Assembly: GCA_020438355.1 (NCBI GenBank)
Contig: JAGQUT010000016.1
Location: 1-43,653, forward strand
DNA length: 43,653 nt
Direction: 5' to 3'
Source of the DNA: Solirubrobacterales bacterium
GTDB lineage: Bacteria; Actinomycetota; Thermoleophilia; Solirubrobacterales; 70-9
Each line of letters starts with the position of its first letter. Position 1 is the stretch's first letter. Of the stretch, positions 1 through 43,653 are shown piece by piece. A model generated the notes under the pieces. That model worked only from the letters and a program-made list of their open reading frames with translations. It had not been told where the DNA came from and did no database searches. Position numbers and translations under genes: made by a program.

Positions 1-84
1 GTAGTCGAACTCGGCTGCCTGTCCGATCACGACCGGGCCGGAGCCGATGACCATGATCCGCTTGATGTCGTCGCGGCGCGGCAT
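1..84 (-). CDS. carB: Carbamoyl-phosphate synthase large subunit, N-terminal fragment
   Basis: Only the first 28 codons are inside the window; the gene continues beyond base 1. The visible protein, starting [20 protein letters not shown], matches the start of the CarB ATP-grasp/pre-ATP-grasp domain (the [19 protein letters not shown] signature). CarB makes carbamoyl phosphate from bicarbonate, ATP and the ammonia delivered by CarA. Its ATG is separated by one base from the carA stop, so it is the last visible gene of the pyrR-pyrB-pyrC-carA-carB operon and is likely translationally coupled to carA. Confidence 0.95.
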
Positions 85-85
85 G

Positions 86-1213
86 TCAGCCTTCCTTTGC
101 CAGGTCGAGGAAACGGTCGAAGAGGTGGCGGGCATCCCTCGGGCCGGGGCCCGCTTCGGGATGGTGCTGGACGGTCATTGCCTTTGCGTCCGGCAGTCTT
201 AATCCCTCGACCGTGCGGTCGTAGAGATTGATGTGGGACAGAACCGCCTGTCCGTGATCGGTCTCCCAGCGGACCGGCTCGTCACTCTCGATGGTGCCGC
301 TTCCGTCCGGGCCGACGACGGCGAAGCCGTGGTTCTGGGAGGTGATCTCGATGACCCCGGTTTCAAGGTCCTTGACGGGGTGGTTTGAACCCCGATGACC
401 GAACGGGAGCTTGAACGTTTCCAGTCCGACCGCCCTGCTCAGGAGCTGGTGGCCGAGGCAGATGCCGACCATCGGCTCGCTCCCGATCAGCTCTCGCACG
501 GTGTCGGTTACGGCCGAGACCGCGGCCGGATCGCCCGGACCGTTGGCGAGGAAGAGCAGGTCGGGCTCACGGGCCATCACTTCTTCGGCCGGGGTGAGGC
601 AGGGCAGGAGCGTGACACGGCAGTCCCTCTCGAGGAACTGGTTGACGATTGAGCTCTTGATGCCTGTGTCGAGCGCAACCACATGCGGTCCCTGACCGTC
701 ATGTTCGATCGGTTCGTCGGGGGTCACTATGGAGGCGAAGTCGGAGCCCGCCATTGACGGCTCTTCCCCGATTCGCCCCTGAGCCTCTTCGGGGTTGACT
801 GATCCGGGGAAAATCCCGCCCTTCATCGCGCCGCGGTCCCTGATGTGTCGGACCAGAGCCCTGGTGTTGACGCCCGTCAGCGCCCAGACGCCGTTTGCCT
901 CAAGCCAGTCGAGCCATCCGCCTTCGGCAGTCGCGGCATCGTCGTTGTTTCTCGCGTCGCGCATGATCACCCCTCGGGCGTGCGCACGGCCAGACTCCAT
1001 CGCCTGCGGGCTGACTCCGTAGTTGCCGATCATCGGGTAGGTGAAAGTGATGATCTGGCCGGCGTACGAAGGGTCAGTGACCGCCTCCTGATAGCCGGTC
1101 ATTGCTGTGTTGAAGACGACCTCGCCGACGCCACCTTCGGCGGCACCACAGAGAAAACCGTCAAAACGGCTGCCGTCTTCGAGGAGGACGTATCCGGGTT
1201 CAGGATGGCTCAT
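86..1213 (-). CDS. carA: Carbamoyl-phosphate synthase small (glutaminase) subunit
   Basis: 375 residues, the usual CarA length. The N-terminal CPSase small domain ([33 protein letters not shown]) is followed by a class I glutamine amidotransferase domain with the nucleophile motif GICLGHQ, the GHRGSNHPV segment and the HHPEAGPGP end motif that carries the catalytic His/Glu. It hydrolyses glutamine and channels ammonia to CarB. The frame is open further upstream to 1306, but I start at the ATG at 1213 because it overlaps the pyrC stop as ATGA and begins exactly at the conserved domain; the longer version would run deep into pyrC. Confidence 0.96.
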
Positions 1214-2604
1214 GCGACTCCCAGGCTGAAGGAACGAAGGCGATATGCGACCTGGCCGTCGGCCAGCGTGACCATTACCCGGCTGCGAAGGCTCTCTCCA
1301 GCACACCAGGAGTTCTGCGAACGGCTTTCATAGCCGTCTTCTCCGACCACCCACTCGGCTTCGAGGTCGACCAGGCAGAGATTCGCCCGGCTTCCTTCGG
1401 CCAGTGAGAAAGGCTCGATCCCGAATGGACCGCCGCCGCAGCCGAGCTTCTCGACCAGGAGATCAAGCTCGATCCGGCCCGGCAGTACGAGGTTCGTGTA
1501 GATCGAGGAGAAGGCAGTCTCGAGGCCGGTCACGCCCATGTTGGCCGCCTCGTAGGGAACCTCTTTCTCGTGGACCGCATGCGGGGCATGATCGGTCGCG
1601 ATGCAGTCGATGGTTCCGTCGATCAGGGCGTCGATGAGGGCCTGGCGGTCGGCCTCTGTCCGCAGTGGCGGGTTCATCTTGTAGCGAGACGCATCCAGAG
1701 TTCGGACTGCCTCGTCGGTCAGGCAGAGGTGATGCGGACTGACTTCGCAGGTGATGTCGATCCCTTCGGCTTTGGCCAGCCGGATCTGCTGGATGGATTC
1801 CCTGGCCGAGAGATGCTGGATCTGGATCTTTCCGCCTTCATACCCGGCGATCGCCGCGTCGCGCGCGATCATCACTGACTCGGAAATCGAGGGCACGCCC
1901 CGGAGGCCCAGTTCAGCCGAGACCGCACCCTCATGCATGACCCCGGCGCCCGAGAGTTCGACGTCCTCCTGATGGAGAGCGATCCGGCCGCCGACCATCC
2001 GCTGGTACTGCAGCGCCCGCCGCAGAATCCTCGGGCTCTCGATCGGAACTCCGTCGTCGGTGAAGCCGACCGCACCGGCCTGCCGGAGTTCGGCCATGTC
2101 GGTCAGCTCCTCCCCCTTCATGCCGTGGGTCACGGTGGCCAGAAAGCCGACCGGCACAGAGGCGACCTTCGACGCTCGATCCCGGAGCGACTCGATCTGC
2201 TCGGGAGTCGAAACCGTCGGGGAAGTGTTGGCCATTGCGAGCACCCCCGCGTAACCACCTGCGGCTGCCGAGCGGGTACCTGTCTCCAGGTCTTCCTTGT
2301 ACTCCTGGCCCGGGGTCCGGAAGTGAACATGCGGGTCGAAGAAAGCCGGGAACACGTGGAGCCCTCCGGCTTCGATCACTTCCGTGCCTTCCCCGGGCTC
2401 GAGCGAGCCGGGCTCCCCCAGCCTGGAGATAGTGCCGTCCTCGACCAACAGGTCATGAAGGCCGTCAACCCCGGAGGCCGGGTCAAGGAGTGTCGCGCCC
2501 CGGATCAGCAGGGTCGCCGCGGGTCCTTCACGCTGAATCATCGGTTCGGGCAGGGGGCCTACCCGGCTGTCGTACTCGGGCAGCTCGTCGATCACTTCGT
2601 TCAT
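1210..2604 (-). CDS. pyrC: Dihydroorotase (class I type)
   Basis: 464 residues. Cyclises N-carbamoyl-aspartate to dihydroorotate, step 3 of UMP synthesis. The amidohydrolase metal motif is DPHVHFRTPGQEYKED; further signatures are CEVSPHHLCLTDE and IDCIATDHAPHAVHEK, all typical of the longer class I enzymes that pair with PyrB. The ATG at 2604 overlaps the pyrB stop by 4 nt (ATGA), which decides the start. An internal ATG about 22 codons later (MIQREGPAATLLIRG) would also fit the family's N-terminus but lacks that coupling. Confidence 0.96.
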   Translation of the reverse strand: MNEVIDELPEYDSRVGPLPEPMIQREGPAATLLIRGATLLDPASGVDGLHDLLVEDGTISRLGEPGSLEPGEGTEVIEAGGLHVFPAFFDPHVHFRTPGQEYKEDLETGTRSAAAGGYAGVLAMANTSPTVSTPEQIESLRDRASKVASVPVGFLATVTHGMKGEELTDMAELRQAGAVGFTDDGVPIESPRILRRALQYQRMVGGRIALHQEDVELSGAGVMHEGAVSAELGLRGVPSISESVMIARDAAIAGYEGGKIQIQHLSARESIQQIRLAKAEGIDITCEVSPHHLCLTDEAVRTLDASRYKMNPPLRTEADRQALIDALIDGTIDCIATDHAPHAVHEKEVPYEAANMGVTGLETAFSSIYTNLVLPGRIELDLLVEKLGCGGGPFGIEPFSLAEGSRANLCLVDLEAEWVVGEDGYESRSQNSWCAGESLRSRVMVTLADGQVAYRLRSFSLGVA

Positions 2605-3545
2605 GCGGGCTCTCCGATCGGCACCGGTGCCTCAGCGCTCTCGCGATGGTCGCCGTGGGCAAGCAGTTCGAACAGGATCGCCATTCGCATGGCCAGCCCC
2701 GATGCGACCTGATCGGCGATCAGGCAACGATCCGAGTCGATCACATCGCCGCCGATCTCGACCCCCCGGTTGACCGGACCGGGATGCATGACCAGCTGCC
2801 GCGGGGTGAGTCGCCGGCTGTTGATCTGGAACAGGCGCGCATATTCCCGAATCGACGGAACGAAGCTTTCCTTCATCCGTTCCCGCTGCATCCTCAGGGA
2901 GTAGACGACATCAGCTTCCTCGATCTCGTCCAGTGAGTAACGGACCTCGCAGCCCGATTCCTCTATCCGTCGAGGGATCAGGGTCGGCGGTCCGGCCACC
3001 GTGACCTCTGCCCCCATCTTCGAAAAAGCCTGGATGTTGGACCGGGCGACCCTGCTGTGGAGCACATCACCGACGATCCAGATCTTCCGTCCCTCGACCG
3101 AGCCGATCCGCTGCCTCAGGGCCAGCAGGTCAAGCAGGGCCTGGCTGGGATGCTGGCGCATGCCGTCCCCCGCGTTCACGACTGCGGCATCCACCCAGTT
3201 GGTGAGCATGTCCGCTGCGCCCGCCTGCGGGTGCCGGATCACGATCGCAGCCGGGTCGTAGGCCGAGAGAGTCTCGACCGTGTCCTTCAGGGACTCGCCC
3301 TTCTCGACAGAAGAGCCGGAGGACTTGACCGACACCACGTCCGCAGAAAGTCGTTTGGCGGCGAGTTCGAAAGATGACGAGGTCCGGGTGCTCGCCTCGT
3401 AAAAGAGAGTGACCACCGTGCGTCCCCGCAGGGCGGGAACCTTCTTGATGTCGCGCTTCGAGACCTCGGCGAAGCTTTCGGCCCGGTCGAGCAGGCCCTC
3501 GATCTCTTCCTGGTCGAGATCGTCAATGCTGATCAGGTGTTTCAT
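2601..3545 (-). CDS. pyrB: Aspartate carbamoyltransferase catalytic subunit
   Basis: 314 residues, normal for the catalytic chain. Transfers carbamoyl from carbamoyl phosphate to aspartate. The carbamoyl-phosphate loop reads [19 protein letters not shown] (the family's STRT motif), followed by the [14 protein letters not shown] signature and the aspartate-side loop MQRERM. No pyrI regulatory chain is seen; in PyrR-controlled Gram-positive operons PyrB is normally the unregulated trimer. The ATG overlaps the pyrR stop by 4 nt. Confidence 0.96.
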
Positions 3546-4096
3546 TCGACAACCTCCACGGGAGAGAGAATCGCGACGAGGTCCTCCCCGTCGGTTTCAC
3601 GCAGCCGGACCGAGACCTGTTCCGAGCGTGATGTGGGCAGGTTCTTCCCGACGTAGTCGGGACGGATCGGCAGTTCCCGGTGGCCCCGGTCGCAGAGCAC
3701 AGCAAGCTGGATGCGGGCCGGGCGGCCGTAGTCGAAGAGGGCCTCGATCGCTGCCCGGACTGTCCTTCCGGTGAACAGAACGTCGTCGACCAGCACAACC
3801 GTCAGGTCGGCCAGTGAAAAGTCAAGCCTGGTCGAATGGACCACAGGCTGGTAGTCGGGCCCGCGGATGCCGATGTCATCCCGGTAGAAGGAAATGTCGA
3901 TCTCACCGAGAGGCGGCTTCGAACCGGCGAGTTCGCCGATGATGGTCGTAAGCCGCTCGGCGAGGTGTACTCCGCCGGTATGGATGCCGACGATTGCGAG
4001 GTCTGAAACGTCGGGATTTTTCTCGACGATTTCGTGAGCTATGCGACGGAGCGTGCGCTCGACGTCGTTTGCTTCCAGCACTACCTTCTCGTTCAA
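3542..4096 (-). CDS. pyrR: PyrR: pyr mRNA-binding regulator / uracil phosphoribosyltransferase
   Basis: About 184 residues. Binds pyr mRNA when UMP is high and usually retains UPRTase activity. The PRPP-binding loop is [21 protein letters not shown]; the [20 protein letters not shown] and [10 protein letters not shown] segments are PyrR signatures. The open frame begins with a GTG at 4102, but that codon overlaps the only good Shine-Dalgarno (GGAAGG, 4107-4102). The in-frame TTG at 4096 lies 5 nt after it, so I use the TTG. Another GTG at 4081 is possible. It is first gene of the pyr operon and is preceded by its own RNA target. Confidence 0.93.
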
Positions 4097-4101
4097 AGTC
4101 A

Positions 4102-4136
4102 CCTTCCCGGCCTCACAGGACCGCGGTTAAAGGAAC
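4102..4136 (-). promoter_or_regulatory. PyrR RNA-binding hairpin overlapping the pyrR ribosome-binding site
   Basis: In the mRNA sense this reads CCUUUAACCG, then CGGUC-CUGUGA-GGCCG, then GGAAGG. The upper stem is 5 pairs with one U-G, the loop is CUGUGA, and the lower stem pairs CCUU with AAGG across an internal loop. This has the same layout as the Bacillus PyrR-binding loop (stem CAGUC/GGCUG, loop CAGAGA) and the mycobacterial pyr leader. The 3' arm AAGG is the pyrR Shine-Dalgarno, and no U-tract terminator follows. Control is therefore probably translational: PyrR-UMP would stabilise the hairpin and hide the ribosome site. Confidence 0.85.
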
Positions 4137-4170
4137 GTGGCTGAAGATAGCAGCCCCCTCCGACGTTGAC

Positions 4171-5136
4171 CTACCCGGAAGTCTGCGGGGGGGCTTTCTT
4201 TGCTCCCTTGGGGATCAGGGTTGGCTCTCCCCTCTCTGGAAACGGGATCTCCACTACGTCGAAGTCACGGGGGGCGAAGGTCTCCGGGAACACCTCGCGG
4301 GCTTCCTCGAGGGCCTTGCCGACGTGGTATCGGGAGGAAATGTGAACCAGGGCGAGCATCTTCACGCCAGCTTCCGCTGCGACTTCGGCAGCCTCCACCC
4401 CGGTCGAATGTCCGGTCTCCCTCGCACGCTCCTGATCCTCGACCATGAAGCTAGCGTCGTGCACCAGAAGGTCGGCTTCCCTGGCTGCTTCTATCGTTGC
4501 CCGGCAAGGGCCCGTGTCACCGGTGATCGCGACCGCACGTCCCAGACGGTCCTCCCCCATCACCTGGTCAGGTCGGACCTTGCCGTCCGTTCCGTCGACG
4601 ATCTCGCCGTCCTGCAGCGCCTTGAATGACGGGCCTGGCGCCACGCCCAGCCGCTCGGCCTCTTCCGGATCGAACCGCCCGGGGCGATCGTCTTCCAGCA
4701 TCGCGTAACCGAGGGCCCTGGTCCGGTGTTCCACCGGGAAGGCCTCCATCTCGTAGTCGACGTGGGGAACCACATCTCCGGGTTCGAGTTCTTCAACTTC
4801 GAGATGGAAGCCGAGCCTGCCGATCAGGGGCTGTAGATCCTTCATGAGTTTGTGAAGACCTACCGGCCCGAACAGGAGTAGTGGTTCGTCCCGGTCGTTC
4901 AGGTCATAAGTCTTCAGGAGACCGGGCAGACCAAGACAGTGGTCAAGGTGAAAATGGGTGAGGTAGATCTCGTCAACCTGGACCAGGCCGAGGGAGCGCC
5001 GGAGCTGCCGCTGGGTACCTTCCCCGCAGTCGAACATCAGCTTTTCGCCACCCCGGGTGACCAGCACGCTGGCGGTGCCACGAAGCGCGGTCGGCACCGG
5101 TCCACCGGTTCCCAGGAAGGCTACGGAAAGGTCCAT
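4171..5136 (-). CDS. rnz: Ribonuclease Z (tRNA 3' endonuclease)
   Basis: 321 residues, metallo-beta-lactamase fold. Cuts the 3' trailer from tRNA precursors. The metal site H61-F-H63-L-D65-H66 sits in THFHLDHCLGLPGLL; further family marks are GTGGPVPTALRGTAS at the N-terminus, AITGDTGPC, and the C-terminal LVHISSRY. The frame is open further upstream, but the ATG at 5136 begins exactly at the family's start. A -10 box TAGGCT lies 7 nt before it (5144-5149), so the mRNA is probably leaderless. It is divergent from a tRNA gene without an encoded CCA, which suits an RNase Z substrate. Confidence 0.95.
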   Translation of the reverse strand: MDLSVAFLGTGGPVPTALRGTASVLVTRGGEKLMFDCGEGTQRQLRRSLGLVQVDEIYLTHFHLDHCLGLPGLLKTYDLNDRDEPLLLFGPVGLHKLMKDLQPLIGRLGFHLEVEELEPGDVVPHVDYEMEAFPVEHRTRALGYAMLEDDRPGRFDPEEAERLGVAPGPSFKALQDGEIVDGTDGKVRPDQVMGEDRLGRAVAITGDTGPCRATIEAAREADLLVHDASFMVEDQERARETGHSTGVEAAEVAAEAGVKMLALVHISSRYHVGKALEEAREVFPETFAPRDFDVVEIPFPERGEPTLIPKGAKKAPPQTSG

Positions 5137-5189
5137 GCGCGACAGCCTAGTCGGGTCCCGGGGCCTGACGTTGATCCAGTCCGGATCAC

Positions 5190-5195
5190 TAGACT
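5190..5195 (+). promoter_or_regulatory. Predicted -10 box of tRNA-Arg
   Basis: TAGACT ends 10 nt before the tRNA acceptor stem. A weak -35 (TGACGT-like) lies about 18 nt upstream. The other tRNA in the window has TAGTCT at exactly the same 10-nt distance, which supports both calls. Confidence 0.5.
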
Positions 5196-5205
5196 CACCG
5201 CGTCG

Positions 5206-5279
<74 letters not shown>

Positions 5280-5300
5280 TTCAGCCGATCGCTGTTAGGT

Positions 5301-5355
5301 GCGAAAGCCATTCGCGAAACGGCATGTGCCTGTCCGTTCCACGAATGGCCTTCGC
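5301..5355 (-). terminator. Long hairpin downstream of the small secreted-protein gene
   Basis: Inverted repeat with 22-nt arms (5301-5322 and 5334-5355) around an 11-nt loop; 19 of 22 positions pair as Watson-Crick. The three exceptions are A-C/C-A mismatches on the plus strand but G-U wobbles in minus-strand RNA. This says the folded molecule is the minus-strand transcript coming from the gene that ends at 5393. No U-tract follows, so it may be a U-less terminator or a 3' stabiliser. Confidence 0.6.
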
Positions 5356-5379
5356 TTGCGGGTGAAAGCAGGCCCGCAA
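5356..5379 (-). terminator. Second short hairpin adjoining the long one
   Basis: Perfect 7-bp arms TTGCGGG/CCCGCAA with a 10-nt loop, immediately next to the 22-bp hairpin and 13 nt after the stop of the small secreted-protein gene. The two hairpins together form a tandem 3' structure. Confidence 0.45.
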
Positions 5380-5392
5380 TTATGGGAGCAAA

Positions 5393-5764
5393 CTACGCCT
5401 GAGTGGTGTCTTCGTCCTTGCGCATCTGGGCGACACCGACGACGCAGCGGCTGAAGGGGGTCCCCTTCACGCCCTTGACGTGCTTCTTGCTCAGGGTCTT
5501 GCAGGCTTCGCGAGCGCTGAGCGAGTCGTTCCGGTCGGCGCGGGCCATAGCGGTCACGCAGCGGGAGAAAGCGGTGCCCTTTTCACCCTTCACGTGCTTC
5601 TTGCTCTGGCCCTGGCAGTACTTGCCGTAGGCCTTTGCCTTCGAGACCTTCTCGGCCTTCGGGCCCTTGGCCTGATCCGGATGATCGGCGTTGCCGGCGA
5701 CGGCGGGAGCTGCCGGGACGAGGAGTGCTGCGCTGGCGATTGCTGTCAATGCGAACTTCTTCAC
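5393..5764 (-). CDS. Small secreted protein with two Cys-x18-Cys repeats
   Basis: 123 residues. I do not recognise a named function. Residues 1-24 are a Sec signal peptide (MKKFALTAIASAALLVPAAP then AVAG). The mature part is lysine-rich and holds two near-identical units, about 49-76 and 87-114. Each is C-x3-4-SKKHVKGxKGTxFSRCV, with cysteine pairs C50/C69 and C88/C107 spaced identically, which suggests one disulfide per repeat. The start is a GTG with AAGGAG 7 nt upstream; longer upstream readings enter the sigma-factor gene. The divergence between repeats is low, so the duplication is recent or strongly constrained. Confidence 0.85.
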   Translation of the reverse strand: MKKFALTAIASAALLVPAAPAVAGNADHPDQAKGPKAEKVSKAKAYGKYCQGQSKKHVKGEKGTAFSRCVTAMARADRNDSLSAREACKTLSKKHVKGVKGTPFSRCVVGVAQMRKDEDTTQA

Positions 5765-5843
5765 TGTGGATCTCCTTTCATCAGACCGCGGTTTGCGGCC
5801 ACTTTCACAAGAGAAGACGACCGGGGCGACCAGAAGTAAGGAT

Positions 5844-7322
5844 CTATTTCTGCGATTTTCCCGGCGAATCCGGTTTCCCGACTGCGGGAGCCTCGGCTGA
5901 TTTCCCCGGCGCGGCGGCGCTTCCCCCGCTTGACCCATTGGAAGAGCCCCCCGAGGAGTTCCCTCCGGCCGATGACTGGCCGGGGGGCGATGCGGGCTTT
6001 TGCGATGGTGGCGCCTGCCCGGTCTGCCCGGGTTTGGCACTGGAAGCTTCGTCAGCCCGGGATTGTCCCTTGGAGGCCGCTTCGGGAAGGCTGGCAGGTC
6101 CCTGGCCCGACCCGGAACCTGGCGTGAGTGAATCGGCGGTCGATGTCGTGGCTCCCGGAGAAGAACCGTTGCCCGATGGCGCCTCAGACCCCGATTGCCC
6201 GGTGCGTGACCCCTTTGGCCCGTCACCGTCACTGTCCCGGCCACCTTCGACTCGGCGCGGATCAGAAGCGGAAATCACCGCGGGGGACCCGTCCGCTTTC
6301 GTAGCCGTCCCGAAACCGGACCGATCGGTTCGAGTGGCCTGGGCTTGCTGGCCGACGGAACCTGTTTCGCTTCGATTCTTCACTACCTCGGCGGTCCCGA
6401 CTCCGATACCTCCGGCCACCACCAGTACCGCGGCACCCTTCGCTATGACGCCAGTTGCTACGCCACCGGAAAGGACGCCACCGGTGGTTGCGGCAGCGGC
6501 CCCACCCGCTCCGGCGCCCGCGACCGATCCGCCACTGTGGATCGCCTCGAGGATTCCAAGCGATGCACCGAGAGGCAGGACGGGAAACAGGGACTGGTAA
6601 CCAGCCTGACGGCTGGAGATCGAGCTTTCAAAATCCGAACATTCCCGGCAGGCCCGAAGGTGAGCCCGGACCTTGCGTGCCCTCAGACGCCTTCGATCCT
6701 GGTCCGAGATCGATTCGCGCACCTCGGCGCAGTCAAGTTTGCGGCCCAGATCAGCCTGCTGGAGTGAAAGCCGTGCCTCGTACACGAGCTGTTTGGCCGC
6801 GGTTTCCGACGTGCCCGTCGACCCCGCGATTTCCGAGTACGAGAGACCCGAAAGCTCCCGCATGACCAGGCTGGCGCGTTGCTTCTCGGGTAGCTCATTC
6901 AGATCCTCGACCAGCTGGTCCAGCCGTTCGCGCTCTACTGCAGCCCGGTGCGGGTCCAGTGATCCAGAACTGTCCGGCTGGGCATCAGGATCAAGGCCCG
7001 GAGTGGTCCGTCTAGCCTTTCGCATCTGATCTACACATTCGTTTCTGGCGACTCTGTAAAGCCAGGGCTTCATCTGAATTTCCTCGTCCTGCGGCATTGA
7101 TGTCATTGCCTTCGTCATAACGATCTGCAGGACGTCCTTGGCTTCCTCGGGGCCGACCATCGCGGAACAGAACCGGTAGATCGACTGGTGGTATCTCCGG
7201 AAAAGCTCGTCACAGGCCGCGGGGTCTCCTCCGGCTATCCGGGATGCCAGCGCCCGGTCACTCAGTAAACGGCCGGGCAGCCCGACCCTGTCGGATCGGA
7301 CCCGTCGGGTTGATTCAGACAT
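5844..7322 (-). CDS. ECF sigma factor with fused zinc-finger, membrane and low-complexity domains
   Basis: 492 residues, over twice a normal ECF sigma. Residues about 22-95 are sigma region 2 (ELFRRYHQSIYRFCSAMVG, KPWLYRVARNECVDQMRKA) and about 140-195 are region 4 (LPEKQRASLVMRELSGLSYSEIA). Then comes an anti-sigma-like zinc finger, KVRAHLRACRECSDFE (H-x3-C-x2-C), a Gly/Ala hydrophobic stretch that can span the membrane (about 275-310), and a roughly 170-residue Ser/Gly/Pro/Ala tail. The tail would lie outside the cell if the segment is a real membrane span. This looks like a sigma factor tethered to its own regulator. No separate anti-sigma gene is adjacent. Confidence 0.9.
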   Translation of the reverse strand: MSESTRRVRSDRVGLPGRLLSDRALASRIAGGDPAACDELFRRYHQSIYRFCSAMVGPEEAKDVLQIVMTKAMTSMPQDEEIQMKPWLYRVARNECVDQMRKARRTTPGLDPDAQPDSSGSLDPHRAAVERERLDQLVEDLNELPEKQRASLVMRELSGLSYSEIAGSTGTSETAAKQLVYEARLSLQQADLGRKLDCAEVRESISDQDRRRLRARKVRAHLRACRECSDFESSISSRQAGYQSLFPVLPLGASLGILEAIHSGGSVAGAGAGGAAAATTGGVLSGGVATGVIAKGAAVLVVAGGIGVGTAEVVKNRSETGSVGQQAQATRTDRSGFGTATKADGSPAVISASDPRRVEGGRDSDGDGPKGSRTGQSGSEAPSGNGSSPGATTSTADSLTPGSGSGQGPASLPEAASKGQSRADEASSAKPGQTGQAPPSQKPASPPGQSSAGGNSSGGSSNGSSGGSAAAPGKSAEAPAVGKPDSPGKSQK

Positions 7323-7399
7323 CTCTTGCAGAACCCTTTCGCCATGAAAACGATCCGGTGAAGAGAAAGTAAGACCCTTTCGAATAATCTGCCACCCCT

Positions 7400-8197
7400 A
7401 TGTCCGAATCTCCCGACCAGGGCCAGACAGGCAGCGATGGCCGTATACCCCGTCTTGCGATCGGGGTGGTGATCGTCGGGGTCCTCGCTTCGCTCGCGAT
7501 CTACGGTCTTTCGCATGTTCCCGGCAGCGGCTCGGTCGAGATCGACTGGGACACGACCGAGGAGATCGCCGCTCCCCCCGCCACGGACGTGGGCACCGGA
7601 TCGTTTGGAGTCAGCCGGACTAGCCTCTCCGCCCTGGCACCAAACGAGGAAGGTGTGCTGCTCTACAGGGTCGCTGGCGTGGTCCGGGTTGCCTCTGGTG
7701 GCCGGCAGCCCACCAGGGTGCGTTGCGACGTTACTTCCAGGTCCGCCGGGGACACAAAGATGGCCCGGTCAACCAAGCTGCGGGCCGCGTGGCCGAAGCC
7801 CAGTGACGACCTCCAGCTTCAGGAAGTTCCCGAGACCAGCCTCGTCAAGTTCGACAACGGCGACAACAACAAGATCGACCTTCCGATTCGAGATGTCGCA
7901 AGACGATACGTCGACATCAGCGCTCCCGTAACCGTTGACTGGTTGAGCTATGTCGAGGACGACCAGTACTGGATCTGGCGGATGACAGAGGGCACTGGCG
8001 CCGGCACTGCCACCTTGCCCTGGCTCGTCATCTTCGAAGCGGAGAACCGACCCAAGGGCTTGATCGAATGTTCCGCCACGATCGGTGGTGAGCGGACCAA
8101 AGTCGAGATCCCCTTCCTCCAGGAAGAGTGGCCGATCGTTGACGATCAGCCCAATACCGGCGAGGCTGACACCGGCGACGTTTCCAACGTCGAATAG
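7400..8197 (+). CDS. Unknown membrane-anchored extracytoplasmic protein
   Basis: 265 residues, not recognised. A short cytoplasmic N-terminus is followed by one membrane segment (about 19-38, RLAIGVVIVGVLASLAIYGL). The remaining roughly 225 residues, outside, are rich in beta-forming and acidic residues and contain a few scattered cysteines (RVRCDVTSR, IECSATIGG). It is divergent from the membrane-anchored sigma factor (77 bp apart), so it could belong to that regulon; this is inference only. A TAATCT -10-like box lies 9 nt before the ATG. The C-terminus is acidic and probably disordered. Confidence 0.8.
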   Translation: MSESPDQGQTGSDGRIPRLAIGVVIVGVLASLAIYGLSHVPGSGSVEIDWDTTEEIAAPPATDVGTGSFGVSRTSLSALAPNEEGVLLYRVAGVVRVASGGRQPTRVRCDVTSRSAGDTKMARSTKLRAAWPKPSDDLQLQEVPETSLVKFDNGDNNKIDLPIRDVARRYVDISAPVTVDWLSYVEDDQYWIWRMTEGTGAGTATLPWLVIFEAENRPKGLIECSATIGGERTKVEIPFLQEEWPIVDDQPNTGEADTGDVSNVE

Positions 8198-8226
8198 CCG
8201 GCCGGCAGTCCTACAGCCAGGGCAAC

Positions 8227-8937
8227 TCAGTCCGAGTTCTCGACCGGCGCCTCGAGAAAGTCGGGACCTTCCTTCGCGCCACCCACCTTGTTGAGCACGG
8301 GGTTGGCGGGCTTTGCTTCCATTCGCTTGGGGTCCAGCGGCACACAGAGTGAAACGGCTTCCTCGGGACTGAGCTCGCCGGTTAACCAGGCCTGCTCGAC
8401 CTCTTCGTTGGGCAAGATCACCGGCATCCGGTCGTGGACACGGCTTACCACGTCGTTGGCATCAGTCGTGATGATCGTGCAGGAGGTGAGCGGTTCACCC
8501 TCCCATTCCCGGGAGACCGTAAGGCCCGCAAATGCGAACGGCTCCCCGCCATCGACCGTGAACCTGACCGGCTGGCGGGGCTCCTTTGGATTCTCCGCCT
8601 TCAGCCATTCGTAGAAGCCGTCGGCAAGGATCAGGCAGCGGTTCTTGCTCTTCTTGACCAGCGGGCCGTAAGCCTTGCTTTCGAGCAGGCGGTCATTCCG
8701 GGCGTTGATCATTTTGTAGCCGGCCTTCAGGTCCTTGGCCCAGAACGGCACCAGTCCCCAGCGCGAGGCGACAGCTTCCCGCTCGCCCGATTCGGCATCG
8801 GTGTTGACAGTCAGGACCTCCTGGGTCGGGGCGACGTTGTAGCGCCCCAACCCCGGAGATTCATCATCCAGAGAGATCTGAAACCGGCTGCCGAGCCGCC
8901 TCTGATCGGAAGTGGTGAGTGTGTAGCGACCGCACAT
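8227..8937 (-). CDS. SRAP-domain protein (HMCES/YedK family, abasic-site crosslinker)
   Basis: 236 residues. The family forms a covalent thiazolidine link with abasic sites in single-stranded DNA through the N-terminal cysteine. All key residues are present: Cys2 after Met removal (MCGRYTL), Asn34 (GRYNVAPTQ), Glu110 (LADGFYEW) and His168 (RVHDRMPVIL). The start is fixed by Cys2. A -10 box TAGATT (8944-8949) lies 6 nt before the ATG and overlaps the end of the upstream dehydratase gene, so it has its own leaderless promoter even though it follows on the same strand. Confidence 0.95.
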   Translation of the reverse strand: MCGRYTLTTSDQRRLGSRFQISLDDESPGLGRYNVAPTQEVLTVNTDAESGEREAVASRWGLVPFWAKDLKAGYKMINARNDRLLESKAYGPLVKKSKNRCLILADGFYEWLKAENPKEPRQPVRFTVDGGEPFAFAGLTVSREWEGEPLTSCTIITTDANDVVSRVHDRMPVILPNEEVEQAWLTGELSPEEAVSLCVPLDPKRMEAKPANPVLNKVGGAKEGPDFLEAPVENSD

Positions 8938-8946
8938 AGGCCCAAT

Positions 8947-9927
8947 CTACCCGCGGTGGTGCGAGCGGTACCAGCCGACCGCTTCGGAGATCCCGTCAGC
9001 GAGGTCCACCCGGGGTCTCCAACCGGTCAGTTCCGTTAGACGGCTTGCGTCCACGAACTGGCGATCGATCTCTCCTTCGGGGACTCCCTCGCCCAGGTAC
9101 TCGGCTTCAACCGGCTCCACACCGGTCCGGGCGACTTCCGCGGTGATCAGTTCGATCACCTCGCGCACCGAATGAGGTTCACCGGTACCCGCGTTCAGCG
9201 CTTCCCCTCGTCCGGATCCTTCGAGCACCGCACCTTCGATCGCCAGATAGGCGGCTGCGGCATCGCTCACATGCAGGTAGTCGCGCTGCGGTGATCCGTC
9301 CGAACGGATCTGGGGTGAGCGGCCCTCCAGGCAGGCATTGACCGTCTCTGGCACCAGCCTGGAGCCGTTCATGTCACCTCCGCCGTAGACATTCGCCAGG
9401 CGGGTCACTCCGACCGGCACCCCGAAGGCCGGCCAGTAGCTGCGGGAGATCACGTCGGCGGCGGCCTTGCTCGCCTCGTATGGAGCGGCCGGCCTGAGCT
9501 CGTCGGACTCCCGGTAGGGGAGCGATTCACTGGGCCCGTAAGCCTTGTCGGATGAGGCCACCACGACAGCCCCGACCCCCGTCTCGCGAGCAGCCTCGAG
9601 GATCGTCCAGGTTCCCTCCACGTTGGCGCGGAACGTCGCCACCGGGTCCTCGGCTGCCGGACCGACCAGGGTCTGGGCGGCCAGATGGAAGATTGAATCC
9701 GGTCCAGAAGAGCTACCGGCCTCACGGACGGCCCGATGGACGGCGGCAGGATCGGCAACGTCACCCTCGACCAGTCGAACCTCTTCGGTCAAACCGTGAA
9801 CGTCGAGGGCCCTGCCGGGCGCACCACGAAGATCGAGCACGGTCACCTCATCGCCCCGTTCGAGCAGGGCTCTGACCAGATGGCCGCCGATGAAGCCCTG
9901 GCCTCCGGTGACCAGCGAACTTGTCAA
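8947..9927 (-). CDS. NAD-dependent sugar dehydratase/epimerase, probably CDP-glucose 4,6-dehydratase-like
   Basis: 326 residues, extended short-chain dehydrogenase. The Rossmann motif is VTGGQGFIG. The catalytic residues sit in VVVASSDKAYG and APYEASKAAAD (the YxxxK pair), and RDYLHVSDAAAAYL is the usual sugar-epimerase end motif. The wording FHLAAQTLV...SSDKAYG...YEASKAAAD...NVYGGGD resembles CDP-glucose 4,6-dehydratases. The upstream partner is a glucose-1-phosphate cytidylyltransferase, so the pair would make CDP-4-keto-6-deoxyglucose. The start is TTG at 9927, overlapping the previous stop as TTGA. A GDP-mannose-type dehydratase/reductase remains possible. Confidence 0.87.
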   Translation of the reverse strand: MTSSLVTGGQGFIGGHLVRALLERGDEVTVLDLRGAPGRALDVHGLTEEVRLVEGDVADPAAVHRAVREAGSSSGPDSIFHLAAQTLVGPAAEDPVATFRANVEGTWTILEAARETGVGAVVVASSDKAYGPSESLPYRESDELRPAAPYEASKAAADVISRSYWPAFGVPVGVTRLANVYGGGDMNGSRLVPETVNACLEGRSPQIRSDGSPQRDYLHVSDAAAAYLAIEGAVLEGSGRGEALNAGTGEPHSVREVIELITAEVARTGVEPVEAEYLGEGVPEGEIDRQFVDASRLTELTGWRPRVDLADGISEAVGWYRSHHRG

Positions 9928-10649
9928 ACCGTGGCCCTGGTCGTGAGCCAGGGAGCTTTGCCCTCGGCCCAAAGATCGTTCAGGGTCACCAGGTCCTTGT
10001 AGGTGTCGCAGCAGTCCCAGAAACCTTCGTGACGGAACGCTCCGAGATGACCGCTTTTGGCCAGATCTTCCAGCGGCTCCCGCTCCAGCACCGAGTCTGC
10101 GTCCAGCCAATCGAACACTGCCGGCTCAAAACAGAAGAAGCCGCCGTTGATCCAGTGTTCGGAGCGGGGTTTCTCGATGAACCCGCTCACCTCTCCATCA
10201 GGGTCGATCTCCGCGACACCCCATTGAAGGTCCGGTCGGACGGCAGTCATGGTCGCAATCCGGCCTGAATCACGGTGAAACTCAAGCAGCGAAGCAAGGT
10301 CGAGATCAGAAACGCCATCCGCGTAGGTCGCACAGAAGGTGCCGTCGATGTGATCGCGAGCCGCGGCAATGCGCCCGCCAGTCGGTGTGTCGAGACCGGT
10401 GTCGAGGCAGTTGACCTCAACGCCCTGCGGCCAGGCTTCGGCGGAAACGAATTCCTCGATCTTCTCGCCCAGGTAACCGGTCAGTGGGTAGAAGCGGCGG
10501 AATCCCTGCCTCGCGTAGATCTGGATGACGTGCCAGATCAGGGGCTTTCCGCCCACCTCGACGAGTGGCTTGGGCAGGGTCTCGGTCTTCTCGCGAAGCC
10601 GGGTGCCGCGTCCGCCGCTGAGGATCAGAACGGGTGGAAGGTTCGCCAT
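9924..10649 (-). CDS. Glucose-1-phosphate cytidylyltransferase-like nucleotidyltransferase
   Basis: 241 residues, GT-A-type sugar nucleotidyltransferase. The activation loop is LSGGRGTRLREKTETLPKPL, followed by VGGKPLIWHVIQIYARQG, TGGRIAAARDHI, ATYADGVSDLDL (metal and product side), INGGFFCFEPAVFDWLD and GFWDCCDTYKDLVTLNDLW. These segments in this order match the RfbF family, which makes CDP-glucose from CTP and glucose-1-phosphate. It overlaps the following dehydratase by 4 nt. No CDP-sugar 3-dehydrase or transferase is seen beside them, so the pathway is completed elsewhere or stops at the keto-sugar. Confidence 0.88.
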   Translation of the reverse strand: MANLPPVLILSGGRGTRLREKTETLPKPLVEVGGKPLIWHVIQIYARQGFRRFYPLTGYLGEKIEEFVSAEAWPQGVEVNCLDTGLDTPTGGRIAAARDHIDGTFCATYADGVSDLDLASLLEFHRDSGRIATMTAVRPDLQWGVAEIDPDGEVSGFIEKPRSEHWINGGFFCFEPAVFDWLDADSVLEREPLEDLAKSGHLGAFRHEGFWDCCDTYKDLVTLNDLWAEGKAPWLTTRATV

Positions 10650-10656
10650 CGCGAGT

Positions 10657-10672
10657 GGTCGCCCGGGCGACC
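10657..10672. terminator. Perfect 16-bp palindrome between cysO and the cytidylyltransferase
   Basis: GGTCGCCCGGGCGACC lies in the 34-nt gap. It may act as a small hairpin that separates the riboswitch-controlled thrC-cysO unit from the sugar-nucleotide genes. There is no U-tract, and as a perfect palindrome it could instead be a protein-binding site. Confidence 0.35.
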
Positions 10673-10683
10673 GGGTTGAGGCC

Positions 10684-10956
10684 TCAGCCGCCGGCGACGG
10701 CCGGCAGGATCGTTACTTCGGCTCCATCCGAAACGGGCGTTCCCAGACCATCACCGAAACGAATGTCCTCGCCACCGACGTAGACGTTGACGAAGCGGCG
10801 GAGCTCCCCGTCCTCGGTGATCCGGTCGCGCAGGTCGCCGTGCTCTGCGAAAACCGCATCGAGCACTTCGCCGACGGTCGAGCCCTCGGCGCTGAGGTCA
10901 GCCTGGCCGCCGGTGGTGGCGCGAAGCTGGGTCGGGATCTTCACTGTTACTGCCAT
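10684..10956 (-). CDS. cysO: CysO-type ubiquitin-like sulfur carrier (MoaD/ThiS family)
   Basis: 90 residues ending in the Gly-Gly (VTILPAVAGG) that is adenylated and converted to a thiocarboxylate. The overall wording (VTVKIPTQLRATTGGQ, LRRFVNVYVGGEDIRFGDGL, GAEVTILPAVAGG) is much closer to mycobacterial CysO than to MoaD or ThiS. The diglycine is already the true C-terminus, so no protease trimming is needed. Its ATG overlaps the stop of the threonine-synthase-like gene (TGATG). It is therefore co-translated with that gene and shares its SAM riboswitch. No cysM or mec lies nearby. Confidence 0.93.
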   Translation of the reverse strand: MAVTVKIPTQLRATTGGQADLSAEGSTVGEVLDAVFAEHGDLRDRITEDGELRRFVNVYVGGEDIRFGDGLGTPVSDGAEVTILPAVAGG

Positions 10957-12188
10957 CAGGCGACGACCTCCTGGCCGAATTTGGATTCGAACGAGTCCGG
11001 GTTCGGATCGATCTCGGTAAGGGCAAAACTATCGCGATTCGCGTCGAGGGTCTTCAGCCCCTCGCCCGTTATGTACACGACGACCTTTTCGCCATCGCCC
11101 AGCACTCCCCGCTCGGCCAGCTTCTTCAGGACGCCAACCGTTACACCGCCAGCAGTCTCGGTGAAGATGCCGGTGGTTTCGGCCAGCAGCCTGATTCCTT
11201 CCCGGATCTCGTCATCGGTTACGGCCTCGATCGAGCCGTTGGTTTCGTTGGCCTGGACGACCGCATACGGACCATCGGCGGGATCACCGATCGCGAGGCT
11301 CTTGGCGATCGTGTCCGGCTTCTGCGGCCGGCAGACCCGGGTGCCCTCGGCGAACGCCGTCGCGACCGGCGAGCAGCCTTCGGCCTGGGCCCCGTGGAAC
11401 ACGGGCTGATCACCTTCGACCAGACCAACTTCCTTCCACTCCTGGAAGCCACGGGAGATCTTCGTGAAGAGAGAACCGGAGGCGATCGGAGCCACGACGC
11501 GGTCCGGCAGGCTCCAGCCGAGCTGTTCGACAGTCTCGTAGGCGAGCGTCTTCGAGCCCTCGGCGTAGTACGGACGAAGATTCACGTTGACGAAGGCCCA
11601 CGGTTTCTCGTCAGCGAGCTGGGTACAGAGACGGTTCACATCGTCGTAGTTGCCCTTGACTCCGACCAGATTGGTCCCGTAAATGTCGGTGGCCAGCAGC
11701 TTCTGTTCCTCGAGGTTCGACGGCACGAACACGTACGAGTCGAGCCCGGCGGCCGCCGCATGGGCGGCCACGGCGTTGGCGAGGTTGCCGGTCGAGGCAC
11801 AGGCGACAGTCTCGAAACCGAGCTCCTTCGCCTTGGCAATCGCCACCGCCACCACCCGGTCCTTGAACGAATGGGTCGGGTTCGCCGCATCATTCTTGAT
11901 GAAGATCTCCGCCCCGGTCCCCAGACGCTCCGACAGGCGGTCAGCCTTGATCAGCGGGGTCATTCCGGGCTCGAGCGGGTCCCCGGCCTTGCCCTCGAAG
12001 GGCAGGAAGTCCGAGTACCTCCAGATTCCCAGCGAGCCGGCCTGGATCCGGCGCCGGGTCTCCTCGGGGTTCAGGTCCGAGTAGTCGTACTTGACCTCAA
12101 GCGGTCCGAAGCACTCGGCACAGAAGAAGTTCGCGCCGAGTTCATACTCGGTCGAGCATTCCTTGCATTTCAGGTTCTTTACAGCCAT
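10956..12188 (-). CDS. thrC: Threonine synthase-family PLP enzyme with N-terminal zinc ribbon
   Basis: 410 residues, fold type II PLP enzyme. The N-terminal zinc ribbon has C8-x2-C11 and C23-x2-C26 (KCKECSTEY, FFCAECFGP). The PLP lysine is about K109 in NPTHSFKDRVV, followed by CASTGNLANAVAAHAA and a phosphate-binding region of threonine-synthase type. The annotated reaction would be O-phosphohomoserine to threonine. However, it is controlled by a SAM-I riboswitch and translated with a CysO sulfur carrier, which points to sulfur/methionine metabolism; O-phosphohomoserine plus a sulfur donor giving homocysteine is an inference. The ATG at 12188 was chosen: it precedes the zinc ribbon, with AAAGG upstream. 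Confidence 0.9.
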   Translation of the reverse strand: MAVKNLKCKECSTEYELGANFFCAECFGPLEVKYDYSDLNPEETRRRIQAGSLGIWRYSDFLPFEGKAGDPLEPGMTPLIKADRLSERLGTGAEIFIKNDAANPTHSFKDRVVAVAIAKAKELGFETVACASTGNLANAVAAHAAAAGLDSYVFVPSNLEEQKLLATDIYGTNLVGVKGNYDDVNRLCTQLADEKPWAFVNVNLRPYYAEGSKTLAYETVEQLGWSLPDRVVAPIASGSLFTKISRGFQEWKEVGLVEGDQPVFHGAQAEGCSPVATAFAEGTRVCRPQKPDTIAKSLAIGDPADGPYAVVQANETNGSIEAVTDDEIREGIRLLAETTGIFTETAGGVTVGVLKKLAERGVLGDGEKVVVYITGEGLKTLDANRDSFALTEIDPNPDSFESKFGQEVVA

Positions 12189-12221
12189 CCGATCGTTACC
12201 TTTCGTCACTTCCCTCTCGGG

Positions 12222-12253
12222 AAAACAAAAACCTTCGCCGCGTGGGGCGAAGG
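12222..12253 (-). terminator. Intrinsic terminator of the SAM riboswitch expression platform
   Basis: In minus-strand RNA, CCUUCGCC and GGCGAAGG form a perfect 8-bp stem with a 6-nt loop, followed by UUUUUGUUUU. It ends about 33 nt before the thrC start. The CCCCAC on its 5' side can instead pair with GUGGGG at the 3' side of riboswitch stem P1 (12267-12272), which gives a clear antiterminator alternative: SAM bound, P1 forms, terminator forms, gene off. Confidence 0.92.
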
Positions 12254-12269
12254 CCGATCGGACTTCTCC

Positions 12270-12380
12270 CCACATCTCCCGGCCGTCAAGCCGCTGGATT
12301 TGGCACCTTCTCGGTCGCTTTCGCTTCCGCTGGTTGCCGGGGTTTCATAGGGCCAAGTCCCTCCACCCCTCTGGATGTGG
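12270..12380 (-). promoter_or_regulatory. SAM-I (S-box) riboswitch aptamer upstream of thrC-cysO
   Basis: The minus strand carries the S-box core in order: CCACAUC (P1), CAGAGGGGUGGAGGGA with the kink-turn, GGCCCUAUGAAACCCCGGCAACC cut here by variable joints, GGUGCCAAAUCC, then CGGGAGAUGUGG closing P1 (CCACAUC/GAUGUGG, 7 pairs). These are the near-invariant SAM-I nucleotides. Together with the terminator at 12222-12253 it fills the 343-nt gap between thrC and corA. A possible promoter (TTGTTG at 12406-12411, 17-nt spacer, CATAAA at 12383-12388) lies directly upstream, though its start point would fall within P1. Confidence 0.95.
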
Positions 12381-12531
12381 CGTTTATGTCTGGGCGACAG
12401 GTTACCAACAAGTTCCCGGTCCTCCCTTTGTGGCGTAACGTTTCAGTTACAGGCCGTTTACGCGGTTGTTTGACCTCTGGTCTAGGGTTGTTGCATGCCT
12501 GCGAAGCGAATCGACATGACTGGAGGCGGCG

Positions 12532-13548
12532 ATGCCGAACCTCCCTCGTCTTCGCCGTGCGCGCGAATCTGAGCTGCTGAGCCCGGAATCCCCGGAGACC
12601 GAAGCTTCCGCCCCCCGGGTGGAGGAGATCTCCTCGGGCGGCCTCAGGTGGATCAACATCGAGAGCCCCGGCGGGGAGGAACGCGCCTGGCTGGAAGAGA
12701 ACTTCGACTTTCACGCCCTCGATATCGAGGACGTTCTCTCCCGCAACCAGCGACCGAAGATCGACGAGTACCCGGACTACCTGTTCCTGGTCCTCCACGT
12801 TCCCGTCTTCGACCGCAAGGCGAAGCGGCTGGTCGCCGGTGAACTCGACATCTTCGTCGGGCCGGACTTCATGGTCACACTCCCGAACCGCGGCATCCCG
12901 CCTGTCGAGTACCTATTCGAGCGCTGCCGGGCCGATGACACCCTGCGGCACAAACTGTTCACCCGCGGATCGGGCTATCTCATGTACCGCCTGGTCGATG
13001 ACAGCTTCGACTACTGCTTTCCGATGCTCAGAAAGATCGGAAACAAGCTCGATGCCCTCGAAGAAGAGATCTTTGAAGGCCGCTCGGAAGACGTCGTGCG
13101 CGACATCTCAAACGCGAAGCAGGAAATCATCAACTTCCGCAAGGTGATTCGTCCCCAACGGACGGTCCTTCGCGACCTTGAGAATGTCAAGTCCCGCTAT
13201 CTGGCCAGCGACCTGGACCTGGAGATCTACTTCGATGACATCGTCGATGCTCACGAACGGATCTGGGACATGCTCGAGAACTACAAGGAAGTCGTGGTCG
13301 CCCTCGAGGAAACCAACGAATCGATCCTGACTCACAAGGTCAACGACATCCTCCGGGTGCTGACCGCGATCTCGGTAATCGTCCTTCCGCTCACCCTCAT
13401 CGCCTCGATATTCGGAATGAACGTCGGCCTGCCCGGCGGTGGGGATCCGGCCACGGACACCGACGTCCACTTCTTCATGGTGGTCGGGGTCATGCTCGTC
13501 ATCCTGATCGGCATGGTCGCCTACTTCCGCAAGCGCCGCTGGCTTTGA
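12532..13548 (+). CDS. corA: CorA-type divalent cation (Mg2+) transporter
   Basis: 338 residues. A cytoplasmic N-terminal alpha/beta domain and a long coiled-coil stalk (about 150-275) are followed by two C-terminal membrane segments. The selectivity motif GMN is in ASIFGMNVG between them. The short basic tail FRKRRWL is typical. It forms a pentamer that passes Mg2+ (sometimes Co2+ or Ni2+). The start is decided by GGAGG 5 nt before the ATG. The gene is divergent from the riboswitch leader. Directly after its stop comes a repeat element also found after pdxT. Confidence 0.96.
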   Translation: MPNLPRLRRARESELLSPESPETEASAPRVEEISSGGLRWINIESPGGEERAWLEENFDFHALDIEDVLSRNQRPKIDEYPDYLFLVLHVPVFDRKAKRLVAGELDIFVGPDFMVTLPNRGIPPVEYLFERCRADDTLRHKLFTRGSGYLMYRLVDDSFDYCFPMLRKIGNKLDALEEEIFEGRSEDVVRDISNAKQEIINFRKVIRPQRTVLRDLENVKSRYLASDLDLEIYFDDIVDAHERIWDMLENYKEVVVALEETNESILTHKVNDILRVLTAISVIVLPLTLIASIFGMNVGLPGGGDPATDTDVHFFMVVGVMLVILIGMVAYFRKRRWL

Positions 13549-13557
13549 AACACCAAG

Positions 13558-13635
13558 AAGTCGGCGAGCTTCGCTCCGCCTCCAATTGAATCCCGCCAGC
13601 CCACTTGATTCTGGAATGGATGGGCCGGCTCTGTC
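13558..13635 (+). repeat. Dispersed 3'-end repeat element, copy 1 (after corA)
   Basis: 78-bp element whose first 28 bp (13558-13585, beginning AAGTCGGCGAGCTTCGCTCC) are identical to copy 2 at 32278-32355 on the opposite strand; overall 63 of 78 positions match without gaps. It starts 10 nt after the corA stop and runs in the same sense. It contains a small hairpin (GGCGAGC-TTC-GCTCCGCC) and inner GCCCA/TGGGC arms. There is no credible coding capacity. Confidence 0.75.
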
Positions 13636-13707
13636 GCGAGTTTCGGCAGGACTCAACCGCCCCGACCCACGGGGAACGAGGGCAGTCGAGCAGGCTCCTC
13701 CTGGTTG

Positions 13708-13772
13708 GCGGAGGGTCGGTGGGGTCGCTGACGACGTTTCGGGTCGAGGAAGCGGCCCCACCGACCCTTCGC
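13708..13772 (+). terminator. Long hairpin between corA and the HIT gene
   Basis: 21-nt arms (13708-13728, 13752-13772) around a 23-nt loop; 19 of 21 positions pair as Watson-Crick and both exceptions are G-U in plus-strand RNA. The corA transcript is therefore the likely folding molecule, as a U-less terminator. Alternatively it could bind a regulator of the HIT gene, since it ends 8 nt before that gene's -10 box. Confidence 0.5.
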
Positions 13773-13795
13773 CCTCCCACTAGGATGGGTGCTCG

Positions 13796-14329
13796 ATGAC
13801 CGAGAACCGCATCTGGGCCCCCTGGCGACTGAAGTACGTAAAGGACGCCGACAAGGACAACGAGGACCAGTGCGTCTTTTGCGCGAAGCCGGCACTCGGG
13901 GATGACGAGACAGCCCTGATCGTCCACCGGGGCGAGCACTCCTTCGTGATCCTCAACCTTTACCCGTACACCAACGGGCATTTGATGGTTTCTCCCTACG
14001 AGCACGTCGGCCGCATCCAGGACATACCTGACGAGACGACCACCGAAATGCTTTCGCTGGCCAAGCTGGCGATGTCACGGCTGGAGGATGTCTACGGGCC
14101 CCAGGGATTCAACGTCGGCTTCAACCAGGGCCGCTCCGCCGGTGCCGGTGTCGAGCATCACATCCACATGCATGTGGTGCCGCGCTGGGGCGGCGATACG
14201 AACTTCATGCCGGTGATCGCCAATCACCGGGTCATGCCGCAATCTCTCGAGGACAGCTACCGCGTTCTGCGCGGAGCATTCGGCCAGGACGCCGGAACGG
14301 GCGGCGCGGAAGCTTCGCCCGTCGAGTAA
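13796..14329 (+). CDS. HIT-family hydrolase/phosphorylase (Ap4A-type)
   Basis: 177 residues. The histidine triad is H122-I-H124-M-H126 in EHHIHMHVVPRW. CVFC (26-29) near the N-terminus and the LIVHRGEHSFVILNLYPYTNGH strand pair (shortened here) fit the actinobacterial Ap4A phosphorylase-like HIT proteins, which cleave dinucleoside polyphosphates. A TAGGAT -10 box (13781-13786) lies 9 nt upstream of the ATG, and no Shine-Dalgarno is seen, so the mRNA is nearly leaderless. Its TAA stop is in frame with the next gene, 30 nt before that gene's proposed start. Confidence 0.92.
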   Translation: MTENRIWAPWRLKYVKDADKDNEDQCVFCAKPALGDDETALIVHRGEHSFVILNLYPYTNGHLMVSPYEHVGRIQDIPDETTTEMLSLAKLAMSRLEDVYGPQGFNVGFNQGRSAGAGVEHHIHMHVVPRWGGDTNFMPVIANHRVMPQSLEDSYRVLRGAFGQDAGTGGAEASPVE

Positions 14330-14359
14330 CCCAGTCAACAGGCAGGAAAGGGCATCACC

Positions 14360-15715
14360 ATTTCCATCTTCAAGGCATATGACATTCGTGGCCTCTACGG
14401 CGACGAGATGGACGAGACCGCGGCAGAGCAGATCGGTCGGGCTTTCGTACTTACTCTCGCCGATCTCGTCCGGAAGGATCCAACCGATCTGAAGATCGGT
14501 CTCGGCCGGGACATGAGGCTTTCGGCACCGACCATGGCGGCCGCTTACAAGGCCGGAATGATCGCCGAGGGCGCTCACGTGATCGATGCCGGTCAGGTCG
14601 CCACGGAGATGCTCTACTACCTGGTCGGAAGCAGGGACCTCGACGGCGGCGCGATGTGCACGGCCTCCCACAATCCGAAGGCCTACACCGGGGTCAAGCT
14701 GGTCCAGCAGGGTGCGCTGGCACTCTCCGGAGACGCCGGCATCGGTGACATCCAGAAGCTGGTCGAGGGTGGAATGGGTGTCGCCCCCGGCGGTGGCAGC
14801 CACGAGGAGATCGATCTCTGGGACGAGTACCACCAGGCGGCGGCTGACTTCATCGACCCGAACGCGGTCAAGCCGATGCGGATCGTCGTCGATGGCGGAA
14901 ACGGTATGGCCGGCCCCATGGTCGGCCCGATCCTGAAGAAGCTCGGCATGGACCTGGTCGAGCTCTACTTCGAGCCGAACGGCGAATTTCCCGACCACGA
15001 GCCGAACCCTCTTCTCGAAGAGAACCGCAAGCTGATCATCGAGACGGTCAAGAAGGAAGGTGCCGATCTTGGCATCGCCTGGGACGGTGACTCCGACCGC
15101 TGTTTCTTCATCGACGGCGAGGGCCGCTTCTGTGACGGCGACTTCATCTGTGCCCTGCTCGCCCGCTCCGCACTCGAAACCGAGCCCGGCGGGACGATCC
15201 TCTACGACCCCCGCTCCAGCCGCGCCGTGCCCGACGTCGTCGCCGATGCCGGCGGCAAGACCGAGCTCTCAAGGGTCGGTCACGCCTTCTTCAAGCGGCG
15301 CATGCGCGAAGAGAACGCGGTTTTCGGCGGCGAAGTCTCCGGGCACTACTACTTCCGTGACTTCTACTGCGCGGACTCCGGATCGATTCCGGCCCTGAGG
15401 CTCCTCGAACTGCTCTCGAAGGATGGTCGTTCACTGGCCGACCTGATGGAAGAGTTCCACTCGAAATACTTCATCTCCGGTGAGATCAACTCGGAAGTCG
15501 CAGATCCGCAGGCCAAAATGGACGAGATCGAGGCAATGCATCCCGACGCCGAGATCAGCCATCTCGACGGGGTCTCGATCGATTACGAGGACTGGCACTT
15601 CAACGTCCGTCCGTCAAACACCGAGCCGCTGCTTCGTCTGAACCTCGAATCGCTCGTCTCCAGGGAGGACATGGAGCAGAAGCGTGACGAGGTGCTGGCG
15701 GTAATTCGTGGCTGA
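14360..15715 (+). CDS. Phosphomannomutase/phosphoglucomutase
   Basis: 451 residues with an ATT start. Isomerises hexose 1- and 6-phosphates for sugar nucleotide supply. Marks: SIFKAYDIRGLYG at the N-terminus, phosphoserine S103 in CTASHNP, the Mg2+ loop WDGDSDR, the sugar loop GEVSGHYYF, and the phosphate loop RPSNTEPLLR. The first ATG (14408) would delete FKAYDIRG, which is near-invariant in the family. Between the upstream TAA and that ATG there is no ATG, GTG or TTG in frame. The ATT at 14360 has GGAAAGG 8 nt upstream and gives the normal length, so I propose it as the start. Confidence 0.92.
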   Translation: MSIFKAYDIRGLYGDEMDETAAEQIGRAFVLTLADLVRKDPTDLKIGLGRDMRLSAPTMAAAYKAGMIAEGAHVIDAGQVATEMLYYLVGSRDLDGGAMCTASHNPKAYTGVKLVQQGALALSGDAGIGDIQKLVEGGMGVAPGGGSHEEIDLWDEYHQAAADFIDPNAVKPMRIVVDGGNGMAGPMVGPILKKLGMDLVELYFEPNGEFPDHEPNPLLEENRKLIIETVKKEGADLGIAWDGDSDRCFFIDGEGRFCDGDFICALLARSALETEPGGTILYDPRSSRAVPDVVADAGGKTELSRVGHAFFKRRMREENAVFGGEVSGHYYFRDFYCADSGSIPALRLLELLSKDGRSLADLMEEFHSKYFISGEINSEVADPQAKMDEIEAMHPDAEISHLDGVSIDYEDWHFNVRPSNTEPLLRLNLESLVSREDMEQKRDEVLAVIRG

Positions 15716-16727
15716 ACCCGATCCCACACCGGAATCGGAAGCTGCGCTTGCCCAGGCCCGCGAATGGGGGATCCACACGATCCCTGTCCCCACCCCCTTC
15801 GCTGTCGGGCGGATCAACTGTTACCTGCTCGAAGGGGACCCGCTTACCTTGATCGATGCCGGACCTCGCTCGGAGAGGTCACTTTCGGTCCTCAGGGAAG
15901 GAATCGAGCAGGCCGGCCACTCGCTGGAGGATCTCGACCTGGTCGTCGCCACCCATCAGCACATCGATCACGTCGGACTGATCTCTACCGTCGCCGGGCA
16001 GTCAGGTGCCGAGGTCGCCGCGCTCGACATCTCCGTCGAACGTCTCGCCGAGTTCGCGTTTGGATCCGAGCAGGAGGATCAGCTCGCGGTCGACCTGATG
16101 GTCAGGTACGGAGTTCCCGAAGAGATCGCCAATGTCCTCAAGGAAGTCACGAAGAGCTACCGCGATCTCGCCGCCCCGGTGACCGTCACCCAGCCCTTCA
16201 GCGCCGGCGAAAAGGTCACGCTCGGGTCCAGGCCGTACGAGATCTTCCATCGCCCGGGTCACAGCCCCTCCGACACGGTTTTCTGGGACGAGGAGCGGCA
16301 GCTGATGTTCGGGGGCGACCATCTGCTCTCCCACATTTCCTCGAATCCACTCATCTCCAAGCCTCTGGATGGCTCATCTGACCGGACCCGGTCGCTCATC
16401 AACTACCGCGACTCCCTGAAGGAGACGGCGGCAATGCCGGTTTCGATCATGCTCTCGGGCCACGGCCTCGCGATCACCGATCACGCCGCCCTGATCGAGA
16501 AGCGGCTGGCCGGACAGGACCGGCGGACCGAGAAGATCTACAAGCTTGTCGCGGAAGGCCACGATTCGCCTCACTCGGTTGCCAACGCGATCTGGGGGGA
16601 CATTGCCCTGACCCAGGCTTACCTGACACTCTCTGAGGTGATCGGACACCTCGACATCCTCATGGAGGACGGCCGCGTAGTCGAGAATGCCGGAGAGAAG
16701 TACTCGACCTTCGAGGTGACCTCGTGA
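15708..16727 (+). CDS. Metallo-beta-lactamase-fold hydrolase
   Basis: 339 residues. The metal motif is H83-Q-H85-I-D87-H88 (VATHQHIDHVG); later ligands are in HRPGHSPSDTV, FGGDHLL and SGHG. It resembles the glyoxalase II/LACTB2-like MBL hydrolases, with a C-terminal helical region. The exact substrate is not visible; a thioester, lactone or RNA end is possible. The GTG start overlaps the end of the mutase gene by 8 nt and its own stop overlaps the next gene by 4 nt, so the three genes are translated as a unit. Confidence 0.88.
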   Translation: MAEPDPTPESEAALAQAREWGIHTIPVPTPFAVGRINCYLLEGDPLTLIDAGPRSERSLSVLREGIEQAGHSLEDLDLVVATHQHIDHVGLISTVAGQSGAEVAALDISVERLAEFAFGSEQEDQLAVDLMVRYGVPEEIANVLKEVTKSYRDLAAPVTVTQPFSAGEKVTLGSRPYEIFHRPGHSPSDTVFWDEERQLMFGGDHLLSHISSNPLISKPLDGSSDRTRSLINYRDSLKETAAMPVSIMLSGHGLAITDHAALIEKRLAGQDRRTEKIYKLVAEGHDSPHSVANAIWGDIALTQAYLTLSEVIGHLDILMEDGRVVENAGEKYSTFEVTS

Positions 16728-17695
16728 ATACGCAACCCGCAGTGCCCGGAACGAACGGCAAGCGCCGGATGCTGATCATCGTCAATCCGTACGCGACGAC
16801 CGTCTCCGACCGCCTCAAGAACCTTGTCGTCTACGCCCTGCAGGGTCGCTACGAGGTCGAGGTCGAAGCGACCGAAAGCCAGGACCACGCGACCGAAATC
16901 GGCCGGGACGCGGTCGATGGCGGATACGACATCGTGGTCGCCTTCGGTGGGGACGGAACCGTGAACGAGGTAGCGAACGGTCTTGCCGGTACCGACATAC
17001 CGGTCACCTTCCTGCCCGGCGGAAACACCAATGTGGTCTGCCGCACCCTCGGCATCCCCAACGATGTGGTCGACGCGACAGAGCATCTGCTGTCACTGGC
17101 CGATGACTTCAGGCCCCGGAAGATCGACCTCGGCAAGATCAACGACAGGTACTTCGTCTTCGCGTGTGGCGCGGGCATTGACGCCACGGTGGTGGAGCAG
17201 GTTGATGCCAATCCCAAATGGAAGCGCCGTGCCGGCCCGTGGTTCTACTCCTGGGTCGCAACCAAGGGGTACTTCAGGAAGTACATGCGAAATCCGGTCC
17301 AGCTCGAACTGGAGGTCGGTGGCAAGGTCCACACCGGAGTGACCGTGCTCGCACAGAACTCCGACCCGTTCACCTATTTCAGCAAGCAGCCGGTTCATGT
17401 CTGCGAGAACGTCGAGATTGACGACGGAGCGCTCGGCATGATCCTGCTCAAGCGGGCGAACCTGCTGGACATGGGGATGGTGGTGCCACGGCTGCTCACC
17501 CAGAAGCTGAGGGCCGCCCGTCACGGGCAGGTTGAATCATTCGAGAAGTTCACCGAAGCCCGGGTGCGGTCAGCCTCCAGTGAGGAGGATGGAACGCCCC
17601 GCGCATTCCCGGTGCAGGTCGACGGCGACTACATCGGTGTCTTCGAAGAGATAACGCTCGCCGCTGCCCCTGGTGCCCTCACAATCGTGGCCTGA
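16724..17695 (+). CDS. Diacylglycerol kinase-family lipid kinase
   Basis: 323 residues. The DAGK catalytic domain starts at MLIIVNPYATT, with the nucleotide loop VVAFGGDGTVNEVANGL and the PGGNTNVVCRTLGIP segment; the C-terminal beta-rich domain ends VQVDGDYIG. It phosphorylates a membrane lipid such as diacylglycerol or an undecaprenol-like lipid; which one cannot be told from sequence. The GTG start overlaps the MBL gene stop (GTGA). It is last in the mutase-MBL-kinase operon. Confidence 0.92.
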   Translation: MNTQPAVPGTNGKRRMLIIVNPYATTVSDRLKNLVVYALQGRYEVEVEATESQDHATEIGRDAVDGGYDIVVAFGGDGTVNEVANGLAGTDIPVTFLPGGNTNVVCRTLGIPNDVVDATEHLLSLADDFRPRKIDLGKINDRYFVFACGAGIDATVVEQVDANPKWKRRAGPWFYSWVATKGYFRKYMRNPVQLELEVGGKVHTGVTVLAQNSDPFTYFSKQPVHVCENVEIDDGALGMILLKRANLLDMGMVVPRLLTQKLRAARHGQVESFEKFTEARVRSASSEEDGTPRAFPVQVDGDYIGVFEEITLAAAPGALTIVA

Positions 17696-17814
17696 CAGGT
17701 CGTGGCCTGAAAAGGCCTCTACCTCGCTTCAAGGACTCCCCTCCTCCTTCCCTCACGTCGCTTCTTTGAACACGGGCACGGTTGCCCGCGCGCTCACCGG
17801 GCTACCATCGGGTT

Positions 17815-18114
17815 ATGGCAACTGCAGACATCACAGTCCTTCCGATTGGCCGTGAGGGCGCCTCGGTCGGCGACCTGCTCGTCGAGATAGCCCGGCACCT
17901 GGAGACCCAGGACAAGGTCCGCTTCGAGATGCACGCGATGGGAACATCCCTCGAGGGAACCCCCGAGGACATCTTTGCCCTTGCAGCGGGGCTTCACGCC
18001 CTCCCGCTCCTGGCTGGGATCCCCCGCGTCTACACAGTCCTCAAGGTCGACCAGAGAACCGACAAAGACCAGACCCTCGAAAACAAGGTCGAATCAGTAA
18101 CCAACCGCCTCTGA
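17815..18114 (+). CDS. MTH1187/YqgV-family thiamine-binding-type protein
   Basis: 99 residues, ferredoxin-like fold of the DUF77 family. Marks are ITVLPIGREGASVGDLLVEI, FEMHAMGTSLEG and PRVYTVLKVDQRTDK. Family members bind thiamine-like ligands and form tetramers; the physiological role is poorly defined. I start at the ATG at 17815 rather than an upstream in-frame ATG at 17782. It begins exactly at the domain, and a TACCAT -10 box (17803-17808) lies only 6 nt before it, which would give a leaderless mRNA. Confidence 0.9.
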   Translation: MATADITVLPIGREGASVGDLLVEIARHLETQDKVRFEMHAMGTSLEGTPEDIFALAAGLHALPLLAGIPRVYTVLKVDQRTDKDQTLENKVESVTNRL

Positions 18115-18118
18115 CTCG

Positions 18119-18167
18119 AACTGGGTTCGATTTGTGTGGGTATAGCCCATACAAATCGAACACAGAT
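18119..18167 (+). repeat. 49-bp palindromic repeat, copy A (upstream of DUF559 gene)
   Basis: The core is an inverted repeat at 18126-18160: TTCGATTTGTGTGGG against CCCATACAAATCGAA, with both non-Watson-Crick pairs being G-U in plus-strand RNA. It is 44/49 identical to copy B at 19153-19201, in the same orientation. It follows the stop of the thiamine-binding-type gene and lies about 80 bp before the DUF559 gene. Confidence 0.85.
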
Positions 18168-18172
18168 TGATC

Positions 18173-18191
18173 ACGGCCTTGAGGCCGTTTC
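18173..18191 (+). terminator. Short hairpin after repeat copy A
   Basis: ACGGCC-TTGA-GGCCGT followed by TTTC: 6-bp perfect stem with a weak T-run. It is a plausible terminator of the 17815-18114 gene. Confidence 0.45.
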
Positions 18192-18245
18192 ACATTTGTT
18201 GCACCTGGAGAGCCCCTTGCGAGCAGATTCGGCTCATGGTGAGGC

Positions 18246-19205
18246 ATGTCTCGTGGAATCGAAGCGCGGAGGATGGCCTATTCGCTTGCCGGGACGCAAG
18301 CCGGAGTCGTGGCGCGGCAACAGCTGATTGGTCGGGGCCTGTCTTCCGACATGATCGGAAACTGGGTAAGGACCGGCTACTTGTTCAGATTCCTCCCCGG
18401 GGTTTATTCGCTCGGCCGGCCAGCTGACAAGGTCGAGTCCTTCTGGATGGCGGGAGTCCTGTTTGCAGGGAAGGCCTCGATATTGGCCGGCGAGTCGGCG
18501 GCTCAGGCCTTGGGGTTGACCGATTCGTCAGGTCGGAACGACGTAGTCAGACCAAATGGGGTGCGCAGACTGTTGCGCGGGGAGGCACCTCACCAGGAGT
18601 CCCGATTCCTGATCCGTCGCGGCAGACTCGAGCCGGCAGACTTCGTTTCGATTGGTCCAGTTCCGGTGATGGATCCCGCTCGGGTCCTGATCGATCTCGC
18701 GGGGCAAGTCAGCACAAGGCGACTTCGCAGGTACTTCATCGAAGCGGGACGGGCCGGGCTCCTGACTCGACGATGTCTGGACAGAATCGAAAGTAGAAGC
18801 ATCGACTTCAAAGGAAGAAGTGGCCTCTTGAAACTGAAGGAATACTGGGATCCGACGACCGGCCGCATTCGTTCGATTCTGGAAGGGGAATTCAAACTTC
18901 TGTGTGCCGAGCAGGGCATCCCCGCCCCGGAGACGAACTATCCGGTCGGGCGCTACGAGGTCGACGCGATCTGGCTGGGAGCGAGGCTGATCGTGGAACT
19001 GGACGGTCGAAAGTTCCACGGCGACGCGGTGGCCCTGGAAGCCGACTCTGGGAAAACGCGCTACCTGCGCGAAATTGGCTTCAGGGTCCTGCGTTTCACC
19101 TGGAACGACGTAATCCAGCGCCCGGAATGGGTCGCAGACGAGATCAGAAGACAACTGGGTTCGATTTACATGGGCATAGCCCATACAACTCGAACACAGA
19201 TCTGA
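18246..19205 (+). CDS. AbiEi-type HTH plus DUF559 (Vsr-like endonuclease fold) protein
   Basis: 319 residues. The N-terminus (about 12-60) is a winged-helix like the AbiEi antitoxin family (VVARQQLIGRGLSSDMIGNW, FRFLPGVYSLG). A middle segment is unassigned. The C-terminus (about 235-305) is DUF559, related to very-short-patch-repair and restriction nucleases: YEVDAIWLGARLIVELDGRKFHG, shortened in use, and GFRVLRFTWNDV. The D-R-x-R-D stretch common in DUF559 proteins appears altered to DSGKTRY. The last 16 residues are encoded by repeat copy B. No toxin partner is adjacent. A DNA-processing or mobility role is inference. Confidence 0.85.
   Translation: MSRGIEARRMAYSLAGTQAGVVARQQLIGRGLSSDMIGNWVRTGYLFRFLPGVYSLGRPADKVESFWMAGVLFAGKASILAGESAAQALGLTDSSGRNDVVRPNGVRRLLRGEAPHQESRFLIRRGRLEPADFVSIGPVPVMDPARVLIDLAGQVSTRRLRRYFIEAGRAGLLTRRCLDRIESRSIDFKGRSGLLKLKEYWDPTTGRIRSILEGEFKLLCAEQGIPAPETNYPVGRYEVDAIWLGARLIVELDGRKFHGDAVALEADSGKTRYLREIGFRVLRFTWNDVIQRPEWVADEIRRQLGSIYMGIAHTTRTQI
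19153..19201 (+). repeat. 49-bp palindromic repeat, copy B (3' end of DUF559 gene)
   Basis: Direct repeat of copy A with five differences. It encodes the C-terminal LGSIYMGIAHTTRTQ of the DUF559 protein, whose stop codon comes 2 nt after the repeat. Arms are TTCGATTTACATGGGC and GCCCATACAACTCGAA; 13 of 16 pair. Confidence 0.85.
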
Positions 19206-19261
19206 CCGAGGCCCCTGGGGGGCGGCCTGGACCGGGGCCCGCCAGTCCGTGCCAGTCGGTG

Positions 19262-21532
19262 TCAGTCGGTGGTGGTTACTCGGTGGGCGTCGAAGACCGA
19301 TTCGACGTGGCGCATGCGGTTGATGCACTGCTTGAGCTGGCCGGTATCCCCTACTTCGATCACGAAGCGGTTCTTGACCATCGGCGGGTTGGTCGTGCAG
19401 GTGGCCGAGATGATGTTCACCCCGACTTCCGAGAAGGTCTTGGCCAGATCCTCGAGCAGACGGGTGCGGTCGTAGGCGTCGATCTGGACTTCGACCCTGA
19501 AAGTGGCCTCGTTCTCGCCTTCCCAGGCGACCTCGACCATTCGTTCCGGTGACTTCTCGAGATCGGAGACGTTCTGGCAGTTCGCCTGGTGGATCGTGAT
19601 GCCACGTCCGAGAGAGACGTAGCCGACGATCTCGTCGCCTGGAACCGGACGGCAGCACTTCGCCAGGCGCAGGGCGACATTGTCGACCCCTTCGACCTTG
19701 ATTCCGAATTCCGAAGCCTCGCGGATCGCGCGGCTGCGCTTCGGGGTACCGGACTCGATGTTCTCGACCGGCGCCGGCTCGATGATCTCGCCCAATCGAA
19801 GTCGCTGGATCAGTTTGTTGGCCGTGGTCTTGGCCGAGACCTTGCCTTGGCCGAGCGCGATGTAGAAGTCTTCGGCCTTCCGGAAACCCATCTCCCGCAT
19901 CACGTCGGCGAGCATCGGCGAGCCGGAGAACTTCTGGGGTGGAAGGTCCCTCTTGCGAAGGGCTTCCGCAAGGGCCTCCCGGCCGTCCCTTTCCGCGTCT
20001 TCGCGACGCTCTTCGCGGAACCAGGCACGAATCTTGTTTCGGGCACGACTGGTCCCGACCAGCTTCAGCCAGTCCCGGGACGGTCCCCGATCCTTGTTCG
20101 CGGTCAGGACCTCGACGATGTCGCCCGACTTCAGCTGGTAGTGGAGCGGCACGATCTTGCCGTTCACCTTCGCCCCCACGCAGCGGTGACCGACATCGGT
20201 GTGAATCGAGTACGCAAAGTCGACCGGGGTCGAGCCGGCCGAGAGGTTCATGACTTCGCCCTTCGGGGTGAAGACGAAGACCTCGTCCTCGAACAGATCC
20301 TCCTTCAGCGACTGGAGGAACTCGGCCGGATCCTGTTCGGACTCGGACTCGACCAGCTGCCTGAGCCAGGTCATCTTCTCCTTCGAAGCCGCCGGGTCGC
20401 TGCTGCCTTCCTTGTAGGAAACATGTGCGGCGATGCCGTACTCGGCGAGCCGGTGCATCTCGGAGGTCCGGATCTGGATCTCGAGGGGCTTGCCTTCGGG
20501 ACCGATCACGGTCGTGTGAAGGGCCTGGTACATATTCGCCTTGGGCATGGCGACGTAATCCTTGAAACGCCCAGGCAGGGGCTTCCAGAGCGAGTGGACC
20601 ACACCAATCGCTCCGTAACAGTCCTTGACCGAGTTCACGATGACCCGCATTGCAGTGAGGTCGAAGATCTCGTTGAACTCGCGGCCCTTCTTGGTCATCT
20701 TCGTGTAGATCGAGTAAAAGTGCTTCGCCCGGCCGGCAATCTCCGCCTGGATACCAACCTTGAGCAGTTCCTCCGACAGGTAGGTGCCAGCCTCGTCGAC
20801 GAAGCTCTCCCGCTCGTTCCGCTGCTGCGCCACCAAGTGTTTGATCTCGGAGTACTTGCGGGGATGGAGCGTCGCAAAGGCGAGGTCTTCCAGCTCCCAC
20901 TTGATCGCGTGGATACCGAGCCTGTGAGCCAGGGGCGCGTAGATCTCGAGAGTTTCCCTGGACTTCAGGATCTGCTTCTGCTTCGCCAGCGAGCTGAGAG
21001 TCCGCATGTTGTGGAGGCGGTCGGCGAGCTTGATCAGGATCACCCTGACGTCGGTCGCCATCGCGACCATCATCTTTCGGTAGTTCTCGGCCTGCCGTTC
21101 GTCGCGGCTCTCGAAGGTGATCTCGGTCAGCTTGGTCACACCGTCGACCAGCCGCGCGACGGTGGGGCTGAACTCCTCCTCGATCTCCTCGAGGCTGGCG
21201 GAAGTGTCCTCGACGGTGTCGTGAAGCAGCGCCGCACAAAGGGTCTCGGTGTCGAGGGCCATACCCACGCAGATGCGGGCGACCCCGACCGGATGCGTAA
21301 TGAACTCGTCGCCGGACTTGCGCTTCTGGTCGGCGTGGTGACGACAGGCAAACACGAATGCGCGGGCGACCTCGTCCCGGTCGATCGAGACTTCGAGCGC
21401 CGTACCGGTTGTCACGAGATCGGCCTCGAACTGCTGGATCACGGCCATCAGGTCGTCGAGCAGCGAACGCTCACGGGCGGTCAGGCCATGCGTATCCGGT
21501 CCGGCCGGGACGATCCCGTTCGGACCCGGCAA
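19262..21532 (-). CDS. relA: Bifunctional (p)ppGpp synthetase/hydrolase (RSH)
   Basis: 756 residues. In order: HD hydrolase domain (CRHHADQKRKSGDEFITHP, LLHDTVEDT), synthetase domain (AMRVIVNSVKDCYG, GRFKDYVAMPKANMYQALHT, EIQIRTSEMHRLAEYG), TGS domain (FVFTPKGEVMNLSAGSTPVDFAYSIH, cut here), a helical/CC region with KCCRPVPGDEIVGY, and a C-terminal ACT domain. Both active sites look intact, so it should make and degrade the stringent-response alarmone. The start is TTG at 21532, 11 nt after the recJ stop; a shorter start is possible because the first 30 residues are not conserved domain. Confidence 0.95.
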   Translation of the reverse strand: MPGPNGIVPAGPDTHGLTARERSLLDDLMAVIQQFEADLVTTGTALEVSIDRDEVARAFVFACRHHADQKRKSGDEFITHPVGVARICVGMALDTETLCAALLHDTVEDTSASLEEIEEEFSPTVARLVDGVTKLTEITFESRDERQAENYRKMMVAMATDVRVILIKLADRLHNMRTLSSLAKQKQILKSRETLEIYAPLAHRLGIHAIKWELEDLAFATLHPRKYSEIKHLVAQQRNERESFVDEAGTYLSEELLKVGIQAEIAGRAKHFYSIYTKMTKKGREFNEIFDLTAMRVIVNSVKDCYGAIGVVHSLWKPLPGRFKDYVAMPKANMYQALHTTVIGPEGKPLEIQIRTSEMHRLAEYGIAAHVSYKEGSSDPAASKEKMTWLRQLVESESEQDPAEFLQSLKEDLFEDEVFVFTPKGEVMNLSAGSTPVDFAYSIHTDVGHRCVGAKVNGKIVPLHYQLKSGDIVEVLTANKDRGPSRDWLKLVGTSRARNKIRAWFREERREDAERDGREALAEALRKRDLPPQKFSGSPMLADVMREMGFRKAEDFYIALGQGKVSAKTTANKLIQRLRLGEIIEPAPVENIESGTPKRSRAIREASEFGIKVEGVDNVALRLAKCCRPVPGDEIVGYVSLGRGITIHQANCQNVSDLEKSPERMVEVAWEGENEATFRVEVQIDAYDRTRLLEDLAKTFSEVGVNIISATCTTNPPMVKNRFVIEVGDTGQLKQCINRMRHVESVFDAHRVTTTD

Positions 21533-21543
21533 ATGCCCGTTGG

Positions 21544-24099
21544 CTACCGGTTCGGTTTCTGCTTGTTGAAGTGGTTGATGAATCGTTCGTGTTCCTTGAA
21601 AAGGGCCAGATGGGCGACGAAAACCGGCGAGGCCGACAAATCCGTCTTCTCCGAGGATACGACTCCGGCGTGTCGGGCAGCCCCGAAGCCGCTGGTCCGG
21701 GCGAGGCCTGTCTGGGTCAGTACCGCAAGCAGAGCCGCAGATTCCTCTGGTGCCCTCGGTTGCGATGAATCCCCGGAAAGAACCTCGAGAAGGGGATCAC
21801 CGGCCAGCTCTCCCCCGTCGCTCGCCCCGGCGTCCCGCAGTTCCCTGTAGAGCGTTCTGAGCTGACCAGTGAGGTCCAGCCGGTGGGCGGCCACCCGGCC
21901 CGAGAAAGCCGTCTCGTCAGGACCGGACAGCAGATGAACCGGCTTTGAGGCTGACGCGATCGTGTTCACGGCCGAAGCCGTGTAGGGCGGATCGAGCAGG
22001 ACGATCCGATCAAACTCCCCGAGTGCCGGCGCACCCGGGATTCCAAGGCTGGCGAAGTCGGTGACAAGGATCTGCGCCTCGCCCGCGTCCGCCAGGTCAC
22101 TGGCAGGGCTTCCCGCCCAGACGCAAGCGACCAGATCCGAGGCTGGATCACGATCGGGCAGGTCGGGCAGGAACCTGGCCAGCGATGCGCCACACAGGCC
22201 GCTCCACCTCTGGCGGGCATCGGCCGTCAGAACCGCGAGGCGCTCACCCGAGCTGATCAGCTCTGCCAGGCCGACTCCGGGTAGTCCCTCGGGCCACTCG
22301 AGGACCTCAACCGCCGCAATCCCGTTATCTGCAGACACTCGGGGCGACGAGGCGAATGCTGCTTCGAAACGCTCCCACCATTCATCGACCTCGCAGCCGG
22401 CGACGGGCCCGGCCTCCTCGACAGGCATCACCTCGCTGACCCGAAGTTGAGGGTCCAGCGAGCCGTTCCAGTGGTTCACGGTCAGCTCCGCGACCACATC
22501 GACGCGCTGGCCTTCCTCCAGACCGAAACCGGTACGCCCGAACGAAACTCCGTTGGCGCGGTGCGGGCCGGAACAAACCGAAAATCGGCAGTGCTTGCCC
22601 TCCCCCATCTCCCGCAGATCCTCGATTCGGGCCCCCGGCACCAGGAGCTTTACCGCCGGGTTGCCATTGCCGAAGGGTTGAAGCTTCTCGAGTTCCTCGG
22701 CGAGGTCCAGCCCAAGGTCGGCACCTCCCGCCACAACATCGAACTCGATTACAGGTTCGGCCGGTTCCGTACCGATTCGCTCAGAGACGGCGTTTCCGAG
22801 GGCCTCCCGGAACTCGTCTATCCGATCCTTGCGAATAGTCAGGCCAGCAGCAGCGGCGTGCCCGCCGAACCCCTCGAGTAGATCGGCGGTCTCCCCGATC
22901 GCCGCGTGAAGATCGAGGCCGGGCACTGAACGGGCTGAACCCTTCCCCATGTCCCCGTCGAGGGCGATCACCACCGAGGGACGGCCGGTCATCTTGACGA
23001 GCCTGGAGGCGACGATTCCCACCACACCGGGATGCCAGTCCTCTCCTGCCACAACGACGGCTGGATGATCGTCACCCAAAGCCTTGAGCTCCGCCTTCGC
23101 GTTCTGCTCCACCCCCTGCTCGACCCTCCGCCTCTCGGCGTTGACAGAAATCAGCTCGGTCGCGATCTCGGAAGCCCGCTCACGGGATTCCGCGAGGAAC
23201 AGCTCGACTCCGGCATCCGCCCGGTACATCCTTCCGGCCGCGTTGATGCGGGGACCTAGCCGGAAGCCGAAGTCCTCCGAAGCCAGGCGGGAAGGCTCTA
23301 CTTTCGTCGCTTCCATCAGCGCTGCCATCCCGATCCTTCTGGCCCGTCGGGCGACCTTGACTCCCTCCCGAACGAGGTGCCGGTTCTCGCCTTCGAGAGG
23401 CATCATGTCAGCCACAGTTGCCAGTCCGACCAGGTCGAGATCGGCTTGGTCACGTTCAGACAGCCCGGCGCTATCGGACTCGGAAGACGCCGTGTGCCGA
23501 AGCGCGGACGCGAGCTTGGCTGCGACCGCCGCGCCACAAAGCGAAGGAAAGGGATATTCGCTCACCACGGGGTGAAGGATCGGACAGTCCGGAAGCTCCG
23601 GGCCAGGCTGGTGGTGGTCAGTCACGATGATGTCCAGACCAAGCTCCCGGGCCAGCACTACCTCGGAGACCGACGTTACACCGCAGTCGACCGAGACGAT
23701 CAGGCTGGTTCCCGTTGCGGCGAGATCGCGAATGGCCTCCTCGTTGAGGCCGTAGCCATCGGTCAATCGGTCGGGGATGAACCAGTTGCAGTCCCCTCCG
23801 AGATCTCGAATCGCCCCGACCAGAACGGAGGTGGCGCAGACCCCGTCACAGTCGTAATCGCCGTACACCGTGATGCGGCGCCCGGCCTGAATGGCACCAA
23901 GTACAAGCTCCACCGCTTCGGGCATTTGCCGGAAGGCGAAGGGATCGTGGCTTTCGGCCGCCTCAATGAAGGCCTCGGCAGCCTCCCTGCTGTCGATTCC
24001 CCGCCGGACGAGCACCGTCGAGACAGGACGACTCAGCCCGGTGGCGCGTTCAAGATCGAGCGCGCTCTGGACCGGGTAGGGCTTGGCCCGGAAACGAAT
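21544..24099 (-). CDS. recJ: Single-stranded-DNA exonuclease RecJ
   Basis: About 851 residues. DHH phosphoesterase: VYGDYDCDGVCATSVL (motif I), SVDCGVTS, TDHHQPG (DHH), and the DHHA1 region GFGGHAAAAGLTIRKDRIDEFREAL, cut here, then an OB-fold and a roughly 250-residue C-terminal region. It degrades 5'-ended single strands in recombination and repair. The first usual start codon is GTG at 24015 (LVRRGIDS), but in-frame sequence upstream (RFRAKPYPVQSALDLERATG) looks like a normal RecJ N-terminus. It can only be reached from ATT at 24099, which overlaps the preceding stop as TAATT. If wrong, the gene is 21544-24015. Confidence 0.9.
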   Translation of the reverse strand: MRFRAKPYPVQSALDLERATGLSRPVSTVLVRRGIDSREAAEAFIEAAESHDPFAFRQMPEAVELVLGAIQAGRRITVYGDYDCDGVCATSVLVGAIRDLGGDCNWFIPDRLTDGYGLNEEAIRDLAATGTSLIVSVDCGVTSVSEVVLARELGLDIIVTDHHQPGPELPDCPILHPVVSEYPFPSLCGAAVAAKLASALRHTASSESDSAGLSERDQADLDLVGLATVADMMPLEGENRHLVREGVKVARRARRIGMAALMEATKVEPSRLASEDFGFRLGPRINAAGRMYRADAGVELFLAESRERASEIATELISVNAERRRVEQGVEQNAKAELKALGDDHPAVVVAGEDWHPGVVGIVASRLVKMTGRPSVVIALDGDMGKGSARSVPGLDLHAAIGETADLLEGFGGHAAAAGLTIRKDRIDEFREALGNAVSERIGTEPAEPVIEFDVVAGGADLGLDLAEELEKLQPFGNGNPAVKLLVPGARIEDLREMGEGKHCRFSVCSGPHRANGVSFGRTGFGLEEGQRVDVVAELTVNHWNGSLDPQLRVSEVMPVEEAGPVAGCEVDEWWERFEAAFASSPRVSADNGIAAVEVLEWPEGLPGVGLAELISSGERLAVLTADARQRWSGLCGASLARFLPDLPDRDPASDLVACVWAGSPASDLADAGEAQILVTDFASLGIPGAPALGEFDRIVLLDPPYTASAVNTIASASKPVHLLSGPDETAFSGRVAAHRLDLTGQLRTLYRELRDAGASDGGELAGDPLLEVLSGDSSQPRAPEESAALLAVLTQTGLARTSGFGAARHAGVVSSEKTDLSASPVFVAHLALFKEHERFINHFNKQKPNR

Positions 24100-24380
24100 T
24101 AGCCCTTGGCCTCTTCGACTGGCTCGGTGCCTTGGGAGACACCGATCCGGTAGACGACCCAGGCACCGATTGCGGTACCGGGCACCGCGGCCAGGAAGGT
24201 GATCAGGTCCGTATCCGAGAGCCCGTTACCGAGGATCACCTCGACGATCGCTCCAGAGATCAGGCCACCGACGAGGCAGCCGATCAGCGCGCCGATGATG
24301 CCCTGCCAGAAGCGATCGGGCACGAAGATCGTGAAGTGCCAGAGGGCGAGGGCGACGGTGAACCAGATAACGATTGACAT
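24099..24380 (-). CDS. Small membrane protein, unknown
   Basis: 93 residues with three probable membrane segments (about 3-20, 27-48 and 60-80), the middle one glycine-rich (GIIGALIGCLVGGLISGAIV). It recalls small GlsB/YeaQ-like membrane proteins but I cannot assign it. It is wedged between secDF and recJ; its ATG overlaps the secDF stop (TGATG), so it is co-translated. Confidence 0.82.
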   Translation of the reverse strand: MSIVIWFTVALALWHFTIFVPDRFWQGIIGALIGCLVGGLISGAIVEVILGNGLSDTDLITFLAAVPGTAIGAWVVYRIGVSQGTEPVEEAKG

Positions 24381-27244
24381 CAGGCTTCCTCTCCGGCCTT
24401 CTTTGCGGCTTCCCGCTCCATGCGGCGCCGATCCCGCGGGGACAGCTTGGGCTTGCCCGGCGAGTCCTCCTCGGTGCCGCCCTCGACGACCGGGGCCTCC
24501 CCGTCATCCTTGCGCGCAACCTCGAGGTCCGAGGCGAAGGCGGGAACGCTGCCCTGGGTCTCGATCTGCTGGCGACGACGGCGCTTGAAGGTCGGCTCAT
24601 GTTCCTTCCAGAGCGCCAGAACTGGTGATGCGATGAAGATCGACGAGTAGGTACCCGAGAACACTCCGACCAGAATCGCGATCGCGAACGACTGGAGGAC
24701 CTCGCCACCGAAGATCAGCAGGCAGACAACGCCGATCAGGGTCGAGAAGCTCGTCACCAGCGATCGGGTCAGGACCTCGCTCATCGACTTGTTGACGATC
24801 TGCGAATACGTGGCCCGAGGCATCTTGGGCTCGTTTTCGCGTATTCGGTCGAACACGATGATCGTGTCGTATTGCGAGTAACCAAGAATCGTCAGGAAGG
24901 CCGCAACGGTGGCGCTCGACACCTCGAAGCCGAGAAGCGCATAGATGCCGAGGGCAATGAGGAAGTCGTGGACGATCGCGATCAGGACCGGCACCGTGTA
25001 CTTGCCACCGAACCGGATCGCGATGTACCCCATGATCAGGATCATCGAGAAGAAGATTGCGAGAGCCGCACTGCGTGCGACCGACTCACCGAAGGTCGGG
25101 CCTACAGAAGTGCTGTTGAAGCTGTCGGCACCGACACCGAACTCGTTATCCAGGGCTTCGTCCACGTCAGCAACTTCTGACGGGTCGAGAGTAGGACTCT
25201 CGATCTGGAATGCGTTGTCGCCGAGCGCCTGGTTGTCGGTGACCGATTGGATGTCCGCATCGCCGAGGCCGACGGGACTGATCACGCTTCGCACTTCTTC
25301 TGTGGTGGCCGGTTCGTCCAGACTGACTTCGATCCGGGTGCCGGACTCGAAGTCAATGCCGAAGTTGAGACCCTTGGTGGTCAAGGCCCCGGCACCGATC
25401 AGCAGGATCACACCGGAGATCGCGAAGAACCTTGGGGCCCAGCCCATGAAGTCGAAGTGCCAGCGTTCCCTGCCTTCGATTCCCGAGAAGCCCTTGCCGG
25501 ACCTCATCAGCTTGGTGTTCGACATCGAACCAAGCAGTGCCTGGGTGAAGACGACCGCGGTCAGCAGCGAGACCAGGGTGCCGACACCGAGGGTGAAGGC
25601 GAAGCCCTTGATTCCGGAGGTCGCGAGGACGAAGAGGATGAAGGCGGTCAGCAGGGTGACGACGTTGGCGTCGATGATCGTGCTGATGCCGCGCCGGTAA
25701 CCGAGGGAGATCGCCGACTGCACGGATCTTCCTGCACGCATCTCTTCCTTGACGCGCTCGAATATGACGATGTTCGAGTCAGCCGCGACACCGATCGTCA
25801 GCACCAGACCGGCGATTCCCGGCAGGGTCATGGTGATCGGGATCACCTTGATCAGCGCGAGGAAAAGGATCGCGTAAACGAGCAGGGCAAGCGACGCGAC
25901 ACCGCCAAGGAAGCGGTAGAACGCGATCAGGAAGATGATTACGCAGGCCAGGCCGATCAGTAGCGCGAGCACGCCCTGATCAAGTGCTTCCTGGCCGAGC
26001 GTCGCCGAGACCTGGCTCTGAGAGGTCAGCTTGAGGTCGATCGGCAGGGCACCACGCTGGAGGTACTCGGCCAGCTGCTGGGCTTCGTCAAGCTGGAAAC
26101 CGCCGGAAATCTGGGCGCCGGTGCGGCCGTCGATGCCGTCCGGGTTCTCGACGAAGTTGATGATCGGCTTGGAGACGACCTGGCCGTCGAGGACGATCGC
26201 GAAGTTGCCCGAAAGCGGGGCAGCCTGGTCAGCGGTGGTCACGCCGCCGATCGCGCGCGCCTGGCCTTCCTGGGCAATGTTCCTGGTGATCTCCTGGAAC
26301 GCCTGGCGGCCCTCACCGGTGAACTCGAAAGTGACGTTGGGCTGGTTGAACTGATCGAGGTTCTGCTGCGGATCCTTGATTTCGGATCCGGAGAGAGCCG
26401 CGTTGTCAGTGACTACGAAGTAACCGGACGGATCGACCAGCTCGCCGGCGTCGTTCTCCCAGAGGCCGTCTTCGTTGGTCTCAATCGTCTTGCCGGCCGA
26501 GTCGGTAGGCAACTCGTCAACGATGATCGTGCCCTGGGGGACCTTCTTGACGATGCCCTTCTTGGGAATCGGCCGGCCTTGATCGTTGAAGTAGAGGTCT
26601 TCCTTGGCCGTCACCGGCCCCGAGATGAGTTCCTTGTTCTCGTTGAACAGGTAGTACTTGTCACCCGAGGTGCAGTTCTCGCACTTGTCATCGCGGGGCT
26701 GCTTGGATGCGAGGTTGACCGCATCCCACATGGTCGGTTCGGCACCCTGGTTTATCCAGGTGCGGTTGAAATCCTGGGTTGGCGGACGGTCCGCAGCGAT
26801 CCAGCGGTCTCGGACCTGGTTCAGGACCTCTTCCTGGTCGGCGCCGGTGCCGAGCAGGCTAAGGTCACGGGCTGGACCGACAAGGTTGTTCTGCCAGTCG
26901 TAGAAGTAGAGGCGGGCCGGTTTGGTCGCACATTCGGTTGCTGTACCGACGTTGGTGGCACCCGGGATTCCGACCGAGATCTGGTCTGCTCCCAGTCGGG
27001 AGACCTCGATCTCCGAGACACCGAGCTTGTCGCAGCCAGAGCGGATGATGTCGACCGAGCGATCCATCGCTTCGGAGGTGACTTCCTGCACCTGCGGGGT
27101 CGGTCGACCCTGGAGGGTCAGCTCGATGCCGCCCTGAAGGTCGAGTCCAAGCTGCGTCGGCTTCTTCAGACAGACGATCGCGGAAACGATCACCAGGCCG
27201 AGGACGAACAGCAGCACGAATATGTTGCGGCGCCTGCCTCCCAT
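24380..27244 (-). CDS. secDF: Fused protein translocase subunit SecDF
   Basis: 954 residues joining SecD (1-560) and SecF (about 600-900) in one chain. SecD marks: LGLDLQGGIELTLQG at the start of the periplasmic domain, a long P1 domain with an insertion containing CENC (about 190), then AADSNIVIFERVKEEMRAGRS. SecF marks: GLNFGIDFESGTRIEV, GYSQYDTIIVFDRIRENEPKM. It uses the proton gradient to pull exported proteins from SecYEG. The last 70 residues are charged and probably disordered. Separate secD and secF genes are common in Actinobacteria, so the fusion is notable. The usual upstream yajC is absent. Confidence 0.96.
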   Translation of the reverse strand: MGGRRRNIFVLLFVLGLVIVSAIVCLKKPTQLGLDLQGGIELTLQGRPTPQVQEVTSEAMDRSVDIIRSGCDKLGVSEIEVSRLGADQISVGIPGATNVGTATECATKPARLYFYDWQNNLVGPARDLSLLGTGADQEEVLNQVRDRWIAADRPPTQDFNRTWINQGAEPTMWDAVNLASKQPRDDKCENCTSGDKYYLFNENKELISGPVTAKEDLYFNDQGRPIPKKGIVKKVPQGTIIVDELPTDSAGKTIETNEDGLWENDAGELVDPSGYFVVTDNAALSGSEIKDPQQNLDQFNQPNVTFEFTGEGRQAFQEITRNIAQEGQARAIGGVTTADQAAPLSGNFAIVLDGQVVSKPIINFVENPDGIDGRTGAQISGGFQLDEAQQLAEYLQRGALPIDLKLTSQSQVSATLGQEALDQGVLALLIGLACVIIFLIAFYRFLGGVASLALLVYAILFLALIKVIPITMTLPGIAGLVLTIGVAADSNIVIFERVKEEMRAGRSVQSAISLGYRRGISTIIDANVVTLLTAFILFVLATSGIKGFAFTLGVGTLVSLLTAVVFTQALLGSMSNTKLMRSGKGFSGIEGRERWHFDFMGWAPRFFAISGVILLIGAGALTTKGLNFGIDFESGTRIEVSLDEPATTEEVRSVISPVGLGDADIQSVTDNQALGDNAFQIESPTLDPSEVADVDEALDNEFGVGADSFNSTSVGPTFGESVARSAALAIFFSMILIMGYIAIRFGGKYTVPVLIAIVHDFLIALGIYALLGFEVSSATVAAFLTILGYSQYDTIIVFDRIRENEPKMPRATYSQIVNKSMSEVLTRSLVTSFSTLIGVVCLLIFGGEVLQSFAIAILVGVFSGTYSSIFIASPVLALWKEHEPTFKRRRRQQIETQGSVPAFASDLEVARKDDGEAPVVEGGTEEDSPGKPKLSPRDRRRMEREAAKKAGEEA

Positions 27245-27256
27245 CGATGCGGAAGC

Positions 27257-27745
27257 TTACCCTTCTGGCGTCAGGACGATCATCAGACCCCCGTCATCGT
27301 CGTAGGCGGGGAACACGTCAGCGATCGCCTGAGCGGCAGAATCCTTTTCGGCACGCACTTCCACCCGCTTGCCGAGTGACCTCACGCCCCATTCGAGGGA
27401 GGTCTCGATCGGATCGGTCTCACCGTCACCGTTGGTGTCGGCGGTCGGGCCGCCGTCGCCGGCGTCGAGCCATTCGAGTCCGAGCACGTCCCGGACCGGC
27501 TGACCGATCACGTCCTCATCGGTGAGTCCGGTCAGCTCGTAGCTTCCCCGACCGGCATCGATCACCCGGCCTTCCTGATCGCAGACGAAGAAGGCTGCGT
27601 TCGGGGCCGGGTAGTAATCGTCAAGCAGTTCGAAGACGAAGCCGAAGCCGCACTTCGAGCATCCCTTCGGGCGGGGGCTGAAGCCGGCGGTGCGGTCACC
27701 GCTGCTCTCCCGGTTTCCACAGTTTGGGCAAATGAAGAAGGGCAT
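27257..27745 (-). CDS. Zinc-ribbon plus PAS-domain protein
   Basis: 162 residues. The zinc ribbon has C6-x2-C9 and C29-x2-C32 (FICPNCGN, GCSKCGFGF). A PAS-like domain spans about 45-160 (NAAFFVCDQEGRVIDAGRG, LTGLTDEDVIGQPVRDVLGL). Inside it, residues 103-114 read DTNGDGETDPIE, close to a calcium-binding EF-hand/dockerin loop. It has no kinase or output domain, so it may act through a partner. It sits directly ahead of secDF (12 nt) in the place where yajC is usual. Longer frames upstream overlap the divergent transporter and were not used. Confidence 0.85.
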   Translation of the reverse strand: MPFFICPNCGNRESSGDRTAGFSPRPKGCSKCGFGFVFELLDDYYPAPNAAFFVCDQEGRVIDAGRGSYELTGLTDEDVIGQPVRDVLGLEWLDAGDGGPTADTNGDGETDPIETSLEWGVRSLGKRVEVRAEKDSAAQAIADVFPAYDDDGGLMIVLTPEG

Positions 27746-27848
27746 CGACGGCAAAGCGTACCTGCGCGGCGGTCCCGGCGTCCCTTGCCATATGGTCCCG
27801 GCCAGGGTCCCTCGGTCGAAGGGACATGTCGGACTTCGGAGGAACGGT

Positions 27849-28712
27849 TTGATCACCACTGTCGTGTTGCCGCTGGCCCTTGCCGTGATCATGTTCACGC
27901 TCGGACTGGGACTCACCCTGGAGGACTTCAAGCGCGTCCTGGTCATCCCCAAAGGGGTGGCGATCGGACTACTGAACCTGCTGGTCATCTCGCCCTTCCT
28001 GGCCTTCGGCCTGGCCGAAGTCTTCAACCTGAGCACCGAGATGGCGGTCGGCCTGGTGCTGCTCGGGGCCACCCCAGGCGGCACATTGGCCAACATGTTC
28101 ACCCACCTCGCGAAAGGCGAGACGGCCCTCTCGATCACCATGACTGCGATCTCGTCAGTGGTGGCGATGATCACCATCCCGCTCTACCTTGGTCTCGCGA
28201 CCGATCAGTTCGGAAACGTCGGCGACCTCGACGAGATCGACATGCCCTCGGTGGCTCTCCGCACCTTTCTGATCACCGTACTCCCGCTCTCGATCGGCCT
28301 CTGGGTCCATGAGCGAATGGGGATTCGCGCGGAAGCCCTCAAGGACCGCTTGTCACCCGTTTCGCTGATCCTTTTCGTCCTCGTGGTCATCGCCGCAGTC
28401 ATCTCGGAATTCGATCTGATCAGGGACAACTTCACGAAGGTGGCCCTGGCCGCGCTCAGCCTCAACCTCCTGGCGATGACGATCAGCTTCACGATCTCCA
28501 GGGCGAGCCGGCTGAACGACCGGCAGGCGACCGCTATCGCGCTTGAACTCGGTGTCCACAATGCAACCGTTGCGATTGCGATCGCGGGAATGCTGGATGT
28601 GGACGCCCTGATGATCCCGGCCGCGGTCTACTCGGCATTCATGTTCATAACCGGCGGCCTGTTCGCGAAGTTCATGCATTCCCGGAATGCGCGCTCAACC
28701 GCCGCGGCATAG
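27849..28712 (+). CDS. Bile acid:sodium symporter family (SBF/BASS) transporter
   Basis: 287 residues with about nine hydrophobic segments. Typical SBF wording: MFTLGLGLTLEDFKRVLVIP, ATPGGTLANMFTHLAKGE, and the ALELGVHNATVAIAIAG motif. It likely moves an organic anion with sodium; substrate unknown. The start is TTG at 27849, with GGAGG 6 nt upstream; in-frame ATGs further up have no ribosome site. It is on the opposite strand to its neighbours and interrupts the ruv-sec-rel block. Confidence 0.9.
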   Translation: MITTVVLPLALAVIMFTLGLGLTLEDFKRVLVIPKGVAIGLLNLLVISPFLAFGLAEVFNLSTEMAVGLVLLGATPGGTLANMFTHLAKGETALSITMTAISSVVAMITIPLYLGLATDQFGNVGDLDEIDMPSVALRTFLITVLPLSIGLWVHERMGIRAEALKDRLSPVSLILFVLVVIAAVISEFDLIRDNFTKVALAALSLNLLAMTISFTISRASRLNDRQATAIALELGVHNATVAIAIAGMLDVDALMIPAAVYSAFMFITGGLFAKFMHSRNARSTAAA

Positions 28713-28725
28713 GGGGCATTCCGGG
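28681..28725. terminator. Bidirectional hairpin at the SBF/ruvB convergent ends
   Basis: Perfect 10-bp arms CCCGGAATGC/GCATTCCGGG with a 25-nt loop that contains the transporter stop codon. It lies between two convergent genes only 17 nt apart, which fits a shared terminator. No T-run on either side. Confidence 0.45.
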
Positions 28726-28729
28726 CTGA

Positions 28730-29815
28730 CTAGAAGAGGGACTGGTGGCCGGAAGGAACCGGCAGGCCGAGATGCTCGAAGGCTGTGGGCGTCAGGACCC
28801 TGCCCCGCGGCGTCCTCTTGAGCATTCCCATCTGGAGCAGGTAGGGCTCGAGGACGTCCTCGATCGTGTCCTGTTCCTCGCCGATCGCAACTGCGATCGT
28901 GGAGAGGCCGACCGGACCTCCACCGAACCTGGTCGCGATCAGTTCGAGAAGGGCGCGGTCGGCCCGGTCGAGGCCGGCCTTGTCGACCTCGAGCATCTCC
29001 AGGGCAGCGTCAGCCACCTCGCTGTCGACAGAACCTGAACCTTTTACTTCGGCGAAATCACGAACCCTTTTCAGGAGCCGGTTTGCCACCCGGGGTGTAC
29101 CACGCGAGCGTTCGGCAATCGCCAGCGCACCACCCGCGTCGATCTCCACTCCGAGGATTCCGGCTGATCGCACGACGATCTTCGAGAGATCCCCCGGCGT
29201 GTAGTACTCAAGCCGGTGGGAGACCCCGAAACGGTCACGTAGTGGCGTCGTCAGCAGGCCGCTTCGTGTGGTCGCACCGATCAGCGTGAACGGAGGCAGC
29301 GGCAGGGTCACAGTCTGAGCGCCGGCCCCCTGGCCCAGGACCACGGGGAGCTCCCCGTCTTCCATCGCCGGGTAGAGGGTCTCCTCTACAGCCCGGCCCA
29401 GCCGGTGGATCTCATCGATGAAGAAGACGCTTCCCGGCTCCAGCGATGTCAGGAAGGCGGCAACATCACCCTTGCGCTCGAGTGCGGGGCCGGCCGTCTG
29501 GACCAGCGGCACTCCCATCTCGGCGGCGACAATGTTCGCGAGGGAGGTCTTTCCCAGGCCTGGCGGTCCGGCCAGCAGGACGTGATCCAGAGGTTCGTCG
29601 CGCCTCCGGGCAGCTTCGATGAAGACCGCGAGCTGGTCGGTCACCTGCTTCTGATTGACGAAGTCGGCCAGCCCCTTCGGTCGAAGTGACTGGTCCAGTT
29701 CACGGTCGGGCTGATCGGCCCGAGCATCGTGGACCCGCGGTTCTGCACCCGCAGGAAGGTCGACCTCGACACCAAGTTCGATCCGTTTCCCTTCGAATTC
29801 AGGCAGGTCACTCAT
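28730..29815 (-). CDS. ruvB: Holliday junction branch-migration ATPase RuvB
   Basis: 361 residues. Walker [12 protein letters not shown], Walker [10 protein letters not shown], sensor [19 protein letters not shown], arginine-finger region, and the C-terminal winged helix ([28 protein letters not shown], cut here). The first 35 residues are an extra acidic leader relative to E. coli. It forms hexamers that drive branch migration with RuvA. It starts 12 nt after the ruvA stop. Confidence 0.97.
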
Positions 29816-29827
29816 GACTCAAGGGTC

Positions 29828-30427
29828 TCACTCGCCGCGGCCGGATGCCGCGGCACGCTTCAGGGCAGCCCCGATCAGCTCCTGCGGATCATCGCCATCG
29901 CCGACCCCGTCAAGGAGTTGTTCGGCCTCCAACGGCGCGTAGCCAAGGTTGATCAGGCCGTCGCGGGCCATGGAACGGGCATCCGATGCGACCGGGGTGA
30001 TCGTTTGACCCGATTCCTCGGCCACAGTCGTGACCTTGTCCTTGAGTTCCAGAATGATCCTCTCGGCGGTCCGCTTGCCGATTCCGGGAACGGCCTGAAA
30101 GCGCTTGGCGTCTCCGGAGATGATCGCCCGGGTCAACTCGCGGTGTGGCCCGCCGGAAAGGGCTGCGATCGCGACCTTGGGTCCGATTCCGCTGACCCCG
30201 ATCAGCATGTTGAAGAGATCGCGCTCCTCCTCCGAGGAGAAGCCGTAAAGGAGCAGGCTGTCGTCGCGGCTGATCGTCTCGGCATGGAGAAAAGTCTCAT
30301 GACCGACTGCGGGCACGCTGCGAAGCGTCTCGGAACTCACTGCGAGCCGGTAGCCCACCCCGGCAGCCTCGATCACGACGTAATCGGAACGCCGGACCAG
30401 AACCTCGCCACGGACGGTGGCAATCAA
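29828..30427 (-). CDS. ruvA: Holliday junction-binding protein RuvA
   Basis: 199 residues: OB-fold N-terminus (MIATVRGEVLVRRSDYVVIEAAGVGY, cut), tandem helix-hairpin-helix motifs (LIGVSGIGPKVAIAAL, FQAVPGIGKRTAERII) and a C-terminal RuvB-contact domain after an acidic loop. The TTG start overlaps the ruvC stop (TTGA). Confidence 0.97.
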   Translation of the reverse strand: MIATVRGEVLVRRSDYVVIEAAGVGYRLAVSSETLRSVPAVGHETFLHAETISRDDSLLLYGFSSEEERDLFNMLIGVSGIGPKVAIAALSGGPHRELTRAIISGDAKRFQAVPGIGKRTAERIILELKDKVTTVAEESGQTITPVASDARSMARDGLINLGYAPLEAEQLLDGVGDGDDPQELIGAALKRAAASGRGE

Positions 30428-30957
30428 CTCGCCACCCGCAGGGATGATGCGGACCCGGCCATCGCGGCCTCGGTCGCGTCCCTCCGGCCGGCGGTGCCGC
30501 CGTGACAGATCGCTACGGCGAGCGCATCGGCCGCGTGATCCGGTTGCGGAACCTCATTCAGGTTGAGCAGGGTCGCGACCATTTTCTGAACCTGCCGCTT
30601 GGCGGCATTTCCCGAGCCGCAGACTGCGGTCTTGATCGCCTGAGGCGTGTAGGTGAAACAGGGCACGTCGCATTGGGCGGCGGCGAGCATCGAGACTCCG
30701 GAGGCCTGGCCAACCTTCATCGCCGATCCGACGTTCTTGCCGAAATAGAGGTCCTCGATTGCCAGAGCAACCGGCTGATGCCATTTGATCAGCCGCGAGA
30801 GCGCTGAATGGATCTCGCTCAGACGCTGTTCCAGAGGGGTCGAAGACTCGGTTTCAATCACCCCGCCGTCGAGGGCGACCATGTGGCCACCTTCGATCCG
30901 GACCACGCCGAACCCGAGATTTGCGGTCCCGGGATCTATTCCCATGACGACCTTCAT
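30424..30957 (-). CDS. ruvC: Holliday junction resolvase RuvC
   Basis: 177 residues, RNase H fold endonuclease. Acidic residues are at MGIDPGTANLGFGV, AIEDLYFGKN and DHAADALAVAICH, matching the D-E-D-D catalytic set. It cuts four-way junctions held by RuvAB. It begins 50 nt after yebC, in the yebC-ruvC-ruvA-ruvB order common in bacteria. Confidence 0.97.
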   Translation of the reverse strand: MKVVMGIDPGTANLGFGVVRIEGGHMVALDGGVIETESSTPLEQRLSEIHSALSRLIKWHQPVALAIEDLYFGKNVGSAMKVGQASGVSMLAAAQCDVPCFTYTPQAIKTAVCGSGNAAKRQVQKMVATLLNLNEVPQPDHAADALAVAICHGGTAGRRDATEAAMAGSASSLRVAS

Positions 30958-31007
30958 CCCTCATGATTCTGTACCGCCCGTCGGATGCCTGCCCTGCACC
31001 CGGGTCC

Positions 31008-31754
31008 TCAGGCCAGCTTTTCGAGAATTTCGTCCGGGATGTCGAAGTTTGCGTGGACCTCGTTGACGTCGTCCTGGTCCTCTATTGCGTCGAGCAGCTT
31101 GATCAGGGTGCCCGCATCGGACTCCTCGATCTCGACCGTGTTCTTGGGGATCACTTCAAGGCCGGCGGATTCGATTTCGATGCCGTCCGCTTCGATTGCC
31201 TGTCTGACGGCAGTGAGATCGGTGGGCTCCGCGAGCACCCTCAGCTTCCCTTCGGCCTCGACCACGTCACTCGCTCCGGCATCGATCGCGCCCATGAGGT
31301 CATCCTCGCTGTGCTGCTCGCCGTCGATCACAACCACGCCATGAGTCTCGAACATCCAGGCGACCGAGCCGGGCTCACCGAGGTTGCCGCCGTGCTTGGT
31401 GAACGCGTGACGGACCTCGGCACTGGTCCGGTTGCGGTTGTCCGTCAGCGCATCCACAAGGATCGCCGCACCGCCCGGACCGTAGCCCTCGAACTGGATC
31501 CGCTCGACGACCTCCGCGTCAGCCCCTTCCCCGGTGCCACGGTCGATCGCCCTCTCGATGTTGGCTTTCGGCATCGACTCTGCCTTCGCCTTCTGGATTG
31601 CCGTGGCGAGGGCTGGATTACCGTCAGGGTCACCTCCACCCTCGCGGGCGGCGATGGTGATCGCTTTCGCGAGCTTGGTGAAGCGCTGCCCGCGCTTTGC
31701 GTCAGCGGCGCCTTTCTTGTGCTTGATGGAAGACCATTTCGAGTGACCGGACAT
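31008..31754 (-). CDS. yebC: YebC/PmpR-family protein
   Basis: 248 residues, starting MSGHSKWSSIKHKKGAADAK, the diagnostic YebC opening. Further marks are DPDGNPALATAIQKAKAESMPKANIERAI, cut here, and GYGPGGAAILVDALTDNRNRT. Members bind DNA and also act in translation at difficult proline stretches; which role applies here cannot be read. A -10 box TAGAAT (31761-31766) is 6 nt before the ATG, so the yebC-ruvCAB transcript should be leaderless. Confidence 0.97.
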   Translation of the reverse strand: MSGHSKWSSIKHKKGAADAKRGQRFTKLAKAITIAAREGGGDPDGNPALATAIQKAKAESMPKANIERAIDRGTGEGADAEVVERIQFEGYGPGGAAILVDALTDNRNRTSAEVRHAFTKHGGNLGEPGSVAWMFETHGVVVIDGEQHSEDDLMGAIDAGASDVVEAEGKLRVLAEPTDLTAVRQAIEADGIEIESAGLEVIPKNTVEIEESDAGTLIKLLDAIEDQDDVNEVHANFDIPDEILEKLA

Positions 31755-31782
31755 GGTGTGATTCTATGAACTGACGCATTCG

Positions 31783-32214
31783 ATGAATCCCGAGGGCAAA
31801 CACAGGGCCGGCAGGACATTCGCAGCGGGTGCCGTTGCGGGAGTGATGCTGCTCGCTGCTCTCTCGCTTTGGTCGATAATTCCGCTTGTCTGGCTGTGGA
31901 TCGGATCGCAATTCGCCAACAGCCAGTTCCCGAGCATCGGGCCCTACCTCATCGTGCTTTTCGGGGCGATCGCCTCGATCCTCCTCGTCGCCTGGATACT
32001 CGGCCGTCTGAACGAGGTGTACATCAGGCTGACCGGCGCCCGGGACGTCGGGCCGATCCGGATGGGCTGGATGAAGAGCCTGCGGGACAGCGAGAAGACG
32101 GGCGATCCGCCCTCGCTGATCGAAGTGGTGATCATCGGCTCGGTCGTGATCGCCTTCATCGCCTTCATCGCCTGGTTCTTCATCGCCGCCGGCTCACCGC
32201 TCCCGGACAATTAA
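31783..32214 (+). CDS. Unknown membrane protein with three predicted spans
   Basis: 143 residues. Hydrophobic segments are at about 14-40, 54-72 and 112-136; the loop between the last two is basic (ARDVGPIRMGWMKSLRDSEK). No family recognised. It is divergent from yebC with only 28 bp between starts and convergent with pdxT. A perfect 7-bp hairpin follows its stop. Confidence 0.78.
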   Translation: MNPEGKHRAGRTFAAGAVAGVMLLAALSLWSIIPLVWLWIGSQFANSQFPSIGPYLIVLFGAIASILLVAWILGRLNEVYIRLTGARDVGPIRMGWMKSLRDSEKTGDPPSLIEVVIIGSVVIAFIAFIAWFFIAAGSPLPDN

Positions 32215-32223
32215 CTGCAGTCG

Positions 32224-32240
32224 GTCCGGCAACGCCGGAC
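32224..32240 (+). terminator. Short perfect hairpin after the membrane-protein gene
   Basis: GTCCGGC-AAC-GCCGGAC, 10 nt after the stop at 32214. It adjoins a larger inverted repeat (arms 32240-32258 and 32316-32334, 17/19 matching) that belongs to repeat copy 2. Confidence 0.5.
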
Positions 32241-32277
32241 CTCCAAATTGAACCCGCCCTCCCTGGAATCGCCGCCA

Positions 32278-32355
32278 GACGGAGCCGGCCCATCTGCTCC
32301 TTGATTCTGTGGGCCGGCGGGTTCTACTTGGAGGCGGAGCGAAGCTCGCCGACTT
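32278..32355 (-). repeat. Dispersed 3'-end repeat element, copy 2 (after pdxT)
   Basis: Reads in the same sense as pdxT and begins inside its TAA stop codon. The 28-bp core (32328-32355) is identical to copy 1 after corA; 63/78 overall. The arms GCCCA/TGGGC are conserved while the loop between them is rearranged: TTGATTCTG lies on the plus strand in both copies although the flanks are inverted. Confidence 0.75.
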
Positions 32356-32947
32356 ACTTATGGCAGGCGTTGACGAACCATTTGTGGATTCGGTTGTCGG
32401 GGGTCAGTTCGGGGTGGAAGGAAAGGGCAGTCACGGTTCCCTGCCTCACCGCCACCGGGTGTTCCCGGACCTCCGCAAGAACCTCGACTCCTTTACCGGT
32501 CGACTCGACCCAGGGTGCGCGGATGAAGACAGCCCGGATCGAACCGTCAACGATCCCCTCCACCTCGATGTCATCCTCGAAACTGGCAAGCTGGCGCCCG
32601 AACGCGTTTCGCTTCGTGGTGATGTCGATCAGCCCGAGGTGCTCGCGGCCAGCCACGATCATCCCGGCGCATGTGCCGAGTATCGGGAGGTCGGCAGCAT
32701 GGTGAGCCTGAATAGCCGGGCCCAGCCCGGCCGACTCGATCCCCATGGTGATCGTGGTGCTTTCCCCGCCCGGCAGGATCAGGCCATCGAGGCCGTCGAC
32801 ATCAGCCGGAATACGGACCTCCACCGGCTCGGCGCCGGCTTCGGTCAGGTGTTCGACGTGACGCTGGAATCCGCCCTGAACCGCCAGGACCCCGATCCTC
32901 GGGCCCCCGGCCGAAGCGGGCTGATCGCTACCAGCCGCGTCCGGCAA
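32354..32947 (-). CDS. pdxT: Pyridoxal 5'-phosphate synthase glutaminase subunit
   Basis: 197 residues with the TTG start at 32947. Class I amidotransferase: [16 protein letters not shown], the oxyanion motif LPGGESTT, the nucleophile in [10 protein letters not shown], and the catalytic [16 protein letters not shown]. It feeds ammonia to PdxS. Longer in-frame ATGs lie deep inside pdxS. The TTG with GAGGA 8 nt upstream overlaps the end of pdxS by 20 nt and gives the family length. Its stop codon opens repeat copy 2. Confidence 0.95.
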
Positions 32948-33812
32948 GTCGGCCGTCCTCGCCAAGGGCGGCCATCTCGATGCCCGGCATCGCTTCGCCG
33001 AGCTGCTCGGAGGCAGCGGCGATGCGGTCCGGGTCATTGAAGTGCGTGGTCGCTTCGACGATTGCCTTGGCCCGACGCTCCGGGTCGTCACTCTTGAAGA
33101 TGCCGGACCCGACGAAGTTGCCTTCGGCGCCCAGCTGCATCATCAGGGCGGCATCTGCGGGAGTGGCGATGCCACCGGCACAGAAAACCGGAACCGGCAG
33201 CCAGCCTGCGGTCGCGACCTCTCGGACCAGCTCGAGCGGAGCCTGAAGTTCCTTCGCGGCGGTCGGCAGCTCGGTCGAGCTGAGCGTCGTGAGCTTCTTG
33301 ATGCCCCCGACGATTTCGCGCATGTGGCGAACCGCCTCAACCACGTTGCCGGTGCCGGCCTCGCCCTTCGAGCGGATCATCGCGGCACCCTCGCCGATCC
33401 GGCGAAGCGCCTCGCCGAGGTTCGTCGCTCCACAGACGAAGGGAGCGTCGAACTCGAACTTGTCGACGTGGTTGTACTCGTCGGCCGGGGTCAGAACCTC
33501 GGACTCGTCAATGAAATCGATGGAGAGTGACTGAAGAACCTGGGCTTCGACGAAGTGGCCGATCCGCACCTTGGCCATGACGGGAATCGAGACCGCGTCC
33601 TGGATCTCCTTGATCATCCGCGGGTTCGACATGCGGGCCACGCCGCCGTCCCTCCGGATGTCCGCCGGTACGCGCTCCAGAGCCATAACCGCGCAGGCAC
33701 CTGACTCTTCGGCAATCTTCGCCTGCTCCGCGTCGACCACGTCCATGATCACGCCGCCCTTGAGCATTTCTGCCAGGCCCGTCTTTACTCGGAATGTCGC
33801 TTCTTCAGCCAT
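32928..33812 (-). CDS. pdxS: Pyridoxal 5'-phosphate synthase lyase subunit
   Basis: 294 residues, highly conserved beta/alpha barrel. It makes PLP from ribose 5-phosphate, glyceraldehyde 3-phosphate and ammonia. Marks are [46 protein letters not shown] and [14 protein letters not shown]; the Schiff-base lysines are present in these segments. A TATATT -10 box (33820-33825) lies 7 nt before the ATG and a GAGGGG immediately precedes it, so either a leaderless or a very short leader is likely. Confidence 0.97.
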
Positions 33813-33866
33813 CCCCTCAAATATAGAGAGAGGCCGACTTCGAGGGCGCCCTCGGGGCGCTTCCGG

Positions 33867-34715
33867 CTACTTCAGTTTGTAGGCGCGGATGCGCTCGCTG
33901 TGCTCTTCTTCGCTCTGGGAGTAGACCCCGTAAGCAAGGGCATGGACGAGAGCCATGAGGGCCGTGTTCGAGCGAAGGAAGGAAGGACTGTTCGACGAGT
34001 AGTAGAGGCTCATGTCGGCCTTCTTCACCGCATCGGAAAGCGTCGCATCGGCGATCGCAAGCGTTTTGGCGCCTCGATGTCCGGCCAGCTTCATCGCGCG
34101 GGCCAGAAGCGCATGTGAGCGACCGGAGGAAAGCGTGATCAGCAGGGTCTCCTCGTCAACCCGGCCGAGCCGCTGAAGCGAAGGTCCGGCGGTCGAAGTC
34201 ACGATCTCCGCCCGGATGTCGAGCAGGCTCAGGGTGTGACGGAGGTAACTCGCGAAGAAGGCCATCTGATCGGTCCCGACGACGACAACCTGGCTGGCTT
34301 TGGAAAGCGCCGAGACAGCCTCGTCAATCTGGGCCTGATCAAGCTTGCGGGCTGTTTCCTCGAGGTTTGCATGGTCGGTCCCCAGTGAAGCCTCGAACTC
34401 CGAGTGATCGAAGGAGAAGAGCATGCGGCCACCGCTGTCCTCGCCACCGACGGTCGCGCGGTACTCCTCGATTGCAGACGCCTGAAGTTCCGGATAGCCC
34501 TCGAATCCAAGCGCCTGAGAGAAGCGCACGACTGTCGAGGATGATGTGCCTGCCCGCCGGGCGAGCTCTTCCGCAGTAAGGAATGCCGCTTCGTCGAGGT
34601 GATCGACGATGTAACGGGCAACATCCTTCTGGGAGCGGGAAAACTCGTCGATCCGATCCTGGATGTAAGTTGACAGGGTCTTTGTTTCGGCGGTCACAGT
34701 GCTCACGCCGATCAA
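33867..34715 (-). CDS. RpiR/MurR-family transcriptional regulator
   Basis: About 282 residues: N-terminal HTH_6 (SQKDVARYIVDHLDEAAFLT, AEELARRAGTSSSTVVRFSQALG) and a C-terminal SIS sugar-phosphate-sensing domain (VVVVGTDQMAFFASYLRHTL, TLLITLSSGRSHALLARAMK). The family senses phosphosugars and controls sugar catabolism. No sugar gene is adjacent, so its targets are elsewhere. Start uncertain: TTG at 34715 after a GGGGGG, or GTG at 34706. The longest frame, to 34844, would overlap the divergent gene. Confidence 0.88.
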   Translation of the reverse strand: MIGVSTVTAETKTLSTYIQDRIDEFSRSQKDVARYIVDHLDEAAFLTAEELARRAGTSSSTVVRFSQALGFEGYPELQASAIEEYRATVGGEDSGGRMLFSFDHSEFEASLGTDHANLEETARKLDQAQIDEAVSALSKASQVVVVGTDQMAFFASYLRHTLSLLDIRAEIVTSTAGPSLQRLGRVDEETLLITLSSGRSHALLARAMKLAGHRGAKTLAIADATLSDAVKKADMSLYYSSNSPSFLRSNTALMALVHALAYGVYSQSEEEHSERIRAYKLK

Positions 34716-34764
34716 TTCGCCCCCCTGACCCGTTTCCCTTCTAAATTGCCTCTGAGCAGGGATT

Positions 34765-35100
34765 TTGACCCGATTCTCCGGACAGCCCAGCAGAAAGACC
34801 TCGCTCACCGGCCATACGGACGAGGGAGACGAGGTCTGGATCATCCGTTCGATCTCGCAGAAGTTCTACAACTGCCTGGGCTGCCACGGGCCGATCGAGA
34901 TTGGTGACGAACACGTCGTCGTTCAGTACGTCGGCAAGTACGGCGGAACCGAGCACTCGCACTGGCACCAGCGCTGCGCAGAGGAAATCCTCTACTCGCA
35001 GATCCGTGGTCTGAGACAGGTTTCGGCCCGGGAATCGACCCGGGACCGGCTCGAGAGCAGGGGCCGCCGCCCGGCCGGGCGCAGACGGCGACCCCGCTGA
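34765..35100 (+). CDS. Small zinc-finger-like protein of actinobacterial type
   Basis: 111 residues, TTG start. The centre holds YNCLGCHGPIEIGDEHVVV, then HSHWHQRCAEEIL, giving a C-x2-C ... H-x-C set that could bind zinc in a treble-clef/LIM-like fold. Actinobacterial proteins with the same C-x2-C ... HVV ... HWH-x2-C pattern are often listed as ATP/GTP-binding, with no real evidence. The C-terminal 35 residues are very arginine-rich and may touch nucleic acid. Divergent from the RpiR gene, convergent with the copper genes (4-nt gap). Confidence 0.75.
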   Translation: MTRFSGQPSRKTSLTGHTDEGDEVWIIRSISQKFYNCLGCHGPIEIGDEHVVVQYVGKYGGTEHSHWHQRCAEEILYSQIRGLRQVSARESTRDRLESRGRRPAGRRRRPR

Positions 35101-35104
35101 AGCT

Positions 35105-35782
35105 CTACTTCCGGCTGCGACGTCCCCTCACGATGATTCCCGCGACGGTTCCGATCGCGAGGCCCGCGATCACGATGAGGATCAGCGTCTTGCTGTCACT
35201 GCCTTCGTCGGTGGACTCGTCGGCTGGATCTGCGGCGGTGGCGGTCGGTTCACCTGTGCTGGCGGCATCCGCATCAGCCACCTGATCGGCGGACTGCTGG
35301 GCGGCTGCGGCCGGCTTCGAGGCAGTCGAGGTCAGCGTGACGGCCGGGGCCGGGTACTCAGGTTCGACTCCACCCTCTTCAGCCTGGATCCAGGCGGTCG
35401 AGGCGCCACCCTGGCATTTCTGGATCACCTTGAACATGACCGTGTCGCCCTTCTTGCCGTAAATGGTGGCGGTGAAGGGGACCGCAAGCGTCTGGTCGTC
35501 GGGGAGCGGGCCGCCGGTCCAGGTCAATGTGCCGGGAGTCGTCCTGGCCTTCCAGCCCTTGACCGGTTTGGCCTTGACGTCGGTGGCGTTGTCGGGAATC
35601 TGGACGACCAGCGACGTAGTTGCCGCACCGTCACATCCGTGGGGAATCTCGAAACTGAGGTCGACTGGCTTTCCGGCGGCCGCGTCCGAGGGGGTCATCT
35701 CGACATGGGCCATCGCTCCGGACGGAACGAGAAATGCGGCCAGCAGGACGGCCGCGCTGATGATTATCCGGGTTGCTTTCAC
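35105..35782 (-). CDS. ycnI: YcnI-like (DUF1775) copper-associated exported protein
   Basis: 225 residues. The signal peptide ends AMA, and the mature chain starts with His26 (HVEMTPSDA), the residue that coordinates Cu(II) in YcnI mono-histidine-brace proteins. Further marks are DLSFEIPHGCDGAATTSLVVQIP (shortened) and KVIQKCQGG. A Thr/Ala-rich linker leads to a C-terminal membrane anchor (about 198-218) and a basic tail. Lies 19 nt after the CopCD gene in the same operon. Confidence 0.93.
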   Translation of the reverse strand: MKATRIIISAAVLLAAFLVPSGAMAHVEMTPSDAAAGKPVDLSFEIPHGCDGAATTSLVVQIPDNATDVKAKPVKGWKARTTPGTLTWTGGPLPDDQTLAVPFTATIYGKKGDTVMFKVIQKCQGGASTAWIQAEEGGVEPEYPAPAVTLTSTASKPAAAAQQSADQVADADAASTGEPTATAADPADESTDEGSDSKTLILIVIAGLAIGTVAGIIVRGRRSRK

Positions 35783-35801
35783 AATTTCCTTTCTTTTCTG
35801 A

Positions 35802-37529
35802 TCACTTGATCTCGAACTCGAATTCGGCCAGAGGTTCCTCGAATCTCGAAAGCCGGATCGCGGCTGAACCCAGCCACTCGCCCCTCACCCCGAGCATCGC
35901 TCCGGGAACCACGAAGTGGCCGGGGCCGGCCTTGCGTGCTTCAACTTCAATTGGAGCGATGTCTGCTTCCGGCAGCGAGAAGGAAATCTCCATGCTCTGG
36001 ACCTGGACGGGCGCACCGGTCTTTTCGTCAAAGACGTAAAGGTGCACTTCGTTGCTTCCGACCCTGGCCGGATCCACCGTGTATTCGATCTGTTTGCCCT
36101 CGACGACGACCGACCCCGATGCCGGCCCGGCCTGGATCGCATCCGGTGGCGGGTAGCTGACCAGGGCAGCCGACACGGCCAGAACGACCGCGACGAGGAC
36201 GACCTCGATCCGGAGTGCCCGCTTGAGTCTGTTTCCGGGCTCGCCCGGCGACTGCGAGCGTTCCATTCGCTTCACGAGCCCGGGGATGATCCTTCTCCGG
36301 TTGGCCGCACCCAGTCCGATCAGTACCGCGAACAGCACGACCTTGATCGATACCGCCCGGCCGAACTGGGTGTCGAAGAGTGCGCTGACCGATCCGACGT
36401 CGATGATCGCCTGAATGGTTCCGGAGACCGCGATCAGCGCGACGGCAACGAGGGCGATCGACGAGAAGCGAAGTGAAGCATCAGTGAGCAGACGGGTTCG
36501 CTCGGCATTGCTGGCGAGTTCTCTGGTGCCAGCGGGCAGCAGCCAGAGCATCGCGGCGAGACCGCCAGCCCATACCGCCATGGCGGCAACGTGGACGATG
36601 TCGCTCGGAACCATGAGCCAGCTCGGATCCCGGGTCGAGGCATGGCCTGCGAATGCCGGGGTCATCGCCAGGAGCACAGCCAGCGCGAGTCCGGCAATTG
36701 AGACGGCGCCGGTACGCGAGAAACGATTACCGCCCCAGAGAATCAGTCCCAGCAGGGCGAGCCAGATACCCGCCCGAATCAGCATCACCGTTCCGAATCT
36801 TGTGTGAATCACCTCGTCCGGGATCCCGGACCCGAAGGCGCCCCAGAAGCTCGTCCCGGCACCGATCGCTCCCTGGAAGGGGATCGCCGCAAGAGTCGCG
36901 AGCAGTCCCGCCAGCCCCACGGCGATCATCAGCTTCCGGAACCGCCTGAAGACGGCGAAGTCACCGGGTTCGCGATCACGCCTGGAAGGACCCCAGACGG
37001 CGAACATCCAGATCAGTGCTCCGATGGCAAGACTCATGGCCAGGTAGCCGATCCAGCGGTCAGCCCAGAATGCGACCTCGGTCACCTTGCCAGCCTCGTT
37101 CTGAGCCAGAAGTTCGGAGATGGTCTTGCCCTGGACAAAGGCAGCGCCTCCGCTTTCGGGGTTTCCGACCGTGAAAGTGATGCCACCTGAGATCGGGTGC
37201 GAATCGGCCGACACGACCTGGTAGGTCGCGGTATAGATCCCGTCCCGCAGGTCGTCAGGGAGCGTCGCACCAACTGCCTCGGCGCTGCCTCCGGGGCGTT
37301 CGAGCTCGCCGTCCTGGACTTCGTTTCCTTCGGTATCGAAAACCCTGACGGCGCCGAGCGAGGCCTCAACGGGTTCGTTGAAAGTGAAGTTGACCTCGGA
37401 AGGCGCCTCAGCGAGCTCGGCCCCTCGAGGTGGCGAGCTCCCCTCCAGAACGGCGTGGCCGGAAGCCGGCCCGGCAGATGCTGCGAAAAAGGCGGCCAGC
37501 AGTAAGCCGGCCGCGAAGAGTCGTTTCAC
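35802..37529 (-). CDS. CopC-CopD fusion, copper uptake protein (YcnJ-like)
   Basis: 575 residues: signal peptide to residue 24 (ASG), then a CopC domain whose first residue is His25 (HAVLEGSSPPRG) and which contains VVSADSHPISGGITFTVG, the copper site residues. Then a CopD domain of about eight membrane segments, and a C-terminal extracytoplasmic FixH/YtkA-like domain (about 475-575). It probably carries copper across the membrane for cuproenzymes. The ATG overlaps the upstream gene's stop by 4 nt. Confidence 0.94.
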   Translation of the reverse strand: MKRLFAAGLLLAAFFAASAGPASGHAVLEGSSPPRGAELAEAPSEVNFTFNEPVEASLGAVRVFDTEGNEVQDGELERPGGSAEAVGATLPDDLRDGIYTATYQVVSADSHPISGGITFTVGNPESGGAAFVQGKTISELLAQNEAGKVTEVAFWADRWIGYLAMSLAIGALIWMFAVWGPSRRDREPGDFAVFRRFRKLMIAVGLAGLLATLAAIPFQGAIGAGTSFWGAFGSGIPDEVIHTRFGTVMLIRAGIWLALLGLILWGGNRFSRTGAVSIAGLALAVLLAMTPAFAGHASTRDPSWLMVPSDIVHVAAMAVWAGGLAAMLWLLPAGTRELASNAERTRLLTDASLRFSSIALVAVALIAVSGTIQAIIDVGSVSALFDTQFGRAVSIKVVLFAVLIGLGAANRRRIIPGLVKRMERSQSPGEPGNRLKRALRIEVVLVAVVLAVSAALVSYPPPDAIQAGPASGSVVVEGKQIEYTVDPARVGSNEVHLYVFDEKTGAPVQVQSMEISFSLPEADIAPIEVEARKAGPGHFVVPGAMLGVRGEWLGSAAIRLSRFEEPLAEFEFEIK

Positions 37530-38215
37530 CAGGATTCCCTGTCGGACCCGCCGTCGGTGCTTTCTCCTTCAGACTCGTCCGCGTCGTCAGCCTCGTCCCG
37601 CCGCCGGCGGATGACCCAGAAGGCAATAGCTGCGACCACAACGATGGCGAGAATCACGAACGGGATGACCGGAACGCTCGAATCGCTGCCAACCCAGGTC
37701 AGGGTTCCCATGGCTTTGACCGGCTTGCCGTCCACCTCCAGGGGAACTACATAGTCGAAGACCTTCGTCTCCTGCGACTCGTCCTTGATCTGGGGAGGCA
37801 GCCCTTCCCCCATGTAATGAGAACGATGGTCGTGCCACGCGTACTGCCCGGTGTCGTCGACCTCCTTCCAGTCCGGCTCGGCCTTCGCGTCTGCCCGATC
37901 CGGGACCGTGACCTCTGCCTTCCGGTCCTCGTTCAGGTAGTACGAGGGCGAGTTGAGGTTCACCTCGACCAGGCCATCCGCGGAGATACGCACGTAAGGC
38001 TCACCGTCGTAGCCGATGACCACGACTTCCTTGCCGGTGTCGTTCTGCAGCCTTACGCCGTCGTCGAAGTTGTAGGTCTGAAACGACAGGCCGTCTACGG
38101 ACGGGCTGATGGTCGTGATTTCGGACCTGTAGTTGGGGTCGCCCTGATGGGCCTGCGCGAAAGATGGCAGGACCGTCAGCAGGGCCAGTACGAGAATGCC
38201 TGTGAAGCGCTTCAT
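37526..38215 (-). CDS. Exported, membrane-anchored protein of the copper operon, N-terminal His
   Basis: 229 residues, not a family I can name. The signal peptide ends AQA and the mature chain begins His23-Gln (HQGDPNYRS). A beta-rich domain follows, then the histidine-rich motif YAWHDHRSHYMG at about 133-144, a second domain, one membrane segment (about 185-205) and an acidic C-tail. First gene of the operon with CopCD and YcnI, with GGAG 6 nt before the ATG. The N-terminal His plus HDHRSH suggest a copper site; this is inference. Confidence 0.82.
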   Translation of the reverse strand: MKRFTGILVLALLTVLPSFAQAHQGDPNYRSEITTISPSVDGLSFQTYNFDDGVRLQNDTGKEVVVIGYDGEPYVRISADGLVEVNLNSPSYYLNEDRKAEVTVPDRADAKAEPDWKEVDDTGQYAWHDHRSHYMGEGLPPQIKDESQETKVFDYVVPLEVDGKPVKAMGTLTWVGSDSSVPVIPFVILAIVVVAAIAFWVIRRRRDEADDADESEGESTDGGSDRESW

Positions 38216-38305
38216 TGTTACTCCATAACCGCGGAAAGCGGATCGTTGCGGCGTTCAGCCGCGGGTCGGGAACGGTTTCGGCCGCCGCCGGTCACCGAAA
38301 GTGAC

Positions 38306-38620
38306 TCAGGCGGTCAGGGCGGGTGGGCTCCGTCCCGGGAGAAGCAGGCCTTCCAGACGACCCGGACCCGTCAGGGCCTCAGGCCAGCTCGCGCTCAGGC
38401 CGAGGTTCCCCCCAACGACGGTGCGCTTGCGGTTCAGGGCCAGCAGCAACTCCTCGCCGGCGTAACGGCCGAAGGCCAATGGAGCAGCCAGGAGAAACAC
38501 GGGAAGCGTGAACAGAACTGCCTCGGGTGATCCGGTCACCGACAGGAAAAGCGCCCACACGGCAGCCACCAGGAGCAACCCGGCAGTTCGAGGAACGGAC
38601 AGTGTTTGCTGCTTTTCCAT
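38306..38620 (-). CDS. Small two-span membrane protein, unknown
   Basis: 104 residues, two hydrophobic segments (about 10-26 and 33-52), then a soluble tail LGLSASWPEALTGPGRLEGL. No family recognised. It precedes the copper operon by 90 nt on the same strand and may be its first gene. The ATG at 38620 has a TACACT -10 box 7 nt upstream (38628-38633), so I prefer it over a longer in-frame start. Confidence 0.7.
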   Translation of the reverse strand: MEKQQTLSVPRTAGLLLVAAVWALFLSVTGSPEAVLFTLPVFLLAAPLAFGRYAGEELLLALNRKRTVVGGNLGLSASWPEALTGPGRLEGLLLPGRSPPALTA

Positions 38621-38627
38621 CCGGTTC

Positions 38628-38666
38628 AGTGTAGCCGGGAAGCCGGGAGTGTCGACCATCTAGGCT
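38628..38666. promoter_or_regulatory. Divergent leaderless promoter pair
   Basis: Within 53 bp two -10 boxes point outward: TACACT on the minus strand (38628-38633) for the small membrane protein and TAGGCT on the plus strand (38661-38666) for the DsbA-like gene, each exactly 7 nt from its ATG. No good -35 boxes are seen. Confidence 0.5.
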
Positions 38667-38673
38667 TCCGCTC

Positions 38674-39543
38674 ATGGCGCAGATCAAGGCACTTCTCTTC
38701 AATGACCCGTCCTGTCCGTGGGGGTATTCGGCGAGTCCGATCCTTCGAACTCTCGAATGGCGCTACAGGGAGCAGATCGAGTGGCATCTTGCCGTGATCG
38801 GACTTTCAGATGAGTCGAATCCGGTGCCCTTCACACCGGAAGTCGCCTCTGACCTCTACTTCGAGTTCCGAGAGCGGTTCGGAATGCCGTTCGCAATCGA
38901 GACGAAGCTACGTTCGGCGACCAGCGCCCCTGCCTGCCGGGCGATCACCGCCGCCCGCCTGCTCTTTCCCGGGTCCGAGTGGCGGGCGTTGCGCACTTTC
39001 CAGCTGCTCAACTTCAACACCCCCCTGCTGCTGGACGACGAGTCCCAGCTGGAGGAAGCTCTGGGAACCGTTCCCGGGATCGATGCCAGCCAGGTGATGG
39101 CCGCGCTCGACTCGCCCGAGGTGATTGAGGCCTACACAGAGGACTACGAGCATGCCCGCAGCGCCACCGGCGGCGCGACCCACCTTCAGTCAAAGACGGC
39201 CTCAGTGGACGGTGGCGGGCAGCGTTACACCGCTCCTTCGGTGATCTTCGAAGAGGGCGAACGGCGCATCGAGGTTGGCGGCTTCCAGCCGGTCGAGGCA
39301 TACGACGTCGTGATCGCGAATCTCGATCCGACTCTGAAGCGGATGGAGCCTGCCGAGGACCCGCTGGATGCCCTTCGCCTTTATCCGGCCGGCCTGACCA
39401 CCCAGGAAGTGGCGTCCATCATGGCCCAGGGCATGGCCCCGCCCGACAGGACCGAGACCGAGCGCAAGCTCGTCCACCTGCTTGGCGAACAGAAGGTCCA
39501 GAGGGTGCCGCTCGGCAACGACGCTCTCTGGGTGGCCAACTAG
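38674..39543 (+). CDS. DsbA-family thioredoxin-fold protein (CPWG motif)
   Basis: 289 residues, no signal peptide, so cytoplasmic. The redox-type motif is S13-C14-P-W-G-Y; only one cysteine is in the motif, as in FrnE/HCCA-isomerase-like relatives rather than classic CxxC oxidases. A helical insertion follows (SAPACRAITAARLLFPGSEW). The last 65 residues are an extra domain beginning DALRLYPAGLTTQEVASIMA that looks like a small winged-helix. Substrate unknown. Confidence 0.87.
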   Translation: MAQIKALLFNDPSCPWGYSASPILRTLEWRYREQIEWHLAVIGLSDESNPVPFTPEVASDLYFEFRERFGMPFAIETKLRSATSAPACRAITAARLLFPGSEWRALRTFQLLNFNTPLLLDDESQLEEALGTVPGIDASQVMAALDSPEVIEAYTEDYEHARSATGGATHLQSKTASVDGGGQRYTAPSVIFEEGERRIEVGGFQPVEAYDVVIANLDPTLKRMEPAEDPLDALRLYPAGLTTQEVASIMAQGMAPPDRTETERKLVHLLGEQKVQRVPLGNDALWVAN

Positions 39544-39580
39544 GCCTGTGTCTGGGGCAGTGAACCGGTAGCCTGCCCCG

Positions 39581-41662
39581 ATGGCTCTTGGCGGTGCCGA
39601 GGTCGCCGCCAGAGAAGGCGGTTCCCCCACGGCAAAACAAGCGGGCTCGAATTTCCGGCCCGACATTCAGGGAATCCGTGCGATCGCGGTCACCCTCGTG
39701 CTTGCATGCCACGCCTCGATTCCGTGGGCCAAGGGCGGCTACATCGGCGTCGACGTCTTCTACGTTCTGTCCGGCTTCCTGATCACCGGCCTGGTCGTCA
39801 GGGAAATCGAAAAGACCGGCAGGGTCTCGATCCGGAACTTCTACGCCCGGCGGGCCAAACGGCTCCTCCCCCTGGCGGCCCTGGTCCTCGTCTTCATCTG
39901 TATCGGCTCGCTGATCATCTTCCCGCTCGCCCAGCAGGTGACGATCGGCGGTGACGTCTTCGCTGCGGCGCTCTACTTCGTCAACTGGCATTTCATCGTC
40001 CAGGGGGTCGATTACTTCGCCGCAGCCGACGGACTTCACAGTCCCGTCCAGCACTACTGGTCGCTTTCCGTCGAGGAACAGTTCTATGTTGTCTGGCCCC
40101 TGCTGCTGCTCGCTGCGGGGGTCATCGCAACCCGGGCGAAGCGGAACCTGAAGACGATCATTCTCCTGATCACGGTGCCGGTTGCTATCGCCTCGCTGAT
40201 CTACAGCATCCAGTTCACCCAGCAGAACCCGGAGGCAGCCTTCTTCTCGACCATCGCCCGGGCCTGGCAGCTGGCTTTCGGTGCCGTGCTGGCGATGCTC
40301 TTGCCGAAGAAGCTGAACATGCCCGGCTGGCTGGCCACCGTGCTCGGAGCCGGTGCCGTGGGTGTCCTGCTCTGGGCGACCTTCACGATGGATGCCACCA
40401 CCCCGTTCCCCGGCTCGAACGGTCTCTATCCGGTGATGGCAACGATCGTGCTGCTCGTGGTCGGCGCATCCGGAGCCGGCGTCACGACCCGGATCCTTTC
40501 GACGAGGCCGTTCCAGTATGTCGGAAACATTTCCTACTCCTGGTACCTCTGGCACTGGCCCTTCGTCGTCTTCGCACTGGGGATATTCGGCAACCTGAGC
40601 TGGCAGTGGCTCGTCGTCGTGACGCTTTCTTCCTGGATACCGACACAGATCAGCCACACCCTGCTCGAGGACCCGGTCCGGCGGTCGAAGATCCTCAAAC
40701 TGCGCCCGAACCGTGCCCTGGTCATCGGCGCTGCCTGCTCGATCGCCGCTGCCGTGTTCGGTCTCTGGCTCGGCTCGAACCGGATCGACGTGAACGAGCT
40801 GAGTCAGGAGCAGGTTGCCGGTGCCGCCGCGATCAAGAACGGCAATGTGCCCCTGGTCAACTCTGTCGACGCGATCAAGCCGAACCCGCTTCACGCCCGC
40901 GAGGATCGTGGTCAGATGTACCTGGACGGCTGCCTGCTGCTCGGGCCCCGTACCGAGTCGGGCGAATGCGCCTACGGTGATCCTGATGGCGACAAGACGG
41001 TGGTCCTGTTCGGCGACTCCCACTCAATGATGTACATGCCGACCCTTGACGAGATCGGCAAGGAACGCGGCTGGAGGATCATCGGTCTGTCGAGGGCCAA
41101 CTGCGCCATCGCCGAGGTGAAGCTGAATAAGTACTGCGACGAGTGGCGGGCCAATTCACTTGAGCGCATCGCCGAAGAACAGCCGGATCTGGTTGTGGTC
41201 GCCACCTCGACGCGGGCCGTCTACTCGTTGACGATCGACGGCAAGAAGCTGGATCGTGGCGCCAGTGAGCCCTACCTGGTCAAGGGGATGGAAGAGACAT
41301 TCGACCAACTCAAGCAGGACGCGGACAGGGTTATCCTGATTCGTGACCAGGCCCAGGCACCTCGTGAGCCCTGGCTGCCGCACGAATGCGTGGCCGAGAA
41401 CCTGGACAACCTGAAGGTCTGTGCCTTCGAGCCGAAGAGGAACATGGCGATCTCATTCGATGTGAAGGCGGCGGAAGCAACCGGTGTCGACATCATCGAT
41501 CCGATGCCGATCCTCTGCAGCAACGGCCGCTGCCCGGCCGTGATCGGCAACGCCCTCGTCTACCGCGATAGCTACCACGTGTCGGCCACCTACGCGGTAA
41601 CAATGGCTCCCTGGCTGGAAAAAGAGCTGGCCAAACTGAACTTCCCCAACGAGACGGAGTGA
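39581..41662 (+). CDS. Acyltransferase-3 / SGNH fusion (OafA-like O-acetyltransferase)
   Basis: 693 residues. The N-terminal acyltransferase-3 domain has about ten membrane segments (FRPDIQGIRAIAVTLVLACH, GGYIGVDVFYVLSGFLITG, SVEEQFYVVWPLLLL). A C-terminal extracytoplasmic SGNH hydrolase-like domain starts near 440 with the catalytic VVLFGDSHSMMY and ends with DSYHVSATYA (Asp/His). It moves acyl groups across the membrane and places them on a surface glycan. A TAGCCT -10 box is 6 nt before the ATG. Polysaccharide genes elsewhere in the window are consistent. Confidence 0.94.
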   Translation: MALGGAEVAAREGGSPTAKQAGSNFRPDIQGIRAIAVTLVLACHASIPWAKGGYIGVDVFYVLSGFLITGLVVREIEKTGRVSIRNFYARRAKRLLPLAALVLVFICIGSLIIFPLAQQVTIGGDVFAAALYFVNWHFIVQGVDYFAAADGLHSPVQHYWSLSVEEQFYVVWPLLLLAAGVIATRAKRNLKTIILLITVPVAIASLIYSIQFTQQNPEAAFFSTIARAWQLAFGAVLAMLLPKKLNMPGWLATVLGAGAVGVLLWATFTMDATTPFPGSNGLYPVMATIVLLVVGASGAGVTTRILSTRPFQYVGNISYSWYLWHWPFVVFALGIFGNLSWQWLVVVTLSSWIPTQISHTLLEDPVRRSKILKLRPNRALVIGAACSIAAAVFGLWLGSNRIDVNELSQEQVAGAAAIKNGNVPLVNSVDAIKPNPLHAREDRGQMYLDGCLLLGPRTESGECAYGDPDGDKTVVLFGDSHSMMYMPTLDEIGKERGWRIIGLSRANCAIAEVKLNKYCDEWRANSLERIAEEQPDLVVVATSTRAVYSLTIDGKKLDRGASEPYLVKGMEETFDQLKQDADRVILIRDQAQAPREPWLPHECVAENLDNLKVCAFEPKRNMAISFDVKAAEATGVDIIDPMPILCSNGRCPAVIGNALVYRDSYHVSATYAVTMAPWLEKELAKLNFPNETE

Positions 41663-41726
41663 GATCCAGGTTGTCGGTCACTATGGCCAACTGAGCGGAT
41701 CTCGGTGAATCGCGGGATGGGATCTA

Positions 41727-41800
<74 letters not shown>

Positions 41801-41810
41801 TCGCAGAGGG

Positions 41811-41816
41811 AGACTA
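41811..41816 (-). promoter_or_regulatory. Predicted -10 box of the CAT-anticodon tRNA
   Basis: TAGTCT on the minus strand, ending 10 nt before the tRNA, the same box type and distance as for tRNA-Arg. Confidence 0.5.
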
Positions 41817-41906
41817 TTTCGACTACATCGTTCAGCGCTTCGACCCTCGCCGAACTTCAGCGGGTGGATGCCAGGGGCCTCCAGCCGTTCGCTGGCGAGG
41901 AGCAAA

Positions 41907-41958
41907 GGCCGGAAATGGCCGCGATAGTACGCGGGTACATGAGCTGCCGTTTCCGGCC
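41907..41958 (+). other. Hairpin in the gap between the tRNA and the Hpt gene
   Basis: 13-nt arms GGCCGGAAATGGC/GCCGTTTCCGGCC with a 26-nt loop; the single non-Watson-Crick pair is G-U in plus-strand RNA. It lies just past the minus-strand Hpt gene end (42005). Two small CCAGC/GCTGG hairpins flank it. Otherwise the 204-nt gap 41801-42004 shows no credible gene. Confidence 0.4.
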
Positions 41959-42004
41959 GTCGACGAAGCCAGCGGGCGGCTGGTGGTTCCTGGCGCCGCC
42001 CGGG

Positions 42005-42367
42005 CTAGAGGGCAAACAGCTGGGAAAGGGAACGGCCCACGTCGGGCGGCTCCTCTTCGCCGTCTGCCTCGGCCTTGACGCCAGAGGCGAGGGCTTCAGC
42101 GGCCTCGGATATTTGGGCGGCCCTGTTCGGCCTTATCTCCCCCGCCTTGGCGGCGTCAGAGAGGTCCGACTCCATCAGCCCGGCGAGTTCGCCCAAGCGG
42201 CGAAGGCCCAGTGTTGATGCGGTTCCGTGAAGCGCGTGGGCTTCCTGGCGGAGGGTCTCGAAGTCAGTCGTACCTGTGTCCAGACCGGCCGAAATCACGT
42301 CGCAGCGCTGCCGGGCCTCCTTGGCGAAGGCGCTGATCAGTTCGCTGTCTGACTTCTCCTCACTCAC
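42005..42367 (-). CDS. Stand-alone histidine phosphotransfer (Hpt) domain protein
   Basis: 120 residues, helical. The phosphorylation motif is H44-A-L-H-G (QEAHALHGTASTLGLRRLG), the Hpt consensus H-x-L-x-G. It would relay phosphate between a hybrid kinase and a response regulator; neither is nearby, so it is an orphan. GTG start with GAGG 6 nt upstream. The acidic tail EADGEEEPPDVG is probably flexible. Confidence 0.88.
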   Translation of the reverse strand: MSEEKSDSELISAFAKEARQRCDVISAGLDTGTTDFETLRQEAHALHGTASTLGLRRLGELAGLMESDLSDAAKAGEIRPNRAAQISEAAEALASGVKAEADGEEEPPDVGRSLSQLFAL

Positions 42368-42513
42368 GGCTCACCTCGATCTGTCTCGGACGAAAACATC
42401 GGTAGCGCGCCCCCATTGTTGCCGTTTGCCGAAAACGATGCATGCTCACCGTCCCTCCCGGCCTGATCTGGCATAGGCTCCCGCTGGTTTTCATCCTACG
42501 GAACGGAGCGAGA

Positions 42514-43251
42514 GTGGCAAAGCGTGCAGCGTTGGTTACTGGTGGTTCGGGCGGTATCGGACTGGCGATCGCCAGGCGACTGGCCGAGAACGGCTACGCC
42601 GTCACGATCTCGGGACGCCGTGAAGAGAAGCTGCTCAAGGCGGCCGAAAGTCTGGCCGATGACGATCTCAAGGTTGAGGCCGTGGTCGCCGACGTGACCA
42701 GCGAGGAAGCGGTGGTCGAACTGGTCGCCGAGCACAAGCGGCAGTGGGGACGGCTCGACTGTCTGGTCAACAACGCCGGAATCGGTATCGGCCAGCCGCT
42801 GGATCAGATCCAGGCCAAACATTTCGATCTGCAGATCGCGGTCAACCTTCGGGCACTGGTCGTAGCCACGCGGGAATCAGTAGACATGCTGAAGAAAGCC
42901 GGGGGGGAACATGGCAAGGCACTGATCGTGAACCTGGCATCACTGGCAGGGGTCGAGTCGCCACCGTGGCTTTCCGTCTATGGCGCGACCAAGGCCGCCG
43001 TGATCGGGTTCTCCAAGTCGACCCAGAAGGAGCTGGTCGGGACCGGCGTTGCGGTCACGGCACTCTGCCCAGGCTTCGTCGCCACCGACATGACCGAGTT
43101 CGCTCAGGAGACCGTGCCTGCCGAGGAGATGATGCAGCCGGAGGACATCGCAGAGGCGGTCAGCTTCCTGCTGAAGGTCTCCCCCGCCTGCGCAGTACCC
43201 GAGCTGATCATGGCCCGTCCGGTCGCGGGACCCGACACCCAGGGGATGTAG
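42514..43251 (+). CDS. Short-chain dehydrogenase/reductase
   Basis: 245 residues, classical SDR. Cofactor motif VTGGSGGIGLAIA, then DVTSEEA, NNAGIGIG, the catalytic Ser in IVNLASLAG and YGATK (Tyr-x3-Lys), ending LCPGFVATDM. Arg/Lys after the first strand (SGRREEK) favour NADPH. Substrate unknown. I choose GTG at 42514, with GGAG 5 nt upstream, over an in-frame ATG at 42442. It is followed 6 nt later by a glycosyltransferase. Confidence 0.92.
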   Translation: MAKRAALVTGGSGGIGLAIARRLAENGYAVTISGRREEKLLKAAESLADDDLKVEAVVADVTSEEAVVELVAEHKRQWGRLDCLVNNAGIGIGQPLDQIQAKHFDLQIAVNLRALVVATRESVDMLKKAGGEHGKALIVNLASLAGVESPPWLSVYGATKAAVIGFSKSTQKELVGTGVAVTALCPGFVATDMTEFAQETVPAEEMMQPEDIAEAVSFLLKVSPACAVPELIMARPVAGPDTQGM

Positions 43252-43257
43252 CCCGGC

Positions 43258-43653
43258 TTGCGTTGTCTGGTCGCCGCTTTCGGCGATCCCGGTCACGTCT
43301 TCCCGGCGGTCAGCCTCGCCCGGGCCCTGAAGGGCCGGGGTCATGACGTCGTGGTCGAAACCTGGCCGCAGTGGCAGGAGGCGGTAGAAGGGGTTGGCCT
43401 GCGATTCGTCAGCGCGGACCAGTACCAGGTCTTTCCCCCTCCCCGCTCAGGTTCCCCCGGAGCTGGAGAAGCGGCGGTCGCGCTGATGCCGCTGCTGGAG
43501 GAGTTCCAACCGGACGTCGTCGTCAACGACATCCTGACCGTCGCCCCTGCGATCGCGGCTGAAGCCCACGGCTGCGCCTGGGGCACCCTGATCCCGCACA
43601 TCTATCCGGTCCAGGACCCGGGAATGCCGTTCTTCGCGATCGGGGCGGTCCCG
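43258..43653 (+). CDS. GT1-type glycosyltransferase, N-terminal part
   Basis: 132 codons visible; runs off the window end. TTG start, protein opening LRCLVAAFGDPGHVFPAVSL with ARALKGRGHDVVVETW, the usual acceptor-binding half of MGT/UGT-like GT-B enzymes; LEEFQPDVVVNDILTVAPAI follows. The donor-binding half is outside the window, so sugar and acceptor cannot be judged. It is likely co-transcribed with the SDR. Confidence 0.85.
   Translation, partial: MRCLVAAFGDPGHVFPAVSLARALKGRGHDVVVETWPQWQEAVEGVGLRFVSADQYQVFPPPRSGSPGAGEAAVALMPLLEEFQPDVVVNDILTVAPAIAAEAHGCAWGTLIPHIYPVQDPGMPFFAIGAVP

What the first reader, a model, noticed from the sequence alone, without database searches (positions are those of the whole stretch)
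10684..12411. SAM-I riboswitch controls a threonine-synthase-like enzyme plus CysO: candidate homocysteine-forming module
Seen: a full SAM-I aptamer and terminator, then a PLP enzyme of threonine-synthase type, then a CysO-like carrier with free Gly-Gly, overlapping TGATG. Known: SAM-I riboswitches normally control methionine/sulfur genes; CysO thiocarboxylate supplies sulfur to a PLP enzyme acting on O-phosphoserine in mycobacteria. Inferred: the enzyme may use O-phosphohomoserine and CysO-COSH (or sulfide) to make homocysteine. Alternatively it is ordinary threonine synthase, repressed when methionine is ample. Without the riboswitch it would simply be annotated thrC.
Basis: partly seen in the sequence, partly recalled or inferred. 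Interest (0 to 1): 0.82.

Follow-up and report, generated by a model that had tools for sequence, protein, structure and literature searches.

The report
SAM-controlled homocysteine synthase, MetM/MetO type
An RNA switch that senses S-adenosylmethionine sits in front of an enzyme that looks like threonine synthase but almost certainly makes homocysteine for methionine, using sulfur handed over by a small carrier protein; this pathway was described in Streptomyces in 2024, so here it is a further example in an uncultured actinobacterium.

Summary
A full SAM-I riboswitch (12381-12269, minus strand, 82.6 bits) with an intrinsic terminator and an antiterminator pairing leads a 410-aa threonine-synthase-like PLP enzyme (12188-10956). 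That gene overlaps by one base a 90-aa sulfur carrier ending in PAVAGG (10956-10684). The enzyme belongs with the Streptomyces riboswitch-metM-metO operon (57% identity), not with threonine synthases. In Streptomyces, MetM was reported in 2024 to make homocysteine from O-phosphohomoserine, with thiocarboxylated MetO as sulfur donor, and metM there also carries a SAM riboswitch. Across 199 genomes of the class, 108 of 109 orthologs have SAM-I directly upstream (the exception is cut by a contig end), and 60% of metM genomes have no recognisable MetX. The window's genome also has a separate hom-thrC and thrB, a separate moeZ-cysO-mec-cysM module, and a complete metY-metX pair. So MetM/MetO is an extra, SAM-controlled route here and not the only one. 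New member of a known kind. A side lead is a set of orphan SAM-I aptamers in front of small unknown genes.

The parts
12269..12381 (-). SAM-I riboswitch aptamer (RF00162)
   Evidence: cmscan 82.6 bits, E 3.9e-18, model 1-108 complete
12242..12273 (-). antiterminator pairing: GUGGGG (12273-12268, P1 3' strand) with CCCCAC (12247-12242, terminator 5' arm and loop)
   Evidence: only complement of at least 6 nt between the two regions; MFE of the transcript truncated before the terminator's 3' arm pairs this region
12222..12253 (-). intrinsic terminator: hairpin 12253-12232 (CCTTCGCC/GGCGAAGG) and U tract 12231-12222
   Evidence: hairpin -14.1 kcal/mol, forms in the MFE of the full leader
10956..12188 (-). 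metM: PLP fold-type II threonine-synthase-like homocysteine synthase, 410 aa, N-terminal four-Cys zinc-ribbon-like motif, PLP Lys109
   Evidence: PF00291/TIGR00260; 57% identity to Streptomyces orthologs; tree; diagnostic residues
10684..10956 (-). metO: sulfur carrier protein, 90 aa, free C-terminal Gly-Gly (...PAVAGG)
   Evidence: PF02597 E 2.7e-16, SAMP1/MoaD-like; nearest solved structures 4n6e_B and 3dwg_C; adjacent in 106 of 110 metM loci

Best explanation
This is a MetM/MetO homocysteine-forming operon under SAM-I control. When SAM is scarce, the P1 3' strand pairs with the terminator's 5' side and the operon is transcribed. When SAM is ample, P1 closes, the terminator forms and transcription stops (sequence anatomy shown, switching inferred). 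MetO is adenylated and thiocarboxylated at its C-terminal Gly-Gly, most likely by the genome's only recognised E1-like enzyme, the rhodanese-fused MoeZ on contig C45 (gene shown, reaction inferred). MetM takes O-phosphohomoserine, made by Hom and ThrB, and replaces its phosphate with sulfur from MetO-thiocarboxylate. The MetO-homocysteine adduct is then released to give homocysteine (inferred from the reported Streptomyces MetM/MetO and from mycobacterial CysO/CysM chemistry). Threonine is made by a separate ThrC on C45. In this genus the route runs beside a MetX-MetY route that carries no SAM riboswitch.
For: Riboswitch, terminator and antiterminator. Orthologs at 57% identity in Streptomyces with SAM-I upstream and, in most, a PAVAGG carrier downstream. 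A tree places the protein with those and apart from four structurally solved bacterial ThrCs and the genome's own ThrC by a 100/100 branch. 19 positions are fixed differently in MetM and ThrC, including the PLP phosphate loop ASGS instead of GNAG. SAM-I lies 28-177 nt upstream of 108 of 109 class orthologs and of none of the 8 weaker hits, mostly paralogs. MetO is adjacent in 106 of 110 loci. MetX is not recognised in 66 of 110 metM genomes. The genome has hom-thrC, thrB, and a moeZ-cysO-mec-cysM module. In Nitrospirota the operon is thiF-metM-metO-NIL-thiF-JAMM, near metK-ahcY with a SAM-II element. In a Chloroflexota locus a SAM-II-type aptamer lies in front of metM. Biochemical precedent reported in PMC12172450.
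Against: The genome has a complete metX-metY pair, conserved in the genus, so the route is not strictly needed for homocysteine. TIGR00260 names the protein threonine synthase above its cut-off. The cyanobacterial MetM-like ThrC of Microcystis showed threonine synthase and deaminase activity in vitro and no clear homocysteine synthesis (PMC12172450). The S. albulus MetM sequence itself was not available for comparison.
Confidence: 0.88

Rival explanations
1. An ordinary (second) threonine synthase that the cell represses when SAM and methionine are ample, with the carrier gene there by chance or for another use.
For: TIGR00260 thrC above cut-off; fold and PLP motif shared with ThrC; one MetM-like protein, Microcystis ThrC, has threonine synthase activity in vitro (PMC12172450).
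Against: A canonical ThrC is encoded next to hom. The MetM clade has its own fixed active-site residues. The carrier gene is conserved next to metM across phyla. Repressing threonine synthesis when methionine is ample makes little metabolic sense. MetX is unrecognised in 60% of metM genomes.
Confidence: 0.06
2. A bifunctional enzyme that makes threonine by default and homocysteine when charged MetO or sulfide is present, the riboswitch setting the balance. (Overlaps with the best explanation, which it would modify.)
For: Shared substrate and chemistry; activities reported for the cyanobacterial homolog; MetM retains many ThrC motifs.
Against: Separate ThrC in the genome; MetM-specific replacements in the phosphate loop and in the stretch around residues 203-212.
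Confidence: 0.15
3. A cysteine-forming CysM/CysO-like pair acting on O-phosphoserine.
For: MetO resembles mycobacterial CysO (3dwg_C, E 2.4e-23).
Against: The enzyme matches ThrC and not CysM. The genome has its own cysM with a separate cysO, mec and moeZ, plus a cysK. SAM control fits methionine, not cysteine.
Confidence: 0.02

Closest known systems
MetM/MetO methionine route of Streptomyces albulus (Hasebe et al. 2024, Appl Environ Microbiol 90:e01247-24)
   Same: ThrC-like PLP enzyme followed by a sulfur carrier protein, SAM riboswitch upstream; Streptomyces orthologs 57% identical with the same arrangement
   Different: uncultured Solirubrobacterales host; a MetX-MetY route is also present, whereas many Streptomyces are said to lack the canonical homocysteine genes (own knowledge of that abstract)
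CysO/CysM/Mec/MoeZ cysteine route of Mycobacterium tuberculosis
   Same: carrier thiocarboxylate as sulfur donor to a PLP fold-type II enzyme with a phosphorylated substrate; MetO close to CysO in sequence
   Different: partner enzyme is ThrC-like and the expected product is homocysteine; the genome has a distinct CysO (ending GGA) with its own CysM and Mec
HcyS/HcyD/HcyF with MetY in Wolinella succinogenes (own knowledge: Krishnamoorthy and Begley 2011)
   Same: protein thiocarboxylate as sulfur source for homocysteine
   Different: PLP enzyme is MetY (Cys/Met metabolism family) on O-acetylhomoserine, not ThrC-like
Threonine synthase (ThrC; 1uim, 2d1f, 6cgq, 2zsj)
   Same: fold, PLP lysine, substrate expected to be O-phosphohomoserine
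   Different: 38% identity to the genome's own ThrC, fixed active-site differences, N-terminal zinc-ribbon-like motif, SAM-I control, adjacent carrier

Membership tests
MetM/MetO homocysteine synthase system | ThrC-like PLP fold-type II enzyme with intact PLP lysine | tested here: met
   PF00291 E 3.9e-73; SFKDR motif, Lys109
MetM/MetO homocysteine synthase system | adjacent sulfur carrier with C-terminal Gly-Gly | tested here: met
   ThiS family, ends PAVAGG, 1-nt overlap; conserved in 106/110 loci, three of the others cut by contig ends
MetM/MetO homocysteine synthase system | groups with Streptomyces metM (the ortholog with riboswitch and metO) to the exclusion of ThrC | tested here: met
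   tree, 100/100 branch; 57% against 38% identity
MetM/MetO homocysteine synthase system | SAM riboswitch upstream, as reported for S. albulus metM | tested here: met
MetM/MetO homocysteine synthase system | direct sequence match to S. albulus MetM | not tested
   paper not held; sequence not among fetched loci; other Streptomyces used instead
MetM/MetO homocysteine synthase system | E1-like activating enzyme present to thiocarboxylate the carrier | tested here: met
   single ThiF-domain protein above cut-off, rhodanese-fused MoeB/MoeZ at C45
MetM/MetO homocysteine synthase system | O-phosphohomoserine + MetO-COSH -> homocysteine | not testable with these tools
   needs an enzyme assay
Threonine synthase (ThrC) | NCBIfam TIGR00260 above cut-off | tested here: met
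   290 bits against 167.1; the model also covers MetM, so it does not discriminate
Threonine synthase (ThrC) | residues invariant in bacterial ThrC (GNAGN phosphate loop, SVNPxR...GQKT) | tested here: not met
   19 positions fixed differently, e.g. ASGS, NLRPYYAEGSKT
CysO/CysM system | carrier paired with CysM-type cysteine synthase and Mec | tested here: not met
   that module is elsewhere, about C45:239.9-243.1 kb
SAM-I riboswitch (RF00162) | aptamer above Rfam gathering score with expression platform | tested here: met
   82.6 against 44.4 bits; terminator and antiterminator
SAM-I riboswitch (RF00162) | binds SAM and terminates transcription | not testable with these tools
   needs in-line probing or a transcription assay

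The most novel reading that the evidence does not exclude
In this genus two complete homocysteine routes run side by side with different control: MetX-MetY (O-acetylhomoserine + sulfide) without a SAM riboswitch, and MetM-MetO (O-phosphohomoserine + protein thiocarboxylate) switched off by SAM. The cell would then choose between precursors and sulfur donors instead of using MetM only as a replacement for MetX.
Probability: 0.5. Interest if true: 0.4.

Novelty: new member of a known kind. Interest (0 to 1): 0.32.

Why it matters
Proteins of this type are still called threonine synthase by the standard family models, so pathway predictions for many actinobacteria will show a false thrC and a false methionine gap. 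The class-wide survey shows that the riboswitch-metM-metO arrangement is close to universal among metM genes of the class and often occurs without a recognisable MetX. That gives a simple rule for correct annotation, and it makes the question of why some genera keep both routes testable.

Tried and rejected
The Hasebe paper is not held, so its content is cited through PMC12172450 and, where marked, from memory. Contamination of the MAG as the source of metX-metY was considered and rejected: tetranucleotide make-up of C38, C41 and C45 agrees (correlations about 0.95-0.98), and both other genomes of the genus carry the same metY-metX pair. The long ORF start at 12275 was rejected because it lies in the aptamer. 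A shared-carrier reading (MetO = the genome's CysO) was rejected because a separate cysO-cysM-mec-moeZ module exists. The regex for SAM-I on named loci missed L064, L069 and L080, which Rfam finds, so the Rfam counts are the ones relied on. Searches of viral contigs for the orphan-riboswitch ORFs found nothing. Structure prediction was not run, since fold membership was not in doubt.

Full report
OBSERVATION. The minus strand of the window holds, in order, a complete SAM-I aptamer (12381-12269; 82.6 bits, E 3.9e-18), an intrinsic terminator (12253-12232, -14.1 kcal/mol, then UUUUUGUUUU) and two overlapping genes. The last strand of P1 contains GUGGGG (12273-12268), which is complementary to CCCCAC (12247-12242) in the terminator's 5' arm and loop. 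A transcript cut before the terminator's 3' arm folds with this region paired, and the full leader folds with P1 and the terminator. The first gene has an ORF that opens inside the aptamer at 12275, but the likely start is ATG 12188, giving 410 aa with an N-terminus (LKCKECG) that aligns with relatives. It is a PLP fold-type II enzyme (PF00291, TIGR00260). The second gene starts on the stop codon of the first (TGATG). It is a 90-aa ThiS/MoaD-type carrier with a free Gly-Gly end, nearest among solved structures to 4n6e_B and to mycobacterial CysO 3dwg_C. The divergent corA gene and the downstream sugar-nucleotide genes have no obvious link.

WHAT IT IS. The same triplet was described in Streptomyces albulus as metM-metO (Hasebe et al. 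2024). That paper is not held. PMC12172450 reports that MetM is a homocysteine synthase converting O-phosphohomoserine, that metO belongs to the sulfur carrier family, and that S. albulus metM has an upstream SAM riboswitch. From my own knowledge of the abstract, MetO-thiocarboxylate is the sulfur donor and many Streptomyces lack the canonical genes. Among 80 named loci the best are Solirubrobacterales (94-97% identity), so the window comes from that order. Streptomyces and Kitasatospora orthologs are 56-58% identical. Rfam confirms SAM-I just upstream in Streptomyces, Kitasatospora, Solirubrobacter, Acidimicrobiia, Dehalococcoidia and other loci. A MetO homolog follows metM directly in 106 of 110 loci; three of the other four are cut by contig ends and the fourth has it about 2 kb away. 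A maximum-likelihood tree puts the window protein with the Streptomyces MetM proteins, separated by a 100/100 branch from the ThrCs of B. subtilis, Aquifex, Thermus and M. tuberculosis and from the genome's own ThrC (organism names of these structures other than Arabidopsis are from my own knowledge of the PDB entries). Five zinc-ribbon paralogs fall on long branches inside the MetM side and their exact place is unsure. Nineteen positions are fixed one way in the 30 MetM rows (at most one exception each) and another way in all eight ThrC rows, among them the PLP phosphate loop (ASGS against GNAG) and the stretch NLRPYYAEGSKT against SVNPYRIEGQKT.

CLASS-WIDE TEST. Among 199 genomes of the class, 109 have a strong ortholog (over 400 bits; two of these are split genes whose matched pieces I counted as one). 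In 108 of them an RF00162 match lies 28-177 nt upstream on the same strand; the exception begins 8 nt from a contig end. None of eight weaker hits (seven of them paralogs, one a contig-end fragment of an ortholog) has one. Such linkage is not chance: 108 of the 150 listed SAM-I matches in the whole class lie in front of metM. MetX (E below 1e-40, plus two weaker fragments) is found in 44 of the 110 metM genomes (the 109 plus the contig-end fragment) and not in 66, so metM often occurs where the MetX route is not recognised. MetA was tested in the window's genome only (absent). Incomplete MAGs and relatedness of genomes weaken the count, so the Fisher test should be taken as descriptive.

THE WINDOW'S OWN GENOME. 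It has a canonical hom-thrC pair with a thrB-like kinase nearby on C45 (thrB read from its GHMP-kinase motif, not from a profile), so threonine does not depend on the window gene and O-phosphohomoserine should be available. It has exactly one ThiF-type protein above the cut-off, a rhodanese-fused MoeZ, next to a second carrier (cysO, ending GGA), a JAMM protease (mec) and cysM. The thiocarboxylate machinery is therefore present, and MetO is a separate carrier from CysO. It also has metY and metX side by side on C38. Their composition matches the rest and the same pair is in both other genomes of the genus, so contamination is unlikely. No SAM riboswitch precedes them. Taken over the class, the proposal is favoured.

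INDEPENDENT SUPPORT. In a Nitrospirota locus (L090) the operon reads thiF-metM-metO-NIL domain-thiF-JAMM and lies within 4 kb of metK and ahcY, which are led by a SAM-II element (domain names from sequence reading, not from a profile search). In a Chloroflexota locus (L082) the element in front of metM is a different class, a SAM-II-type aptamer at 37.0 bits against a cut-off of 36. If real, this is convergent placement of metM under SAM control.

MECHANISM. Shown: anatomy, orthology, co-occurrence, presence of the partner enzymes. Inferred: SAM-dependent termination, thiocarboxylation of MetO by MoeZ, replacement of phosphate on O-phosphohomoserine by MetO sulfur, and release of homocysteine. 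The main remaining doubt is how specific MetM is: a cyanobacterial relative showed threonine synthase and deaminase activities and no clear homocysteine (PMC12172450), so partial bifunctionality is not excluded.

VERDICT. The new parts are the extension to this order with near-universal riboswitch linkage, and the coexistence of two homocysteine routes of which only one carries a SAM-I element.

Noticed in passing
G000 contig C122:21287-21197(-) (L006:1591-1501) and C63:2456-2357(-) (L007:1600-1501): Two further SAM-I aptamers (65.3 and 60.7 bits) sit directly in front of small ORFs with no Pfam or PHROG match (a 91+97 aa look-alike pair; a 139 aa protein with CxxC motifs). The Shine-Dalgarno sequence lies in the P1 3' strand (GAUGGAAGG / GAUGGAGGU), pointing to translational control of genes with no known tie to methionine.
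   Followed up: partly
L177:4077-4177 and 4488-4594 (+); L180:4818-4933 (+); L181:5610-5701 (+); L183:5374-5284 (-): Relatives carry similar orphan SAM-I aptamers in front of unrelated small ORFs, one case in tandem, with the same scaffold as the metH leaders in L178, L179 and L182. Possibly metH leaders reused elsewhere; unexplained.
   Followed up: partly
L082:4847-4922 (+): In a Chloroflexota locus the metM ortholog is preceded by a SAM-II-type (SAM_alpha) aptamer instead of SAM-I; score only just above the cut-off (37.0 against 36).
   Followed up: partly
L090:440-8035 (+): Nitrospirota locus with metK, ahcY, then thiF-metM-metO-NIL domain protein-thiF-JAMM; here MetO ends GGSR, so the Gly-Gly would need trimming, perhaps by the JAMM protease.
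   Followed up: partly
L171:5104-5379 (+), contig C45: The genome's own CysO ends in ...MAGGA, one residue past Gly-Gly, with a JAMM protease and cysM nearby, whereas the window's MetO ends in free Gly-Gly.
   Followed up: partly
L188, L189, L190, L193, L194: A few genomes of the class have a second zinc-ribbon ThrC-like paralog (41-48% identical to MetM) without riboswitch; function unknown.
   Followed up: partly
G142:C3:17206-18370 and G085:C1:2108650-2109830: metM appears split into two reading frames in these two genomes although the riboswitch upstream is intact; sequencing error or recent decay.
   Followed up: no
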